From the NCBI RefSeq assembly GCF_030687535.1, contig NZ_CP117437.1:372001-436000 (forward strand): 64,000 nt of DNA, in the 5' to 3' direction. The number at the start of each line of letters is the position of its first letter. The stretch's first letter is position 1. The translations under genes and the position numbers were made by a program. This document shows positions 1 to 64,000 of the stretch, in pieces. The notes under the pieces were generated by a model. That model was not told the origin of the DNA and did no database searches. It worked only from the letters and a program-made list of their open reading frames with translations. This DNA comes from Pseudomonas sp. FP2335 (GTDB lineage Bacteria > Pseudomonadota > Gammaproteobacteria > Pseudomonadales > Pseudomonadaceae).

Positions 1-609
1 GGTAAGGGCGACTCGCGGCTGATGCTGGCGGCGACGCCGGTGTTGTTGCTGGTGCAGTTGGCGCTGTTGCCGGTGTACCTGGGGTTGATGCTGGGGCCGC
101 AGTCTGGGGTGGTGGTCGAGGCGGGGCCTTTCGTCGAGGCGTTCCTGATGTTGATTGTGGTGCCGATGGTGTTGGCGGTGGGCACCACGGCGCTGGCGCG
201 CAGCTCGACCGTTATCAATGCGTGGAACAACGCCTGGGCCTGGTTGCCGGTGCCGGCCATGGCGCTGGTGTTGTTCGTGGTGATCGCCTCGCAGATCACT
301 GCGGTGGTGCGTGATTTCAGCCTGTTGCTGCCGGTGATTCCGGTCTACCTGGGCTTCCTGTTGCTGGCGCCGCTGATGGGCGCTTTGGCGGCGCGTGTCT
401 GTGCGTTGCCGGCGTTGACGGCGCGTGCGGTGACGTTCAGCGCATCGACACGCAACTCGTTGGTGGTGTTGCCCTTGGCGCTGGCCCTGCCCGAGGGTGT
501 ACGCGGGTTGGCGGCGACGGCGGTGATCCTGCAAACCCTGATCGAGTTGGTCGGTGAATTGATCTATGTGCGTCTGATCCCGGCGTTGGTATGGCCCGTG
601 CGTCGGTAA
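1..609 (+). CDS. ACR3/BASS-superfamily transporter (arsenic-resistance-like), 3' part only
   Basis: The reading frame is open from base 1, so the start lies outside the window; 202 residues remain. They form a run of hydrophobic helices with short polar loops, consistent with an inner-membrane transporter. The segment reading FSASTRNSLVVLPLALALPE, about 50 residues from the end, resembles the conserved discontinuous-helix region of the arsenite efflux/bile-acid-symporter superfamily (COG0798-like). The substrate cannot be read from the sequence: arsenite is the family default, but many pseudomonad members are uncharacterised. No arsR, arsC or arsH is adjacent, which weakens a specific arsenic role. 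The gene ends 77 bp before the next one on the same strand, with no clear terminator between them. Confidence 0.65.
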   Translation, partial: GKGDSRLMLAATPVLLLVQLALLPVYLGLMLGPQSGVVVEAGPFVEAFLMLIVVPMVLAVGTTALARSSTVINAWNNAWAWLPVPAMALVLFVVIASQITAVVRDFSLLLPVIPVYLGFLLLAPLMGALAARVCALPALTARAVTFSASTRNSLVVLPLALALPEGVRGLAATAVILQTLIELVGELIYVRLIPALVWPVRR

Positions 610-686
610 ATGTGAGTCTGTTCAGGCGCTATTCAGCAGGGTGGCCGGCACCATAAGTCGGCACTCTTTACCTGACGGGTCAACCG

Positions 687-2285
687 ATGGATCACCACAA
701 CCGTTTTCGCCTGGAGTCCCTGGGCATTTTCTTGCTCGCCTCTCTGCTGTTTACCCTGGGGATCTGGGATCAGCAGCCTCAGGGTTTTGACGGGCGCTGG
801 GCGTTGTTCCTGCAGGAAATTTTTCGCCACGGCGCGAGTTTTTTCCCGACCACCTACGGTCAGCCCTACGCGGACTATCCCGGCACCGCGACCTTCTTCA
901 GTTTTGTGTTTGCCCGGCTGTTTGGTGCGCCCAACCACCTGGCAAATATCCTGCCCACCGCCCTCGCGTCTGCCGGCACCGTTGCCCTGATCTATCGCCT
1001 GCTGGTGCCGTCGAGCCGGCAATGGGCGCTGCTCACGGTGCTGCTGACGTTGCTCACTGCGCAGTTGCTCGATAAGTCGCGTTCGGTGTGCCTGGATCAG
1101 ATGGTGTCGCTGCTCTGTGTCGGCAGTTTCTACCTGTTGCACACGGGTGAGCGCTTGGGATCGCGCTGGCGCCAACTCGCCGTGTTCCCGCTGTTCGTCC
1201 TCGGCTTTGCGATTCGCGGGCCGCTGGGGTTGATCGAAGTCTGTGGCGTGGTGTGCGTGTACTGGGCGTTGAGCCGCCCCGGGCAGCGGGTCAGGCAGGT
1301 GCTGATCCATGGTGTGGTTGGCGTGCTGCTGTTGGCGGCGTGCTGGTGGCTGTTGGTGAAGCTGGCGCGGATCAGCGGTGGCGATGCCTTTGCCGACGAA
1401 GTGTTCAAGATGCAGGTCGGCGGGCGCCTCGATGAAAGTGGCGAGCCGTTCTACTTCTACTTCCAGTTGAGTGTGTACCGCTACTTCCCGGTGGTGCCGC
1501 TGGCGCTGGCAACGTTGATCGCGCTGCGCCATCGCTGGTCTGAACGGTTTGTGAATGACGACGTGCAGATGGTGGTGCGCCTGGGCGCCTGCGGCTTGAT
1601 GATCCTGCTCGGGCTATCGGTGCCGCACTTCAAGCGCGCTTATTACATCCTGCCCATGGTGCCGATGTTTGCCGCTGTCGCCGCCTATGGGCTGCTCCAG
1701 GCGCAAGGCTGGCTCGTTGGCGTGCGCAGGTGTTACGAATGGCTTGTCGTGGCGCTACCGGCGTTGTGCGTGGTTGTAGTCTTTGTCTGTCGGCATGGGT
1801 GGCAGAAGCACGGTTATTGGCCGGACGTTTCGTTGCCGCTGCTGATAGGCGCGCTGCTGGTCCTGCAAGTGGCGGCAGTGATCGCCTGGCGTCGTCTGGT
1901 GGGGCTCAGCGCGATCGCATTGGCGGCGCAATGGCTGTTGCTGGTGGCCGTGATCGGTCCGGCCAAGGATCTGCAATTCGACACCCGCACCTTTGTTGGC
2001 GAGGTGGAAGCGCTACGGGTGAAGCAGCCGGGGCCGTTGGTGTTTGTCAATCTCGGCCGGGATACCTGGGCGGTGCGCTACATGATGAACCTGGATCATG
2101 ATGAGCAGCCGTTGTTTGTCGCGGGGAGCGAGGTCGAGCGGTTGGCTACGTTGCCAAAGCCGGCATGGGTGATCGTGGCACGCAAGGAAACCAAGCTGCT
2201 GGCGGGGACGCCGCTGGAACATCAGGCGCCGGTGTACAGCGGGCGGTTGAATGACAATCCGTTGATGGTGTTTTTGCTTGAGTGA
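687..2285 (+). CDS. GT39/ArnT-like membrane glycosyltransferase
   Basis: This 532-residue protein has an N-terminal membrane segment, then a luminal-type loop with an acidic motif (FDGRW near residue 34, and YADYPG) as found in the dolichyl-phosphate-mannose mannosyltransferase/ArnT superfamily. About ten further hydrophobic segments and a soluble C-terminal domain of about 120 residues follow. Family members transfer sugars from polyprenyl-phosphate carriers on the periplasmic face of the inner membrane. Donor and acceptor are not predictable here. No arn operon genes are adjacent, so it is not arnT by context. The ATG start (MDHHNRF) is preceded by a weak purine stretch. A strong hairpin terminator follows within about 65 bp. 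Confidence 0.75.
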   Translation: MDHHNRFRLESLGIFLLASLLFTLGIWDQQPQGFDGRWALFLQEIFRHGASFFPTTYGQPYADYPGTATFFSFVFARLFGAPNHLANILPTALASAGTVALIYRLLVPSSRQWALLTVLLTLLTAQLLDKSRSVCLDQMVSLLCVGSFYLLHTGERLGSRWRQLAVFPLFVLGFAIRGPLGLIEVCGVVCVYWALSRPGQRVRQVLIHGVVGVLLLAACWWLLVKLARISGGDAFADEVFKMQVGGRLDESGEPFYFYFQLSVYRYFPVVPLALATLIALRHRWSERFVNDDVQMVVRLGACGLMILLGLSVPHFKRAYYILPMVPMFAAVAAYGLLQAQGWLVGVRRCYEWLVVALPALCVVVVFVCRHGWQKHGYWPDVSLPLLIGALLVLQVAAVIAWRRLVGLSAIALAAQWLLLVAVIGPAKDLQFDTRTFVGEVEALRVKQPGPLVFVNLGRDTWAVRYMMNLDHDEQPLFVAGSEVERLATLPKPAWVIVARKETKLLAGTPLEHQAPVYSGRLNDNPLMVFLLE

Positions 2286-2349
2286 TTGAGATGACGGGCT
2301 TCGGGGCGACAGAGGTTGCTCCGATGCAGCTCAATAAATCCCGGGCAAC

Positions 2350-2377
2350 AAAAAACCCGCACTAGGCGGGTTTTTTG
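2350..2377 (+). terminator. Rho-independent terminator after the GT39 gene
   Basis: The stem CCCGC/GCGGG with a 5-nt loop is flanked by an A-run on the left and six T on the right, so it could work in both directions. It separates the plus-strand glycosyltransferase from the minus-strand tRNA-Phe. Confidence 0.85.
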
Positions 2378-2417
2378 TGTGTTTCAGATGATGTTCGCAC
2401 CACCTAAAACTAATTAG

Positions 2418-2493
2418 TGGTGCCCAGAGACGGAATCGAACCGCCGACACGGGGATTTTCAATCCCCTGCTCTACCGACTGAGCTATCTGGGC
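2418..2493 (-). tRNA. tRNA-Phe (GAA)
   Basis: The 76-nt minus-strand cloverleaf has acceptor stem GCCCAGA/TCTGGGC, a D-arm containing AGCTCAGTCGGTAGAGC, the anticodon loop TTGAAAA (anticodon GAA) and a T-arm with GGTTCGATTCC. The 3' CCA is encoded. It lies downstream of yggX on the same strand, just before the terminator of the convergent glycosyltransferase gene. Confidence 0.98.
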
Positions 2494-2596
2494 AACGGGG
2501 CGCATTAAACGGGTTTTTCAGGGGGTCGTCAAGCAAGTTTTCAAAAAATATTTAATTATTACCGTCGCTTACGTGCCGACCCCGGTTTTTGATCAA

Positions 2597-2869
2597 TTAT
2601 TGAGCAGGTGGCACGTAGCCGTCGGCCTTGGCGTAATCCTCGCCGGAAAAGAACTTGTCCATCTCGCCTGCCAGGTACTTGCGGTCTTCGGCGTTCATCA
2701 TGTTCAGGCGTTTTTCGTTGATCAGCAGGGTCTGGTGTTTCAACCAGTCGCCCCAGGCGTTGGCAGAGACATGCTCGTAAATGTCCTGGCCCTTGGCGCC
2801 TGGGTACGGAGGGCGTTCCAGGCCTGGCAGTTCTTCTTTGTACTTGCGGCACATTACGGTGCGGGTCAT
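2597..2869 (-). CDS. yggX: Probable Fe(2+)-trafficking / oxidative damage protection protein YggX
   Basis: This 90-residue cytoplasmic protein carries the family signature: [10 protein letters not shown] at the N-terminus with the single conserved Cys7, [12 protein letters not shown], and a C-terminal region rich in Lys and Asp. YggX proteins bind or traffic ferrous iron and protect Fe-S enzymes from oxidation. Its ATG overlaps the mutY stop codon (ATGA arrangement), so the two are translationally coupled. MutY is itself a [4Fe-4S] enzyme, which makes the pairing functionally sensible and is typical of gammaproteobacteria. Length is normal for the family. Confidence 0.95.
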
Positions 2870-3933
2870 GACGACACTCCTGCATTCAAAACATCGGCCG
2901 CGCGCTTCAGCAGTTTCTTGACCGGGGCGGCAAGGCCCAGGCGCGGCGGGGTGGCGAGGTTATACCAGAGCCAGTCGGCCTCGGCCACGTGATGGGCGGA
3001 TTCCTCGACCCGTACCAGCCAGGGTTCGATGGCCAGCTGGAAATGGCTGAAGGTGTGGACCAGCCCCGGCAGTTCCTGTTGCTTGCCCAGTTCGAGCGCG
3101 TGCTGGTGGGCGAGGTGTTCCAGGTCTTGCAGGTCGTCCAGTTCCGGCAAGCTCCACAGCCCACCCCAGAGCCCTGTCGATGGGCGGCGGTAAAGCAGGA
3201 TCGCGCCCTCGGCGTTCGCCAGCATCGGCATCAGCGTGCGCTTCTGCGGGATGGTCTTGCGCGGCTTGGGGATCGGGTAGCGGGTCTCCAGGCCGAGCAT
3301 GTGGGCTTCGCAGCCTTTTTCCAGCGGGCACAGCAGGCAGCTGGGTTTGCTGCGGGTGCAGAGGGTGGCGCCCATGTCCATCATCGCCTGGGTGTAGGCG
3401 TTGACGCGATCATGGGGTGTGAAGCGCTCTGCCGTGGCCCACAGCTGCTTGGCGACCTTGGGTTCGCCCGGGTAGCCCTCTTGCGCGGTAAAGCGTGCCA
3501 GCACGCGCTTGACGTTGCCGTCGAGGATCGGTGCGCGCAGGCCCATGCTCAGGCTCGCGATTGCGCCGGCGGTAGACAGGCCGATGCCCGGCAGCTCGGT
3601 GAGTTTTTCCACGTCCCGGGGAAACTCGCCGCCATAGTCGGCCACCACAATCTTCGCGGTCTTTTGCAGGTTGCGTGCGCGGGTGTAGTAGCCCAGGCCG
3701 GTCCACAAATGCAGCACCTCGTCTTCCGGTGCGGCGGCCAGGGCTTCGACCGTCGGCAGCGAGGCCATGAAACGGTCGAAATAATTCAGCACGGTGCTGA
3801 CCTGGGTCTGTTGCAGCATGATCTCCGAGACCCACACCCGATAAGGCGTGATGCCCTGTTGCCAGGGCAGGTCGTGGCGACCGTGGCGGTCGTACCAATC
3901 CAGCACCGCCGTTGAAAACTGCTCGTTTCTCAT
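2866..3933 (-). CDS. mutY: A/G-specific adenine glycosylase MutY
   Basis: MutY removes adenine mispaired with 8-oxoguanine in base excision repair. The 355-residue protein has the expected order. The N-terminal catalytic domain carries the motif around [10 protein letters not shown] with its Glu. A helix-hairpin-helix region ([15 protein letters not shown]) follows near residue 115. The iron-sulfur loop has Cys spacing C-X6-C-X2-C-X5-C around residues 195-211. The C-terminal NUDIX-like domain recognises 8-oxoG. Its start overlaps the stop of the upstream AsmA-like gene (ATGA) and its stop overlaps the yggX start, giving a tight three-gene operon. Length is typical. Confidence 0.97.
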
Positions 3934-6152
3934 CGTTTGAACAGACCTTTGAGCGCGTCTTTGAGCTGCGGGTTGACCTTGTCGAGCTTCTCTTCAAGTT
4001 TGTCGCTGAGCTTGTTGCCGGCGGCCTTGATAGCGACCTGGCCGAGGCCGTCCTTGTCCAGGCGGCAAGCCTTGGCGCCGAGTTCCAGCGGGCCACGGCA
4101 GCGCAGCGGCACTTCGATCCCCTGGAAGTTGGCGCCCACCTGGCAGGCCGGGTCCGGTACTTCGCGCTGGTCGCCTTCGACGAGGATGCCCACGCGGTAG
4201 TCCATGCCCAGCACGCGCAGGTCGATGTCACCGTTGCCGTTGACCGTCAGGCCCGGGATGCGCACTTTCAGGTCCGGGTTGCTGGCGACGCCGTTACGGA
4301 AGGTCAGGTTGCCACGCAGTTCCTGGAACGGCGTGTCCTTGCCTTGCGGTGCGCTGCTCAGGGTCTTGCGGTTGAGCAGGGCGATGCCGGTGCACAGCTG
4401 TTGTTCGAGGTTGGCGTTGAGCAGCACGCCGTTGTTGATCACAAAGCTGGCGGTGCCGTTGAGGCTGTCGATCAGGGCTTTCTGGCTGTTGCCGCGGCCG
4501 CTGAGGTTGCTGTCGAGGGTGACCTGGCCCTTCACCGGCGGCGTTTGCCCCTGGGCTTGCAGGATGCGCTCGACCGGCACTTGCCTGATCTGGCTTTGCA
4601 GCGCCAACACAGGAATATCCTGGCGCACGTCAAGGTTGCCGGTTGCCTGGAAGGAGCCGTTGTAGAGGCTGCCGCTCAGGGTGCTGAGCTTGAGTTGGCC
4701 GTCGATGCCGGTGGCTTTGAGCACCGCGTTCTGGATCGGCAGCTTGCTCAAGGTCAATTGGCCGAAGGCCAGGTCGGCATTCACGTCCAGCGCGCGCAGG
4801 CGTGCCACGGGCAGCAGCTTGTCGGTACTCCAGGCGCCTTTGGTGGGTGCGTCCGGCAGCGGCGTGGTACCACCGGCGGCCATGGCCCCGGCTTCGCTGT
4901 TCTGCACTTCGGCCTGGCGTGCGGCGGTTGCGCCTTTGGCGGCTTCGGACTTGGCCGGCAGGTAATTGTCGACGTTGAACGTATCGCCCTTGAGCTGGAC
5001 CCGCAGCGATTGCTTGGCGAAGTCTTCCACGGCAATGCGCCCGGTGAAGGTGCTGCCATCGACCTTCAGGTTCAGGTCGTCGAGGACCACGCTGGTGGGC
5101 GTACCCGCCAGGCGGCTGACCAGCTCGACCTTGCTCAGGCTGCCCTCGGCCATCGCTGGCAATGGGTTGCCCACGCTGTCGAGAAACTTGGCCAGGTCAA
5201 ATTGGGCGATGGACAGGGCGCCGTTCAGTTGGGCTGTCTTGTCCAGGTCGTTGACCTTCAGCTCGCCCAGGGCGCGCAATTGGTTGGCCGACAGTTTCAA
5301 GTTGGTCCATTCGGCGATGTTCGCCGCCAAGTCCACCAAAATCTGCCCTTGGGTGGAGAACGTCACGGTCTTGCCTTGCAGCGGCTCGCCGGTGGCCTCG
5401 CCGCTCAGGCGCATGTCTTCGAACTGGTAGCGCTTGAGCGCACGTTGGATGCGCAGGTTGCCATTGAGCTCGGTCTTGACGCGCATCACTGGCTGGTTGC
5501 TGCCGAAGAATGCGGTGAGCTTCACCGGAATGCTCGCGCCATCGTGAATCGCACCGGCGCTTAGCTGGATACTTTCAGCACTGAATTGCTTGCCGGTCTG
5601 CTCGTCGTTGTATTCCACGCGGGCGTTGTTGATGGTCAGGCTGTCGATGTCCAGGCGGATCGGCTGCGGCGGCTTCTCCGGCTTGGCCTCGGCAGCCGGC
5701 TCGGCAGGCGCGGGCGCAGTGGCAGGCGCTTCGGTGCTGGCGACCGGTACGGTCTTGCCGATGTCTTCCCAGTTGCCGTGGCCCTGCTTGTCGCGGTTGA
5801 GGCGCAGGTTCAGGCCTTCGACGCGCACATCGCTCATCTGCACTTCGCGGCGCAGCAGCGGCAGCACGCGCACCGACAGGCCGAGCATTTGCAGGTCGGC
5901 GAACGGTTGTGTCGGAGTGGTCAGGGTCGCCACGCTGGCTTCGTGCAGCTCAAGGCCGAGCCAGGGGAACAGGCTCCAGCCGATGTCGCCATTGAGCGTC
6001 AGCTCGATGTGGGCCTTGTCGCGGGCAATCTGGCGGATCTCGTCTTTATAGTCGTTGGGATCGAAGAGGTGGGTCAGGGCAAAGCCCAGCGCCACAATGA
6101 TCAGCAACAGCCCGAGAAGTACCAGACCCAGGATTTTGCCGAACGCTTTCAT
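3930..6152 (-). CDS. AsmA-family envelope protein
   Basis: The 740-residue protein starts with a short cytoplasmic stretch and one membrane helix (about residues 7-28). A long periplasmic beta-rich region follows with the AsmA N-terminal signature (DPNDYKDEIRQIARDK). A Pro/Ala/Glu-rich linker lies near residues 145-165, and there is a C-terminal AsmA_2-like domain. Family members are bridge-like lipid-transfer or outer-membrane biogenesis proteins. The start ATG is preceded by AAGGA. It is the first gene of an asmA-mutY-yggX run, a conserved pseudomonad arrangement without an obvious functional link between the envelope protein and DNA repair. Confidence 0.9.
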   Translation of the reverse strand: MKAFGKILGLVLLGLLLIIVALGFALTHLFDPNDYKDEIRQIARDKAHIELTLNGDIGWSLFPWLGLELHEASVATLTTPTQPFADLQMLGLSVRVLPLLRREVQMSDVRVEGLNLRLNRDKQGHGNWEDIGKTVPVASTEAPATAPAPAEPAAEAKPEKPPQPIRLDIDSLTINNARVEYNDEQTGKQFSAESIQLSAGAIHDGASIPVKLTAFFGSNQPVMRVKTELNGNLRIQRALKRYQFEDMRLSGEATGEPLQGKTVTFSTQGQILVDLAANIAEWTNLKLSANQLRALGELKVNDLDKTAQLNGALSIAQFDLAKFLDSVGNPLPAMAEGSLSKVELVSRLAGTPTSVVLDDLNLKVDGSTFTGRIAVEDFAKQSLRVQLKGDTFNVDNYLPAKSEAAKGATAARQAEVQNSEAGAMAAGGTTPLPDAPTKGAWSTDKLLPVARLRALDVNADLAFGQLTLSKLPIQNAVLKATGIDGQLKLSTLSGSLYNGSFQATGNLDVRQDIPVLALQSQIRQVPVERILQAQGQTPPVKGQVTLDSNLSGRGNSQKALIDSLNGTASFVINNGVLLNANLEQQLCTGIALLNRKTLSSAPQGKDTPFQELRGNLTFRNGVASNPDLKVRIPGLTVNGNGDIDLRVLGMDYRVGILVEGDQREVPDPACQVGANFQGIEVPLRCRGPLELGAKACRLDKDGLGQVAIKAAGNKLSDKLEEKLDKVNPQLKDALKGLFKR

Positions 6153-6478
6153 GGGCGAGTCCTTGTATGTCGAGATTAAAATTTAGCCGAAGAGTATACC
6201 GCCGGTAACCGTACGTCAGTTCGCCGATCGTTACATTGTATCCACGCCCAGCAAAACGGGATTTTGGCGTCAAATAAAACAGATAACCCGAAAAAGGTGA
6301 TGTCAGTTTGGTTTTTCTGGCATTCACAGGTGCTAATCTGCGCGGGTTCGTCTGCCTTCTGCGACACAACGTCGCGCATCAAATGGAGCTTGACTCAAAA
6401 CAACGGCCAACGCTTTGCGTGCAAGGTCGAGGGAGAGAGCGCCTGACGAACACATACTAACAACTGGGGGAAACACCA
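6153..6478. other. Divergent intergenic region (asmA-like / MFS)
   Basis: This 326-bp stretch has no credible gene. It must hold the promoters of the two divergent flanking genes. An A+T-rich section lies at about 6190-6345, with a possible -10-like GCTAAT near 6332, but no convincing -35 pair was found. No hairpin or known regulatory motif stands out. Confidence 0.5.
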
Positions 6479-8140
6479 ATGAGCACAAGCACTGCGGCAG
6501 CTTTAACTGCCGCACAGCCTGCGTTCCTGTCCAAGGAGCGCATCATCGCCAAGCCGGGCTTCAACCGCTGGCTGGTCCCGCCGGCCGCGCTGGCTATCCA
6601 CCTGTGCATCGGCATGGCCTACGGTTTTTCGGTGTTCTGGCTGCCGTTGTCGAAGGCGCTGGGGATCACCAAGCCGTTGGCCTGCGCGCCGGACATGAGC
6701 TTTATCGCACAAGTCTTCTCGTCCCAATGCGACTGGCCCATTTCCATGCTGGGCTGGATCTACACCCTGTTCTTCATTTTCCTGGGCTGCTCGGCAGCGA
6801 TCTGGGGCGGCTGGCTGGAACATGCCGGGCCTCGCAAGGCCGGTGTCGTATCGGCGCTGTGCTGGTGTGGCGGCCTGCTGATCTCGGCGTTGGGTATCTA
6901 CACCCACCAGATCTGGCTAATGTGGATCGGTTCCGGCGTGATTGGCGGCATTGGCCTGGGCCTGGGCTACATCTCGCCCGTGTCGACCCTGATCAAGTGG
7001 TTCCCGGACAAGCGCGGCATGGCGACCGGCATGGCGATCATGGGCTTCGGCGGCGGCGCGATGGTGGGCGCCCCGTTGGCGGCAGCCTTGATGGGCCACT
7101 TCGCCACGCCCGACAGCGTGGGGGTATGGCAGAGCTTCCTGGTGATGGCCGCGATCTATTTCGTGTTCATGATCGGCGGTGCCTTGTCCTACCGCGTACC
7201 GCCGACCGGCTGGAAGCCTGAGGGCTGGACCGCGCCGGCGAAAAAAGCCAGCAATGCGATGATCACCCACCGTCACGTGCACGTGAATGTGGCGTGGAAG
7301 ACCCCGCAATTCCGTCTGGTGTGGCTGGTGCTGTGCCTGAACGTGTCTGCTGGTATCGGTATCCTTGGCATGGCTTCGCCACTGCTGCAGGAAGTGTTCG
7401 GCGGCAAATTGCTGGGCGTGGATGTGCCGTTCGGCCAGCTGGATGCGGGTCAACTGGCGTCCATCGCCGCCATCGCGGCGGGCTTCACCGGGCTGCTGAG
7501 CTTGTTCAACATCGGTGGCCGGTTCTTCTGGGCGTCGTTCTCCGACTACCTGGGCCGTAAAAATACCTACTTCGTGTTTTTCGCCCTGGGCTTTGCCCTG
7601 TACGCGCTGATCCCGAACCTGGGGCACCTGGGCAACGTGGCGCTGTTTGTGGCGGCGTTCTGCATCATCCTGTCGATGTACGGCGGTGGCTTTGCGACGG
7701 TTCCGGCTTACCTGGCCGACTTGTTCGGTACGCAGATGGTCGGCGCGATCCACGGTCGCCTGCTGACCGCATGGGCTGCGGCGGGCGTATTGGGCCCGGT
7801 GCTGGTGAACTACCTGCGTGAATATCAACTGAGCATCGGCGTTGAACGTGCCGCGGCCTACGACATCACCTTGTATATCCTCGCTGGCCTGCTGGTGCTG
7901 GGGTTCGTCTGCAACATGCTGGTCCGCCCGGTGGCGGACAAGTACTTCATGACCGATGCCGAACTGGCGGCCGAGCAGGCGCTGGGGCATGACAAAGGTG
8001 CGGACGCCACCACTTCCCTGGAGTGGAAAGCGGCGCCCGGCACCGTGCCATTGGCGATTGCCGCGTGGCTGGTGGTCGGTATTCCGTTGGCGTGGGGTGT
8101 GTGGGTGACCCTGCAGAAGACGGCGGTACTGTTCCACTAA
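6479..8140 (+). CDS. OFA-type major facilitator (oxalate/formate antiporter-like) transporter
   Basis: The 553-residue polytopic protein has about twelve hydrophobic segments and MFS signatures. These include GYGFS-like IGMAYGFSVFWLP early, the loop KWFPDKRGMATGMAIMGFGGGA, and a second-half repeat around GRFFWASFSDYLGRKN. A longer central loop of charged residues separates the two halves. The KWFPDKRG motif is characteristic of the oxalate:formate antiporter family (TC 2.A.1.11), whose members move small mono- and dicarboxylates. No oxalate-degrading genes are nearby, so the substrate is open. The ATG follows GGGGAAACACC. The gene is monocistronic and followed by a REPIN. Confidence 0.85.
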   Translation: MSTSTAAALTAAQPAFLSKERIIAKPGFNRWLVPPAALAIHLCIGMAYGFSVFWLPLSKALGITKPLACAPDMSFIAQVFSSQCDWPISMLGWIYTLFFIFLGCSAAIWGGWLEHAGPRKAGVVSALCWCGGLLISALGIYTHQIWLMWIGSGVIGGIGLGLGYISPVSTLIKWFPDKRGMATGMAIMGFGGGAMVGAPLAAALMGHFATPDSVGVWQSFLVMAAIYFVFMIGGALSYRVPPTGWKPEGWTAPAKKASNAMITHRHVHVNVAWKTPQFRLVWLVLCLNVSAGIGILGMASPLLQEVFGGKLLGVDVPFGQLDAGQLASIAAIAAGFTGLLSLFNIGGRFFWASFSDYLGRKNTYFVFFALGFALYALIPNLGHLGNVALFVAAFCIILSMYGGGFATVPAYLADLFGTQMVGAIHGRLLTAWAAAGVLGPVLVNYLREYQLSIGVERAAAYDITLYILAGLLVLGFVCNMLVRPVADKYFMTDAELAAEQALGHDKGADATTSLEWKAAPGTVPLAIAAWLVVGIPLAWGVWVTLQKTAVLFH

Positions 8141-8154
8141 TACCGCAAAAACCC

Positions 8155-8241
8155 TGTGGGAGCTGGCTCGCCCGCGATAGCATCACCTCGGTCTGTCTGA
8201 GTGACCGAGGTGCCCGCATCGCAGGCAAGCCAGCTCCCACA
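8155..8241. repeat. REPIN (REP doublet, GTGGGAGCTGGC type)
   Basis: Two REP units face each other (TGTGGGAGCTGGC...GCCAGCTCCCACA) about 87 bp end to end, with an inner inverted repeat CACCTCGGTC/GACCGAGGTG. It lies downstream of the MFS gene and could act as a 3' stabilising structure. Confidence 0.9.
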
Positions 8242-8294
8242 GTTGTATGCACATGTCTATCCTCGACACTCCATCAGTCTTATCCCCTCCGATG

Positions 8295-8323
8295 TTTCTG
8301 TTTGGCGCCCGCGCCCCTATAAT
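8295..8323 (+). promoter_or_regulatory. Candidate sigma-70 promoter of the his operon
   Basis: A perfect TATAAT lies at 8318-8323, about 39 bp before the hisB ATG. The best-spaced -35 (TTTCTG, 17-bp spacer) is a weak match to consensus. No attenuator-like leader or His-rich leader peptide is visible. Confidence 0.55.
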
Positions 8324-8361
8324 GGCTGCCTTTTTCGCCCAATGATTTTGCGGAGCTGGTG

Positions 8362-8955
8362 ATGGCCGAACGTAAGGCGTCCGTCGAGCGCGACACTCTG
8401 GAAACCCAGATCAAAGCCTCGATCAACCTGGATGGCACCGGAAAGGCCCGATTTGATATCGGTGTACCTTTTCTTGAGCACATGCTGGACCAGATCGCCC
8501 GTCACGGGCTGATCGACCTGGATATCGTCAGTAAGGGCGACCTGCACATCGACGACCACCACACGGTGGAAGACGTTGGCATCACCCTCGGCCAGGCATT
8601 TGCCAAGGCCATCGGCGACAAGAAAGGCATCCGTCGCTACGGCCACGCCTATGTCCCGCTGGACGAAGCGCTGTCGCGTGTGGTCATCGACTTCTCCGGC
8701 CGCCCAGGCCTGCAGATGCACGTGCCCTACACCCGCGCCACCGTGGGCGGTTTTGACGTCGACCTGTTCCAGGAATTCTTCCAGGGTTTCGTCAACCACG
8801 CACTTGTCAGCCTGCACATCGACAACCTGCGCGGCACCAACACCCACCACCAGATCGAAACCGTGTTCAAGGCTTTCGGCCGCGCCCTGCGCATGGCCGT
8901 GGAGCTGGATGATCGCATGGCCGGGCAAATGCCCTCGACCAAGGGCGTCCTGTAA
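8362..8955 (+). CDS. hisB: Imidazoleglycerol-phosphate dehydratase
   Basis: HisB converts imidazole glycerol phosphate to imidazole acetol phosphate in histidine biosynthesis. The 197-residue monofunctional form is present; it lacks the N-terminal phosphatase domain of enterobacterial HisB. The Mn-binding histidine motifs are visible: DDHHTVED near residue 70 and NTHHQIET near residue 165. An in-frame GTG lies one codon upstream, but the ATG with GGAG at 8352-8355 is preferred. The stop codon overlaps the hisH start (TAATG), giving translational coupling. Confidence 0.97.
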
Positions 8956-9593
8956 TGCAGACGGTCGCGGTTATCGATTACGGCATGGGTAACCTGCACT
9001 CGGTGGCCAAGGCCCTCGAACACGTAGGTGCCGGCAAGGTGCTGATCACCAGCGATGCAGACGTGATTCGCGAAGCCGACCGGGTGGTATTCCCCGGCGT
9101 TGGCGCGATTCGCGATTGCATGGCCGAGATCCGCCGCCTGGGCTTCGACAGCCTGGTGCGTGAAGTCAGCCAGGACCGTCCGTTCCTCGGCATCTGTGTG
9201 GGCATGCAAGCCTTGCTCGATCGCAGTGAAGAGAACGATGGCGTCGACTGCATCGGGCTGTTCCCGGGCCAGGTGAAGTTCTTCGGCAAGGACCTGCATG
9301 AAGACGGCGCACACCTCAAAGTGCCGCACATGGGCTGGAACGAGGTCAGCCAGACCGTCGACCACCCGCTGTGGCACGACATCCCGGACCTGGCGCGTTT
9401 CTACTTCGTGCACAGCTACTACATCGCCGCCGGTAACCCGGGCCAGGTGGTGGGTGGCGGGCACTACGGCGTCGACTTCGCCGCCGCGCTGGCCGAAGGT
9501 TCGCGCTTTGCCGTGCAGTTCCACCCGGAGAAAAGCCATACCCATGGCCTGCAATTGCTGCAGAACTTCGCCACCTGGAACGGAAGCTGGTAA
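8955..9593 (+). CDS. hisH: Imidazole glycerol phosphate synthase glutaminase subunit
   Basis: HisH releases ammonia from glutamine and channels it to HisF. The 212-residue class I glutamine amidotransferase has the nucleophile elbow GICVGMQAL (Cys near residue 78) and the C-terminal catalytic [10 protein letters not shown]. The oxyanion/glycine loop is near GVGAIRDCM. It overlaps hisB by one base and is followed directly by a DUF2164 gene without a gap. Length is normal. Confidence 0.97.
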
Positions 9594-9851
9594 ATGGCCA
9601 AGAAGCCGAAGTTGCCGCTCTTGAACCTCACGCCCGAACAGGAGAGTGAGGCTACCCTCAAGATCAAGCGGTTCATGGAAGATCGCTTCGAGCTGAAGCT
9701 GGGTTCGTTCGAGGTCGCCGAGATCCTCGAACTGTTCACCACCGAAGTTGCTCCGCACTATTACAACAGGGCGATTTTCGACGCACAGACGCTGCTCAAA
9801 GAGCGCTTCGAAAGCATCGAAAGCGACCTGTGGTCGCTTGAGAAACCCTGA
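9594..9851 (+). CDS. DUF2164-family protein inside the his operon
   Basis: The 85-residue charged cytoplasmic protein begins directly after the hisH stop (TAA-ATG) and ends 39 bp before hisA. Its sequence (Lys-rich N-terminus, TPEQESEATLKIKRFMEDRF, then an amphipathic helix ending in YNRAIFDAQTLL) matches the DUF2164 family as I know it, whose function is undescribed. No catalytic motif or membrane segment is visible. The placement between hisH and hisA suggests co-transcription. A role in histidine synthesis is inference only. Confidence 0.8.
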   Translation: MAKKPKLPLLNLTPEQESEATLKIKRFMEDRFELKLGSFEVAEILELFTTEVAPHYYNRAIFDAQTLLKERFESIESDLWSLEKP

Positions 9852-9890
9852 TTTCCCAAGCATTGCTGAATATCGAATAAGGTTTGCCAG

Positions 9891-10628
9891 ATGCTGATTA
9901 TCCCCGCTATCGATCTCAAGGACGGCGCCTGCGTACGTCTGCGCCAAGGCCGCATGGAAGACTCCACCGTGTTCTCCGATGATCCGGTGAGCATGGCTGC
10001 CAAATGGGTGGAAGGGGGCTGCCGTCGTCTGCATCTGGTGGACCTGAACGGCGCCTTCGAAGGCCAGCCGGTCAACGGTGAAGTGGTCACGGCGATCGCC
10101 AAGCGCTACCCGAACCTGCCGATCCAGATCGGTGGCGGTATCCGTTCCCTGGAAACCATCGAGCACTACGTCAAGGCCGGCGTGAGCTACGTGATCATCG
10201 GCACCAAGGCCGTCAAAGACCCGGCCTTCGTCGCCGAAGCCTGCCGCGCGTTCCCGGGCAAAGTGATCGTGGGCCTGGACGCCAAGGACGGTTTCGTCGC
10301 CACCGACGGCTGGGCTGAAATCAGCACGGTGCAGGTGATCGACCTGGCCAAGCAGTTCGAAGCCGACGGCGTTTCTGCCATCGTTTATACCGACATCGCC
10401 AAAGACGGCATGATGCAGGGCTGCAACGTGCCGTTCACTGCGGCGCTGGCTGCGGCGACCAGAATCCCGGTGATCGCTTCGGGCGGCATTCACAACCTGG
10501 GTGACATCAAGTCGCTGCTGGACGCCAAGGCGCCCGGCATCATCGGCGCCATCACCGGCCGCGCGATTTATGAAGGTACCCTGGACGTCGCCGAAGCCCA
10601 GGCTTACTGCGACGCCTATAACGGCTGA
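9891..10628 (+). CDS. hisA: ProFAR isomerase HisA
   Basis: HisA isomerises the aminoaldose ProFAR to the aminoketose PRFAR by an Amadori rearrangement. The 245-residue (beta/alpha)8 barrel shows the N-terminal Asp in [10 protein letters not shown], the phosphate loops QIGGGIRS near residue 80 and VIASGGIHN near residue 195, and the second-half catalytic Asp in [12 protein letters not shown]. It lies nine bases before hisF. The ATG is preceded by AAGG. Length is typical. Confidence 0.97.
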
Positions 10629-10637
10629 GGACTGACC

Positions 10638-11408
10638 ATGGCGCTGGCCAAACGCATCATCCCTTGCCTGGACGTCGACAACGGTCGCGTGGTCAAGGGC
10701 GTCAAGTTCGAGAACATCCGTGACGCCGGCGACCCGGTGGAAATCGCCCGTCGCTACGATGAGCAAGGTGCCGACGAGATTACCTTTCTCGACATCACCG
10801 CCAGCGTCGACGGTCGCGACACCACGTTGCATACCGTCGAGCGCATGGCCAGCCAGGTGTTCATCCCGCTGACCGTGGGCGGTGGCGTGCGTACCGTGCA
10901 AGACATCCGCAACCTGCTCAATGCCGGTGCGGACAAGGTTTCGATCAACACCGCCGCCGTGTTCAACCCGGAGTTCGTCGGCGAAGCCGCGCAGCACTTC
11001 GGCTCGCAATGCATCGTGGTGGCCATCGACGCCAAGAAAGTCTCCGGCCCGGGCGAAACCCCGCGCTGGGAGATCTTCACCCACGGCGGTCGCAAGCCGA
11101 CCGGCCTGGACGCGGTGGAGTGGGCGATGAAAATGGAAGGCCTGGGCGCCGGTGAAATCCTGCTGACCAGCATGGACCAGGACGGCATGAAAAACGGCTT
11201 CGACCTGGGCGTAACCCGCGCCATCAGCGATGCGTTGGGTATCCCGGTGATCGCCTCCGGCGGCGTCGGCAACCTGCAACATCTGGCCGACGGTGTCATC
11301 GAAGGCCACGCCAGTGCGGTACTGGCGGCGAGTATTTTCCACTTTGGCGAATACACCGTTCCCGAGGCCAAGGCCTACATGGCGGCGCGCGGTATCGTCG
11401 TTCGCTAA
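10638..11408 (+). CDS. hisF: Imidazole glycerol phosphate synthase cyclase subunit
   Basis: HisF uses HisH-derived ammonia to convert PRFAR to imidazole glycerol phosphate and AICAR. The 256-residue barrel has catalytic Asp11 in [14 protein letters not shown] and Asp130-type [11 protein letters not shown] in the second half. Phosphate-binding loops are VGGGVRT and IASGGVGN. It is the last his gene here. The following binding-protein gene begins about 66 bp later and may be read through, since no terminator was seen between them. Confidence 0.98.
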
Positions 11409-11474
11409 ACGCTGCTGGACACCATGGCAGGCGCGGGGCACTCTCTGCGCTTGCCATGGATTCCGGTAACCTTC

Positions 11475-12230
11475 ATGTTCAAAGATCTTCTGCTCGTCCT
11501 CGCCAGTACCTCCATTCTTTTGGCGGGTTCTGTCCACGCCGAGGAGCCGTCCGACACCTCCCTGGTGCTGCTGACGGAAAACTTCCCGCCGTACAACATG
11601 GCGAAGAACGGCAAGAACTTCGCCAAGGAAGAGAACATCGAAGGCATTGCCGTGGACATCGTCCGCGAGACTTTCAAGCGTGCCGGCATTTCCTACAACC
11701 TGACCCTACGTTTTCCTTGGGAGCGCATCTACAAGCTCGCCCTGGAAAAACCCGGCTACGGCGTATTCGTGATGGCTCGCCTGCCGGACCGCGAGTCCCT
11801 GTTCAAATGGGTCGGCCCCATCGGCCCGGACGATTGGGTGCTGCTGGCCAAGGCCGACAGCACGATCCAACTGACTGACCTCGAACATGCGCGCCGTTAC
11901 AGGATCGGCGCGTACAAGGGCGATGCCATTGCTCAGACCCTGGAGAAGCAGGGCCTCAACCCGGTAGTGGTATTGCGCGACCAGGACAATGCGCAAAAGC
12001 TGCTGGATGGTCAGATCGACCTGTGGGCCACCGGCGATCCCGCCGGGCGCTACCTTGCCCGCCAGGTGGGCGTCACCGGCCTCAAGACCGTGCTGCGCTT
12101 CAACAGTGCGCAGTTGTACCTGGCGCTCAACAAGCAAGTGCCGGACGAGGTGGTGCTCAAGCTGCAGGCGACGCTCGATCAGCTACGGCGCGACGGTCTC
12201 ATCGACGAGATCATGGCCCGCTACCTCTAG
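11475..12230 (+). CDS. Periplasmic solute-binding protein (SBP_bac_3-like)
   Basis: The 251-residue protein has a signal peptide (MFKDLLLVLASTSILLAGSVHA, cleavage near residue 22). It then has a type II periplasmic fold beginning with LVLLTENFPPYN, the usual first strand of amino-acid-type binding proteins. No permease or ATPase is adjacent, so it may serve a remote transporter or act as a sensor. A frame extends upstream to 11424, but the internal ATG gives a proper signal sequence and is preferred. The 3' end overlaps the 3' end of the convergent Vps62-like gene by 48 bp, and there is no room for an intergenic terminator. Confidence 0.8.
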   Translation: MFKDLLLVLASTSILLAGSVHAEEPSDTSLVLLTENFPPYNMAKNGKNFAKEENIEGIAVDIVRETFKRAGISYNLTLRFPWERIYKLALEKPGYGVFVMARLPDRESLFKWVGPIGPDDWVLLAKADSTIQLTDLEHARRYRIGAYKGDAIAQTLEKQGLNPVVVLRDQDNAQKLLDGQIDLWATGDPAGRYLARQVGVTGLKTVLRFNSAQLYLALNKQVPDEVVLKLQATLDQLRRDGLIDEIMARYL

Positions 12231-13448
12231 CGCGGCTTGCGTCACCGCCGGCGGCGATTCTTCGCGGGGAAATTCACTCATATAGATTTGATCGCCGCTG
12301 GTGTAGCTGACGGTGGTCGACACCTGGCTGCCGTCCTGGCGCAGCAAGCGGTATTCGCTCTGGATCAGGTAAGCGGCGACGGCCTTGTTGGCGGGAACGT
12401 AGGTGATGATGTCCAGCGACGAGGCTTGATTCCAGCCCTTGGCCGAACGTTGGGTGTGGGTGAAGTCCTGTTCCAGATGCGCCGAGAAATTCAATTCGAA
12501 TACACGGTATTTGGGAGGCCATTCGCTGCACAGATCGACGCAGGTTGTCGCGGCCAGGGCCCTGGAATGGTTGCCTGTTTCGCCCTTGTTGGCGGTCCAC
12601 ATGAACGGTTGGCTGGTGTCGGTGGTGTTGTGGCCGAAGCCGGCGAACAGATGGCGGTCGGTGCGTTCCAGGCGGTAGGTCGGTGAGGACAGCAGCTGTT
12701 CGATGGCATTCAACTCCGGGTCTTTGACGCTGAACCACGGCAGCAGGCACACATGGGTCGTGGGCGTGGTTGCGGCCTCGTCGGGGCCGGCGTAACTGGT
12801 GAGGACCGGCGGTGGCGGGGGTTCGCGCAGTGGCGCGCTGAGGGGCAAGCGCAGTGCGTAGGTCGGCTCGGTGGGCCGGGTGTAGCGTGCGTTGGCGACG
12901 AACGTCCCGGGCGCCAGGTTGATCTCGCCGGGCGCTGCGTCCGGCACTCTGATCGACCAGGCGCTGAAGTCCCGAGAGGCGCCACTGCCTTCGTCGCTCC
13001 AGATCAAATCGCCGGGCTGGGCGCTCGTCACCAGGTCGGCGCGCACGCAGCGTACGGCATTGCTCGAAGGTTTTTCATAACCTACGCCGCACACCAGGCC
13101 CATAGCTACATAGCCTTCAGGTGGCAGCGGCCGCCAGATGGAAAAATCGTTTCGCGCACCCGAGCCTGCATCCTTCCACACTTGCTCATAGTCTGCCGGC
13201 GGGCGCAGTGCGGTGCCATTGACCTTGTTGGCATCGCTGACCACGGCGACGATCTTGCGTTGATTGATGTTGCGATAGCTGCCGGTGGCGATGTCACCCA
13301 GTGGGAAAAACTGACTGAGGGCATCGGATGTCGTGCTGGGCCGCCACAGGCCGATGGCGCGGTGGGCGCCTGACCCCTTGTCGTTCCACAGCGGCAGGAA
13401 CTCGCAGGTAAAGCTGATGAGCAGGTCGTTGAATTGCAGCGGATTCAT
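12183..13448 (-). CDS. Vps62/MABP beta-prism-like protein
   Basis: The 421-residue protein starts at an ATG with GGAGAG upstream. No signal peptide or membrane helix is visible. Its N-terminal half holds three repeats of a W-x-D-x-GSGA-x-R motif at about residues 21-30, 91-99 and 150-159, each followed by W-x-P/I. This is the threefold pattern of the Vps62/MABP beta-prism family. A Pro-rich linker (about 209-215) leads to a Cys-containing C-terminal half that I do not recognise. Bacterial members include modules of pore-forming and insect-active proteins, but no MACPF part is present here. It lies 79 bp downstream of the secreted protease-like gene on the same strand and probably shares its transcript. 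Function is unknown. Confidence 0.65.
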   Translation of the reverse strand: MNPLQFNDLLISFTCEFLPLWNDKGSGAHRAIGLWRPSTTSDALSQFFPLGDIATGSYRNINQRKIVAVVSDANKVNGTALRPPADYEQVWKDAGSGARNDFSIWRPLPPEGYVAMGLVCGVGYEKPSSNAVRCVRADLVTSAQPGDLIWSDEGSGASRDFSAWSIRVPDAAPGEINLAPGTFVANARYTRPTEPTYALRLPLSAPLREPPPPPVLTSYAGPDEAATTPTTHVCLLPWFSVKDPELNAIEQLLSSPTYRLERTDRHLFAGFGHNTTDTSQPFMWTANKGETGNHSRALAATTCVDLCSEWPPKYRVFELNFSAHLEQDFTHTQRSAKGWNQASSLDIITYVPANKAVAAYLIQSEYRLLRQDGSQVSTTVSYTSGDQIYMSEFPREESPPAVTQAALEVAGHDLVDETVAP

Positions 13449-13527
13449 GGGGAATCTCTCCAGTTGATTGGAGGGGGCACTATCGGTCAATCCCGGCGGC
13501 GTCCAGCGGTAGCTATGTAGGGTGCAT

Positions 13528-15117
13528 TCAGCGCGGCTTGAGCAGATCGACCCGCAGGGTTGAAGGTTGGTCGGCCTGGTCGAATGCATACGTGCAAATC
13601 TTGATTGGCGTGTTTCTGACGCTGATCAGTTGGGCGAACTTTTCCGTCTGCATCCCAGGGAAGTCATTGAGGGGCCGCACCAGGTCAATGGGCTCGTCCT
13701 CGTCCACTTCGGTGAGCAATGGCGGGGGTGGGATTGGCAAGTAGGCGGCAGGACGCAGGCAATCGGTGGTCGCGGCCGGGCCATATTTGTAGGTGTAGCG
13801 ATGCATGAATGGCGAGGCCAGGTTCCAGATCACGGTGTAGGCCCCCAGGCCATGTTTGTCGAGGCTGATCGTCAGGTTGGGCGTGCGCGCCGGCCCGGGT
13901 TCGGCGAGTTCGACGGCCAGGGTCAACGCGTTGCGCATCATGCCGTTGGTCACAGGTTGTTCGGCGGAAGCTACGCCGACGATGCACAGCATCTGCATGC
14001 CGGTCTGTGGGCCGATGGCATCGTTGATGTGGGCGTTTTCGGCGTTGATGGGCGAGCTGTAGTGCACCGGGTTTTCGCAGTCAATCGCACGGCGTGTGGT
14101 CTTGTAGCGGTAGAACGGGGTGTTGGTGGTGAAGGCCAGGTTCCAGCGCGGCACGATGTCCTTGCCTTTGGTGCCAGGCTGCTTGATGAAGTACTGCTGG
14201 ATCGGCTCCGGATTTTTGAAGGTGATCGTGGTTGTCGGGAAGAGGTCGCAGTGCTCGCTGTCGGGTTTCAATACCCCGGCCGCGAAGCAGCGGTTGAGGA
14301 ACGTCACCGGGCTGCCATAGTTGGTCTCGGCGTGCCAGGAGGCTTGGCCTTGGTTGACTTCGCACGGCGCGTCCCGCTGGCATTTGCGCTCCTCGGGTTG
14401 GCCGCTGGTGCTGGTGCTGAGAATGCCGAACACGGTGTTGGTTGCACGGTCGAGCAGAGGCCCGCCAAAGCTGCCGCGCATGATGCCCGGGCATTGGTTT
14501 TTCAGGGTGACGCGCCATACGAACGGTTGCTCCACCAGCTCTTGGGAGCTTTGCTGGACGCATGCGCCGAGGTGCAGGGTGTCCCATTCCGGAGCGGTCA
14601 GGGCAAGGATGTCATTGCCATCGGCAGGGACTTCTTCGGCGAGTTTGAGTGGGTTGATTCCGGCCTTGAGCAAGGCCGCCAGTGAAGTCTGCAATTCGAT
14701 AATGGCCAGGTCCATGCCTTGGCTACTGCCCCATTTCAGGGTCTTGAGCGAATAGGTCTTGATCGACTCCAGGGTGTCGTCGAAGTAGTTGAAGCTGATG
14801 CTGCCTTTGATCGGCAGGTCCTTTTGCACTGCGCCGTTGAGGCGGTGCAGGCAATGGCTGCTGGTGAGTACGTAGGCCGGGCCGGATTTTCCGGCGGCGT
14901 CGCGGGTGTCCAGCAAAGTAGCCGTACACAGGGTCTGGGCTTCGTTGCGAATACGGCCGACGCCATTCCAGTGGTCGTGTTCATGGCGCGCGTTGCTGAG
15001 CATGCGTGCGGGGCTGCTGTTTGGCAGGCCTTCGCCGAAATCCCGCGGTGCAGCTGTGAGTGATCCGGTGAGGCTGCCGAGCAGCAGGGCGCAGAGTGTG
15101 AGGTGGGTGATGTTCAT
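13528..15117 (-). CDS. Secreted trypsin-fold protein with Ser-to-Phe at the nucleophile (predicted pseudo-protease)
   Basis: The 529-residue protein has a Sec signal peptide (cleavage after about residue 22, TAA-PRD) and a chymotrypsin-like domain (about 45-290). The charge-relay His88 (LTSSHC) and Asp136 (GMDLAII) are present. The nucleophile motif reads RGSFGGPLLD, with Phe217 where GDSGGP proteases have Ser and a serine one position earlier. Two Cys-paired, beta-rich repeats of about 100 residues follow (about 300-405 and 415-529), split by an Asp/Glu-rich segment (TEVDEDEP). The RBS AGGACACTTC precedes ATG. It is probably co-transcribed with the Vps62-like gene. The protein is either inactive or uses the neighbouring Ser. 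Confidence 0.7.
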   Translation of the reverse strand: MNITHLTLCALLLGSLTGSLTAAPRDFGEGLPNSSPARMLSNARHEHDHWNGVGRIRNEAQTLCTATLLDTRDAAGKSGPAYVLTSSHCLHRLNGAVQKDLPIKGSISFNYFDDTLESIKTYSLKTLKWGSSQGMDLAIIELQTSLAALLKAGINPLKLAEEVPADGNDILALTAPEWDTLHLGACVQQSSQELVEQPFVWRVTLKNQCPGIMRGSFGGPLLDRATNTVFGILSTSTSGQPEERKCQRDAPCEVNQGQASWHAETNYGSPVTFLNRCFAAGVLKPDSEHCDLFPTTTITFKNPEPIQQYFIKQPGTKGKDIVPRWNLAFTTNTPFYRYKTTRRAIDCENPVHYSSPINAENAHINDAIGPQTGMQMLCIVGVASAEQPVTNGMMRNALTLAVELAEPGPARTPNLTISLDKHGLGAYTVIWNLASPFMHRYTYKYGPAATTDCLRPAAYLPIPPPPLLTEVDEDEPIDLVRPLNDFPGMQTEKFAQLISVRNTPIKICTYAFDQADQPSTLRVDLLKPR

Positions 15118-15183
15118 GAAGTGTCCTGTAAGCGTGAACCTAAAGGCGCACTATTCAGGACCGGGGTTGGGGATGGGTGGTAC

Positions 15184-15969
15184 TTACCTAGCTGCTGGAC
15201 GGTAGGTGCCGTCCTTGCCATGCCCGGCCATCGCCTGGTTGCTGCGTAGGCTGATCATCAGCTTGATGTCGATCCAGTCCACGCCCTGGGCCTTGAGCTT
15301 GGGCAATTCACGCTCGAGTACCGCCAGGGTCTGCGGGTACGGGTGGCCGATCATCACTGCCGAGCCTTGTTTGTGGGCCAGCTTGATTGCGGTCTGCAGT
15401 TGCGCGGTGATCGCCGCTTCGGTGCGTTCGTCATCCAGGAACACGTCGCGGGAAACGCTGGCCAGGCCGATCTTCTGCGCTTGGGCGGCGGCCACCGTCT
15501 GCGCGCTGGTACGGCTGTCGACAAAGAACTTGTTGCGCCGTTGCAGCTCATCCATCAACCAGGCCATGGCTGCCGGTTGCGCGGTCATGCGGCTACCCAT
15601 GTGGTTGTTGATGCCGGCGGTGTAGGGTACGGCCTTGAACGCGGCGTCCAGGCGCTTGCCAAGCTCTTCGATGGGCAGCTCGGGGTGCCAGGCGAACGGG
15701 CCGGTGGCCGGGTCCATGGGCATGTGCAGGATCACGATCTTGCCGGCCTTGTGCGCCTCGCGGGCGAATTCGGCGGCGTGGGGCGTGTCGGGCATGATCG
15801 CGGTGGTTACCGGGCCGGGCAGGGCCAATACACGGCGATCCCTGGGCAGGTTTTGCCCAAGGTCGTCGATGATGAGGGTCAGGTAGGCTTTGTGCGGCGC
15901 GCCGGCAGGGGCCGCTTGCGCGACGCCTGCCAGGCTGCACAGCACAGCGATGATCAGGGCAAAACGCAT
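15184..15969 (-). CDS. yibQ: Divergent polysaccharide deacetylase family protein (YibQ-like)
   Basis: The 261-residue protein has a signal peptide (MRFALIIAVLCSLAGVAQA) and a deacetylase-like barrel with LIIDDLG near residue 33, ILHMPMDP near residue 100 and NNHMGS near residue 140. The family is annotated as divergent polysaccharide deacetylase (DUF610). Enzyme activity on periplasmic polymers is presumed but not established. It lies one base after ctpA and in the same direction, in the order envC-ctpA-yibQ, which suggests a role in periplasmic cell-wall turnover. Confidence 0.85.
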   Translation of the reverse strand: MRFALIIAVLCSLAGVAQAAPAGAPHKAYLTLIIDDLGQNLPRDRRVLALPGPVTTAIMPDTPHAAEFAREAHKAGKIVILHMPMDPATGPFAWHPELPIEELGKRLDAAFKAVPYTAGINNHMGSRMTAQPAAMAWLMDELQRRNKFFVDSRTSAQTVAAAQAQKIGLASVSRDVFLDDERTEAAITAQLQTAIKLAHKQGSAVMIGHPYPQTLAVLERELPKLKAQGVDWIDIKLMISLRSNQAMAGHGKDGTYRPAAR

Positions 15970-15970
15970 A

Positions 15971-17287
15971 TCAACGGCTGCGGGTGATGCTCAAGCCCTT
16001 GAGCAGGCTCAGCGCCTGGGCCAGTTGGTAGTCATCGTCCTGCGGCATCGGCTTGGCTTTGACGCCGCTGCCACTAGGCTTGTCGGCACCGCCGTTGCCA
16101 TTGCCCAGGTGACCTTGCAGGTCGGCCTCCTTGTAGTACTCGCCGTCGGCCTCGTTGGTGATCTTGGCCTTGCGTACTTCGATGTCCGGTACGATGCCCT
16201 GGGCCTGGATCGAGCGACCGTTCGGCGTGTAGTACAGCGCGGTGGTGATCTTCAGGGCGCGGTCGTTGTTCAGCGGCAACACGGTTTGCACCGAGCCCTT
16301 GCCGAAGCTGGTGGTGCCCATCAGCACGCCGCGCTTCTGGTCTTGCAGGGCGCCGGCGACGATTTCCGAGGCCGAGGCGCTGCCGCCGTTGATCAGCACG
16401 GCCAAGGGCACGCCTTCGCTGAGGTCGTTGCCCGTGGCCGAGAAACGCAGCTCGGAGTTGGCGATACGGCCCTTGGTGTACACAATCAGGCCCTTGGTGA
16501 TGAAGTGGTCGACCACTTCCACCGCCGCCTGCAGCACGCCACCGGGGTTGTTGCGCAGGTCGAGCACGATGCCGTTGAGCTTCTTGCCGTTGTCCTTGCG
16601 CAGCTTGGCCAGGGCCTTGGCCACTTCGTCGCCGGTCTTGACCTGGAACTGCGTGATGCGGATGTAGCCGTAGCCCGACTCCAGCAACTGGCTCTTCACG
16701 CTCTTGACCGTGATGGTCGCGCGGGTCAGCGTCACGTCGAATGGCGCACCGCCGTCGCGCACCAGGGTCAGGGTGATTTTCTGGCCGATCTTGCCGCGCA
16801 TCTTGTCGACGGCTTCGGTCATGGTCTGGCCGCGGGTAGGCTGGCCATTGATCTTGACGATGAAGTCGCCGGCCTGGATGCCGGCCTTGGACGCCGGGGT
16901 GTCATCGATGGGCGAGACGACCTTGACGTTGCCGTCTTCGGCGCCGACTTCGATGCCCAGGCCGCCGAATTCACCGCTGGTGCTTTCCTGCAGCTCGGCG
17001 AAATCTTCCGGGCCCAGGTAGGCGGAGTGCGGGTCGAGGTTGCTGAGCATGCCCTTGATGGCATTCTCCAGCAGGGTCTTGTCGTCTACGGGGTCGACAT
17101 AGGCTGCCTTGATCCGGTCCATGACCTCGGCGAAGGTGCGCAGCTCGTCCAGCGGCAACGGCGCCTTGGTGGTCGCGGCCGAGGCGGCAGGTGCAGCCGG
17201 TGCGGCCTGGTCGGCGAAAGCCAGAGGCGCGCCGATCACCAGGGCGATCGTCAGAGCCAGCGAAGTGAGGCGGGACAAATGCAGCAT
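15971..17287 (-). CDS. ctpA: S41 carboxy-terminal processing protease
   Basis: The 438-residue periplasmic protease has a signal sequence (residues 1-25), an Ala/Pro-rich linker, and a PDZ domain (about 95-180). The S41 catalytic domain has nucleophile Ser in GGSASASEIV and general-base Lys in TSFGKGSVQ. In P. aeruginosa the equivalent CtpA, with its adaptor LbcA, degrades peptidoglycan hydrolases and their regulators; the same substrate range here is by analogy. The C-terminal tail is Gly/Lys-rich and low-complexity. It sits between envC, an amidase activator, and yibQ. Confidence 0.93.
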   Translation of the reverse strand: MLHLSRLTSLALTIALVIGAPLAFADQAAPAAPAASAATTKAPLPLDELRTFAEVMDRIKAAYVDPVDDKTLLENAIKGMLSNLDPHSAYLGPEDFAELQESTSGEFGGLGIEVGAEDGNVKVVSPIDDTPASKAGIQAGDFIVKINGQPTRGQTMTEAVDKMRGKIGQKITLTLVRDGGAPFDVTLTRATITVKSVKSQLLESGYGYIRITQFQVKTGDEVAKALAKLRKDNGKKLNGIVLDLRNNPGGVLQAAVEVVDHFITKGLIVYTKGRIANSELRFSATGNDLSEGVPLAVLINGGSASASEIVAGALQDQKRGVLMGTTSFGKGSVQTVLPLNNDRALKITTALYYTPNGRSIQAQGIVPDIEVRKAKITNEADGEYYKEADLQGHLGNGNGGADKPSGSGVKAKPMPQDDDYQLAQALSLLKGLSITRSR

Positions 17288-17317
17288 GTCGAACGAACTC
17301 CTAATGTAGGTGCGGCC

Positions 17318-18613
17318 CTATCCTTGGGAACGGCACCATTGTGCAGGATCGCTCGGGCGACCCTGCTGACGAATAGCGAAGTACAGCGCCGGGGTGTCCT
17401 GGCCACCACTGTTACCGACAGTGGAGATGGATTCACCGGCTTTTACAACATCACCTGCCGACTTGAGTAATGTCTGATTGTGGCCATAAAGGCTCAAATA
17501 GCCATTACCGTGATCCAAAATCACCAACAAACCGGCGCCCCGCAGCCAATCGGCAAACACCACGCGCCCACCGTGAACGGCATGCACCTGGCTACCGGCG
17601 GAGGCGCTGATCATCACGCCGTCCCACTTGGCACGGGTGTCATCACCACGGGTTTCCCCAAAGCGTGCCAGTAATCGACCATCAACAGGCCATGGAAGTT
17701 TGCCGCGGGCTGAAGCAAAAGGACCGCCGAAGTTCTCGCCGGCGCTGGAAACCAGTGGGCCAGGGGCTGCATGCGCCGGTTTACGCGGCGCCGGGGCGTC
17801 CGAGCTGGCGGCCAGCTCGGCCTCACGCTGGCGCTTTTTTTCGGCTTCCTGCTGGGCGATCAGCGCTTTTTGCCGCGCTTCTTCAGCCTCGCGTGCCTGG
17901 CGCGCCAGGGTTTCTTCAATGGTCTTGAGCACTTTGGCCAGGTCGGCCTGGTCCTGCTCGCGGGCCTGCAGCTTGGCGTCGCGGGCTTTTACGTCGTCAT
18001 TGAGCTTGGCCAAGGCCAGCTGGCGTTCCTTGCGCACCTGCTCCAGTTGGTCGCGCTGGGTGTCCAGGGCGGTTTTCTGGTCAAGCAGCTGCGATTGCTG
18101 GTCGGCAATTTCCTGTTCGACGTTGGCCAGTTGGCGCAGGGTTTCGTTGAAACCCTTCAATTGCGCGAGGCGCGCCTGGCTCAGGTAGTCGTAATAGGTG
18201 AGGGTGCGCGCAAATTTTTCCGGATTCTGCTGGTTGAGCAGCAGCTTGAGGTATTCCTGGCGGCCGCTTTGGTAGGCGGCACGGGCCTGGATCGCGATCA
18301 GGCGTTGCTGTTCAACGCGGGCGCCCTGGAGTTTTTTTTTCTCAGCGTCGAGTCGCTCCAGTTCCGACTCGCTCTTCTTTAGTTCTTTTTGCAGCTCCTG
18401 GACTTGCTTCTCCAGCTTGCCCATCTCGGTCTCTGTGCCGCGCAGGTCTTTCTGCACCCCGGATTTTTCTTCCTGGAGCTTGCCGAGCAGCTTTTTCAGC
18501 TCGGTAATGTCCTGACGCGTGGCGTCCAACTGTTGTTGGGTTTGTGCGCGCTCATCGGCAAACGCCGGTTGGAGCAGGCAGGCAAGGGCAAGGGTAATCA
18601 GGGCGCGAAGCAT
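17318..18613 (-). CDS. envC: Murein hydrolase activator EnvC
   Basis: The 431-residue protein has a signal peptide (MLRALITLALACLLQPAFA) and a long coiled coil (about residues 22-250, rich in Glu, Lys and Gln). An Ala/Pro linker leads to a C-terminal LytM/M23 domain (VHAVHGGRVVFADWLRGAGLL, then LDHGNGYLSLYGH). EnvC recruits and activates septal amidases at division with FtsEX. The LytM domain lacks the full Zn-ligand set, as expected for an activator. A longer frame begins at a TTG at 18682, but the internal ATG fits the signal peptide. It is 30 bp upstream of ctpA. Confidence 0.93.
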   Translation of the reverse strand: MLRALITLALACLLQPAFADERAQTQQQLDATRQDITELKKLLGKLQEEKSGVQKDLRGTETEMGKLEKQVQELQKELKKSESELERLDAEKKKLQGARVEQQRLIAIQARAAYQSGRQEYLKLLLNQQNPEKFARTLTYYDYLSQARLAQLKGFNETLRQLANVEQEIADQQSQLLDQKTALDTQRDQLEQVRKERQLALAKLNDDVKARDAKLQAREQDQADLAKVLKTIEETLARQAREAEEARQKALIAQQEAEKKRQREAELAASSDAPAPRKPAHAAPGPLVSSAGENFGGPFASARGKLPWPVDGRLLARFGETRGDDTRAKWDGVMISASAGSQVHAVHGGRVVFADWLRGAGLLVILDHGNGYLSLYGHNQTLLKSAGDVVKAGESISTVGNSGGQDTPALYFAIRQQGRPSDPAQWCRSQG

Positions 18614-18760
18614 AGAGGCGGGCGACACCAGGGAAATGGACGGCCTAGTATGCCCGGCAAGCGCTGCAAAAAAAACGCCCAATTCGGGCTGGTGGGCAAG
18701 ATAGGTGCCGAGCGGTGGGGAGATGGCAAAAGGACATCTTCCAGACGACGCAAAACCAAT

Positions 18761-18848
18761 GTGGGAGCGGGCTTGCCCGCGAATACGGTGTGTCAGTCAC
18801 TGAAGCTGTCGACTGAACGAACGCATTCGCGGGCAAGCCCGCTTCCAC
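18761..18848. repeat. REPIN (GCGGGCTTGCCCGCGAA type)
   Basis: Head-facing REP units GTGGGAGCGGGCTTGCC and its complement lie 88 bp end to end, between the 3' end of gpmI and envC. The distal unit has one substitution (CTTCCAC). Confidence 0.9.
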
Positions 18849-18872
18849 AAGGGGTTGGTGGTGTGCTGTGGA

Positions 18873-20399
18873 TCAGACCAGAATCGAAGTGCCGGTCATT
18901 TCAACCGGCTTCTCCAGCCCCATCAGCTTCAGCATGGTCGGCGCCACATCCGCCAGCACGCCGCCTTCGCGCACTTTCAGGTCGCGCTTGCCCACATAGA
19001 TGAACGGCACCGGCTCGGTGGTGTGGGCGGTGTGGGCCTGGCCGGTGGATTCGTCGGACATCTGCTCGCAGTTGCCATGGTCGGCGGTGATCAGCGCTTC
19101 GCCACCGACTTTCTCCAGAGCCTCGACGATACGGCCGACGCAGGTGTCCAGGCATTCCACGGCCTTGATCGCGGCGGCGAGGTTGCCGCTGTGGCCGACC
19201 ATGTCACCGTTGGCGTAGTTGACCACGATCACGTCGTAACGCTGGTTGTCGATGGCGTCGACGATCTTGTCGGTGACTTCCGGTGCGCTCATTTCCGGCT
19301 GCAGGTCGTAGGTGGCGACTTTTGGCGATGGGATCAGGATGCGCTCTTCGCCCGGGAACGGTTCTTCACGGCCGCCGGAGAAGAAGAAGGTCACGTGGGC
19401 GTATTTTTCGGTTTCGGCAATGCGCAGCTGGGTCTTGCCGTTTTTCGCCAGGTAGTCGCCCAGCACGTTTTCCAGGCTGCCCGGTGCAAACGCGGCGGGG
19501 GCCGGGATGCTGGCGGCGTATTGGGTCAGGCCGACGTAGTGCACTTTCGGCTGGCGCGCGCGCGCGAACTCTTTGAAGTCATCCTCGACAAACACGCGGC
19601 TCAGTTCGCGGGCACGGTCGGCGCGGAAGTTCATGAACACCACGGCGTCGCCGTCTTCGACTTTGACCGGCTCACCGATGGTGGTGGCTTTGACGAACTC
19701 GTCGCTTTCGCCACGGGCGTAGGCGGCTTCCAGGCCTTGCTGGGCGGTGGCGGCGTTGAACTCGGCCTGGCCGTCGACGATCAGGTTGTAGGCCTGGGAC
19801 ACGCGGTCCCAGCGGTTGTCGCGGTCCATGGCGAAGTAGCGGCCGATGAGGCTGGCGATGCGGCCCTTGCCCAGGGCGGCGAAGGCGGCGTCGAGCAGTT
19901 CGATGGACGATTGCGCGCTTTTCGGCGGGGTGTCGCGGCCGTCGAGGAAGGCGTGCAGGTAGATCTTGTCGGCACCGCGCTTGAAGGCCAGCTCGGCCAT
20001 GGCGACCAGGTGGTCCTGGTGGCTGTGCACGCCGCCATCGGACAGCAGGCCCATGAAGTGCACGGCCTTGCCGGCAGCGACAGCTTTATCGACGGCGGCG
20101 CAGAGGGTTGGGTTCTCGAAGAACTCGCCGTCGCGGATCGCTTTGGTGACGCGGGTGAAGTCCTGATAGACCACTCGTCCGGCGCCGAGATTCATATGGC
20201 CGACTTCCGAGTTGCCCATCTGGCCGTCCGGCAGGCCGACATCCATGCCGGAACCCGAAATCAGGCCGTTGGGCATGCTGGCGGTCAAGCGGTCGAGGAC
20301 CGGCTTGTCGGCCGCGTACACCGCGTTGTCGTGGTGGCTTTCGCTGTGTCCGAAGCCATCGAGAATTATCAGGACCAAAGGTTTAGGCGTAGTAGTCAT
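18873..20399 (-). CDS. gpmI: 2,3-bisphosphoglycerate-independent phosphoglycerate mutase
   Basis: GpmI interconverts 3- and 2-phosphoglycerate in glycolysis and gluconeogenesis. The 508-residue alkaline-phosphatase-superfamily enzyme has the metal-binding start [12 protein letters not shown], the phospho-Ser motif [17 protein letters not shown] near residue 65, and the C-terminal [11 protein letters not shown] metal ligands. The ATG (MTTTPKPL) with GAGAGGA upstream is preferred over an extended frame to 20477. It lies divergent from the rhodanese-grxC-secB cluster and 259 bp upstream of envC, with a REPIN between. Confidence 0.97.
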
Positions 20400-20490
20400 A
20401 GATCCTCTCGTGGCGGTAATAAAGGAAGGCGATTGAAAAGGGAGTGGCAGTTTAAAGCGAAGTTCCAACCGCGTCACCGCTTTACGGGGG

Positions 20491-20518
20491 TTGGCCCCCC
20501 CTGACGGCTGTGTATACT
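20491..20518 (+). promoter_or_regulatory. Candidate sigma-70 promoter of the rhodanese-grxC-secB cluster
   Basis: TTGGCC at 20491-20496, a 16-bp spacer and TATACT at 20513-20518 lie about 33 bp before the rhodanese-gene ATG. A TG dinucleotide precedes the -10. Confidence 0.55.
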
Positions 20519-20550
20519 TACCGCCATTTTAACGCCCTGGAACCTCCTTG

Positions 20551-20964
20551 ATGGTTGATCACCTGATTGCATTTGCCACTGCCCATTATCTGCTCGTGGG
20601 TGCCTTCGTCATCCTGCTGGCGCTGCTGATCGCTCACGAGATGAGCCGTGGTGGCCGCAGCCTGAGCACATCGGAGCTGACCGCGCTGGTCAACAAGGAT
20701 GAGGCCGTTGTCGTGGACATCCGCCCGGTCAAGGAATTTGCCGCCGGCCATATCGTCGGAGCCCTGAACATTCCACAGGACAAGCTGGTCGCGCGCATGG
20801 CCGAGCTGGAAAAGCACAAGGCCAAGACCATTATCCTGGTCGACGCCCAGGGCCAACACGCCGGCACCCACGCCCGCGAAATGCTCAAGGCCGGTTTCAC
20901 TGCCGCCAAACTGTCCGGCGGTATCGGCAGCTGGAAAGCCGACAACCTTCCGCTGGTGAAGTGA
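20551..20964 (+). CDS. yibN: Membrane-anchored rhodanese-like protein (YibN type)
   Basis: The 137-residue protein has an N-terminal membrane helix (about residues 10-28) and one rhodanese domain (about 40-135). The usual active-site loop cysteine is not evident: the loop reads LVDAQGQHAGTHAREML, with Ala/Gln where sulfurtransferases have Cys. It is therefore probably not a classical sulfurtransferase. An upstream TTG overlaps the frame, but the ATG is preferred. It lies two bases before grxC in the conserved yibN-grxC-secB order. Confidence 0.88.
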   Translation: MVDHLIAFATAHYLLVGAFVILLALLIAHEMSRGGRSLSTSELTALVNKDEAVVVDIRPVKEFAAGHIVGALNIPQDKLVARMAELEKHKAKTIILVDAQGQHAGTHAREMLKAGFTAAKLSGGIGSWKADNLPLVK

Positions 20965-20965
20965 T

Positions 20966-21217
20966 ATGAGCCAGGTTGTCGTATATTCCAGCGATTGGTG
21001 CCCTTACTGCATGCGGGCCAAGGCCTTGCTGGAGCAGAAGGGCGTTGCCTTCGAAGAGATCAAGGTCGACGGCAAACCCCAGGTGCGTGCCGAGATGGCC
21101 CAGAAAGCGGGGCGCACGTCCGTGCCGCAGATCTGGATCGGCACCCGGCATATCGGTGGTTGCGACGACCTGTTTGCCCTGGAGCGCGCCGGCAAGCTTG
21201 ATGCGCTGCTCGCCTAA
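20966..21217 (+). CDS. grxC: Glutaredoxin 3
   Basis: This 83-residue dithiol glutaredoxin has the active site CPYC (residues 12-15) and the glutathione-binding TSVPQIWIG and GGCDDL segments. It reduces protein disulfides and glutathionylated proteins in the cytoplasm. It is tightly spaced with the upstream rhodanese gene (TGATATG) and 34 bp from secB, so the three probably form one transcript. Confidence 0.97.
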   Translation: MSQVVVYSSDWCPYCMRAKALLEQKGVAFEEIKVDGKPQVRAEMAQKAGRTSVPQIWIGTRHIGGCDDLFALERAGKLDALLA

Positions 21218-21251
21218 CCCCTAAAAGACCCCAAGATCACAAGGATCTGCG

Positions 21252-21731
21252 ATGACTGACCAACAGAACACCGAAGCTGCGCAAGACCAAAGCCCACAGT
21301 TCTCGCTGCAGCGCATCTACGTGCGTGACCTGTCGTTCGAAGCGCCGAAAAGCCCGGCCATCTTCCGTCAGGAATGGACCCCAAGCGTCGCGCTGGACCT
21401 GAACACCCGTCAAAAGGCACTGGAAGGCGACTTCCACGAAGTCGTGCTGACCCTGTCGGTCACCGTCAAGAACGGCGAAGAAGTTGCCTTCATCGCTGAA
21501 GTGCAACAGGCCGGTATCTTCCTGATCCAGGGCCTGGACGAAGCCTCCATGAGCCACACCCTGGGCGCGTTCTGCCCGAACATCCTGTTCCCGTATGCCC
21601 GTGAGACCCTGGACAGCCTGGTCACCCGTGGCTCGTTCCCGGCGCTGATGCTGGCTCCGGTGAACTTCGATGCCCTGTACGCGCAAGAGCTGCAGCGCAT
21701 GCAACAGGAAGGTTCTTCGACGGTTCAGTAA
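21252..21731 (+). CDS. secB: Protein-export chaperone SecB
   Basis: The 159-residue SecB binds unfolded precursor proteins and delivers them to SecA. Family signatures are [19 protein letters not shown] at the N-terminus, the beta-sheet [17 protein letters not shown], and the C-terminal [15 protein letters not shown]. It works as a tetramer in the cytoplasm. It ends the yibN-grxC-secB cluster and is followed by a REPIN. Confidence 0.97.
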
Positions 21732-21752
21732 TCCTGAACCTGACGCAGAACT

Positions 21753-21848
21753 AAATGTGGGAGCGGGCTTGCTCGCGAATGCGGTCCATCAGTCGATATT
21801 TTCAGTGACTGACACACCGCTTTCGCGAGCAAGCCCGCTCCCACATTT
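21753..21848. repeat. REPIN (GTGGGAGCGGGCTTGC type)
   Basis: Nearly perfect head-facing REP pair: both ends carry AATGTGGGAGCGGGCTTGC or its complement with GCTCGCGAA inside. It sits between the convergent secB and trmL genes and may terminate or insulate both. Confidence 0.95.
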
Positions 21849-21859
21849 GTTATGCGGTG

Positions 21860-22315
21860 CTATCTAAAGCCCAGCTGGCGCCAGCCTTCGTAAACAGCGA
21901 CGGCCACGGTGTTGGACAGGTTCAGGCTGCGGCACCCTTCACGCATCGGCAAACGCAAGCGATGCCCGTCAGGCAAGGCATCCAGCACCTCGGCCGGCAG
22001 GCCACGGCTTTCCGGGCCGAACAGGAAGGCGTCGCCTTCGGCAAAGCTGGCATCATGGAACGGCCGCGAGCCCTTGGTGGTGAACGCGAACAACCGTGGG
22101 TGGCCCAGGCTTTCCAGGCAGCTGGCCAGGTCGGCGTGGCGCTTGAGCGTGGCGTACTCGTGGTAGTCCAGCCCGGCACGGCGCAGGCGTTTATCGTCCA
22201 TGTCGAAGCCCAGGGGCTCGATCAAATGCAGGTGGCAGCCGCTGTTGGCGCACAGCCTGATAACGTTGCCGGTATTCGGCGGAATTTCTGGTTGAAAAAG
22301 GATGACGTGAAACAT
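21860..22315 (-). CDS. trmL: tRNA (cytidine(34)-2'-O)-methyltransferase
   Basis: The 151-residue SPOUT-class enzyme methylates the wobble ribose of tRNA-Leu isoacceptors. Motifs are FQPEIPPNTGNVIRL at the N-terminus, FGPESRGLP near residue 100 and the knot segment SLNLSNTVAVAVYE at the C-terminus. The start ATG (complement of 22313-22315) shares two bases with the ATG of the divergent gene on the plus strand. A much longer minus frame exists upstream but lacks family similarity. Confidence 0.95.
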   Translation of the reverse strand: MFHVILFQPEIPPNTGNVIRLCANSGCHLHLIEPLGFDMDDKRLRRAGLDYHEYATLKRHADLASCLESLGHPRLFAFTTKGSRPFHDASFAEGDAFLFGPESRGLPAEVLDALPDGHRLRLPMREGCRSLNLSNTVAVAVYEGWRQLGFR

Positions 22316-22754
22316 GCACGGCTCCGAAGGTAAAGATGCGCTGCATTCTACCCCCGAAGACGACCCAAGGCCGAAGCTAATGCCGAGGGTCATGGGCTCT
22401 TTGGCGATTGTCGGCATGATGGTCGGGCTGATGATTGGCCGCCTGACCACGCCGGACCCGGTTGAACTGCAACAGGTCGAGACCGCCGCGGACGGTGTGG
22501 TGGTGTGGTTCAACAGCGAACCCAAGCTGCATGGCGAGCTGATCGATGGCACCGTGGCGCTGCTGTTCGACGCCAAGGGCAAGGCCGCCGGCGGGCAACT
22601 CAAGGTCAATGACAAGGATGTGAACTGGCGCGTGCGCAAGACCGATGGCGGCTTGCTGCTGAACCTGGTGGCGGCTCGGCCGTTGCGCGGGGAGTGGAAG
22701 GGCGAGAAGGCCGACGGCCGCTGGCGGTTGGAGATCCATCTCCAGGAGCAATAA
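22314..22754 (+). CDS. Small membrane-anchored protein of unknown function
   Basis: The 146-residue protein has a polar N-terminus, one membrane helix (about residues 26-42) and a basic beta-rich periplasmic-type domain (KVNDKDVNWRVRKTDGGLLLNL). I do not recognise a domain. If the first ATG is used it overlaps the trmL start by two bases. An alternative ATG at 22380 would leave the helix almost at the N-terminus. Its position between trmL and ntrC corresponds, as I recall, to P. aeruginosa PA5126. Its stop codon overlaps the predicted 3' end of the minus-strand sRNA. Confidence 0.7.
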   Translation: MHGSEGKDALHSTPEDDPRPKLMPRVMGSLAIVGMMVGLMIGRLTTPDPVELQQVETAADGVVVWFNSEPKLHGELIDGTVALLFDAKGKAAGGQLKVNDKDVNWRVRKTDGGLLLNLVAARPLRGEWKGEKADGRWRLEIHLQEQ

Positions 22755-22963
22755 AAGAGGGAGTTCCCGGCCTGCCTGTACCAGGGCTCCCAAAACGGGC
22801 TGAAGCCGCAACGACTTCGGTGTTAAAGAGGGAAGCCCCGGCCTGCCTGTACCGAGGTTCCCGAAACGGGGGCGGGGCGCGACGCGGTTCGCATCAAGCA
22901 CCCCAGGGTGTAAAGAGGGGATTCTCGGCCTGCCTGTACCAAGGTCCCCGAAACCGGGTTGTA
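22751..22963 (-). ncRNA. nrsZ: NrsZ-type nitrogen-regulated sRNA (three-module)
   Basis: Three imperfect direct repeats of 46-47 nt lie at 22754-22799, 22825-22870 and 22912-22958. Read on the minus strand each has CCCGTTTCGGG-like, then GGTACAGGCAGGCCG, then a short GGGA...TCCC hairpin and CTCTTT. A sigma-54 element on the minus strand predicts a start near 22963, and the last module ends in a hairpin plus TCTTTT near 22751, giving about 213 nt. P. aeruginosa NrsZ is known as a roughly 226-nt RpoN/NtrC-dependent RNA next to ntrC that is processed into similar modules. Position, promoter type, module number and length agree. The assignment is by architecture, not alignment. Confidence 0.8.
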
Positions 22964-22973
22964 CAGGGGTTAT

Positions 22974-22989
22974 TGCAGGGTGCGTGCCA
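22974..22989 (-). promoter_or_regulatory. Sigma-54 promoter of nrsZ
   Basis: The minus strand reads TGGCACGCACCCTGCA: the -24 half is a perfect TGGCACG, spacing to the -12 GC is exact, and there is one mismatch (C for T) in TTGCA. The predicted transcription start is near 22963, five bases before the first sRNA module. Confidence 0.8.
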
Positions 22990-23029
22990 GAGTGGCCGAG
23001 TTGTGCCAAAAAATTACTACAGAAAGCGC

Positions 23030-23052
23030 AAAGCCCCGGAATACGGGGCTTT
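23030..23052. terminator. Hairpin terminator between nrsZ and ntrC
   Basis: The perfect 9-bp stem AAAGCCCCG/CGGGGCTTT has a 5-nt loop. It lies downstream of ntrC on the minus strand and could end that transcript; the flanking T-tracts are interrupted on both sides. Confidence 0.65.
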
Positions 23053-23116
23053 GGTGGTTTCTGGCTGCTGTTTTTTTCAGCGCGGCCAGGATTTGAAGCG
23101 CTAAACCTGTGCCCGA

Positions 23117-23146
23117 TGCCGGTTCATGGTGCATTCAAGCGGTGCA
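23117..23146. promoter_or_regulatory. Candidate NtrC enhancer sites for nrsZ
   Basis: Two overlapping 17-bp dyad-like sites occur: 23117-23133 ends in a perfect TGGTGCA half-site, and 23130-23146 reads TGCA...GGTGCA. They are centred about 160-175 bp upstream of the predicted nrsZ start, an ordinary distance for NtrC activation of sigma-54 promoters. Confidence 0.55.
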
Positions 23147-23173
23147 CATCCCCGAAGTTTATGGCGATCCAAA

Positions 23174-23262
23174 TGTGGGAGCGGGCTTGCTCGCGAAAGC
23201 GGTGGGTCAGACAGAACATGTGTGCCTGTTACACCGTATTCGCGAGCAAGCCCGCTCCCACA
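23174..23262. repeat. REPIN (GTGGGAGCGGGCTTGC type)
   Basis: Head-facing REP pair TGTGGGAGCGGGCTTGCTCG and its complement, 89 bp end to end, immediately downstream of ntrC. A further partial ACAAGCCCGCT unit abuts the right end. Confidence 0.93.
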
Positions 23263-23302
23263 CAAGCCCGCTAGCAAATTGGATTTTCAGTGGAGCTGAG
23301 AA

Positions 23303-24739
23303 TCAGGCGTCATCGCCCTCGTCATCATCTCCACCGTCAACCTTCATTCCCAATTCCTTGATCTTGCGCGTCAGGGTATTACGCCCCCAACCCAGCAACA
23401 CCGCGGCATCGCGACGGCGACCGGCGGTGTGCTTCAAGGCGGTTTCGATCATGATGCGCTCGAACGCCGGCACGGCGCTGTCCAGCAGGTTCGACTGGCC
23501 GCGAGCCAGGGCCTGGTCGGCCCATTGGCGCAATGCCTGCTCCCAGTTGGTCACCGGCGCCGAGTCCTGCGGCAGGCTCAACAGCTCCGGCGGCAGGTCG
23601 CTGATGTGCACTTCGCGGCCGGACGCCATTACGGTGATCCAGCGGCAGGTGTTTTCCAGTTGGCGCACGTTGCCGGGCCACGGCAGGTTCTTCAGGTATT
23701 CCTCGGTCTCGCTTTTCAGCAGCTTCGGCTCGACGGCCAGTTCCTGGGCGGCGCGGCTGAGGAAGTGGCGGGCCAGGGTCGGGATGTCTTCGCGACGGTC
23801 CGACATGCGCGGGATGTGGATACGGATCACGTTGAGACGGTGGAACAGGTCCTCACGGAATTTGCCCGCATGCACCAGGGTTTCGAGGTTCTGGTGCGTC
23901 GCCGCGATGATGCGCACGTCGACCTTGACCGGCGTGTGCCCGCCCACGCGATAAAACTCGCCATCGGCCAGTACGCGCAGCAAGCGTGTCTGGGTGTCGG
24001 CCGGCATGTCGCCGATTTCATCGAGGAACAACGTGCCGCCGTCGGCCTGTTCAAAACGCCCGCGGCGCAGGTTGGCTGCGCCGGTGAACGCGCCTTTTTC
24101 GTGGCCGAACAGCTCGGACTCCATCAGGTCCTTGGGAATCGCCGCCATGTTCAGCGCGATGAACGGCGAGGCCGCCCGTGGGCTGTGACGGTGCAGGGCG
24201 TGGGCCACCAACTCTTTACCAGTGCCCGACTCACCGTTGATCAGCACGGTGATGTTGGAGTGGCTCAAGCGCCCGATGGCGCGAAACACTTCCTGCATCG
24301 CCGGCGCTTCGCCGATGATTTCCGGGGTGCGGGCCAGGGCGGGTGGGGCTTCCTGGCTTTGCTGTTCCTGGGCGTGCTGGTTGGCGCGCTTGACCAGCGC
24401 CACCGCCTCGTCCACGTCGAACGGTTTGGGCAGGTATTCAAAGGCGCCGCCCTGGTAGGACGCCACAGCGCTGTCCAGGTCCGAGTGCGCGGTCATGATG
24501 ATGACCGGCAGGCGCGGGTGTTGCTCACGGATGCGCGCCAGCAGGTCCAGGCCACTGGCGCCGGGCATGCGGATGTCGGAGATGATCACGTCGGGCTGCT
24601 GGCGTGCCAGGCGGCTCATCACGCCGTCGGCGCTGTCGAAGCTCTGGGTGGTCATGCCTTCCTGTTGCAAGGCTTTCTCGAGGACCCAGCGGATAGAACG
24701 GTCGTCATCGACGATCCAGACAGTTTCACTACGGCTCAT
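23303..24739 (-). CDS. ntrC: Nitrogen regulator NtrC (sigma-54 activator)
   Basis: The 478-residue response regulator has a receiver domain (phospho-Asp in VIISDIRMPGAS near residue 54). The AAA+ domain has Walker A GESGTGKE near 168, the sigma-54 contact loop GAFTGA near 216 and Walker B FLDEIGDM. The C-terminal Fis-type helix-turn-helix (RRRDAAVLLGWGRNTLTRKI) is followed by an Asp/Glu-rich tail. It activates sigma-54 promoters under nitrogen limitation after phosphorylation by NtrB. Its start overlaps the ntrB stop by 4 bp. Sites like its dyad lie upstream of glnA, ntrB and nrsZ in this window. Confidence 0.98.
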   Translation of the reverse strand: MSRSETVWIVDDDRSIRWVLEKALQQEGMTTQSFDSADGVMSRLARQQPDVIISDIRMPGASGLDLLARIREQHPRLPVIIMTAHSDLDSAVASYQGGAFEYLPKPFDVDEAVALVKRANQHAQEQQSQEAPPALARTPEIIGEAPAMQEVFRAIGRLSHSNITVLINGESGTGKELVAHALHRHSPRAASPFIALNMAAIPKDLMESELFGHEKGAFTGAANLRRGRFEQADGGTLFLDEIGDMPADTQTRLLRVLADGEFYRVGGHTPVKVDVRIIAATHQNLETLVHAGKFREDLFHRLNVIRIHIPRMSDRREDIPTLARHFLSRAAQELAVEPKLLKSETEEYLKNLPWPGNVRQLENTCRWITVMASGREVHISDLPPELLSLPQDSAPVTNWEQALRQWADQALARGQSNLLDSAVPAFERIMIETALKHTAGRRRDAAVLLGWGRNTLTRKIKELGMKVDGGDDDEGDDA

Positions 24740-25821
24740 GTCGATGGGGCTCCTTGTTCCAGAGGCAGAAAGATCGAGAACGTGGTGTGGCCAGGATGGC
24801 TCTCACATTCGATCAGACCCTGGTGCTGGCTGATGATGTTCTGGGTAATGGCCAGGCCCAGCCCGGTACCGTCCGGGCGGCCGCTGACCATGGGAAAGAA
24901 GATGGTTTCCTGGAGTTCCGCAGGAATGCCGGGGCCGTTGTCGATGATCTCGACCTTGGTCACCAGGCGATGGCGCACGTGGCCGATGGTGAACTGGCGC
25001 AGGGCGCGGGTGCGCAGGCTGATGCGGCCCAGGCGCAGCTCGTTCTGGCTGCTGATGGCCTGCATGGCGTTGCGCACGATATTGAGCACCGCCTGGATCA
25101 TCTGTTCGCGGTCGATCAATACGTCGGGAATGCTTGGGTCGTAGTCGCGCACCAAGGTGATGCAGCCCTGGCTTTCGGCCTCGACCAGCTGGCAAACGCG
25201 CTCCAGGACCTCGTGCACGTTGGTCATCGCCAGGGAGGGCAGCTTGTTGGAGCCGAGCATGCGGTCCACCAGGTTACGCAAGCGGTCGGCTTCCTCGATG
25301 ATGACGTTGGTGTAGTCCTTGAGGTTGTCGTCCGGCAGCTCGCGGGCGAGCAATTGCGCGGCGCCACGGATGCCGCCCAGGGGGTTCTTGATCTCGTGGG
25401 CCAGGCCGCGCACCAGCATCTTGCTGGTCTCCTGCTTGGACAGTTGCGCTTCTTCCTTGGTGATACGCAGCAGGCGGTCGCGGGGGTGAACTTCGAGCAG
25501 CAGCAGGGTGGCGCCATTGCTGAGGATCGGGGTTACGGCGTAGTCGACGGTCAGCGTCTGGCCGGTGAGTGCGGTGAGCATCGCCTCGCGCTTGGTGAAT
25601 GGGTGTGCCTGCTCCACCGCCTGGCGCAGTGAGCTCAAGGCTTCGGCCGACTCGGTGAACAATTCGCTGATGAACTGCCCATGGCTGCGCTGACCACTGA
25701 TGGCCAGGAGCATCTCTGCCGCCGGGTTCATGTACTCAAGGCGCAGGTCGTCATTGAGCAGGATGGTCGCGGTGGTCAGGTTGTCGAGTAACAAACGGTG
25801 CAGTGCATCACTGATGGTCAT
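24736..25821 (-). CDS. ntrB: Nitrogen sensor kinase/phosphatase NtrB
   Basis: The 361-residue cytoplasmic histidine kinase has an N-terminal PAS domain (about residues 10-115). The phospho-His H-box is GLAHEIKNPLGGIRGAAQLL near residue 140. The ATPase motifs are N (IVRNAMQAI), G1 (IDNGPGIP) and G2 (GTGLGLAI). It phosphorylates or dephosphorylates NtrC under control of PII proteins. It is translationally coupled to ntrC. A sigma-54 element and an NtrC-like dyad upstream suggest autogenous control in addition to any read-through from glnA. Confidence 0.97.
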   Translation of the reverse strand: MTISDALHRLLLDNLTTATILLNDDLRLEYMNPAAEMLLAISGQRSHGQFISELFTESAEALSSLRQAVEQAHPFTKREAMLTALTGQTLTVDYAVTPILSNGATLLLLEVHPRDRLLRITKEEAQLSKQETSKMLVRGLAHEIKNPLGGIRGAAQLLARELPDDNLKDYTNVIIEEADRLRNLVDRMLGSNKLPSLAMTNVHEVLERVCQLVEAESQGCITLVRDYDPSIPDVLIDREQMIQAVLNIVRNAMQAISSQNELRLGRISLRTRALRQFTIGHVRHRLVTKVEIIDNGPGIPAELQETIFFPMVSGRPDGTGLGLAITQNIISQHQGLIECESHPGHTTFSIFLPLEQGAPST

Positions 25822-25877
25822 CAGGACCTCTTTTGGAGCAAGGCGCGGGCTTGAGGCACACGCTGATACAAGGAAAA

Positions 25878-25893
25878 TGCAAAAACCAAACCA
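25878..25893 (-). promoter_or_regulatory. Candidate sigma-54 promoter of ntrBC
   Basis: The minus strand reads TGGTTTGGTTTTTGCA: GG and GC are correctly spaced and TTGCA is perfect, while the CAC of the -24 box is replaced by TTT. The predicted start is near 25867, about 46 nt before the ntrB ATG. Confidence 0.55.
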
Positions 25894-26019
25894 AGGCTCC
25901 GAAAAGAAGCGTAAATGCCCTGGAATAGGGGTTTAAGGCGCGAATCTGTGGCGTTCTGCCAGCTTGCTCGGGTAGTTTCGAACCAAAATGGGCTGGCAGG
26001 TGTGACGGGTGCAGCCAGT

Positions 26020-26036
26020 TGCACCAATATAGTGCG
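26020..26036. promoter_or_regulatory. Candidate NtrC site upstream of ntrB
   Basis: TGCACCAATATAGTGCG is a 17-bp near-dyad with a perfect left half (TGCACCA). It is centred about 160 bp upstream of the predicted ntrB start. The rest of the 25822-26115 gap holds no credible gene. Confidence 0.6.
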
Positions 26037-26115
26037 GTTTTGTGCCTGTTGTTCAGGAAGTGGTGGGCGGATCGCTTTCTGTGTGTGGTGAAAACGATCC
26101 TCGATAGCCGGTGGG

Positions 26116-26541
26116 TCAACGTTGCTCGGAAAGCGGCATGCCCGCGGTGCCGGCGTAAAAGACCAGAAGTTCGACGGGGGTGTCGCCGGTGACTCCACGA
26201 TGTTCGGTGCCCACCATCTCGGCGAGGGTTTGCCCTTGTCTCAATGTGCGAGTAACCCCGCTCTGGCGGGTTTCAACGGTCAATTCTCCGGAGACGATAT
26301 AGGCGGCGTTAGGCATTGGGTGGGTGTGCCATGGCAATTGCGTGTGCGCAGGAATCCTGAGCCTTATCAGCGTGAGCTGCGGCGGCCCGGAGGGGTAGAC
26401 TCTGTAAGGCTCGCCGTCCCACGACTCGCTGCGCTCAAGCAGCACCTCCTTTTCGATCTGTACGGCGCCCTTTGGCTGGCTGTTGCATCCCAGCAACGAT
26501 AAGCCCGACGCTGCTGCAATCAAGAGCTTGAGAGTGTCCAT
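26116..26541 (-). CDS. Cupin-domain lipoprotein
   Basis: The 141-residue protein begins with a lipoprotein signal (LSLLGC lipobox, Cys19). A single cupin barrel follows with motif 1 PWHTHPMPNAAYIVSGE (metal-type His ligands) and motif 2 near GTEHRGVTGDTPVELLVFY. It is therefore probably a small metal-binding cupin facing the periplasm. It lies between glnA and ntrB on the same strand, but a terminator after glnA and a promoter before ntrB suggest separate transcription. No enzymatic role can be assigned. Confidence 0.8.
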   Translation of the reverse strand: MDTLKLLIAAASGLSLLGCNSQPKGAVQIEKEVLLERSESWDGEPYRVYPSGPPQLTLIRLRIPAHTQLPWHTHPMPNAAYIVSGELTVETRQSGVTRTLRQGQTLAEMVGTEHRGVTGDTPVELLVFYAGTAGMPLSEQR

Positions 26542-26775
26542 GGTCCATCCTGTTCTGTAAGTGAACGGTCAGGCTATGGCGACTTATCCAAGTGAAGATG
26601 CAGGACGGTGCTTCAAATCAAGTAGGCCGCGTACACAATTGTCAGCACCCTTTTGTTCAGCGTATCTGAAGCGACGGAAGGCAAGGCTCACGATGCCGTC
26701 CGGGCATCCACCAACCGAGCGCGCCGGGCGTGCAGATGCTCGGCCGCGATACCCCGGGCGACTGAATCCGGGGCA

Positions 26776-26807
26776 AAAAAAGACCTCCCGAAGGAGGTCT
26801 TTTTCAT
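26776..26807 (-). terminator. Terminator of glnA
   Basis: The stem AGACCTCC/GGAGGTCT with a CGAA tetraloop has A-runs and T-runs on both sides. On the minus strand it ends in seven T, about 30 nt after the glnA stop. The remaining 26542-26775 gap shows no gene. Confidence 0.9.
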
Positions 26808-26834
26808 CACGCTACTTTAAGCAGCGCTACCGGA

Positions 26835-28241
26835 TCAGCAGCTGTAGTACAGCTCGTATTCCAGTGGGTGTACGAAGGTGCGAACCTTGATTTCTTCTTC
26901 GCTTTTCAGGGCGATGTAGGCATCGATAAAGTCGTCGCTGAACACGCCGCCTTTGGTCAGGAACGCACGGCCCTTGTCCAGCTCTTCCAGGGCTTCTTTC
27001 AGGCTACCGCACACTTGTGGGATCTCTTTGGCCTCTTCAGGCGGCAGGTCGTACAAGTTTTTGTCGGCGGCGTCGCCAGGGTGGATCTTGTTCTGGATAC
27101 CGTCCAGGCCAGCCATCAGCAGGGCTGCGAAAGCCAGGTATGGGTTGGCAGCCGGGTCCGGGAAACGTGCTTCGATACGACGGCCGCGTGGGCTGTTGAC
27201 GTAAGGAATACGGATCGAAGCGGAACGGTTGCGCGCCGAGTAGGCCAGCATTACCGGTGCTTCGAAGCCTGGAACCAGACGCTTGTAGGAGTTGGTCGCC
27301 GGGTTGGTGAAGCCGTTCAGGGCCTTACCGTGCTTGATGATACCGCCGATGAAGAACAGGGCAGTTTCCGACAGGCCGGCATAACCTTCGCCAGCGAAGG
27401 TGTTCTTGCCATCTTTAGCGATGGACATGTGAACGTGCATACCCGAACCGTTATCGCCGTACAGAGGCTTAGGCATGAAGGTCGCGGTGCGGCCGTATGC
27501 ATCGGCAACGTTGTGTACAACGTATTTCAGGGTTTGAACTTCGTCAGCTTTCTTCACCAGGGTGTTGAACTTGACGCCGATTTCGTTCTGGCCGGCAGTT
27601 GCCACTTCGTGGTGGTGAACTTCAACGACCTGGCCCATTTCTTCCAGTGCGTTGCACATGGAGGTACGGATTTCGTGGTCGTGGTCGAACGGAGGAACCG
27701 GGAAGTAGCCGCCTTTGATACCTGGACGGTGGCCTTTGTTGCCGCCTTCGATGTCTTGGTCGGACATCCACGAGCCTTGCTCGGAGAAGATTTTGAACAT
27801 GGAGCCGGAGATGTCGGACTTGAACTTCACTTCGTCGAAGATGAAGAACTCAGGCTCAGGACCGCAGAAGACGGTGTCACCGATACCGGTGGTCTTCAGG
27901 TATTCCTCGGCGCGGTGGGCGATGGCGCGCGGGTCGCGATCGTAGCCTTGCATGGTCGAAGGTTCGATGATGTCGCAGACCAGGATCAGGGTCGGCTCTT
28001 CGGTGAACGGGTCCAGTACGGCAGAGTCGTCGTCCGGCAGCAGGATCATGTCGGAGGCTTCGATGCCTTTCCAGCCAGCGATGGAGGAACCGTCGAACAT
28101 CTTGCCAACTTCGAAGAAGTCGTCTTCCAGCGCGTCGCGAGCCGGCATGGTCACGTGGTGCTGAGTGCCTTTGGTGTCCGTGAAGCGCAGATCAATCCAT
28201 TTAACGTCATGATCTTTGATGAGTTGAACCGACTTCGACAT
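26835..28241 (-). CDS. glnA: Glutamine synthetase type I
   Basis: GlnA condenses ammonia and glutamate to glutamine. The 468-residue protein has [11 protein letters not shown] in the beta-grasp region, the ATP/metal motifs [11 protein letters not shown] and [16 protein letters not shown], and the adenylylation loop Tyr in [15 protein letters not shown] near residue 398. It is thus the GlnE-regulated alpha-beta-type dodecamer. The ATG (MSKSVQL) with GGAGGA upstream is the start; a longer frame upstream is untranslated leader. Expression appears to be from the sigma-54 promoter at 28344-28359. Confidence 0.99.
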
Positions 28242-28343
28242 AGTGTCCTCCGGGTGGCTTCGGGCTGGGGTAGTGGAGTTAGCCCTTAGAATGTGGGTGA
28301 TGCCGGCGCGGATAGTCCGCCATGGCAACCTGCCTCACAAGAG

Positions 28344-28359
28344 AGCAAATTGCATGCCA
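28344..28359 (-). promoter_or_regulatory. Sigma-54 promoter of glnA
   Basis: The minus strand reads TGGCATGCAATTTGCT, matching TGGCACG-N4-TTGCW at all key bases with exact GG-GC spacing. The predicted start is near 28333, giving a leader of about 92 nt. Confidence 0.88.
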
Positions 28360-28431
28360 GTGCGCCAACATGGGTTTTCTGGTCCAAAAACGCCCCTATA
28401 AAGGTGCATTGCGACAAAAGCCCGAAAATGG

Positions 28432-28479
28432 CGCACCGCAATGTAGCGCACGCACTGGAAAATGCACTGCTTTAGTGCG
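28432..28479. promoter_or_regulatory. Paired NtrC sites upstream of glnA
   Basis: Two 17-bp dyads: 28463-28479 (TGCACTGCTTTAGTGCG, good match) and 28432-28448 (CGCACCGCAATGTAGCG, weaker). Their centres are 31 bp apart, three helical turns, and lie about 107 and 138 bp upstream of the inferred start. That is almost the E. coli glnAp2 enhancer geometry (-108/-140). Confidence 0.75.
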
Positions 28480-28505
28480 CTTGCAGTCCGATGCATATTA
28501 ACTGG

Positions 28506-28533
28506 TTAAACCTTGAGCGATTTCCGCTATAAT
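28506..28533 (+). promoter_or_regulatory. Candidate sigma-70 promoter of thiI
   Basis: A perfect TATAAT at 28528-28533 lies 43 bp before the thiI ATG; the -35 (TTAAAC, 16-bp spacer) is a partial match. Confidence 0.55.
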
Positions 28534-28575
28534 CCGCGCCCCCCTTTTTCAGCAGGCCCGGCGCGCGCTGTTTCC

Positions 28576-30030
28576 ATGAAATTAATCGTTAAAGTCTTCC
28601 CCGAGATCACCATCAAAAGCCGACCGGTACGGACGCGTTTCATCCGTCAATTGGCCAAGAACATCCGTGCCGTGCTCCGTGACCTGGACCCGGCTGTGGT
28701 GGTGAACGGCGTGTGGGACAATCTCGAGCTGGAAACCCGCATTACCGACGCCAAAGCCTTGAAGGACATGACCGAACGCCTGAGCTGCATGCCGGGCATC
28801 GCGCATTTCCTGCAGGTGGATGAGTACCCGCTGGGCGACTTCGACGACATCACCGAGAAGTGCAAGCAGCACTACGGCAGCGAGCTTGAAGGCAAGATCT
28901 TTTCGGTGCGTTGCAAGCGCGCCGGCAAGCACACCTTCAGCTCCATGGATGTCGAGAAATACGTCGGCAGCAAGCTGCGTCGCGAGTGCGGCGCTGCCGG
29001 AATTTCCCTGAAAGCGCCGCAAATTGAAGTGCGCATGGAAATTCGCGACCAACGGTTGTTTGTCATCCACAGCCAGCACAACAGCATCGGCGGTTACCCG
29101 CTGGGCGCCCTGGAACAGACCCTGGTCCTGATGTCCGGCGGTTTCGATTCCACGGTTGCCGCCTACCAGATCATGCGCCGCGGCCTTATGAGCCATTTCT
29201 GCTTCTTTAACCTGGGCGGGCGTGCACACGAATTGGGCGTGATGGAAGTTGCGCACTTTATCTGGAAGAAGTACGGCAGCTCCCAACGCGTGCTATTTGT
29301 AAGCGTACCGTTCGAAGAAGTGCTGGGCGAAATTCTCGGCAAAGTCGATAACAGTCATATGGGCGTGGTATTGAAGCGTATGATGTTGCGCGCTGCGTCC
29401 CGGATCGCCGATCAGTTGCAGATCGACGCCCTGGTGACGGGTGAAGCAATCTCCCAGGTGTCCAGCCAAACGCTGCCGAACCTGTCGCTGATCGATTGCG
29501 TCACCGAAAAGCTGGTCTTGCGCCCGCTGATCGCCAGTCACAAGCAGGACATCATCGACCTGGCCGAAGAAATCGGCACGGCGGATTTTGCCAAGCACAT
29601 GCCTGAATATTGCGGGGTCATCTCGGTGAACCCCAAGACCCACGCCAAGCGCAACCGCGTGGAGTACGAAGAACAACAGTTCGACATGGCGGTTCTGGAG
29701 CGTGCGCTCGAGAACGCCAAGCTGGTCCCTATCGATCGTGTCATCGACGAACTGGGCCAGGACGTGAAGATCGAAGAAGTCAGCGAAGCCCTGGCCGGCC
29801 AGATCGTCATCGACATCCGTCACCCGGATGCCGCTGAAGATGAGCCGCTGGAGATTCCTGGCATCGACGTACAAACGCTGCCGTTTTATGCATTGAACGC
29901 GCGTTTCAAGGAACTGGATAACAGCCGTCAGTACCTGCTGTATTGCGACAAAGGCGTGATGAGTCGCCTGCATGCCCACCATTTGCTCAGTGAGGGGCAT
30001 GCCAATGTGCGCGTTTATCGACCGAGCTAA
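28576..30030 (+). CDS. thiI: tRNA 4-thiouridine synthase / thiamine thiazole sulfur carrier ThiI
   Basis: The 484-residue protein has an N-terminal ferredoxin-like/THUMP region (about residues 1-165). The PP-loop adenylation motif is SGGFDST near residue 190. The C-terminal rhodanese domain carries persulfide-carrying Cys in [11 protein letters not shown] near residue 465. It makes s4U8 in tRNA and supplies sulfur for the thiamine thiazole. Having the rhodanese domain makes it the E. coli-type long form. The [18 protein letters not shown] is the family start, although an open frame extends to 28513. Confidence 0.96.
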
Positions 30031-30169
30031 GAGCCCGGGGCTGTTTGCCTGTGGCCTGCGTCACCGGCCCCCCGACTCTGCCGTCAAGCTGTAACGGCAA
30101 GGCCTGACTCTACTGTTAATCGCTGCCACGACCTGTCAGCACACCGAATCCTCTGATCGAGATACACAA

Positions 30170-31990
30170 GTGATCGAAAATCTACGTAACATCGCCATCA
30201 TTGCTCACGTTGACCATGGTAAAACCACCCTGGTAGACAAACTCCTGCGTCAGTCCGGCACCCTGGAGCGCAACGAGCTCAATGACGAGCGCGTGATGGA
30301 CTCCAACGACCAGGAAAAAGAGCGCGGTATTACCATCCTGGCGAAAAACACCGCCATCAACTGGAACGGCTACCACATCAACATCGTGGATACCCCGGGC
30401 CACGCCGACTTCGGCGGCGAAGTTGAACGCGTAATGTCGATGGTTGACTCCGTTCTGCTGCTGGTTGATGCCCAGGACGGCCCTATGCCGCAAACCCGTT
30501 TCGTGACCAAGAAGGCGTTCGAAGCCGGCCTGCGTCCGATCGTGTGCATCAACAAGGTTGACCGTCCAGGCGCGCGTCCGGACTGGGTTCTGGACCAGAT
30601 CTTCGACCTGTTCGACAACCTGGGTGCCACCGAAGAACAGCTGGATTTCAAAGTCGTCTACGCCTCGGCCCTGAACGGCATTGCCGGTCTGGACCACAAC
30701 GACATGGCTGAAGACATGACCCCGCTGTACCAGTCGATCGTCGACAACGTACCGGCGCCAAAAGTTGACCGTGACGGCCCGTTCCAGATGCAAATCTCGG
30801 CACTGGACTACAACAGCTTCCTGGGTGTTATCGGCGTTGGCCGTATCGCTCGTGGTAGCGTCAAGCCGAACACCCCGGTTGTTGCTATCGGCGCTGACGG
30901 CAAGAAGCGTAACGGTCGTATCCTGAAGCTGATGGGTCACCACGGTCTGCACCGTATCGACGTTGAAGAAGCTTTCGCAGGCGACATCGTATGCGTGAGC
31001 GGTATGGACTCCCTGTTCATCTCCGACACCCTGTGCCAGCCGGACAACGTCGAGGCGATGAAGCCTCTGACCGTTGACGAGCCAACCGTTTCCATGACCT
31101 TCCAGGTAAACGACTCGCCTTTCTGCGGTAAAGAAGGCAAGTTCGTGACTTCCCGTAACATCAAGGAACGTCTGGACAAAGAGCTGCTGTACAACGTTGC
31201 ACTGCGTGTTGAAGAAGGCGACTCGGCTGACAAGTTCAAGGTTTCCGGCCGTGGTGAGCTGCACCTCTCGGTACTGATCGAAACCATGCGTCGCGAAGGC
31301 TTCGAAATGGGCGTTGGTCGTCCGGAAGTGATCATCCGTCAGGTTGACGGCGTGAAGCAGGAACCGTTCGAAAACGTCACCATCGACACCCCGGAAGAAT
31401 CCCAGGGCAAGGTGATGGAAGAGATGGGTCTGCGTAAAGGCGACCTGACCAACATGGTGCCGGATGGCAAAGGCCGTGTGCGTCTGGAATACAACATCCC
31501 TGCTCGTGGTCTGATCGGTTTCCGTAACCAGTTCCTGACCCTGACCAACGGTGCTGGCATCCTGACCTCGATCTTTGATCGCTACGACACCATGAAGTCC
31601 GGCGACATGTCCGGCCGTCAGAACGGTGTTCTGGTATCGGTTGAAACCGGCAAGGCGCTGACCTACTCCCTGGAAACCCTCCAGGCACGTGGCAAGCTGT
31701 TCGTTGAACACGGTCAAGAGATCTACAACGGTCAGATCGTTGGTCTGAACAGCCGTGACAACGACATGGGCGTCAACCCAACCAAAGGCAAGAAGCTCGA
31801 CAACATGCGTGCTTCGGGCAAAGACGAAACCATCGCTCTGGTTCCACCTGTTCGCTTCACCCTGGAACAGGCCCTGGAATTCATCCAGGACGACGAGCTG
31901 TGCGAAGTCACGCCTAAGTCGATCCGCCTGCGTAAGAAGATCCTGGACGAAGGCGAGCGTACCCGCGCTGCCAAGAAAGCCAAGAACTGA
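30170..31990 (+). CDS. typA: Ribosome-associated GTPase TypA/BipA
   Basis: The 606-residue translational GTPase has G1 [10 protein letters not shown] near residue 12, the G3 motif [12 protein letters not shown] and G4 NKVD. EF-G-like domains II, III and V and the BipA-specific C-terminal domain follow ([13 protein letters not shown] near 550). It binds 70S ribosomes and assists 50S biogenesis under stress or cold. The start is GTG (protein [11 protein letters not shown]). Its codon choice looks typical of a highly expressed gene (GTT, GGT, CGT frequent), unlike its neighbours. A strong terminator follows. Confidence 0.98.
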
Positions 31991-32008
31991 GTTAACTCAG
32001 GCTGAATG

Positions 32009-32046
32009 AAAAACGCCCCCGGTCGAAAGGCCGGGGGCGTTTTTTT
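32009..32046 (+). terminator. Terminator of typA
   Basis: The 10-bp G+C stem ACGCCCCCGG/CCGGGGGCGT is followed by seven T, about 20 nt after the typA stop. Confidence 0.95.
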
Positions 32047-32081
32047 GTGCCTGCAAAATATGTGATGACTGTGCCGGCCCC

Positions 32082-32163
32082 TTCGCGAGCAAGCCCGCTC
32101 CCACATTTGAATGCATTCCAAAGTTGGAACTCGGTCAAATGTGGGAGCGGGCTTGCTCGCGAA
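32082..32163. repeat. REP pair in reverse arrangement (TTCGCGAGC ends outermost)
   Basis: Here the two REP units point outward: TTCGCGAGCAAGCCCGCTCC at the left and its complement at the right, with the CCCACATTTGAATGCATTCC region in the middle. This is the opposite of the usual REPIN orientation in this window. Confidence 0.9.
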
Positions 32164-32193
32164 AGCGGTAGCCCAAGCAATACAAAATGCGGA

Positions 32194-32628
32194 TCAGAAC
32201 TTATCGAGCGTCTTGAACTTGGTCTCGCGCACCACTTCCTTGGGCTTGTACGCGCAATACCCCGGCCGCGGCCCGATCTTAGGGTGGTTGCGGCAAGTAT
32301 CCGGGCGCTTGTCATAAATAGTGCAGAAGCGCGTCTTACGATCCAGGAACAGGCAGTCGTTGTTGCTCATGCGCTGCAGGGTAAAAATCTCGGACTTGGA
32401 ATTGAAGCGCTCGACGATGCCTTCCTTCTGCAAGCGCTTGGCGATGTTCTTCGCCGGGTCGCCCAGCTCGAACTCATCGACTAGACCAATGCGGATCAGG
32501 TCCTTGACCTTCACTTCGACCGGCAGCGTACAGCAGCTGGACACGCAGCCACCGCACATGTGTGCGGAGTATTTCTGCCATGTTTCAAGACGGTCGAGTT
32601 CCGCGGCGGCGATCAGTTGAGGCTTCAT
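32194..32628 (-). CDS. YkgJ-family cysteine-cluster protein
   Basis: The 144-residue soluble protein has eight Cys in the pattern CGGCVSSCC near residue 25, then CLFLD, CTIYD, TCRNHP and a final YCAYKP. This matches the YkgJ/Fe-S-oxidoreductase-like zinc or iron-sulfur cluster family. The biochemical role is undescribed; a metal-cluster or redox role is inferred from the Cys. The ATG at 32628 (MKPQLIAAAEL) is chosen over an extension to 32670 because GGAA precedes it. It lies between typA and glgP, convergent with typA. Confidence 0.85.
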   Translation of the reverse strand: MKPQLIAAAELDRLETWQKYSAHMCGGCVSSCCTLPVEVKVKDLIRIGLVDEFELGDPAKNIAKRLQKEGIVERFNSKSEIFTLQRMSNNDCLFLDRKTRFCTIYDKRPDTCRNHPKIGPRPGYCAYKPKEVVRETKFKTLDKF

Positions 32629-32867
32629 CAGGGTTCCAAAAGGTGGGGCGGTATCCGGGCGCGCGATCATACCGGGATTGGTGGTTTTTTGAACAATATT
32701 TTGCCGGTTTCGGCCAGAAGGCGTGTCTGGGCCAAAGCAGGCACGGCCAATGCATCAAAAACCGCCAAAGGTAAATGCGTTAAAAAAGTGCCGAACCAGA
32801 GCGGTCACCGTCTGTCAGACCGTCTAGGCTCTAGCAACTCCTTCTATCTCGCCCGAGGTCGCATCTG

Positions 32868-35318
<2,451 letters not shown>

Positions 35319-35332
35319 ACGCCGCACTACGT

Positions 35333-35470
35333 TGTGGGAGCGGGCTTGTGTGGGAGCGGGCTTGCTCGCGAAAGCGGTGGGGCAGTATCAGATGAGTTGC
35401 CTGACACGCCGTCTTCGCGAGCAAGCCCGCTCCCACACAAACCCGCTCCCACATAAGCCTTCTCCCACAT
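35333..35470. repeat. Nested REP array
   Basis: A full head-facing REPIN (TGTGGGAGCGGGCTTGCTCG...complement) is flanked by extra truncated units. On the left is TGTGGGAGCGGGCTTG; on the right are CAAACCCGCTCCCACA and then TAAGCCTTCTCCCACA. The symmetric flanks suggest one REPIN duplicated within or inserted into another. Confidence 0.9.
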
Positions 35471-35520
35471 TGCTCTCGCGTCGATATACTAGGCCCCGGT
35501 TTGCCTAGGGAATATCGACC

Positions 35521-38500
35521 ATGCAATGGATTTTCATGCTGATTGGCCTCGCGCTCGGCTGGACACTCGACGAGTCGTTCAGTGACGCCGGCATCGGTGC
35601 GCTGCTGGGCTTGGGGCTTGGCCAGGCGATTCGCCTGTCGCAACTGTCGGCCCAGGCAGACAAGCAGGCGAGCCAGTTGGAAACCACGCAAAAGGCGCTG
35701 ATCGCCCTGGGTGAACGCCTGCGGCTACTGGAAGTGCCCACGCCGCCGGTCGGCAGTGCCAGGGTCGAACCCTCCATTCCTGACCCCACCCCTGTCGCCA
35801 AGGCGCCCGACCTTGTCTGGGAGCTGCCGACCGAGTTGGCGCCTGTGCCGATGGTTGCCGAGGCCAGCCAGCCGCTGCCGGATGATGTCTGGGCGCCAGC
35901 GCCCGCGCCGATGCCGACACCAAGCCCGCAAGAACCGGCAACCCCGCGTGGCCCCAACCTGATCGAGCGCGCCATCAGCGGTGCGCGCAACTGGCTGTTT
36001 GGCGGCAACACCGTGCTGCGCGTCGGCGTGGTGCTGTTGTTCCTTGGCCTGGCGTTCCTGCTGCGGTATGCCACCGAAGGCATGGTGGTGCCGATCGAGT
36101 TGCGCTACGCCGGTGTCGCCGCCGCTGCGGTCGGCCTGTTGGGCCTGGGTTGGTGGCTGCGCCTGCGCAACAGCCATTACGGCTTAATGCTGCAAGGCAC
36201 CGGGATCGCGGTGTTGTACCTCACGGTGTTTGCGGCGATGCGCCTGCATCCGCTGATCGATCCCAGCGCGGCACTGGGCCTGCTGGTGGCGGTTACGGTG
36301 TTCTCGGCGATCCTGGCGATCACCCAGGACGCACTGGGGTTGGCCTGTGCGGCCGCGCTCGGTGGTTTCGCCGCGCCGATCCTCACTTCCACGGGGGCCG
36401 GCAACCATGTGGCGCTGTTCAGTTACTTCGCGTTGCTTAACGCGGGCATCCTCGCGATTGCCTGGTTCAAGGCCTGGCGCCTGCTCAACCTGATCGGCTT
36501 TGTCGGCACCTTCGGCATCGGCTTCGCCTGGGGCCTGCGTTCCTACACGCCGGAACTGCTGTGGAGCACCGAGCCGTTCCTGATCCTGTTTTTCCTGATG
36601 TACCTGGCCATCGGCCTGTTGTTCACCCGGCGCAAATTGCTGGAGATGAGTGACGCGTCCGAGGACAAAAGCCGTGGAGCGCTGCTGCGCTGGTCGGCGG
36701 CCAAGGGTGATTATGTCGACGGCAGCATGCTGTTCGGCCCACCCCTGGTGGGCTTTGGCTTGCAGTTCGCGCTGGTGCAGCACCTGGAGTTCGCCGCTGC
36801 GTTCAGTGCGTTGGGCCTGGGCATTATCTACATGGGCCTGGCCCGTCTGCTCAGTGGTGGGCGCGCCTTGTTGCTGGCGGAAACCTGCCTGGCCCTGGGT
36901 GTGATCTTTGCCAGTCTGGCGATTCCCCTTGGGCTCGACGCGCGCTGGACTGCCGCGGCGTGGGCGGTGGAGGGCGCGGGGATTTTCTGGCTCGGGTTGC
37001 GTCAACAGCGGCCGTTGGCGCGAGCCTTCGGCCTGCTGCTGCAACTGGGCTCGGCAATGGCGTTCCTCAGCGAGTTGCGCATCGGCGAACACAGCCTGCT
37101 CGACGGCGCGCCATTGGGGGCGTTGCTGCTGGGCGCGGCGTTGCTGTTCAGCTTTGATCAACTGCGCAAGGCGCCGGCTGAACAGGCGGCGGATTGGGAA
37201 CGTAGAGGCCTGCCGGTACTGGCGAGCCTGGGCTTGAGCTTTGTGTACCTGCTGGCGCCGTTGCTGTTGCAGACCCAGGGCACTGCCATCAGTTGGGCGA
37301 TTGCCGGGCTGGCGACGCTGTTTGTCGGCCTGCGCATCGGCTCGCGCACCTTCCTGTTCACCGCGTTTGCCGTGCAACTGCTCGGCGGCGCGTTGTTCCT
37401 GCTGCGCTTGCAGGGTGGCGAGGGCGCGGCGGTATTCAGTGCGGGTTGGAGTGGTTTGCTCACCGCTTCGCTGATCGGCCTGGCGCTGATCGGCGGCATG
37501 TTGCTGGCGGCGCGCGACGACATGGTGCGTGGTGACGTGCGCTTGTTGCGTGGGCTGTCGGTGGTGTTGCTGGCCGGGCTGGTGCTGATCAACCTTGCGG
37601 TGCTGTTCGTACTGCCATGGCAAAGCGCGAGTGGCGTGTGGGCGGCCAGTGGTCTGTTGATCATCTGGTTGAGCCTGTACCTGCAACAGCGCGTGAGTTT
37701 TGTGTTTGGCTTGCTGCTGCAACTGATCGGCGGCGGTTCGTTCCTGCTGTCGGTGCCGCAGCTGCTGGGGCCGTTGAGCGGCGAAGGCTTGCGCCTGCTG
37801 GGGCATAGCGGTTTCTGGACACCGATGGTCCTGGGCCTGGCCGCGCTGGTCGGCGCCTGGCGCTTGCAGCGCGAGCGGCATGTGCCGGTGTTTGCGGTGC
37901 TGAAACTGCAACGCCTGTCCGACGTGCTGTTGGTGTGGGGCGCCGCGTGGTGGGCGCTGGCGTTGATCAGCGAGGTGCTGCGCTTTGTCCCGAACGCTTT
38001 GCAAGGCCCGTCCTTGCTCGGCATCGCCGCCGTAAGCGTGGCGCTCTGGGCGTTTGGCGCGCAGCGGTTGCGCTGGCCGTCGCTGGGCGTGCTCAGCACC
38101 TTGTTGATGCCGGCGGCGGGCGTGGTGTTGCTGGCGTCCCTGGATGCCTATTACCACCCGGCGGCGCAATTTGGCTGGTTGGCGTGGTTGGCCGTTTTCG
38201 TCGTGCACTTCATTTCGCTGCGGCGCTTGGCTTCGACAGTGCCTGGCACGGTGTTGAGCGTGGCCCATGTGCTGGGCTGCTGGATGCTGATCGGCGTGCT
38301 CGCGCTGGAACTGCGTTACGGCCTGCTGTTGCTGTCGGATCAGTACAACGCCTGGCGCTGGCTCGGTTGGGCGATTCTGCCAAGCCTGTATCTGGTGCTG
38401 GCCGCTGCGCCGCGCAACTGGCCGTGGCCGGTGTCGGCATACCCACGGGAATACCGCGTGCTCGCGGCGTTGCCATTGGCGGTGCTGATGCTCGGTTGGT

Positions 38501-39042
38501 TCTGGTTGGCGAACATCTTCAGCGACGGCACTGCCGAACCGTTGCCGTATGTGCCGCTGCTCAACCCGCTGGACCTGGGCCTGTTGTTCGCGTTGTTGGG
38601 CGTGTACCTGTGGGCGCGCAGTGTCGCGCCACAGCGTGGGCCGCGCGCAGAGTTGCTCGCCCAGGGGGTCGCGGGCCTGTCGCTGTTTGGGTTCTTTACC
38701 GCGCTGGTGATGCGCACCGCGCACCATTGGGGCGGCGTGCCGTTCCAGCTGGAGGCGTTGCTTGAATCGATGCTGGTGCAAGCCGGCCTGTCGATCGTGT
38801 GGACCCTGATCGCCCTTGGGCTGATGATCGGCGGCCACCTGCGCCATCGTCGCGAAGTGTGGTTGATCGGTGCGGCGCTGATTGCCGTGGTGGTGGCCAA
38901 GTTGTTCTTTGTCGAATTGAGTAACCGTGGCGGCCTGGCGCGGATCGTGTCGTTTATCGGCGTGGGCGGGTTGTTGCTGGTGGTGGGCTACTTTGCGCCG
39001 CTGCCGCCCAAGCGCGTTGAAACTGAAGGAGCATCGTCTTGA
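35521..39042 (+). CDS. Very large DUF2339 polytopic membrane protein
   Basis: The 1173-residue protein starts with two membrane-type segments, then a coiled/Pro-rich stretch (about residues 40-150). From residue 160 onward it has well over twenty hydrophobic helices with short loops, ending at a basic Pro/Lys tail. The composition and arrangement match DUF2339, an uncharacterised family of giant inner-membrane proteins. No catalytic motif could be picked out. Its stop overlaps the ATG of the DUF3999 gene by one base (TGATG), so the two are coupled and probably form a membrane complex. Confidence 0.85.
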   Translation: MQWIFMLIGLALGWTLDESFSDAGIGALLGLGLGQAIRLSQLSAQADKQASQLETTQKALIALGERLRLLEVPTPPVGSARVEPSIPDPTPVAKAPDLVWELPTELAPVPMVAEASQPLPDDVWAPAPAPMPTPSPQEPATPRGPNLIERAISGARNWLFGGNTVLRVGVVLLFLGLAFLLRYATEGMVVPIELRYAGVAAAAVGLLGLGWWLRLRNSHYGLMLQGTGIAVLYLTVFAAMRLHPLIDPSAALGLLVAVTVFSAILAITQDALGLACAAALGGFAAPILTSTGAGNHVALFSYFALLNAGILAIAWFKAWRLLNLIGFVGTFGIGFAWGLRSYTPELLWSTEPFLILFFLMYLAIGLLFTRRKLLEMSDASEDKSRGALLRWSAAKGDYVDGSMLFGPPLVGFGLQFALVQHLEFAAAFSALGLGIIYMGLARLLSGGRALLLAETCLALGVIFASLAIPLGLDARWTAAAWAVEGAGIFWLGLRQQRPLARAFGLLLQLGSAMAFLSELRIGEHSLLDGAPLGALLLGAALLFSFDQLRKAPAEQAADWERRGLPVLASLGLSFVYLLAPLLLQTQGTAISWAIAGLATLFVGLRIGSRTFLFTAFAVQLLGGALFLLRLQGGEGAAVFSAGWSGLLTASLIGLALIGGMLLAARDDMVRGDVRLLRGLSVVLLAGLVLINLAVLFVLPWQSASGVWAASGLLIIWLSLYLQQRVSFVFGLLLQLIGGGSFLLSVPQLLGPLSGEGLRLLGHSGFWTPMVLGLAALVGAWRLQRERHVPVFAVLKLQRLSDVLLVWGAAWWALALISEVLRFVPNALQGPSLLGIAAVSVALWAFGAQRLRWPSLGVLSTLLMPAAGVVLLASLDAYYHPAAQFGWLAWLAVFVVHFISLRRLASTVPGTVLSVAHVLGCWMLIGVLALELRYGLLLLSDQYNAWRWLGWAILPSLYLVLAAAPRNWPWPVSAYPREYRVLAALPLAVLMLGWFWLANIFSDGTAEPLPYVPLLNPLDLGLLFALLGVYLWARSVAPQRGPRAELLAQGVAGLSLFGFFTALVMRTAHHWGGVPFQLEALLESMLVQAGLSIVWTLIALGLMIGGHLRHRREVWLIGAALIAVVVAKLFFVELSNRGGLARIVSFIGVGGLLLVVGYFAPLPPKRVETEGASS

Positions 39043-40391
39043 TGGGCAAGCTGAGTCTGAGTGGGTTGGCGCTGTGGCTGTTGGGTTCGGCGGCCTGCGC
39101 CCAGGAAACGCCGGCCGACTTTTCGGTGCGGGTGCCATTGGCCGTGAGCGGCAACGGCCCGTGGTATCGGCTGGAGTTGCCGCTGGCCGTGCAGTTGAGT
39201 GCGCGCCAGGCAGACCTCAGTGACGTGCGTGTGTTCAACGCCGCCGGTGAGCCGCAGGCCTACGCGTTGTCGCGCCAATCCTCGCAGCGCAGCGAAAGCC
39301 GCACTGTCACCGAGGTGAAGTGGTTCCCGCTGTACGCCGCCGATACCCAGCAGGCGCTGCCCGGCGTGGTGATGAAATCCACCACCGAGGGCACGCTGCT
39401 GGAAATCCGCCCGTCCAGCGCCAAGGGGCCGCAGGTGCTGCGCGGCTGGGTGCTCGACGCCAGCGCGATCAAGGCACCGTTGCAGCAACTGAGCCTGGAT
39501 TGGAGTCGTGAGCACGACGGCTTCCAACGCTTCAGCATCGAGGCCAGCGATGATTTGCAGCATTGGACGCCGTGGGGCGACGGGCAGGTTGCGCGCCTGT
39601 CGTTTGCCGACGAGCGGGTCGAGCAGCATGACGTAAACCTGCCGGGGCAATCGGCGCGCTACCTGCGCCTGGTGTGGCAAGGCCAGGCAGCGCCGTTGCT
39701 GACCTCGGCCAAGCTGGTCAGTGCCACTAGCAGCAGCCTGCCACTGCCGTTGGTATGGTCGCAGCCGTTGGCAGGCACGCGGCTCAGCGCCGGGGAATAC
39801 AGCTGGCAGTTGCCGACCGGGCTGAATGTCGAGCGTTTGCGCATCGAACTGAAACAGCCCAATACCCTGGCGCCCGTCACCTTGTCGGGGCGTCGCGACA
39901 GCAAGCAGGCCTGGCAACCGTTGAGCAACGGGTTGCTCTACCGCCTGACCAGTAACGGCCAGGAGGTGGTGCAGGATGAGTTGCAGCTGCCGGGGCAGGC
40001 CGTCGCTGAACTCAAGTTGCAGGTAGACGAGCGCGGCGCAGGCCTGGGCGTCGAGGCGCCGGCCCTGCACTTTGCCGTGCGCAGCACGCAGTTGGTGTTC
40101 CTGGCGCGGGGTGAGCCGCCGTTCACCCTGGCGCTGGGCAATGCTGCGGCGAAGGCGGCGAATTTGCCGTTGTCGACACTGATTCCTGATTACAGCGCCG
40201 AGCGCCTCAGGGCGTTGGGCCAGGCCACGGTCGCCGGGGACGCGGTGGTCAACACGCCTGTTGCCGCCGCCGCCGTCGAGAGCGGGCCCGACTGGAAAAA
40301 ACTCGGGCTCTGGGCCGTGCTGCTGCTTGGCGTGGCGGCGCTGGGCGCCATGGCCTACAGTTTGCTGCGCAAGCCGCCGGTGGCACGTTAG
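39042..40391 (+). CDS. DUF3999-family periplasmic protein, membrane-anchored
   Basis: The 449-residue protein has a signal peptide (GLALWLLGSAACA, cleavage near residue 20) and a large beta-rich periplasmic region. A C-terminal membrane helix (LWAVLLLGVAALGAMAYSLL) and a short basic tail follow. Several segments look like galactose-binding or Ig-like repeats (YLRLVWQGQ, ELKLQVDERG). The family (DUF3999) is uncharacterised and commonly sits after a DUF2339 gene, as here. Translational coupling suggests the pair function together in the envelope. A carbohydrate-related role is speculation. Confidence 0.82.
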   Translation: MGKLSLSGLALWLLGSAACAQETPADFSVRVPLAVSGNGPWYRLELPLAVQLSARQADLSDVRVFNAAGEPQAYALSRQSSQRSESRTVTEVKWFPLYAADTQQALPGVVMKSTTEGTLLEIRPSSAKGPQVLRGWVLDASAIKAPLQQLSLDWSREHDGFQRFSIEASDDLQHWTPWGDGQVARLSFADERVEQHDVNLPGQSARYLRLVWQGQAAPLLTSAKLVSATSSSLPLPLVWSQPLAGTRLSAGEYSWQLPTGLNVERLRIELKQPNTLAPVTLSGRRDSKQAWQPLSNGLLYRLTSNGQEVVQDELQLPGQAVAELKLQVDERGAGLGVEAPALHFAVRSTQLVFLARGEPPFTLALGNAAAKAANLPLSTLIPDYSAERLRALGQATVAGDAVVNTPVAAAAVESGPDWKKLGLWAVLLLGVAALGAMAYSLLRKPPVAR

Positions 40392-40499
40392 ATAAAGTCC
40401 ATGAACTCTATTGGGTTTAAATCCTCTGATAGGAGGAAATACGCCCCGACTCGCGCTAAACTGCGCGGGTTTTTAGCCCCCCATTCTCCGGAGCCTTAC

Positions 40500-41510
40500 A
40501 TGTCCCGCGTTACCTTGAGTCGCTATTTGATCGAGCAGACCCGCAGCAACAACACGCCTGCCGATCTGCGCTTCCTTATCGAAGTGGTGGCGCGTGCTTG
40601 CAAGGAAATCAGCCACGCCGTGTCCAAAGGCGCACTGGGTGGTGTCCTGGGCAGCATGGGCACTGAAAACGTGCAGGGCGAAGTACAGAAGAAACTCGAC
40701 GTGATCTCCAACGAGATTCTGCTCGAAGCCAACGAATGGGGTGGTCACCTGGCCGGCATGGCGTCCGAAGAAATGGACAATGCCTACCAGATTCCGGGCA
40801 AATACCCGAAAGGTGCGTACCTGCTGGTATTCGACCCACTGGACGGTTCGTCCAACATCGACATCAACGCGCCGGTCGGCACCATCTTCTCGGTACTGCG
40901 TTGCCCGAACGAATACCTGAGCCAGAACGAGCCGCTGAACGAGAAGGCCTTCCTGCAACCCGGCACCCAGCAGGTTGCCGCCGGTTACGCGATCTACGGC
41001 CCACAGACCATGCTGGTGTTGACCCTGGGCGATGGCGTCAAGGGCTTCACCCTGGACCGCGAAATGGGCAGTTTCGTGCTGACCCACGAAGACATCACCA
41101 TTCCTGCATCGACCCAGGAATTCGCGATCAACATGTCCAACCAGCGCCACTGGGAAGAGCCGGTGACCCGCTACGTGGGCGAGCTGATGGCTGGCGAAGA
41201 AGGCCCGCTGAAGAAAAACTTCAACATGCGCTGGGTTGCCGCGATGGTGGCCGACGTACACCGCATCCTGACCCGTGGTGGCCTGTTCATGTACCCACGC
41301 GACAGCCGCGAGCCATCCAAGCCAGGCAAACTGCGCCTGATGTACGAAGCCAACCCGATGTCCTTCCTGGTTGAGCAAGCGGGCGGCGCGTCCACCGACG
41401 GCCATCAGCGCATCCTCGACATCCAGCCTGAAGGCCTGCACCAGCGTGTGGCGGTGTTCCTGGGTTCGAAAGAAGAAGTCGAGCGTGTAACCGCCTACCA
41501 CAAGAAGTAA
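40500..41510 (+). CDS. fbp: Fructose-1,6-bisphosphatase, class I
   Basis: The 336-residue gluconeogenic enzyme hydrolyses fructose-1,6-bisphosphate. Metal and substrate motifs are visible: [34 protein letters not shown] near residue 115 (Asp-Pro-Leu-Asp-Gly), and the C-terminal [16 protein letters not shown]. The ATG at 40500 has CCGGAG eight bases upstream; the frame extends further to 40401 without family similarity. It is monocistronic, followed by a REP pair and a terminator. Confidence 0.97.
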
Positions 41511-41513
41511 CCT

Positions 41514-41606
41514 TTGTAGTGCGCGGGCTTGCCCCGCGCGGCGGTGTGTCAGGTTAGCTTAAGGCGCCTGGTGTACCGCAGCGCGGGCAAGCCCGCTCAC
41601 TACAAG
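41514..41606. repeat. REP pair, divergent subfamily (TTGTAGTGCGCGGGCTTGCC)
   Basis: The inverted pair has the same GCGGGCTTGCCC core as the other REPs but outer ends TTGTAGTG/CACTACAA in place of TGTGGGAG/CTCCCACA. It is the only copy of this subtype in the window. Confidence 0.88.
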
Positions 41607-41626
41607 ATTTTGTGTCGGCTAGAAAG

Positions 41627-41661
41627 CCCCGAAACGTTTCAGCGTTTTCGGGGTTTTTTTT
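41627..41661 (+). terminator. Terminator after fbp
   Basis: Stem CCCCGAAA/TTTCGGGG with an 11-nt loop followed by eight T. Confidence 0.9.
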
Positions 41662-41750
41662 GTTTTTGCCCATCGGGAACCAGACACCCCTTTTCCCTTC
41701 TAAGCTTCTGGCAGACCCCCATGCTGCTTCGTCCCTCCAGGAGTTTTTCC

Positions 41751-42005
41751 ATGTCGTTACGCCGTCTCGCCTTGCTGACTTTTTGCGTGCTGTTGGCCGC
41801 TTGCAGCAAGGTCAACCAAGAAAATTACGCAAAGCTGTCGGCTGGCATGGCCAAGGCCGAGGTGGAGTCGCTGTTGGGTAAGCCGACCGATTGTTCCGGC
41901 GCACTGGGCATGTCCAGCTGCACCTGGGGCGATAAAACCAGCTTTATCAGCGTGCAATATGCCGGTGACAAGGTTCTGATGTTTTCCGGGCAAGGCCTGA
42001 AGTAA
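41751..42005 (+). CDS. Small lipoprotein (SmpA/OmlA-like, DUF3862 type)
   Basis: The 84-residue protein has a lipoprotein signal with lipobox LLAAC (Cys18) and a mature domain KLSAGMAKAEVESLLGKPTDC...SCTWGD. This is the BLIP/BamE-like fold signature in which a GM-x-x-x-EV helix precedes a GxP turn. It is shorter than BamE, so it is a relative and not BamE itself. The start ATG is supported by CCAGGAG; the frame stays open upstream without similarity. It lies 30 bp before blc and may be co-transcribed. Confidence 0.82.
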   Translation: MSLRRLALLTFCVLLAACSKVNQENYAKLSAGMAKAEVESLLGKPTDCSGALGMSSCTWGDKTSFISVQYAGDKVLMFSGQGLK

Positions 42006-42035
42006 ACCGGGGCGTGAGCCTGCGGGAGAAGAAGA

Positions 42036-42605
42036 ATGATCCGTTTTGTTGTGTTCCTTTGTGCCAGCCTGTTTTTGGCGGGCTGCGCCAGCCATTCTGG
42101 CGATGATCTGCAACCCAAGACAGCGAACAACGTCAACCTCAAGCGTTACCAGGGCACCTGGTATGAGTTGGCGCGATTGCCGATGTACTTCCAGCGCAAC
42201 TGCGCGCAGTCCGAAGCCCGCTACACCCTGCTGCCGGATGGCGACATGTCGGTGTTCAACCGCTGCCTGACGACCGAATGGAAGTGGGAAGAAGCCAAGG
42301 GCACGGCCACGCCGCAAGTGCCGGGCAAGACCGACAAGCTCTGGGTCGAATTCAATAACTGGTTCACATCGCTGCTGCCGGGCGTCGCCAAGGGCGATTA
42401 CTGGGTGCTGTATGTCAGCGATGACTACAAGACCGCAATCGTGGGCAGCCCGAGCCGGCGCTACATGTGGATCTTGTCGCGCTCGCCGACGGTCAGTGCC
42501 GACACCCGCGAAGACCTGCTGAGCAGGGCGCGCCAGCAGGGGTATGACACCACTCGGTTGATCTGGCGCACGTCGGACAAAGAGATGGCCAAGACCTCGC
42601 AATAA
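42036..42605 (+). CDS. blc: Outer-membrane lipocalin Blc
   Basis: The 189-residue lipoprotein has lipobox LAGC (Cys15), the lipocalin signature YQGTWYELARLPMYFQ (G-x-W near residue 43), and the C-terminal YVSDDYKTAIVGSPSRRYMWILSR. Bacterial lipocalins bind lysophospholipids or fatty acids and are linked to envelope maintenance under stress. Length is usual. It follows the small lipoprotein on the same strand and is followed by a REPIN. Confidence 0.93.
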   Translation: MIRFVVFLCASLFLAGCASHSGDDLQPKTANNVNLKRYQGTWYELARLPMYFQRNCAQSEARYTLLPDGDMSVFNRCLTTEWKWEEAKGTATPQVPGKTDKLWVEFNNWFTSLLPGVAKGDYWVLYVSDDYKTAIVGSPSRRYMWILSRSPTVSADTREDLLSRARQQGYDTTRLIWRTSDKEMAKTSQ

Positions 42606-42629
42606 CCCCGAGACCACCGTCGATCAAAT

Positions 42630-42718
42630 TGTGGGAGCGGGCTTGCTCGCGAAAGCGGTGTATCAGACGCAGATATTTTGTCTGACCCACCGCTTTCGCG
42701 AGCAAGCCCGCTCCCACA
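42630..42718. repeat. REPIN (GTGGGAGCGGGCTTGC type)
   Basis: Perfect head-facing pair (TGTGGGAGCGGGCTTGCTCG and complement) with inner AAGCGGTG/CACCGCTT, between the convergent blc and hutF genes. Confidence 0.95.
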
Positions 42719-42722
42719 TTTT

Positions 42723-44087
42723 TTAACCGAGCAGGTCCTTCAGTACTTGGGTGAATGCGCGATTGCTGTCTTCTTCGTCAGCGTGCCGACCCTCCCGCAC
42801 CACCCACTTCCCGTTCACCAGCACATCCCGCACCTGCCGATCCCCACCGGCAAACAACCAGCGATTGAGAATGCCATCGTCGCTCGCCGTCGCCAGGTAC
42901 GGATCATTGCCGTCCAGCACCAGCCAATCCGCGCGTCTACCCACCTCCAATCGACCAATCGGTTGGCCCAGCGCCTGTGCGCCGCCGTCCAGTGCCGCAT
43001 CAAACAGCGTGCGGCCCACCATCGGTTGATCGCTGCGATACAAACGGTTGCGCCGCTGATCCCGCAGGCGCTGGCCGTATTCCAGCCAACGCAATTCCTC
43101 CACCACGCTCAACGACACATGGCTGTCGGAACCAATCCCCATGCGCCCGCCTTGCGCGAGAAAGTCTACCGCCGGGAAAATCCCGTCACCCAGGTTCGCC
43201 TCAGTGGTCAGGCACAGCCCGGCAATCGCCCGGCTCTTGGCCATGCGCGCGACTTCATCCGCATCGGCATGAGTGGCATGCACCAGGCACCAGCGTTCAT
43301 CCACTGCAACATTGTCGTACAGCCATTGCAGCGGGCGCTTGCCGCTCCAGGCCAGGCAGTCGTCGACTTCCTTCTGTTGCTCGGCGATGTGGATATGCAC
43401 CGGGCAGGCTTTGTCGCTGGCGCTCAGCACTGCGCTGATTTGTGACGGCGTGACCGCGCGCAGCGAGTGGAAACACAGCCCCAACTGCTGCGCCGGTTGC
43501 GCGGCGAGGATGGGCTGCAGGCGCGCTTGCAGTTCCAGATAGCTTTCAGTGCTGTTGATAAACCGTCGCTGGCCCTCATTCGGTGCCTGGCCGCCAAACC
43601 CGGAGTGGGTATAGAGCACTGGCAGCAACGTCAGGCCGATGCCGCTGCTGGCCGCCGCCTGGCTGATCTGGCGTGACAACTCGGTACGGTCGGCATACGG
43701 CTGGCCGTTGACGTCATGGTGCACGTAGTGGAATTCGGCCACCGAGGTGTAGCCGGCCTTGAGCATTTCGATATACAGCTGGCGCGCGATCACCTGCAAT
43801 TGCTCTGGGCTGATCTTGCCGACCATGCGGTACATCAGCTCGCGCCAGGTCCAGAAACTGTCGTTCGGGTTGCCTGCCACTTCGGCCAAACCGGCCATCG
43901 CACGTTGGAAAGCGTGGGAGTGCAGGTTCGGCATGCCCGCCAAAACCGGGCCTCTCAGCCGTTCGGCGCCGTCTGCGTTGGCATTGGCCGCAACCTTTGT
44001 CAGCAGGCCATCGGCGCTGACTTCAAGACGTACATCATTGGCCCATCCATTAGGCAGCAGTGCGCGTTCGGCAAAGAAAGCGGACAT
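42723..44087 (-). CDS. hutF: Formimidoylglutamate deiminase
   Basis: HutF deaminates N-formimino-L-glutamate to N-formyl-L-glutamate and ammonia, the step that defines the five-step histidine pathway. The 454-residue amidohydrolase-superfamily protein has metal motif NLHSHAFQRAM near residue 57, later HIAEQQKEVDDC and HATHADADE histidines, and the Asp of GIGSDSHVSLS. It is divergent from hutCD, sharing a 108-bp regulatory gap with a HutC operator. HutG downstream completes the route. Confidence 0.96.
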   Translation of the reverse strand: MSAFFAERALLPNGWANDVRLEVSADGLLTKVAANANADGAERLRGPVLAGMPNLHSHAFQRAMAGLAEVAGNPNDSFWTWRELMYRMVGKISPEQLQVIARQLYIEMLKAGYTSVAEFHYVHHDVNGQPYADRTELSRQISQAAASSGIGLTLLPVLYTHSGFGGQAPNEGQRRFINSTESYLELQARLQPILAAQPAQQLGLCFHSLRAVTPSQISAVLSASDKACPVHIHIAEQQKEVDDCLAWSGKRPLQWLYDNVAVDERWCLVHATHADADEVARMAKSRAIAGLCLTTEANLGDGIFPAVDFLAQGGRMGIGSDSHVSLSVVEELRWLEYGQRLRDQRRNRLYRSDQPMVGRTLFDAALDGGAQALGQPIGRLEVGRRADWLVLDGNDPYLATASDDGILNRWLFAGGDRQVRDVLVNGKWVVREGRHADEEDSNRAFTQVLKDLLG

Positions 44088-44116
44088 GATCAGAGCACCC
44101 CGGTCGTGTGTTTATT

Positions 44117-44132
44117 TGTATATACATATACA
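44117..44132. promoter_or_regulatory. HutC operator between hutF and hutC
   Basis: TGTATATACATATACA contains the HutC motif TGTA-N2-TACA plus an overlapping TACA half-site. Its position in the 108-bp divergent gap would let HutC control hutF and its own gene. Confidence 0.8.
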
Positions 44133-44195
44133 GACGTTTGCCTGCTCGGTAAACTCCGGCAATCTATGCATCTTTTCCACCTGCAAGGATTCCCT

Positions 44196-44945
44196 GTGCC
44201 GACTCCGCCCGCCAACTCTTCGCTGGCTGCCCACATGGACGAAAGTCCGGCGCCCTTGTATGCCCGCGTCAAACAGATGATCAGCCAGCAGATCCTCAAC
44301 GGCAATTGGCCGCCCCATTACCGCGTGCCGTCGGAGAGCGAACTGGTCAGCGAGCTGGGCTTCAGCCGCATGACCATCAACCGCGCCCTGCGTGAGCTCA
44401 CCGCCGAAGGGTTGCTGGTGCGAATGCAAGGCGTCGGTACGTTCGTCGCCGAACCCAAGAGTCAGTCAGCGCTGTTTGAAGTGCACAACATTGCCGACGA
44501 GATCGCCTCCCGCGGTCACCGGCACACCTGCCAGGTCATCCACCTGGGCGAAGAGGCCGCCGGTTCCGAGCGCGCCGTCGCCTTGGAAATGCGCGAAGGC
44601 GGGCGGGTGTTCCACTCGTTGATCGTGCACTTCGAAAACGATATTCCGGTGCAAATCGAAGACCGTTTCGTCAATGCCCTGGTAGCGCCGGAATACCTGC
44701 AACAGGATTTCACCCAACAAACCCCCTACGCCTATCTGAACCAGGTCGCACCGTTGACCGAAGGCGAGCATGTGGTCGAGGCGATCCTTGCCGACGCCTC
44801 CGAGTGCAAGTTGCTGCAAATCGAACCCGGCGAACCCTGCCTGTTGATTCGTCGCCGCACCTGGTCGGGCCGCCAGCCGGTGACCGCCGCACGTTTGATC
44901 CACCCCGGCTCGCGCCACAGTCTCGAAGGACGTTTCAGCAAATGA
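44196..44945 (+). CDS. hutC: Histidine utilisation repressor HutC
   Basis: HutC represses hut genes and is released by urocanate. The 249-residue GntR/HutC-subfamily protein has a winged helix (about residues 25-95; RVPSESELVSELGFSRMTINRALREL) and a UTRA effector domain (about 105-245). I chose GTG at 44196 because AGGA lies eight bases upstream; ATGs at 44166 and 44235 are alternatives. Its stop overlaps the hutD start (ATGA). Confidence 0.93.
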   Translation: MPTPPANSSLAAHMDESPAPLYARVKQMISQQILNGNWPPHYRVPSESELVSELGFSRMTINRALRELTAEGLLVRMQGVGTFVAEPKSQSALFEVHNIADEIASRGHRHTCQVIHLGEEAAGSERAVALEMREGGRVFHSLIVHFENDIPVQIEDRFVNALVAPEYLQQDFTQQTPYAYLNQVAPLTEGEHVVEAILADASECKLLQIEPGEPCLLIRRRTWSGRQPVTAARLIHPGSRHSLEGRFSK

Positions 44946-45502
44946 CTGCAGTCAAAGTCTGGCGCGCCGCCGATTACGTGCGCATGCCGTGGAAGAACGG
45001 CGGCGGCAGCACCGAAGAAATCACCCGTGATGCGGGCCAGGGCCTGGACGGTTTTGGCTGGCGCCTGTCGATTGCCGATATTGGCGAGTCGGGCGGCTTT
45101 TCCACCTTCGCCGGTTACCAGCGCGTGATTACCGTGATCCAGGGCGCTGGCATGGTGTTGACCGTCGATGGCGAGGAGCAGCGTGGCTTGTTGCCGCTGC
45201 AGGCGTTTGCGTTCAAGGGTGACAGCCAGGTGTCATGCCGCCTGATCACCGGGCCGATCCGCGATTTCAACCTGATCTATTCGCCACAGCGTTATCACGC
45301 GCGGTTGCAGTGGATCGACGGCGAGCAGCGGTTTTTCAGCACGGCGCAGACGGTGCTGGTGTTCAGTGTCGCTGATGAAGTGAAGGTGCTGGATCACAAG
45401 CTAGGCCATCACGATTGCCTGCAAATCGACGGTAACGCCGGCCTGCTGGACATCGCCGTCAGCGGCCGCAGCTGCATCATCGAACTGACCGCACGCGGTT
45501 AA
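44942..45502 (+). CDS. hutD: HutD family protein
   Basis: The 186-residue bicupin-like HutD protein has the conserved N-terminus MPWKNGGGSTEEI and the QRVITVIQGAG and DFNLIYSP segments. In P. fluorescens SBW25, HutD is reported to limit the upper level of hut expression, possibly by sensing urocanate, but its mechanism is not settled. It is coupled to hutC. A short REP-derived hairpin begins three bases after its stop and may end the hutCD transcript. Confidence 0.93.
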   Translation: MTAVKVWRAADYVRMPWKNGGGSTEEITRDAGQGLDGFGWRLSIADIGESGGFSTFAGYQRVITVIQGAGMVLTVDGEEQRGLLPLQAFAFKGDSQVSCRLITGPIRDFNLIYSPQRYHARLQWIDGEQRFFSTAQTVLVFSVADEVKVLDHKLGHHDCLQIDGNAGLLDIAVSGRSCIIELTARG

Positions 45503-45505
45503 AAG

Positions 45506-45533
45506 TGTGGGAGCAGGCAAGCCAGCTCCCACA
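45506..45533. repeat. Truncated REP hairpin after hutD
   Basis: TGTGGGAGC and GCTCCCACA flank a 10-nt loop (AGGCAAGCCA), a minimal REPIN remnant directly after hutD and followed by TTTGTTT. It could serve as a terminator. Confidence 0.75.
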
Positions 45534-45571
45534 TTTGTTTCCCGCTGTTCATTCGATCTGTTTCCAACCGG

Positions 45572-45588
45572 CGCACCAACTTGTTACC
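45572..45588. promoter_or_regulatory. Possible NtrC/CbrB-type site upstream of hutU
   Basis: CGCACCAACTTGTTACC has a TGCACCA-like left half and an overlapping TGTTAC, the reported CbrB half-site, centred about 187 bp upstream of the predicted hutU start. The match is partial. The rest of the 45534-45740 gap shows no gene. Confidence 0.35.
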
Positions 45589-45740
45589 GAACGCCCCAGC
45601 ATGGCGCAAAGCCATGCGGGCAAGACAACTATCCCCCGCCACAAAACTCCCCCGTAAGAAATTTCATCCAACGCGGAAGCCTTAATTTCCAAGGCTCGCA
45701 CGCTCTTTCCAAAAAATTCTCAACAGCTCCCTCAGCAAGT

Positions 45741-45756
45741 TGGCCGCTCGATTGCA
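45741..45756 (+). promoter_or_regulatory. Sigma-54 promoter of hutU
   Basis: TGGCCGCTCGATTGCA has GG and GC at exact spacing and a perfect TTGCA. The predicted start is near 45767, 79 bp before the hutU GTG. Confidence 0.75.
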
Positions 45757-45760
45757 TATG

Positions 45761-45774
45761 CTTGTATGTACAAG
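45761..45774. promoter_or_regulatory. HutC operator at the hutU start site
   Basis: CTTGTATGTACAAG has perfect 6-bp arms and the HutC core TGTA-N2-TACA. It covers the predicted sigma-54 transcription start, so HutC should block open complex formation or escape. Confidence 0.85.
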
Positions 45775-45845
45775 TAAAGATGTGTGCGTAAGAGTCCGCT
45801 TCGCACCAATCAGGTATGCGCATCGATCGCTGAGGAGTTCTTGTT

Positions 45846-47516
45846 GTGACCAAGCCTACTAAATACCGTGACGTAGAAATCCGCGCCGCCCACGGTAACA
45901 AGCTCACCGCCAAAAGCTGGCTGACTGAAGCGCCGCTGCGCATGCTGATGAACAACCTCGACCCACAAGTGGCCGAGAACCCGAAAGAACTGGTGGTGTA
46001 CGGTGGCATTGGCCGTGCGGCGCGCAACTGGGAGTGCTACGACCAGATCGTCGAAAGCCTCACCAACCTGAACGACGACGAAACCCTGCTGGTGCAATCC
46101 GGCAAGCCGGTCGGCGTGTTCAAGACCCACAGCAACGCCCCGCGCGTACTGATCGCCAACTCCAACCTGGTGCCGCACTGGGCCAGCTGGGAACACTTCA
46201 ACGAACTGGATGCCAAGGGCCTGGCCATGTACGGCCAGATGACCGCCGGCAGCTGGATCTACATCGGCAGCCAGGGCATCGTCCAGGGCACCTACGAAAC
46301 CTTCGTCGAGGCCGGGCGCCAGCATTACAACAGCGACCTGACCGGCCGCTGGGTGCTCACCGCCGGCCTCGGTGGCATGGGCGGTGCACAACCGCTGGCG
46401 GCTACCCTGGCCGGCGCGTGCTCGCTGAACATCGAGTGCCAGCAGGTCAGCATCGATTTCCGCCTGGCCAGCCGCTACGTCGACGAGCAAGCCACCGACC
46501 TCGATGACGCCCTGGCGCGCATTGCCAAATACACCAAGGAAGGCAAGGCGATCTCCATCGCGCTGCTGGGCAATGCCGCCGAAATCCTGCCGGAACTGGT
46601 CAAGCGCGGCGTACGCCCGGACATGGTCACCGACCAGACCAGCGCCCACGACCCACTCAACGGCTACCTGCCCGCCGGCTGGACATGGGACGAATACCGC
46701 GCCCGCGCCAAGACCGAACCGGCCGCCGTGATCAAGGCCGCCAAACAGTCGATGGCCGTGCATGTCAAAGCCATGCTGGACTTCCAGAAACAAGGCATTC
46801 CGACCTTCGACTACGGCAACAATATCCGTCAGATGGCCCAGGAAGAAGGCGTGGAAAATGCCTTCGACTTCCCTGGCTTCGTCCCGGCCTACATCCGCCC
46901 ACTGTTCTGCCGTGGCATCGGCCCGTTCCGCTGGGCGGCCCTGTCCGGCGACCCGCAGGACATCTACAAGACCGACGCCAAAGTCAAAGAGCTGATCCCC
47001 GACGACGCCCACCTGCACAACTGGCTGGACATGGCCCGCGAGCGCATCAGCTTCCAGGGGCTGCCGGCGCGCATCTGCTGGGTTGGCCTGGGCCAGCGCG
47101 CCAAACTCGGCCTGGCGTTCAACGAAATGGTACGCAGCGGCGAGCTGTCGGCGCCGGTGGTGATCGGCCGTGACCACCTCGACTCCGGCTCGGTGTCCAG
47201 CCCGAACCGTGAAACCGAAGCCATGCAGGACGGTTCCGACGCTGTGTCCGACTGGCCACTGCTCAACGCCTTGCTCAATACCGCCAGCGGCGCGACCTGG
47301 GTTTCGCTGCACCACGGCGGCGGTGTGGGCATGGGCTTCTCCCAGCACTCCGGCATGGTGATCGTCTGCGACGGCACCGACGAAGCGGCCGAGCGGATTG
47401 CCCGCGTGCTGCACAACGACCCGGCGACCGGAGTGATGCGTCACGCCGATGCCGGTTACCAGATCGCGATCGACTGCGCCAAAGAGCAGGGCCTCAATCT
47501 TCCGATGATCAAGTAA
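45846..47516 (+). CDS. hutU: Urocanate hydratase
   Basis: HutU hydrates urocanate to imidazolonepropionate using tightly bound NAD+ as electrophile. The 556-residue protein has the NAD-binding glycine-rich [14 protein letters not shown] near residue 178, the conserved Cys-containing [13 protein letters not shown] near residue 353, and the C-terminal [17 protein letters not shown]. The GTG start is set by GAGGAG at 45830-45835. It opens the main hut run and its promoter carries sigma-54 and HutC sites. Confidence 0.98.
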
Positions 47517-47520
47517 CCCA

Positions 47521-47628
47521 ATGTGGGAGCGGGCTTTTGTGGGAGCGGGCTTGCTCGCGAAAGCGGACTTTCAGTCAATGCATCTGTAGCCGACCCACCG
47601 TATTCGCGAGCAAGCCCGCTCCCACATT
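47521..47628. repeat. REPIN with duplicated left arm
   Basis: The left side has two successive copies, TGTGGGAGCGGGCTT then TTGTGGGAGCGGGCTTGC, facing one full complementary unit at the right. It lies between hutU and the permease gene. Confidence 0.9.
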
Positions 47629-47674
47629 TGATCTGCGCTGATCTAGATAACAATCCACCAGAGGTTGAACCGAC

Positions 47675-49123
47675 ATGGCTGCAAATGACACCACCCCGTT
47701 GATCGAGAAACGTTCGATCGACTACATCCCGGAAGCGGAAAGACACGGTCGTCTGTTCAGCCAATTCACCCTGTGGATGGGGGCCAACCTGCAGATCACC
47801 GCGATTGTCACCGGGGCCCTGGCCGTGGTGCTGGGCGGTGATGTGTTCTGGTCGTTGATCGGTCTGTTGATCGGCCAACTGATCGGCGGTGGCGTGATGG
47901 CGTTGCATGCGGCGCAAGGGCCCAAGTTGGGCCTGCCGCAGATGATCTCCAGCCGGGTGCAGTTCGGGGTGTACGGCGCGGCGATTCCGATTGTGCTGGT
48001 GTGCCTGATGTACCTCGGGTTCACCGCCACCGGCACCGTGCTGTCCGGCCAGGCGCTGGGCCAGTTGTTTGGCGTCAGCGACAGCGTCGGCATCCTGATC
48101 TTCGCCAGTGTCATCGTGCTGGTCACGGTGCTCGGTTACCGGGTGATTCACTTCATCGGCCGCGTCGCCAGCGTCATTGGGGTGATCGCCTTTGTTTATC
48201 TGTTCAGCCGCCTGATGGGCCAGACGGACGTGGGTGCACTCCTGCAAATCCGTCACTTCAGCTGGAGCAGCTTTTTGCTCGCGGTGTCGCTCGCGGCGTC
48301 CTGGCAAATCGCCTTCGGCCCTTACGTGGCGGACTACTCGCGTTACCTGCCAAGCCGCACGTCGTCGGTGAAAACCTTCCTCGCCGCTGGCGCAGGTTCG
48401 GTGATCGGCGCCCAGGTGGCGATGATCCTCGGCGTGTTTGCCGCCGCCATGTCCAACGGCCAGTTCGCCGGGCATGAAGTGGCCTACATTGTCGGCTTGA
48501 GCGGCACGGGTGCCACGGCTGCGCTGTTGTACTTCAGCATCGCGTTCGGCAAGGTGACCATCTCCACGCTGAACTCCTACGGCAGCTTCATGTGCATCGC
48601 GACCATCATCAGCGGCTTTCGTGGTCGCCTGGAGGTCACGCGCCTGCAGCGCCTGGTGTTTGTGCTGGCCATCGTGGGTACGGCGACCCTGATCGCACTG
48701 CTCGGCCAGCACTCGTTCCTCGGCGCGTTCAAGTCGTTCATCTTGTTCCTGCTGGCGTTCTTCACGCCCTGGAGCGCGATCAACCTGGTGGACTACTACT
48801 GCATCACCCGCGAGCGCTATGACGTGCCGGCGCTGGCCGACCCCAATGGCCGCTACGGTCGCTGGAACCTGCTGGGTATCAGCGTCTATGTGTTCGGTGT
48901 GCTGGTGCAGTTGCCGTTCATCTCCACCAAGTTCTACACCGGCCCCCTGGTGGCCGCCCTGGGTGACGTGGATATTTCCTGGATCATCGGCCTGGTACTG
49001 CCCGCCGCCCTGTATTACGTGTGTGCGAAAAAATGGCACGGCAGCGTGCCCGATCAATTGATCCTGCCGGTAGAGCAGGGCGCTGCACCAACGACGACAA
49101 ACGGGCTGGTTGCACAAGCCTGA
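47675..49123 (+). CDS. NCS1-family permease of the hut locus (urocanate transporter HutTu-like)
   Basis: The 482-residue protein has about twelve membrane helices and NCS1 (cytosine/purine permease) features. These include WMGANLQITAIVTGALAVVLG in the first helices, QFGVYGAAIPIVL, and FVLFLLAFFTPWSAINLVDYYCITR late. In SBW25 the codB-like gene after hutU is described as a urocanate transporter; position and family agree here. RBS-like AGAGG precedes ATG. The next gene, hutX, starts 69 bp later. Confidence 0.82.
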   Translation: MAANDTTPLIEKRSIDYIPEAERHGRLFSQFTLWMGANLQITAIVTGALAVVLGGDVFWSLIGLLIGQLIGGGVMALHAAQGPKLGLPQMISSRVQFGVYGAAIPIVLVCLMYLGFTATGTVLSGQALGQLFGVSDSVGILIFASVIVLVTVLGYRVIHFIGRVASVIGVIAFVYLFSRLMGQTDVGALLQIRHFSWSSFLLAVSLAASWQIAFGPYVADYSRYLPSRTSSVKTFLAAGAGSVIGAQVAMILGVFAAAMSNGQFAGHEVAYIVGLSGTGATAALLYFSIAFGKVTISTLNSYGSFMCIATIISGFRGRLEVTRLQRLVFVLAIVGTATLIALLGQHSFLGAFKSFILFLLAFFTPWSAINLVDYYCITRERYDVPALADPNGRYGRWNLLGISVYVFGVLVQLPFISTKFYTGPLVAALGDVDISWIIGLVLPAALYYVCAKKWHGSVPDQLILPVEQGAAPTTTNGLVAQA

Positions 49124-49192
49124 TGGGACGTGGACATGGCTGGATGCCTACTGACTGCCGTAATCCATTTCAAGATTGGGAGCGTCACAACA

Positions 49193-50158
49193 ATGAAAAT
49201 GCATAAGACCCTGTTGGCCACCTTGTTCTCTGCTGGCGTGCTGGCATCAGCCGGTGCCCAGGCAGCCGGCTGGTGCGAGTCTGGCAAGCCGGTGAAGTTC
49301 GCCGGGCTGAACTGGGAAAGCGGCATGTTGCTAACCGACATCCTGCAAACCGTGCTGGAAAAAGGCTACGACTGCAAAACCGACAGCCTGCCAGGCAACT
49401 CCATCACCATGGAAAACGCCCTGAGCAGCAACGACATCCAAGTGTTTGCCGAAGAATGGGTGGGCCGCAGCGAAGTCTGGAACAAGGCCGAGAAGGCCGG
49501 CAAAGTCGTCGGCGTCGGCGCCCCGGTGGTGGGGGCTATCGAAGGCTGGTACGTGCCGCGCTACGTGATTGAAGGCGACGCCAAGCGCAAGCTGGAAGCC
49601 AAGGCCCCGGGCCTGAAAAACATCGCCGACCTGGCCAAGTACGCCGCCGTGTTCAAGGACCAGGAAGAACCGTCCAAAGGCCGTTTCTACAACTGCCCGG
49701 CCGGTTGGACCTGTGAGCTGGACAACAGCGAAATGCTCAAGAGCTACGGCCTGGAAAGCACCTACACCAACTTCCGCCCGGGTACCGGCCCGGCGCTGGA
49801 TGCGGCGGTGTTGTCGAGCTACAAGCGTGGCGAGCCGATCCTGTTCTACTACTGGTCGCCAACGCCGCTGATGGGCCAGGTCGATCTGGTCAAGCTGGAA
49901 GAAAAACCCGGCGTGGATAAAAGCGTGAGCATCAAGGTCGGCCTGTCCAAGACCTTCCACGAGCAGGCCCCGGAACTGGTGGCCGTGCTGGAAAAGGTCA
50001 ACCTGCCAATCGACCTGCTGAACCAGAACCTGGGGCGCATGGCCAAGGAACGAATTGAGTCGCCGAAACTGGCGAAGATCTTCCTCAAGGAACATCCTGA
50101 AGTCTGGCACGCCTGGGTGAGTGAAGACGCAGCCAAGAAAATCGACGCGGCCTTGTAG
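49193..50158 (+). CDS. hutX: Histidine-type ABC transporter substrate-binding protein HutX
   Basis: The 321-residue periplasmic protein has a signal peptide (MKMHKTLLATLFSAGVLASA) and a ProX/OpuAC-like fold (VKFAGLNWESGMLLTDILQ at the start; RFYNCPAGWTCELDN in the middle). Proteins of this class bind histidine, betaine or proline betaine; hut context points to histidine. The ATG at 49193 has GGGAG upstream and yields the signal peptide, so the upstream extension to 49130 is rejected. It starts the hutXWV transporter set. Confidence 0.9.
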   Translation: MKMHKTLLATLFSAGVLASAGAQAAGWCESGKPVKFAGLNWESGMLLTDILQTVLEKGYDCKTDSLPGNSITMENALSSNDIQVFAEEWVGRSEVWNKAEKAGKVVGVGAPVVGAIEGWYVPRYVIEGDAKRKLEAKAPGLKNIADLAKYAAVFKDQEEPSKGRFYNCPAGWTCELDNSEMLKSYGLESTYTNFRPGTGPALDAAVLSSYKRGEPILFYYWSPTPLMGQVDLVKLEEKPGVDKSVSIKVGLSKTFHEQAPELVAVLEKVNLPIDLLNQNLGRMAKERIESPKLAKIFLKEHPEVWHAWVSEDAAKKIDAAL

Positions 50159-50230
50159 GTCAAGCGTGCCCGGCTACCCTGAGAGGTCAGCCGGGCGCCT
50201 GGCTACAACCCATTGGATCGAGAGCACGCT

Positions 50231-51078
50231 ATGTTTCCTGAGAGTTTTACGTTTTCCATCGCCGACTGGGTCAACGGTTGGGTGGACTCACTGGTCACCA
50301 ACTACGGCGATGTGTTCCGGCACATCTCCGACACCCTGTTGTGGGCCATCGTCAACCTGGAAGGGCTGCTGCGCACGGCGCCCTGGTGGCTGATGCTGGC
50401 CATCGTCGGCGCTGTCGCCTGGCACGCCACGCGCAAGGTCGTGACCACGGCGGTGATCGTCGGTTTGCTGTTTCTGGTGGGGGCGGTCGGCCTGTGGGAC
50501 AAGCTGATGCAGACCCTCGCGCTGATGATGGTCGCCACGGTGATCTCGGTGCTGATCGGCATTCCGCTGGGCATCCTCTCGGCACGCAGCAATCGCCTGC
50601 GTTCGGTGCTGATGCCACTGCTGGACATCATGCAGACCATGCCCAGCTTCGTGTACTTGATCCCGGTACTGATGCTGTTCGGCCTGGGCAAGGTCCCGGC
50701 GATTTTCGCCACGGTGATCTACGCCGCGCCACCGCTGATCCGCCTGACCGATCTGGGCATCCGCCAGGTCGACGGCGAAGTCATGGAAGCCATCAACGCT
50801 TTTGGTGCCAACCGCTGGCAGCAACTGTTCGGCGTGCAACTGCCGCTGGCGCTGCCTAGCATCATGGCCGGGATCAACCAGACCACCATGATGGCCCTGT
50901 CGATGGTGGTGATCGCCTCGATGATCGGTGCCCGTGGCTTGGGTGAAGACGTACTCGTCGGCATCCAGACCCTCAACGTCGGGCGTGGCCTTGAAGCCGG
51001 CCTGGCGATCGTGATTCTCGCAGTGGTCATCGACCGCATTACCCAGGCCTATGGTCGTCCACGGCATGAGGCGAGCAA

Positions 51079-51082
<4 letters not shown>
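50231..51082 (+). CDS. hutW: Histidine ABC transporter permease HutW
   Basis: The 283-residue permease has six or so membrane helices and the ABC-2-unrelated BPD_transp_1 EAA loop ([27 protein letters not shown]). It is ProW-like. The start is the ATG at 50231 ([14 protein letters not shown]) with GAGAG upstream; a TTG six codons earlier is less likely. Its stop overlaps the hutV ATG (ATGA). Confidence 0.93.
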
Positions 51083-51903
<821 letters not shown>

Positions 51904-51932
51904 GCCAAGAAATGCGGTGCGGCTGCTGGCCT

Positions 51933-51999
51933 CTTCGCGGGCAAGCCCGCTCCCACACTTGGAATGCATTCCCCCTGTGGGAGCGGGCTTGCTCGCGAA
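51933..51999. repeat. REP pair in reverse arrangement
   Basis: TTCGCGGGCAAGCCCGCTCC at the left and its near complement at the right point outward around a short centre with GGAATGCATTCC. Same arrangement as the pair at 32082-32163. It lies between hutV and hutH1. Confidence 0.88.
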
Positions 52000-52040
52000 G
52001 ACGTCGGCAACGCTGCACAAGAATCAACGAAGGTATGAAG

Positions 52041-53549
52041 ATGTCCCAGCCAACAAAAATCACTATCGCGGATACGCCATTGCACTGGCAGGACGTGGTC
52101 GCCGTCGCCCGCCACGGTGCGGTCCTCGAACTCTCCGGCCAGGCCTGGGCACGCATCGACAACGCCCAAGCCATCGTGCAGCGCATCGTCACCAGCGGCG
52201 AGCGTGCCTACGGGGTGAACACCGGCCTGGGCGCGTTGTGCAATGTCTCGCTCGCCGGCGAGCAACTCAGCCAGCTGTCTCGCAACACCCTGCTCAGCCA
52301 CGCCTGCGGCGTCGGCCCGGTGCTCAGCGACGAGCAGACCCGCGCGATCATCTGCGCCGCCATCATCAATTACAGCCAGGGCAAATCCGGCCTGCACCCG
52401 CAGGTGGTGCACGCGTTGCTGGCACTGCTCAACCACGGCATCACGCCGCAAGTGCCGTCCCAGGGTTCGGTGGGTTACCTGACCCATATGGCCCATGTCG
52501 GCGTGGCGCTGCTGGGTGTCGGCACGGTGAGCTATCGCGGGCAGATCGTTCCGGCGCAACAGGCCCTGAGCGCCGAAGGCTTGCAGCCGGTGGTGCTGGG
52601 CGCCAAGGACGGCCTGTGCCTGGTCAACGGCACGCCGTGCATGACCGGCCTGAGCTGCCTGGCCCTGGCTGATGCGCACCATTTACTGCAATGGGCCGAC
52701 GTCATCGGCGCCATGAGTTTCGAGGCTCTGCGCGGCCAGATCGACGCGTTCGATGAGCACATCATCGCCCTCAAGCCGCACCCCGGCATGCAGCACGTCG
52801 GCAGCAATTTGCGCGCGTTGCTCGACGGCAGTGAAGTGATCGCCAGCAGCAAAGGCCTGCGCACCCAGGACGCGTTGAGCATCCGCTCGATCCCGCAGAT
52901 CCACGGCGCCGCCCGCGATCAAGTCGAGCACGCCACGCGCCAGATCGAAACCGAACTCAACAGTGCCACCGACAACCCGCTGCTGCTCGGCACGCCGGAG
53001 AATTACCGCGTCGTATCCCAGGCCAACCCCCACGGTCAGTCGGTCGCGCTGGCGGCGGATATGCTCGCCATCGCCATGGCCGAGATCGGCTCGGTGGCCG
53101 AGCGTCGCCTGGACCGCCTGATCAACCCCCATGTCAGCGGCTTGCCGGCGTTTCTCGTCAGTAACCCCGGGGTCAATTCCGGGATGATGATCGTGCAGTA
53201 CGTCGCCGCGTCCCTGTGCGGGCAGAACCGCCAGCTGGCGCAACCGGCGGTGCTCGACAATTTCGTCACCTCGGGCCTGCAGGAAGACCACTTGAGCATG
53301 GGCACCAACGCCGCACTCAAGCTGCACCAGGTGCTGGCCAACGTCACCCAGATCCTTGCCATCGAGTACCTGCTGGCGGCCCAGGCGTTTGAATTCCTCA
53401 AGGACCGGCGCTTCGGCGCCGGCACCGACCGCGCCTGGCGCTTGCTGCGTGAAGTCGTCCCAGCCTATGAGCAGGATCGCTGGCTGGCGCCGGATATTGC
53501 CGCTGCCGCCCAGTTGCTCAAAGACACCGCATTACCCGATTTGCACTAA
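52041..53549 (+). CDS. hutH1: HutH1, histidine ammonia-lyase paralogue lacking the MIO triad
   Basis: The 502-residue protein aligns with aromatic amino-acid lyases along its length ([38 protein letters not shown]). The MIO site is altered: QGSVG (residues 141-145) runs directly into YLTHMAH, where HutH2 has [15 protein letters not shown], so exactly Ala-Ser-Gly is missing. Catalytic Tyr (HutH2 Tyr281) is Leu279 and Phe (HutH2 Phe330) is Pro330, while the active-site Glu region QEDH is kept. Without MIO it should not deaminate histidine by the known mechanism. The ATG at 52041 has AAGG seven bases upstream. It ends 23 bp before hutH2. A regulatory or heteromeric role is inference. Confidence 0.9.
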
Positions 53550-53572
53550 AAACAATTCAAAGGAGTAGGAAT

Positions 53573-55105
53573 GTGACTGCGCTAAACCTGATCCCCGGCC
53601 AACTGAGCCTTGCCCAACTGCGGGCCATCTACCAGCAGCCGGTGACCCTCAGCCTGGATAACAGCGCCTCGGCGCAGATCGAAGCCAGCGTGGCGTGTGT
53701 CGAGCAGATTCTCGCCGAGAACCGCACCGCCTACGGTATCAACACCGGTTTCGGCCTGCTGGCATCGACCCGTATCGCCAGTGAAGACCTGGAAAACCTC
53801 CAGCGGTCCCTGGTGCTGTCCCATGCCGCCGGTGTGGGCGAGCCGATCAGCGATGCGCTGGTGCGGCTGGTCATGGTGCTCAAGGTCAACAGCCTCAGCC
53901 GGGGCTTCTCCGGGATTCGTCGCCAGGTGATCGACGCGTTGATCGCGCTGATCAACGCCGAGGTGTATCCGCACATTCCGTTGAAAGGCTCGGTGGGGGC
54001 TTCCGGCGACCTGGCGCCGTTGGCGCACATGTCCCTGGTGCTGCTGGGCGAAGGCAAGGCGCGCTACAAGGGCGAATGGCTGCAAGCCAGCGACGCGCTC
54101 AAAGTCGCCGGTCTGACCCCGTTGACCCTCGCCGCCAAAGAAGGCCTGGCGCTGCTCAACGGCACCCAGGTGTCTACCGCGTATGCCCTGCGCGGCCTGT
54201 TCGAAGGCGAAGACCTGTTTGCCGGCGCACTCGCCTGCGGCGGCCTTACCGTGGAAGCGGTGCTGGGTTCGCGCTCGCCGTTCGACCCACGTATCCACGC
54301 GGCGCGTGGCCAGCGGGGGCAGATCGATGCGGCCGCGGCCTATCGCGACCTGCTGGGCGAAAGCAGCCAGGTGTCGCAGTCGCACCAGAACTGCGACAAG
54401 GTCCAGGACCCGTACTCCCTGCGCTGCCAGCCGCAAGTCATGGGCGCCTGCCTGACCCAGTTGCGCCAGGCAGCCGAAGTGCTCGTGGTGGAAGCCAATG
54501 CCGTGTCGGATAACCCGCTGGTGTTCGCCGCCGAAGGCGACGTGATTTCCGGCGGTAACTTCCACGCCGAGCCGGTGGCCATGGCCGCCGATAACATGGC
54601 GCTGGCCATCGCTGAAATCGGCTCCCTCAGTGAGCGCCGCATCTCGTTGATGATGGACAAGCACATGTCCCAACTGCCGCCGTTCCTGGTCGGCAATGGC
54701 GGGGTCAACTCCGGCTTCATGATCGCCCAGGTGACTGCCGCCGCACTCGCCAGCGAAAACAAGGCACTGGCCCATCCCCACAGCGTCGACAGCCTGCCGA
54801 CCTCCGCCAACCAGGAAGACCACGTATCCATGGCCCCGGCTGCCGGCAAGCGTCTGTGGGAAATGGCCGAGAACACCCGTGGCATCCTGGCCGTGGAGTG
54901 GTTGGCCGCATGCCAGGGCCTGGACCTGCGCGAAGGCCTGAAAACCTCGCCGAAGCTGGAACAGGCGCGTGGCATCCTGCGCAGCAAAGTGGCGTTCTAC
55001 GATAAGGACCGCTTTTTCGCGCCGGACATCATCGCCGCCAGCGAACTGCTCGCCAGCCGCTGCCTCAACGAGCTGCTGCCGGCCCAGTTGCTGCCGAGCC
55101 TGTAA
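53573..55105 (+). CDS. hutH2: Histidine ammonia-lyase HutH2 (canonical)
   Basis: HutH2 eliminates ammonia from histidine to give trans-urocanate. The 510-residue protein carries the full catalytic set: MIO-forming Ala143-Ser144-Gly145, Tyr in YGINTGFG, Tyr281 in VQDPYSLR, Phe330 in GGNFHAEP, and the Glu in [10 protein letters not shown]. Numbering is one above the P. putida enzyme. The start is GTG after AGGAGTAGGA; an ATG-TGA pair overlaps it out of frame. It lies 23 bp after hutH1. Confidence 0.98.
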
Positions 55106-55107
55106 TG

Positions 55108-55176
55108 TGTGGGAGCTGTCGAGCCCCAGCGTGGCTGCAACACGGCAGCACTGGCGATGGCAAGCCAGCTCCCACA
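55108..55176. repeat. REPIN (GTGGGAGCTG type), degenerate
   Basis: TGTGGGAGCTGTCGAGCC faces GGCAAGCCAGCTCCCACA, 69 bp in all, with an inner inverted GTGGCTGC/GGCAGCAC-like stem. It lies between hutH2 and hutI. Confidence 0.8.
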
Positions 55177-55211
55177 GGGATGAGTTTCACCGACCACTGA
55201 CGGAGGCGTTG

Positions 55212-56417
55212 ATGAAAACGCTATGGCAACACTGCCACATTGCGACCCTGGCCCACGGCAAATACTCGATCATCGAGGATGGGGCTCTGGTCACGGCAGG
55301 ATCGCTGATTGAATGGATCGGCCCACGCAGCGACGTGCCCGCAGCGGACTACAGCGCTATCCATGACCTGCAAGGCGCCTGGGTGACCCCCGGGTTGATC
55401 GACTGCCACACCCACACGGTGTTCGGCGGCAATCGCAGCGGCGAATTCGAGCAGCGCCTTGAAGGCGTGAGTTACGCCGAGATCGCCGCCAAGGGTGGCG
55501 GTATTGCCAGCACCGTGCGCGCCACCCGTGCCGCCAGCGAAGATGAGCTGTTCGACAGCAGCCACAAACGCCTGCGCAGTTTGTTGCGCGACGGTGTGAC
55601 CACGGTGGAGATCAAGTCCGGCTACGGCCTGGACCTGGCCAATGAACGCAAGATGCTGCGGGTGGCCCGTCGCCTCGGCGAGGCACTGCCGGTCAGCGTG
55701 CGTGCCACCTGCCTGGCGGCCCATGCGTTGCCGCCGGAGTACAAGGACCGCGCCGACGACTACATCGAGCACATCTGCGGCGAAATGCTGCCGGCCCTGG
55801 CGGCGGAAGGGCTGGTTGACGCGGTGGATGCGTTCTGCGAATACCTGGCGTTTTCCACCGAGCAGGTGGAGCGCGTGTTCAAGGTCGCGCAACAACTGGG
55901 CTTGCCGGTCAAGCTGCATGCCGAGCAGCTCTCGTCACTGCATGGTTCCAGCCTGGCGGCGCGTTACCAGGCGTTGTCGGCGGATCACCTGGAATTCATG
56001 ACCGAAGCAGACGCCATCGCCATGGCCGCCGCCGGCACCGTCGCCGTGTTGCTGCCGGGCGCGTTCTACTTCCTGCGGGAGACCCAATTGCCGCCGATGG
56101 ATGCCCTGCGCAAACACGGTGTGAAGATCGCCATCGCCAGCGACCTCAACCCCGGCACCTCGCCGGCGTTGTCGGTGCGCCTGATGCTGAACATGGCCTG
56201 CACCCTGTTCCGCATGACCCCGGAAGAAGCCCTGGCCGGCGTCACCCAGCACGCGGCCACCGCCCTGGGCATGGGCGATACCCACGGTTCGTTGGAAGTA
56301 GGCAAGGTCGCCGACTTTGTCGCCTGGCAGATTGATCGCCCGGCCGACCTGGCTTACTGGCTGGGCGGCGAGCTGGATAAACGCGTCGTGCGCCATGGCG
56401 TCGACGTCACCGTCTAA
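55212..56417 (+). CDS. hutI: Imidazolonepropionase
   Basis: HutI hydrolyses 4-imidazolone-5-propionate to N-formiminoglutamate. The 401-residue amidohydrolase has metal motif [13 protein letters not shown] near residue 70, the conserved [23 protein letters not shown] near residue 237 and Asp in [11 protein letters not shown] near 315. The ATG at 55212 follows CGGAGG. The frame is open far upstream into hutH2 but this is the family start. It is followed 11 bp later by hutG. Confidence 0.97.
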
Positions 56418-56428
56418 GGAGCAATGCT

Positions 56429-57229
56429 GTGGATAAGGTTCTGAACTTCAAACGAGGCCGCGTGCCGCTGCTGATCAGCATGCCCCACGCCGGCCTGCGC
56501 CTGACGCCTGCGGTGGCGGCCGGGCTGATCCCCGAGGCGCAAAGCCTGCCGGACACTGACTGGCATATCCCGACGCTGTATGACTTTGCCGAGGACCTCG
56601 GCGCCAGCACCCTGGCTGCCGAATATTCGCGCTTTGTGATCGACCTGAACCGCCCGTCCGACGACAAGCCGCTGTACGTCGGTGCCACCACCGGGCTGTA
56701 CCCGGCGACGCTGTTCGACGGCGTGCCGCTGTTCCGTGAAGGCCTGGAACCGAGCAAGGCCGAGCGCGCCACCTATCTCGAGCAGATCTGGGGCCCGTAC
56801 CACCAGACCCTGCAAGACGAACTGACGCGGCTCAAGGCCGAGTTCGGCTACGCCTTGCTCTTCGATGCCCACTCGATCCGCTCGGTGATCCCGCACCTGT
56901 TCGACGGCAAGCTGCCGGACTTCAACCTCGGCACCTTCAACGGCGCCGCTTGCGACCCCGCGCTGGCCAGCCAGCTGGAAGCCATCTGCGCCGAGCATCC
57001 GCAATACACCCACGTGCTGAACGGGCGCTTCAAGGGCGGGCACATCACCCGTCACTACGGCAACCCGGCGCAGGACATTCATGCGGTGCAGCTGGAGTTG
57101 GGGCAGTGCACGTACATGGAAGAGGTCGAGCCGTTTCGGTATCGGGCGGATCTGGCTGAGCCGACGCGGGTGGTGCTCAAGCAGTTGCTGGAACGGTTGT
57201 TGGCCTGGGGGCAACAGCGTTACGGCTGA
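56429..57229 (+). CDS. hutG: N-formylglutamate deformylase
   Basis: HutG hydrolyses N-formylglutamate to glutamate and formate, the last step of the five-step pathway. The 266-residue protein has the FGase signature LLISMPHAGLRLTP near residue 10, LFDAHSIRS near residue 148 and HITRHYGNPAQDIHAVQLELGQCTYM near the C-terminus. The start is GTG with GGAG seven bases upstream; an out-of-frame ATG at 56424 is too close to the ribosome site. It ends the hut run. Confidence 0.96.
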   Translation: MDKVLNFKRGRVPLLISMPHAGLRLTPAVAAGLIPEAQSLPDTDWHIPTLYDFAEDLGASTLAAEYSRFVIDLNRPSDDKPLYVGATTGLYPATLFDGVPLFREGLEPSKAERATYLEQIWGPYHQTLQDELTRLKAEFGYALLFDAHSIRSVIPHLFDGKLPDFNLGTFNGAACDPALASQLEAICAEHPQYTHVLNGRFKGGHITRHYGNPAQDIHAVQLELGQCTYMEEVEPFRYRADLAEPTRVVLKQLLERLLAWGQQRYG

Positions 57230-57238
57230 AATCGCTGT

Positions 57239-57318
57239 CGCAGGCAAGCCAGCTCCCACAGTTGACCGAGTTCCACCTTTGGAATGCAGTCAAAGGTGGG
57301 CGCTGGCTTGCCTGCGAT
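57239..57318. repeat. REP pair in reverse arrangement (GCTGGCTTGCC type)
   Basis: CGCAGGCAAGCCAGCTCCCA at the left and the complement GTGGGCGCTGGCTTGCCTGC at the right point outward, with GGAATGCA in the centre as in the other reverse pairs. It lies downstream of hutG. Confidence 0.85.
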
Positions 57319-57427
57319 GACGGCCTTACAGTCGCCCCAGTGCAACTGCCCGTCGCCCCAGTTCGTGTTCACCCAGGTCTCACTGGGTAAGGTTGTGCAA
57401 TAACAACAGCCGAGTGAGACCACCCCC

Positions 57428-58363
57428 ATGCAAAAAACCTTGTTGAGCTTGATCGGCGCCGCACTGCTCAGTGCGCAAGCCATGGCCGCCGAGCCGGCTT
57501 CCTGCAAAACCATCCGCATGGGCGTGGTCAGCTGGACCGATGTGGTGGCCACCTCCGGCATGGCCGATGTGCTGCTCAACGGCCTGGGCTACGACAGCAA
57601 GCAGACCAGCGCCGTACAGCAGATCATCTTTGCCGGCATCCGCGACAAGCGCCTGGATGTTTTCCTCGGCTACTGGAAACCGGCGATGGACAACAATATC
57701 GCACCGTTCCTCGCGGCCAAGCAGGTCAAGGTCTTCGATACCCCCAGCCTGGCCGACGCCCAGGCCACCCTGGCGGTGCCGCAGTACGTGGCGGACGCCG
57801 GGCTGAAGACCTTCGCCGACATCTCGCGTTTCAAGGATAAGCTGGGCGGCAAGATCTACGGCATCGAGCCCGGCAGCGGCGCCAACACCGACATCCAGAA
57901 AATGATCGACACCGACCGCTTTGGCCTTGGCGGCTTCAAGTTGGTCGCTTCCGGCGAGGCGGGCATGCTGGCGGCGGTGCAGCGCGCGGTGAATCGCAAG
58001 GAATTCGTGGTCTTTGTCGGTTGGACCCCGCACCCGATGAACATCAACCTGCAGATGGCCTACCTCACCGGCAGTGAAGACGTATTCGGCCCCGACGAAG
58101 GCCGCGCCACGGTGTCCACCGTCACCGCACCGGACTTCGCCGAGCGCTGCCCGAATGCCAATCGCCTGTTGCAGAACCTCACCTTCACCGCCGCCCAGGA
58201 AAGCCAGTTGATGGTGCCGATCATGGAGCGCCAATCGCCGCAGGATGTGGCCAGGCAGTGGCTGCGCGATCATCCCGAGGATGTGCAGCGTTGGTTGGCC
58301 GGGGTCACGGCGTTTGATGGCCAGGATGGCGTGGCAGCCGTACAAGCCAGCCTCAAGCCCTGA
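57428..58363 (+). CDS. Orphan choline/betaine-type ABC substrate-binding protein
   Basis: The 311-residue periplasmic protein has a signal peptide (MQKTLLSLIGAALLSAQAMA) and an OpuAC-type fold like choline-binding ChoX/CbcX (MGVVSWTDVVATSGMADVLLNGLGY; GYWKPAMDNN; VGWTPHPMNINL). The Trp residues of these segments usually form the aromatic box for a quaternary ammonium. No permease or ATPase is adjacent, so it may share a core transporter, as choline, carnitine and betaine binding proteins do in P. aeruginosa. ATG with CCACCCCC upstream has a weak ribosome site. Confidence 0.82.
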   Translation: MQKTLLSLIGAALLSAQAMAAEPASCKTIRMGVVSWTDVVATSGMADVLLNGLGYDSKQTSAVQQIIFAGIRDKRLDVFLGYWKPAMDNNIAPFLAAKQVKVFDTPSLADAQATLAVPQYVADAGLKTFADISRFKDKLGGKIYGIEPGSGANTDIQKMIDTDRFGLGGFKLVASGEAGMLAAVQRAVNRKEFVVFVGWTPHPMNINLQMAYLTGSEDVFGPDEGRATVSTVTAPDFAERCPNANRLLQNLTFTAAQESQLMVPIMERQSPQDVARQWLRDHPEDVQRWLAGVTAFDGQDGVAAVQASLKP

Positions 58364-58371
58364 GCCCCCCC

Positions 58372-58399
58372 TGTGGGAGCTGGCTTGCCTGCGCCCACA
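58372..58399. repeat. Collapsed REPIN remnant
   Basis: TGTGGGAGCTGGCTTGCCTG is followed almost at once by GCCCACA, consistent with a REPIN whose central part and right arm were deleted. Confidence 0.7.
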
Positions 58400-58429
58400 T
58401 TTGCTCTCAAGTGTCAGGGAGACTGATGC

Positions 58430-59365
58430 ATGGCCGACTACCCGATTTCTGCGCAAATGCTCGCCTTTGTGGATAAGACCGAATCTTTCACCAACACCGA
58501 CACCTCCCTGGCCGGCCTGCGCCAGAACTACAACCGCATGTGCCAGGCGTTCACCCCATCACCGCCCCAGGGGCTGACGGTTGCGGACTCCAATCTGGGT
58601 GGCGTCGGCATCCGCAGCTACCTGCCCACCCCAACCACCCCATCCGACGGCTGGCCGTGCCTTCTTTATATGCACGGCGGCGGCTGGGTCGTCGGCGGTT
58701 TGGATTCCCACGACTTCATCTGCTTCGAATTGGCCAGTGCGCTCCAGGTGCTGGTGATCGCCATCGACTACCGCTTGGCCCCTGAATACCCGTTCCCGGC
58801 GGCGTACGACGATTGCCGCAGCGTGTGGCAGGCGATCCAGGCGGGGCAGGGGCCGTATGCCATCAACCGTCAGCGTCTGGTGGTGGCGGGGGACAGTGCC
58901 GGTGGCAACCTGGCGGCGGCGTTATGCCTGGGGTTGCGCGACCACGGGCAGCCGTTGCCATTGGCGCAAGTGCTGATTTACCCAGGGTTGGGCGGGGCGG
59001 CGGATTTGCCGTCCCGGCGTGATTGCGCGGATGCGCCGTTGCTGAGTACGGCTGATACCGACGCCTACTTGGCCTTGTATCTATCAGACGGGGCACAATC
59101 CTCACCCTATGCCATGCCGTTGCGTGCCGAAACATTCAGGGGTTTACCCAAGGCCTTCATCGCCGTAGCCCAATTCGACCCGTTGCGCGACGACGGCAGG
59201 CTGTACGCCGAACGCTTGCAGGCCGCAGGCGTCAACACGCTCCTGTATCCCGGCAAAGGCCTGGTGCACGGTTGCCTGCGGGCGCGTGGGCAGGTGGCGG
59301 AGGTGGATCAACTCTACACTCACCTGCTGCATTACCTCAGGAGCGAAGGGCTGACACAGGTCTAA
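58430..59365 (+). CDS. Alpha/beta hydrolase, HSL family
   Basis: The 311-residue cytoplasmic esterase/lipase-type protein has the oxyanion motif YMHGGGWVVGG near residue 83, nucleophile GDSAGGNLAAAL near residue 150, catalytic Asp region VAQFDPLRDDG and His in GLVHGCLRA. It belongs to the hormone-sensitive-lipase family. The substrate is unknown. A downstream pip gene lies 103 bp away. The start ATG follows AGGGAGAC. Confidence 0.88.
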   Translation: MADYPISAQMLAFVDKTESFTNTDTSLAGLRQNYNRMCQAFTPSPPQGLTVADSNLGGVGIRSYLPTPTTPSDGWPCLLYMHGGGWVVGGLDSHDFICFELASALQVLVIAIDYRLAPEYPFPAAYDDCRSVWQAIQAGQGPYAINRQRLVVAGDSAGGNLAAALCLGLRDHGQPLPLAQVLIYPGLGGAADLPSRRDCADAPLLSTADTDAYLALYLSDGAQSSPYAMPLRAETFRGLPKAFIAVAQFDPLRDDGRLYAERLQAAGVNTLLYPGKGLVHGCLRARGQVAEVDQLYTHLLHYLRSEGLTQV

Positions 59366-59468
59366 GCGCGCAAGGACATGCTCATTGCACAATTCGGGTT
59401 TATAGTGCCAGACGGCAAAATAATAGACGTCCCCCCAGGGATGAACTCGACCCCTTACGGAGCGCGCA

Positions 59469-60440
59469 ATGCAGACTTGGTTTCCGCAGATCAAACCCTA
59501 CGCCCGGCACGATCTGGCCGTCGATGACACGCATACTCTGTACGTCGATGAAAGTGGCTCCCCCGAAGGTTTGCCCGTCGTCTTCATCCACGGCGGTCCC
59601 GGCGCGGGTTGCGATGCCAACAGCCGCTGCTATTTCGACCCGAACCTCTATCACATCGTCACCTTCGACCAGCGCGGCTGCGGGCGTTCCACGCCGCGCG
59701 CGAGCCTGGAAAACAACACCACCTGGGACCTGGTCGCCGACCTTGAGCGCATCCGCGAACACCTGGGCATCGACAAGTGGGTGCTGTTCGGCGGCTCCTG
59801 GGGGTCGACCCTGGCCCTGGCCTATGCGCAAACCCACCCCGAGCGCGTGCTTGGCCTGATCGTGCGCGGGATTTTCCTTGCCCGCCCGCAAGACATCCAT
59901 TGGTTCTACCAGGAAGGCGCGAGCCGCTTGTTCCCGGATTACTGGCAGGACTACATCGCGCCGATCCCGGCCGATGAGCGCCACGACATGATCGCGGCCT
60001 ACCACAAGCGCCTCACCGGCAACGACCAGATCGCCCAGATGCACGCGGCCAAGGCCTGGTCCGGTTGGGAAGGGCGCATGCTCGGCCTGTGCCCGAGCCC
60101 GCAGCATGTGGAGCGGTTTTCCGAGCCGCAGCGTGCGCTGTCCATCGCGCGGATCGAGTGCCACTACTTCACCAACAACTCCTTCCTGGAGCCCAACCAA
60201 CTGATCCGCGACATGCACAAGATCGCGCACCTGCCTGGCGTAATCATCCACGGCCGCTACGATATGATCTGCCCGCTGGATAACGCCTGGGAGCTGCATC
60301 AGGCCTGGCCTAACAGCGAGCTGCAGGTGATTCGCGAGGCGGGCCATGCGGCCTCCGAGCCTGGAATCACCGATGCGCTGGTGCGTGCGACTGGCGAGAT
60401 GGCGCGCCGTTTGCTTGACTTGCCGCCTGAAGAAGCATGA
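59469..60440 (+). CDS. pip: Proline iminopeptidase
   Basis: The 323-residue S33 peptidase removes N-terminal proline from peptides. Motifs are [12 protein letters not shown] near residue 38, [10 protein letters not shown], the nucleophile [16 protein letters not shown] near residue 110 and catalytic His in [12 protein letters not shown] near 293. It is coupled to dtd by an ATGA overlap, a common pip-dtd pair in pseudomonads. Length is usual. Confidence 0.95.
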
Positions 60441-60874
60441 AGGGCCTGTTGCAACGGGTGCGTGGCGCCCGGGTCGAGGTCGCAGGCGAGGTTGTCGGGG
60501 CCATCGACCAGGGGTTGCTGGTGCTGGTGGCCGTCGAGCCGGGCGATACGCCCGAGAGCGCCGACAAACTCCTGCACAAGCTGCTTAACTATCGGGTGTT
60601 CAGCGATGACGAGGGCAAGATGAACTTGTCCTTGAAGGACATCGACGGCGGTTTGCTGCTGGTGTCGCAGTTCACTCTCGCGGCGGATACCAAGAGCGGG
60701 CTGCGGCCGAGCTTCTCCACGGCGGCCCCTCCGGCGCTGGGAGCGGCGCTTTTCGAACATTTGCTGTTACAAGCGCAACAATTGCATGGCAAGGTGGGGT
60801 CCGGGCGTTTTGGCGCCGATATGCAGGTGCATTTGGTCAATGATGGCCCTGTGACCTTCCTGCTTCAGACATGA
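60437..60874 (+). CDS. dtd: D-aminoacyl-tRNA deacylase
   Basis: The 145-residue protein hydrolyses D-aminoacyl-tRNA to protect translation from D-amino acids. The signature [17 protein letters not shown] near residue 77 and the Gly-cisPro motif region VNDGPVTF at the C-terminus are both present. Its ATG overlaps the pip stop. The 60875-61141 gap after it holds no gene and includes an A+T-rich stretch (GATAAT at 60965) that may carry the opgG promoter. Confidence 0.97.
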
Positions 60875-61141
60875 ATGTATTAAAAACGACTTTTAATGCC
60901 TAAAAACGCAGGATTTCACTACAAATACTTGGTCGCCCCTGATGCGTTGTCTCGCAGGCTACTAGATAATCGCGCGCTACGGGGATCAGCGTTGTTTGGT
61001 CCATTTTTGACTTAGGTAGAGACTTGTCCGATCACCAATGGGGAATCATTTTGACCCAGGGGAGTCGGAACAATGCTCGCCAACCTGGCATATAGATAGC
61101 TGGCCGTTGGTTTTTTGATCTGTTTTCGGCGAGGGTTGCTC

Positions 61142-62878
61142 GTGATTGTTAGTCCCTGTAATGCACCAAAATTGTCTGCCAAACGGTTACGAAACGCACT
61201 GGTGACGGGCTCTGCCCTGTTTTGCCTGTTCGGCGCGGGTCAACTGTGGGCATTCAGTCTGGATGATGTGTCGGCCAAGGCTAAAGAGCTGGCCGGGCAG
61301 AAATACGAAGCGCCGCGCAGCAATCTGCCGAACGAATTCCGCGAAATGAAATTCGCCGATTACCAGAAGATTCGTTTCCGCAACGAAAAAGCTGAGTGGG
61401 CCGACCAGAACACGCCGTTCAAGCTGTCCTTCTATCACCAGGGTATGCACTTTGATACACCGGTGAAAATCAACGAAGTCACGGCCGACAGCGTCAACGA
61501 AATCAAATACGACCCAACGCGTTTCGATTTCGGCGACATGAAGCTTGATCCAAAAGCCACCGAACAGCTGGGTTATGCCGGTTTCCGTGTGCTGTACCCG
61601 ATCAACAAGGCCGACAAGCAAGACGAAATCATGACCATGCTCGGCGCGAGCTACTTCCGCGTCGTCGGCAAGGGCCAGGCCTATGGCTTGTCCGCCCGTG
61701 GCATGGCGATCGACACCGCGTTGCCGTCCGGTGAAGAATTCCCGCGGTTCACCGAGTTCTGGATCGAACGTCCGAAGCCGGGTGAAAAACAGCTGGTGAT
61801 CTTTGCCCTGCTGGATTCCCCGCGTGCCACCGGCGCGTATCGCCTGACCCTGCGTCCGGGCACCGACACCATTGTCGACGTGAAATCCCAGATGTACCTG
61901 CGCGACAAGGTCAGCAAGCTGGGCGTTGCCCCGTTGACCAGCATGTTCCTGTTCGGCGCGAACCAGCCGTCCAAAGTGCTCAATTACCGCCGTGAGCTGC
62001 ATGATTCCAGCGGTCTGTCGATCCATGCCGGCAACGGCGAGTGGATCTGGCGCCCACTGAACAACCCGAAACACCTGTCGGTGAGCAACTTCAGCGTCGA
62101 GAACCCGAAAGGTTTCGGCCTGCTGCAACGTGGTCGCGATTTCAGCCACTACGAAGACCTCGACGACAACTACGACAAGCGCCCAAGTGCCTGGATCGAG
62201 CCTGAAGGCGATTGGGGCAAGGGCACCGTCAACCTGGTTGAGATTCCGACCGCCGACGAAACCAACGACAACATCGTTGCGTTCTGGAGCCCGGAAAAAC
62301 TGCCGGAAGTCGGCCAGCCGCTGGATGTCGCCTACCGTCTGCACTGGACCATGGACGAAAAATCCCTGCACCCGGCCGACAGCGCCTGGGTCAAGCAGAC
62401 CCTGCGTTCCACTGGTGATGTGAAACAGTCCAACCTGATCCGTCAGCCGGATGGCAGCGTGGCTTATCTGGTGGACTTCGAAGGCCCGTCCCTCAAGGCC
62501 CTGCCTGCGGATGCCGCGGTGCGCAGCCAGGTCAGTGTTGGCGACAACGCCGAAGTGGTCGAAAACAGCGTGCGCTACAACGAGCACACCAAAGGCTGGC
62601 GCTTGACCCTGCGCCTGAAGATCAAGGACGCCGGCAAGCCGACCGAGATGCGTGCGGCCCTGGTGCAGGACATCGTCAAGCCTGAGCCGGAGAAGGATTC
62701 GAGCCACGTGCTCAAAGCCGACAAAGTGCTGGCCAAGCAACACGAGAAACAAGCCAAGAAAGACGCGAAAGACAAGGAAACCAAGCAGCCAGAAGCTGCC
62801 CCAGCCACACCGGAACCGGCCAAGACTGAACAAGTCCTGACCGAGACCTGGAGCTATCAGTTGCCTGCCGATGAGTAA
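61142..62878 (+). CDS. opgG: Periplasmic glucans biosynthesis protein OpgG (MdoG)
   Basis: OpgG is needed to branch or release osmoregulated periplasmic glucans. The 578-residue periplasmic protein has a signal sequence (about residues 1-38, ending LWAFS), [14 protein letters not shown] strands, [16 protein letters not shown] near residue 240 and an Ala/Lys/Glu-rich tail. The GTG at 61142 is chosen because GAGG lies 8-11 bases upstream. The Lys/Glu-rich tail after residue 520 is absent from E. coli OpgG and looks low-complexity. Its stop overlaps opgH by 8 bp. Confidence 0.94.
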
Positions 62879-64000
62879 TTCCCAAGCCACGCCAGAGACT
62901 CTGCAAGAGTACCTGGCGCATCTCCCGATGACCGCTGAGCAGCGCGCCGAACTGGCGGGCTGCAAGTCTTTCAGCGAACTGCACGAACGCTTGTCGTCGT
63001 CGACCTTTGACGCGCCGACCGACGCCGCCCAAGCGTCGGTCGGCCGCCGGTTGACCCTCAACAGTGCCGAAGAACTGCAAGACGCCGAAATGCTCGCGGT
63101 CGATGCCGAAGGGCGCGTGTGCCTGAAAGCCACGCCGCCGATCCGTCGGACCAAAGTGGTGCCGGAGCCTTGGCGCACCAACATCCTGGTGCGAGGTTGG
63201 CGCCGGCTGACAGGTCGCACCAACCCGCCGAAGCCGCCGAAAGACGAGCGTGTGCTGCCGGCTGCGCGCTGGCGTACCGTGGGTTCGATCCGTCGTTACA
63301 TCCTGTTGGTGCTGATGCTCGGCCAGACCATCGTCGCCGGCTGGTACATGAAGGGCATCATGCCGTACCAGGGCTGGTCGCTGGTCGACTTCGACGAGAT
63401 CCGCAACCAGACCCTGCTGCAAACCGCCACCCAGGTACTGCCTTACGCCCTGCAAACCAGCATCCTGATCATGTTCGGGATCTTGTTCTGCTGGGTCTCG
63501 GCCGGTTTCTGGACCGCGTTGATGGGCTTCCTGGAACTGCTGACCGGTCACGATAAATACCGCATTTCCGGTAAAAGTGCCGGTGACGAGCCGATCCCGA
63601 AAGACGCCCGCACCGCGCTGGTGATGCCGATCTGCAACGAAGACGTGCCCCGGGTATTCGCCGGCCTGCGCGCTACCTTCGAATCGGTGGCCGCCACTGG
63701 CGACCTCGACCGTTTCGACTTCTTTGTGCTCAGCGACAGTAACGACGCCGACATCTGCATCGCCGAACAGCAAGCCTGGCTCGACGTGTGCCGTGAAGCC
63801 GGTGGTTTCGGCAAGATCTTCTATCGCCGCCGTCGCCGTCGCGTCAAACGCAAGAGCGGCAACCTCGACGACTTCTGCCGTCGCTGGGGCGGTGAATACA
63901 AGTACATGGTCGTTCTCGACGCCGACAGCGTGATGAGCGGCGAGTGCCTGACCAGCCTGGTGCGCCTGATGGAAGCCACGCCGGATGCCGGGATTATCCA
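62871..64000 (+). CDS. opgH: Glucans biosynthesis glucosyltransferase OpgH (MdoH), 5' part
   Basis: The frame is open to the right edge; 376 codons are present, about two-fifths of the usual length. The N-terminal cytoplasmic domain is followed by two membrane helices (about residues 145-165 and 190-220). The GT2 catalytic domain then begins, with [14 protein letters not shown] near 245, FVLSDSND near 285 and VLDADS near 348. OpgH polymerises the beta-1,2 glucan backbone from UDP-glucose. It starts inside the end of opgG, so the two are coupled. Confidence 0.95.

Follow-up and report, generated by a model that had tools for sequence, protein, structure and literature searches.

The analysed stretch of the Pseudomonas sp. 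FP2335 genome (the window, 64,000 nucleotides) contains a hut cluster in which two proteins of the histidine ammonia-lyase (HAL) family, HutH1 and HutH2, are encoded by genes spaced by 23 bp, preceded by the genes of HutU, an NCS1-family permease and the transporter HutXWV and followed by those of HutI and HutG (Table 1). The name hutTu for the permease comes from PMC8871633, which in the part consulted describes it as a urocanate transporter. HutU is the single urocanase-family protein of the FP2335 genome, and its scores were below the cut-offs of the models NF058530 (690 bits vs 930) and NF058531 (705 bits vs 880).

Table 1. Genes and sites of the hut cluster in the window; positions are counted from its first letter
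Feature	Position	Strand	Remarks
HutF, formimidoylglutamate deiminase	42723..44087	-	TIGR02022, 745 bits
HutC, repressor	44235..44945	+	TIGR02018, 318 bits
HutU, a true urocanate hydratase rather than a thiourocanate hydratase	45846..47516	+	TIGR01228, 1016 bits (cut-off 375)
NCS1-family permease (hutTu in the literature)	47675..49123	+	PF02133
HutX, OpuAC betaine-type substrate-binding protein	49199..50158	+	PF04069, 209 bits
HutW, ProW/ChoW-type permease	50231..51082	+	PF00528; TIGR03416, 294 bits (below the cut-off of 363)
HutV, ProV-type ATPase	51079..51903	+	TIGR01186, 363.8 bits (above the cut-off of 326.6)
HutH1	52041..53549	+	502 aa; PF00221, 560 bits; loop without ASG; alternative ATG at 52035
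HutH1 Gly145-Tyr146 codons	52473..52478	+	site where Ala-Ser-Gly(-Asp) of HAL is missing
HutH2, histidine ammonia-lyase with MIO-forming ASG	53573..55105	+	TIGR01225, 729.6 bits
HutI, imidazolonepropionase	55212..56417	+	TIGR01224, 486.8 bits
HutG, N-formylglutamate deformylase	56429..57229	+	TIGR02017, 398 bits

The region between hutV and hutH1 is occupied by a strong inverted repeat of the REP-pair type (51922-52015; fold energy of 51926-52030, -66.5 kcal/mol), and its core, GGGAGCGGGCTTGC, is present within the window in 8 copies on the plus and 7 copies on the minus strand. Just past hutG a second OpuAC protein, of the ChoX type, is encoded (57428-58363; TIGR03414, 434.8 bits, above the cut-off of 379). 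Besides hutH1 and hutH2, the genome has a third gene of the PF00221 family (L003, G000:C1:508428-509780), in which GASGD is kept; its best NCBIfam model was BagA_FevW, with 415.5 bits far below the cut-off of 1000.

The alignment of HutH1 with HutH2 showed that the MIO loop, GASGD in HutH2, is shortened to GY in HutH1, with the gap between G145 (codon 52473) and Y146 (codon 52476), exactly where it had been placed by an earlier note on this DNA made from the sequence alone. The two substitutions reported there were also present, namely L279 (codon 52875) at the position of HAL Tyr280 and P330 (codon 53028) at that of Phe329, together with the retained Glu of the QEDH motif (E415, codon 53283). 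The statement that the three cofactor residues make the sole length difference did not hold, since the proteins also differed at their ends and by two further indels of 2 residues each, a gap near QNCDKVQD and an insertion near PENYRV. A fourth residue, HAL Asp145, is gone as well, the ASGD of HAL being replaced by a single Y. HAL (1B8F of P. putida; HutH2 in FP2335) possesses MIO, Asp145, Tyr280 and Phe329, while HutH1 has none of them, with Leu at 280 and Pro at 329. The catalytic set of HAL was taken to comprise Tyr53, His83, Asn195, Gln277, Tyr280, Arg283, Phe329 and Glu414; Tyr280 and Phe329 were thereby assumed to be active-site residues, and the presumed roles of the other six were likewise transferred from HAL. 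These six were kept in HutH1 as Tyr57, His87, Asn196, Gln276, Arg282 and Glu415. Among 175 homologues, comprising 55 locus proteins selected by the GY loop and 120 protein clusters not so selected, the same six residues were invariant (175/175), and Tyr280 and Phe329 were replaced in every case, the former by Leu throughout and the latter by Pro in 165 and Ala in 10. The AlphaFold model of HutH1 (mean pLDDT 93.5) and the alignment together gave the HAL fold without MIO, a feature of ergothionase.

Since the 55 locus sequences lack ASG by construction, the unselected evidence for its conserved loss came from three other sets. ASG was missing in all 120 closest clusters (82-95% identical to HutH1; the best 120 of 6228 matches in a protein search at E<=1e-60), in which the GY loop was recognised by a regular expression in 119 and read from the alignment in the last one, all being confirmed on the alignment. 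It was also missing in 80/80 named-genome loci (the best 80 of 402 relatives, P. aeruginosa not among them) and in every distinct homologue of at least 46% identity examined after duplicates had been dropped. HutH1 was carried by 104 of the 149 Pseudomonas genomes sampled, and homologues of at least 47% identity were present in 23 of the 398 genomes of a phylum-wide sample, some of them beyond the genus, the order and the class; a class-wide survey at E<=1e-115 matched only 2 of 369 genomes and added nothing. The median dN/dS (omega) of HutH1 was 0.104 (33 sequences, 527 pairs), with no internal stops, which is more than twice the value of 0.044 obtained for HutH2 (528 pairs, partial gene): HutH1 is clearly constrained, albeit less tightly than HAL. 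The loss is therefore conserved, and no orthologue carrying ASG, which would have pointed to a strain-specific defect, was met in the 120 clusters or the 80 loci. With the loop shared by all of these and an omega of about 0.10 reflecting purifying selection, a pseudogene is rejected, and a defect of this strain or a sequencing error, the latter already discounted in the earlier note, has a vanishingly small probability.

The public name HutH of this protein is due to its passing the HutH models, TIGR01225 by a margin of only 3.5 bits (542.7 bits vs the cut-off of 539.15) and NF006871 with 558.3 bits (cut-off 524), and in sequence it resembles HAL more (323 bits with 1b8f) than ergothionase (236 bits). 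Nevertheless, HutH1 is not a member of the MIO-dependent HALs, because the defining Ala-Ser-Gly tripeptide is absent.

A lyase of this family can work without MIO. Ergothionase (ergothioneine trimethylammonia-lyase) takes trimethylamine off ergothioneine and is known from T. denticola and Burkholderia sp. HME13. The T. denticola enzyme (PDB 6S7J) is stated to lack MIO in the part of PMC13405746 consulted, and the claim of the earlier note that all known HAL/PAL/TAL enzymes need MIO leaves out this solved member of the family. Similar to 6S7J (GEGD loop, QDPLSFR), HutH1 has no MIO and has Leu at the position of Tyr280, so that two of its three losses recur in an enzyme which is active with trimethylamine as the leaving group. 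On the other hand, the two are about 29-31% identical and belong to separate clades; where HutH1 has a lone Y, the GEGD loop of ergothionase retains the Asp plus two residues, and ergothionase has the Lys of IQK and no NGT Asn, while HutH1 has the NGT Asn and VQY, with Tyr in place of Lys. The combination typical for the ergothionase group, a G-E/C/A-x-D loop with the conserved Lys (xxK) and without the NGT Asn, was thus not found in HutH1. In a tree of 62 rows picked by thinning, with an unknown root and some long branches of the ergothionase type, HutH1 was placed outside the clade of 6S7J, in a GY clade of 28 rows (support 100/99) apart from both HAL and the ergothionase group; addition of the lyase L078:585 as a 29th row lowered this support to 58/22.

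The latter protein (L078:585-2132, genome G502) is a PF00221 member without MIO and of yet another, third kind; it has GEGSVGYLGPEGHL, but in its QDVYSLRA the Tyr is retained. It is 37% identical to HutH1, and its gene lies directly 3' of a polar-amino-acid ABC ATPase gene. Second GY-type lyases, 49% identical, were encountered in the region L079:8166-15292 (G440) and in L078 (G502). Near them a GbcA-like Rieske oxygenase (L079; 585.7 bits, cut-off 670), a ferredoxin reductase, an MR_MLE enolase, an Ldh_2 dehydrogenase (L079) and a LysR regulator are encoded, and judging from this gene content the neighbourhood looks like a betaine-demethylation cluster.

The partner genes also differ. HutH1 is located by a true urocanase, whereas ergothionase-type lyases were found near thiourocanate hydratase where the latter was present. 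Of 24 genomes carrying HutH1 or a relative from the GY clade (8 of the 24 having only the second GY subclade), 4 had a thiourocanate hydratase scoring above the cut-off, and FP2335 had none above it; in all four a separate ergothionase-type lyase, 27-35% identical to 6S7J, was encoded 1.5-4.6 kb from it. These four lyases (L085-L088 in G107, G253, G043 and G440) have G-C/E-x-D loops and the conserved Lys, and G440 possesses an ergothionase-type lyase, HutH1 and a second GY lyase together. In G308 the ergothionase-type gene is located about 2.5 kb from that of HutH1, which has a BCCT gene alongside; in this genome (L089 / L067) QAT-like ABC genes and the ergothionase-type lyase adjoin the hut cluster bearing HutH1. 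Clade, motif and partner gene, although not activity, thus led to the rejection of HutH1 as an ergothionase proper. A functional ergothionase acting on ergothioneine, S-methyl-ergothioneine or ergothioneine sulfonate would agree with the common family, the MIO loss and the Tyr-to-Leu change shared with 6S7J, and with HutX being of the OpuAC type, given that the ergothioneine binder EgtU also belongs to a quaternary-amine transporter family (PMC9732360, part consulted). Such an activity is nevertheless unlikely, considering that the few genomes with thiourocanate hydratase have their own ergothionase-type lyase close to it, that S-methyl-thiourocanate hydratase was above the cut-off in 0 of 16 genomes tested, that G308 carries both genes side by side, and that the Lys of the group is replaced by Tyr. 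HutH1 would be ergothionase-like in its working, but it stands outside the ergothionase clade and is without the defining feature of HAL.

HutH1 was associated with transporters. A HutX orthologue (match of at least 74% identity, matches of 50-55% being excluded) was present in 95 of the 104 HutH1-positive Pseudomonas genomes and in 1 of the 45 HutH1-negative ones (the two occurred together in 95 genomes and were both missing from 44, while 9 had just HutH1 and 1 had just HutX; Fisher p about 1e-27 with kinship ignored). In all 95, HutX was located upstream of HutH1 on the same contig and strand, with the starts 2673-3527 bp apart; HutX distance was the quantity measured in these genomes, and full neighbourhoods were read in two sets of loci, one of 20 and one of 10. 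In the named-genome set (best 80 of 402), hutV was directly 5' of hutH1 in 79 of 80 loci, the remaining one ending at a contig edge. The nine HutX-negative exceptions comprised three with a BCCT carrier directly upstream of HutH1 (G437, G459, G527), two with a polar-amino-acid ABC transporter in this place (G476, G514), three in which HutWV was still directly upstream (G420, G447, G481) and one with HutWV and a hutX stub only (G490). Beyond Pseudomonas, a transporter was directly upstream at 14 of 16 HutH1 loci, being of the HutXWV type at 4, BCCT at 2 and a polar-amino-acid ABC at 8, the last characterised by SBP_bac_3 and not a betaine carrier; L065 and L076 (2/16), as well as the second copies in L078 and L079, had no upstream transporter. 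In G439, the sole genome with HutX and without HutH1, hutC-hutXWV was present and HAL was not detected at E<=1e-115; this genome did not reveal an alternative substrate.

Hence, in Pseudomonas and some other lineages the transporter adjacent to HutH1 belongs to the QAT ABC (ProVWX, ChoXWV) or BCCT families. HutX contains the OpuAC binding domain of QAT betaine transporters (PF04069, 209 bits), and its W87, W170 and W219 align with W65, W140 and W188 of E. coli ProX (1r9l), which we take to be the cage positions; the three Trp were kept in 10/10 HutX-like proteins aligned. The W..SW.PF sequence, which we assume to be the BetP motif, was missing in 5/5 BCCT proteins examined. In ProX, the Trp side chains make a cation-pi contact with the trimethylamine group (PMC9732360, part consulted). 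An aromatic cage for quaternary ammonium in HutX is suggestive only, because the ChoX-type choline binder of the window has two of the three cage Trp, with the middle one missing. In contrast to the betaine QAT carriers, HutXWV is described in the literature as a histidine transporter, with a share in the uptake of histidine by SBW25 (PMC8871633, part consulted).

HAL was found in 139 of the 149 Pseudomonas genomes, including 104/104 with HutH1, at a threshold (E<=1e-115) not reached by HutH1 itself, and 35 of the 139 HAL-bearing genomes had no HutH1. In at least 12 HutH1 genomes (G405, G453, G514 and G531, for example) HutH2/HAL was separated from HutH1 by hundreds of kb or lay on a different contig. 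Six such genomes were read (G405, G420, G447, G481, G514, G531), and HutH1 still adjoined a transporter in all of them, being near hutU in five and near hutI and hutG in four. These distributions weigh against the reading favoured in the earlier note, according to which HutH1 is a pseudo-enzyme serving as a mixed-tetramer partner, a urocanate/histidine sensor or a modulator of HutH2. HALs are tetramers, MIO is absent from HutH1, its gene is only 23 bp from that of HutH2 in FP2335 and its omega is above that of HutH2, all of which would suit such a role; however, invariance of the six catalytic residues in 175/175 homologues is not expected without catalysis, and HutH1 tracks betaine-type transporters, not HutH2. 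A pseudo-enzyme is therefore improbable, while the conserved loss stood and so did the 'other chemistry' which the same note had offered as an option.

The statement of the earlier note that hutH1 was dispensable on histidine in SBW25 agrees with PMC8871633, the consulted part of which reports that hutH1 is not required on this substrate. In P. aeruginosa, a mutant in PA5093, called hutG, was impaired on histidine and urocanate (PMC12772324, part consulted). In the relatives L060 and L061, HutH1 is the neighbour of hutI on the side of hutU, and from this gene order PA5093 is suspected to be the HutH1 orthologue, in which case its phenotype would be evidence against dispensability.

Hercynine (histidine betaine, N,N,N-trimethyl-L-histidine) is made by fungi and mycobacteria. 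It is listed among the soil quaternary ammonium compounds in the consulted part of PMC8550315. A single cluster thus combines an importer of the betaine type, a true urocanase and a lyase that is MIO-free and of the trimethylamine-eliminating type, which points to hercynine as the substrate, and we predict, with fair though far from full confidence, that HutH1 is an active MIO-free HAL/PAL-family lyase eliminating trimethylamine instead of ammonia from a quaternised histidine, most likely this compound. Hercynine would be imported by HutXWV and converted by HutH1 to urocanate and trimethylamine, and HutU, HutI, HutF and HutG would finish the breakdown of urocanate by the ordinary hut pathway. 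On chemical reasoning, MIO serves to make NH3, in itself a poor leaving group, depart readily, while trimethylammonium would already be a good leaving group, unable to attack MIO and in need of room instead of activation. Loss of ASG(D), Tyr280 and Phe329 would free space for the three methyl groups, and Tyr57, His87, Asn196, Gln276, Arg282 and Glu415 would keep the base and the contacts with the imidazole and the carboxylate. The chance is a little better than even that in many Pseudomonas the hut operon has received hutXWV-hutH1 as a self-contained module for the use of hercynine, which bypasses histidase and in which HutH1 belongs to a new clade of MIO-free lyases.

Several observations speak against the hercynine reading: HutXWV is called a histidine transporter in SBW25 (PMC8871633, as above), some lineages have a polar-amino-acid ABC, which is not of the betaine type, and the BCCTs do not have the exact BetP motif, HutH1 is closer to HAL than to ergothionase by score, passes the hutH models and has an omega more than twice that of HutH2, and the PA5093 mutant has a phenotype on histidine (PMC12772324, as above), provided that PA5093 is HutH1. 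HutH1 might act on another small imidazole compound, for instance by isomerising cis- and trans-urocanate or by an elimination with N-dimethylhistidine or imidazole-lactate derivatives as substrates. For such action the neighbouring NCS1 permease, a urocanate transporter according to the consulted part of PMC8871633, and the polar-amino-acid ABC transporters, not being betaine-specific, may be quoted. The cage Trp of HutX and the replacement of HutXWV by BCCT carriers point instead to a trimethylammonium group, and we consider such alternative substrates about as improbable as a pseudo-enzyme.

Neither a hercynine lyase nor a function for HutH1 was found in the open-licence literature, most subscription papers being outside the scope of the search. 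Among the 120 closest clusters, many bear the name 'histidine ammonia-lyase' from their source, although they do not have the HAL-defining cofactor. If the prediction is true, it would provide a dedicated catabolic route for hercynine, none having been found in the same open-licence literature, and would explain the apparent dispensability of hutH1 and hutXWV on histidine. HutH1 would then be a second lyase freeing trimethylamine from a histidine derivative and, next to HutH2, a natural comparison of one fold with and without MIO. The MIO-free trimethylammonia-lyases would, in that case, be spread over several distinct clades, with a different urocanase as the partner of each.
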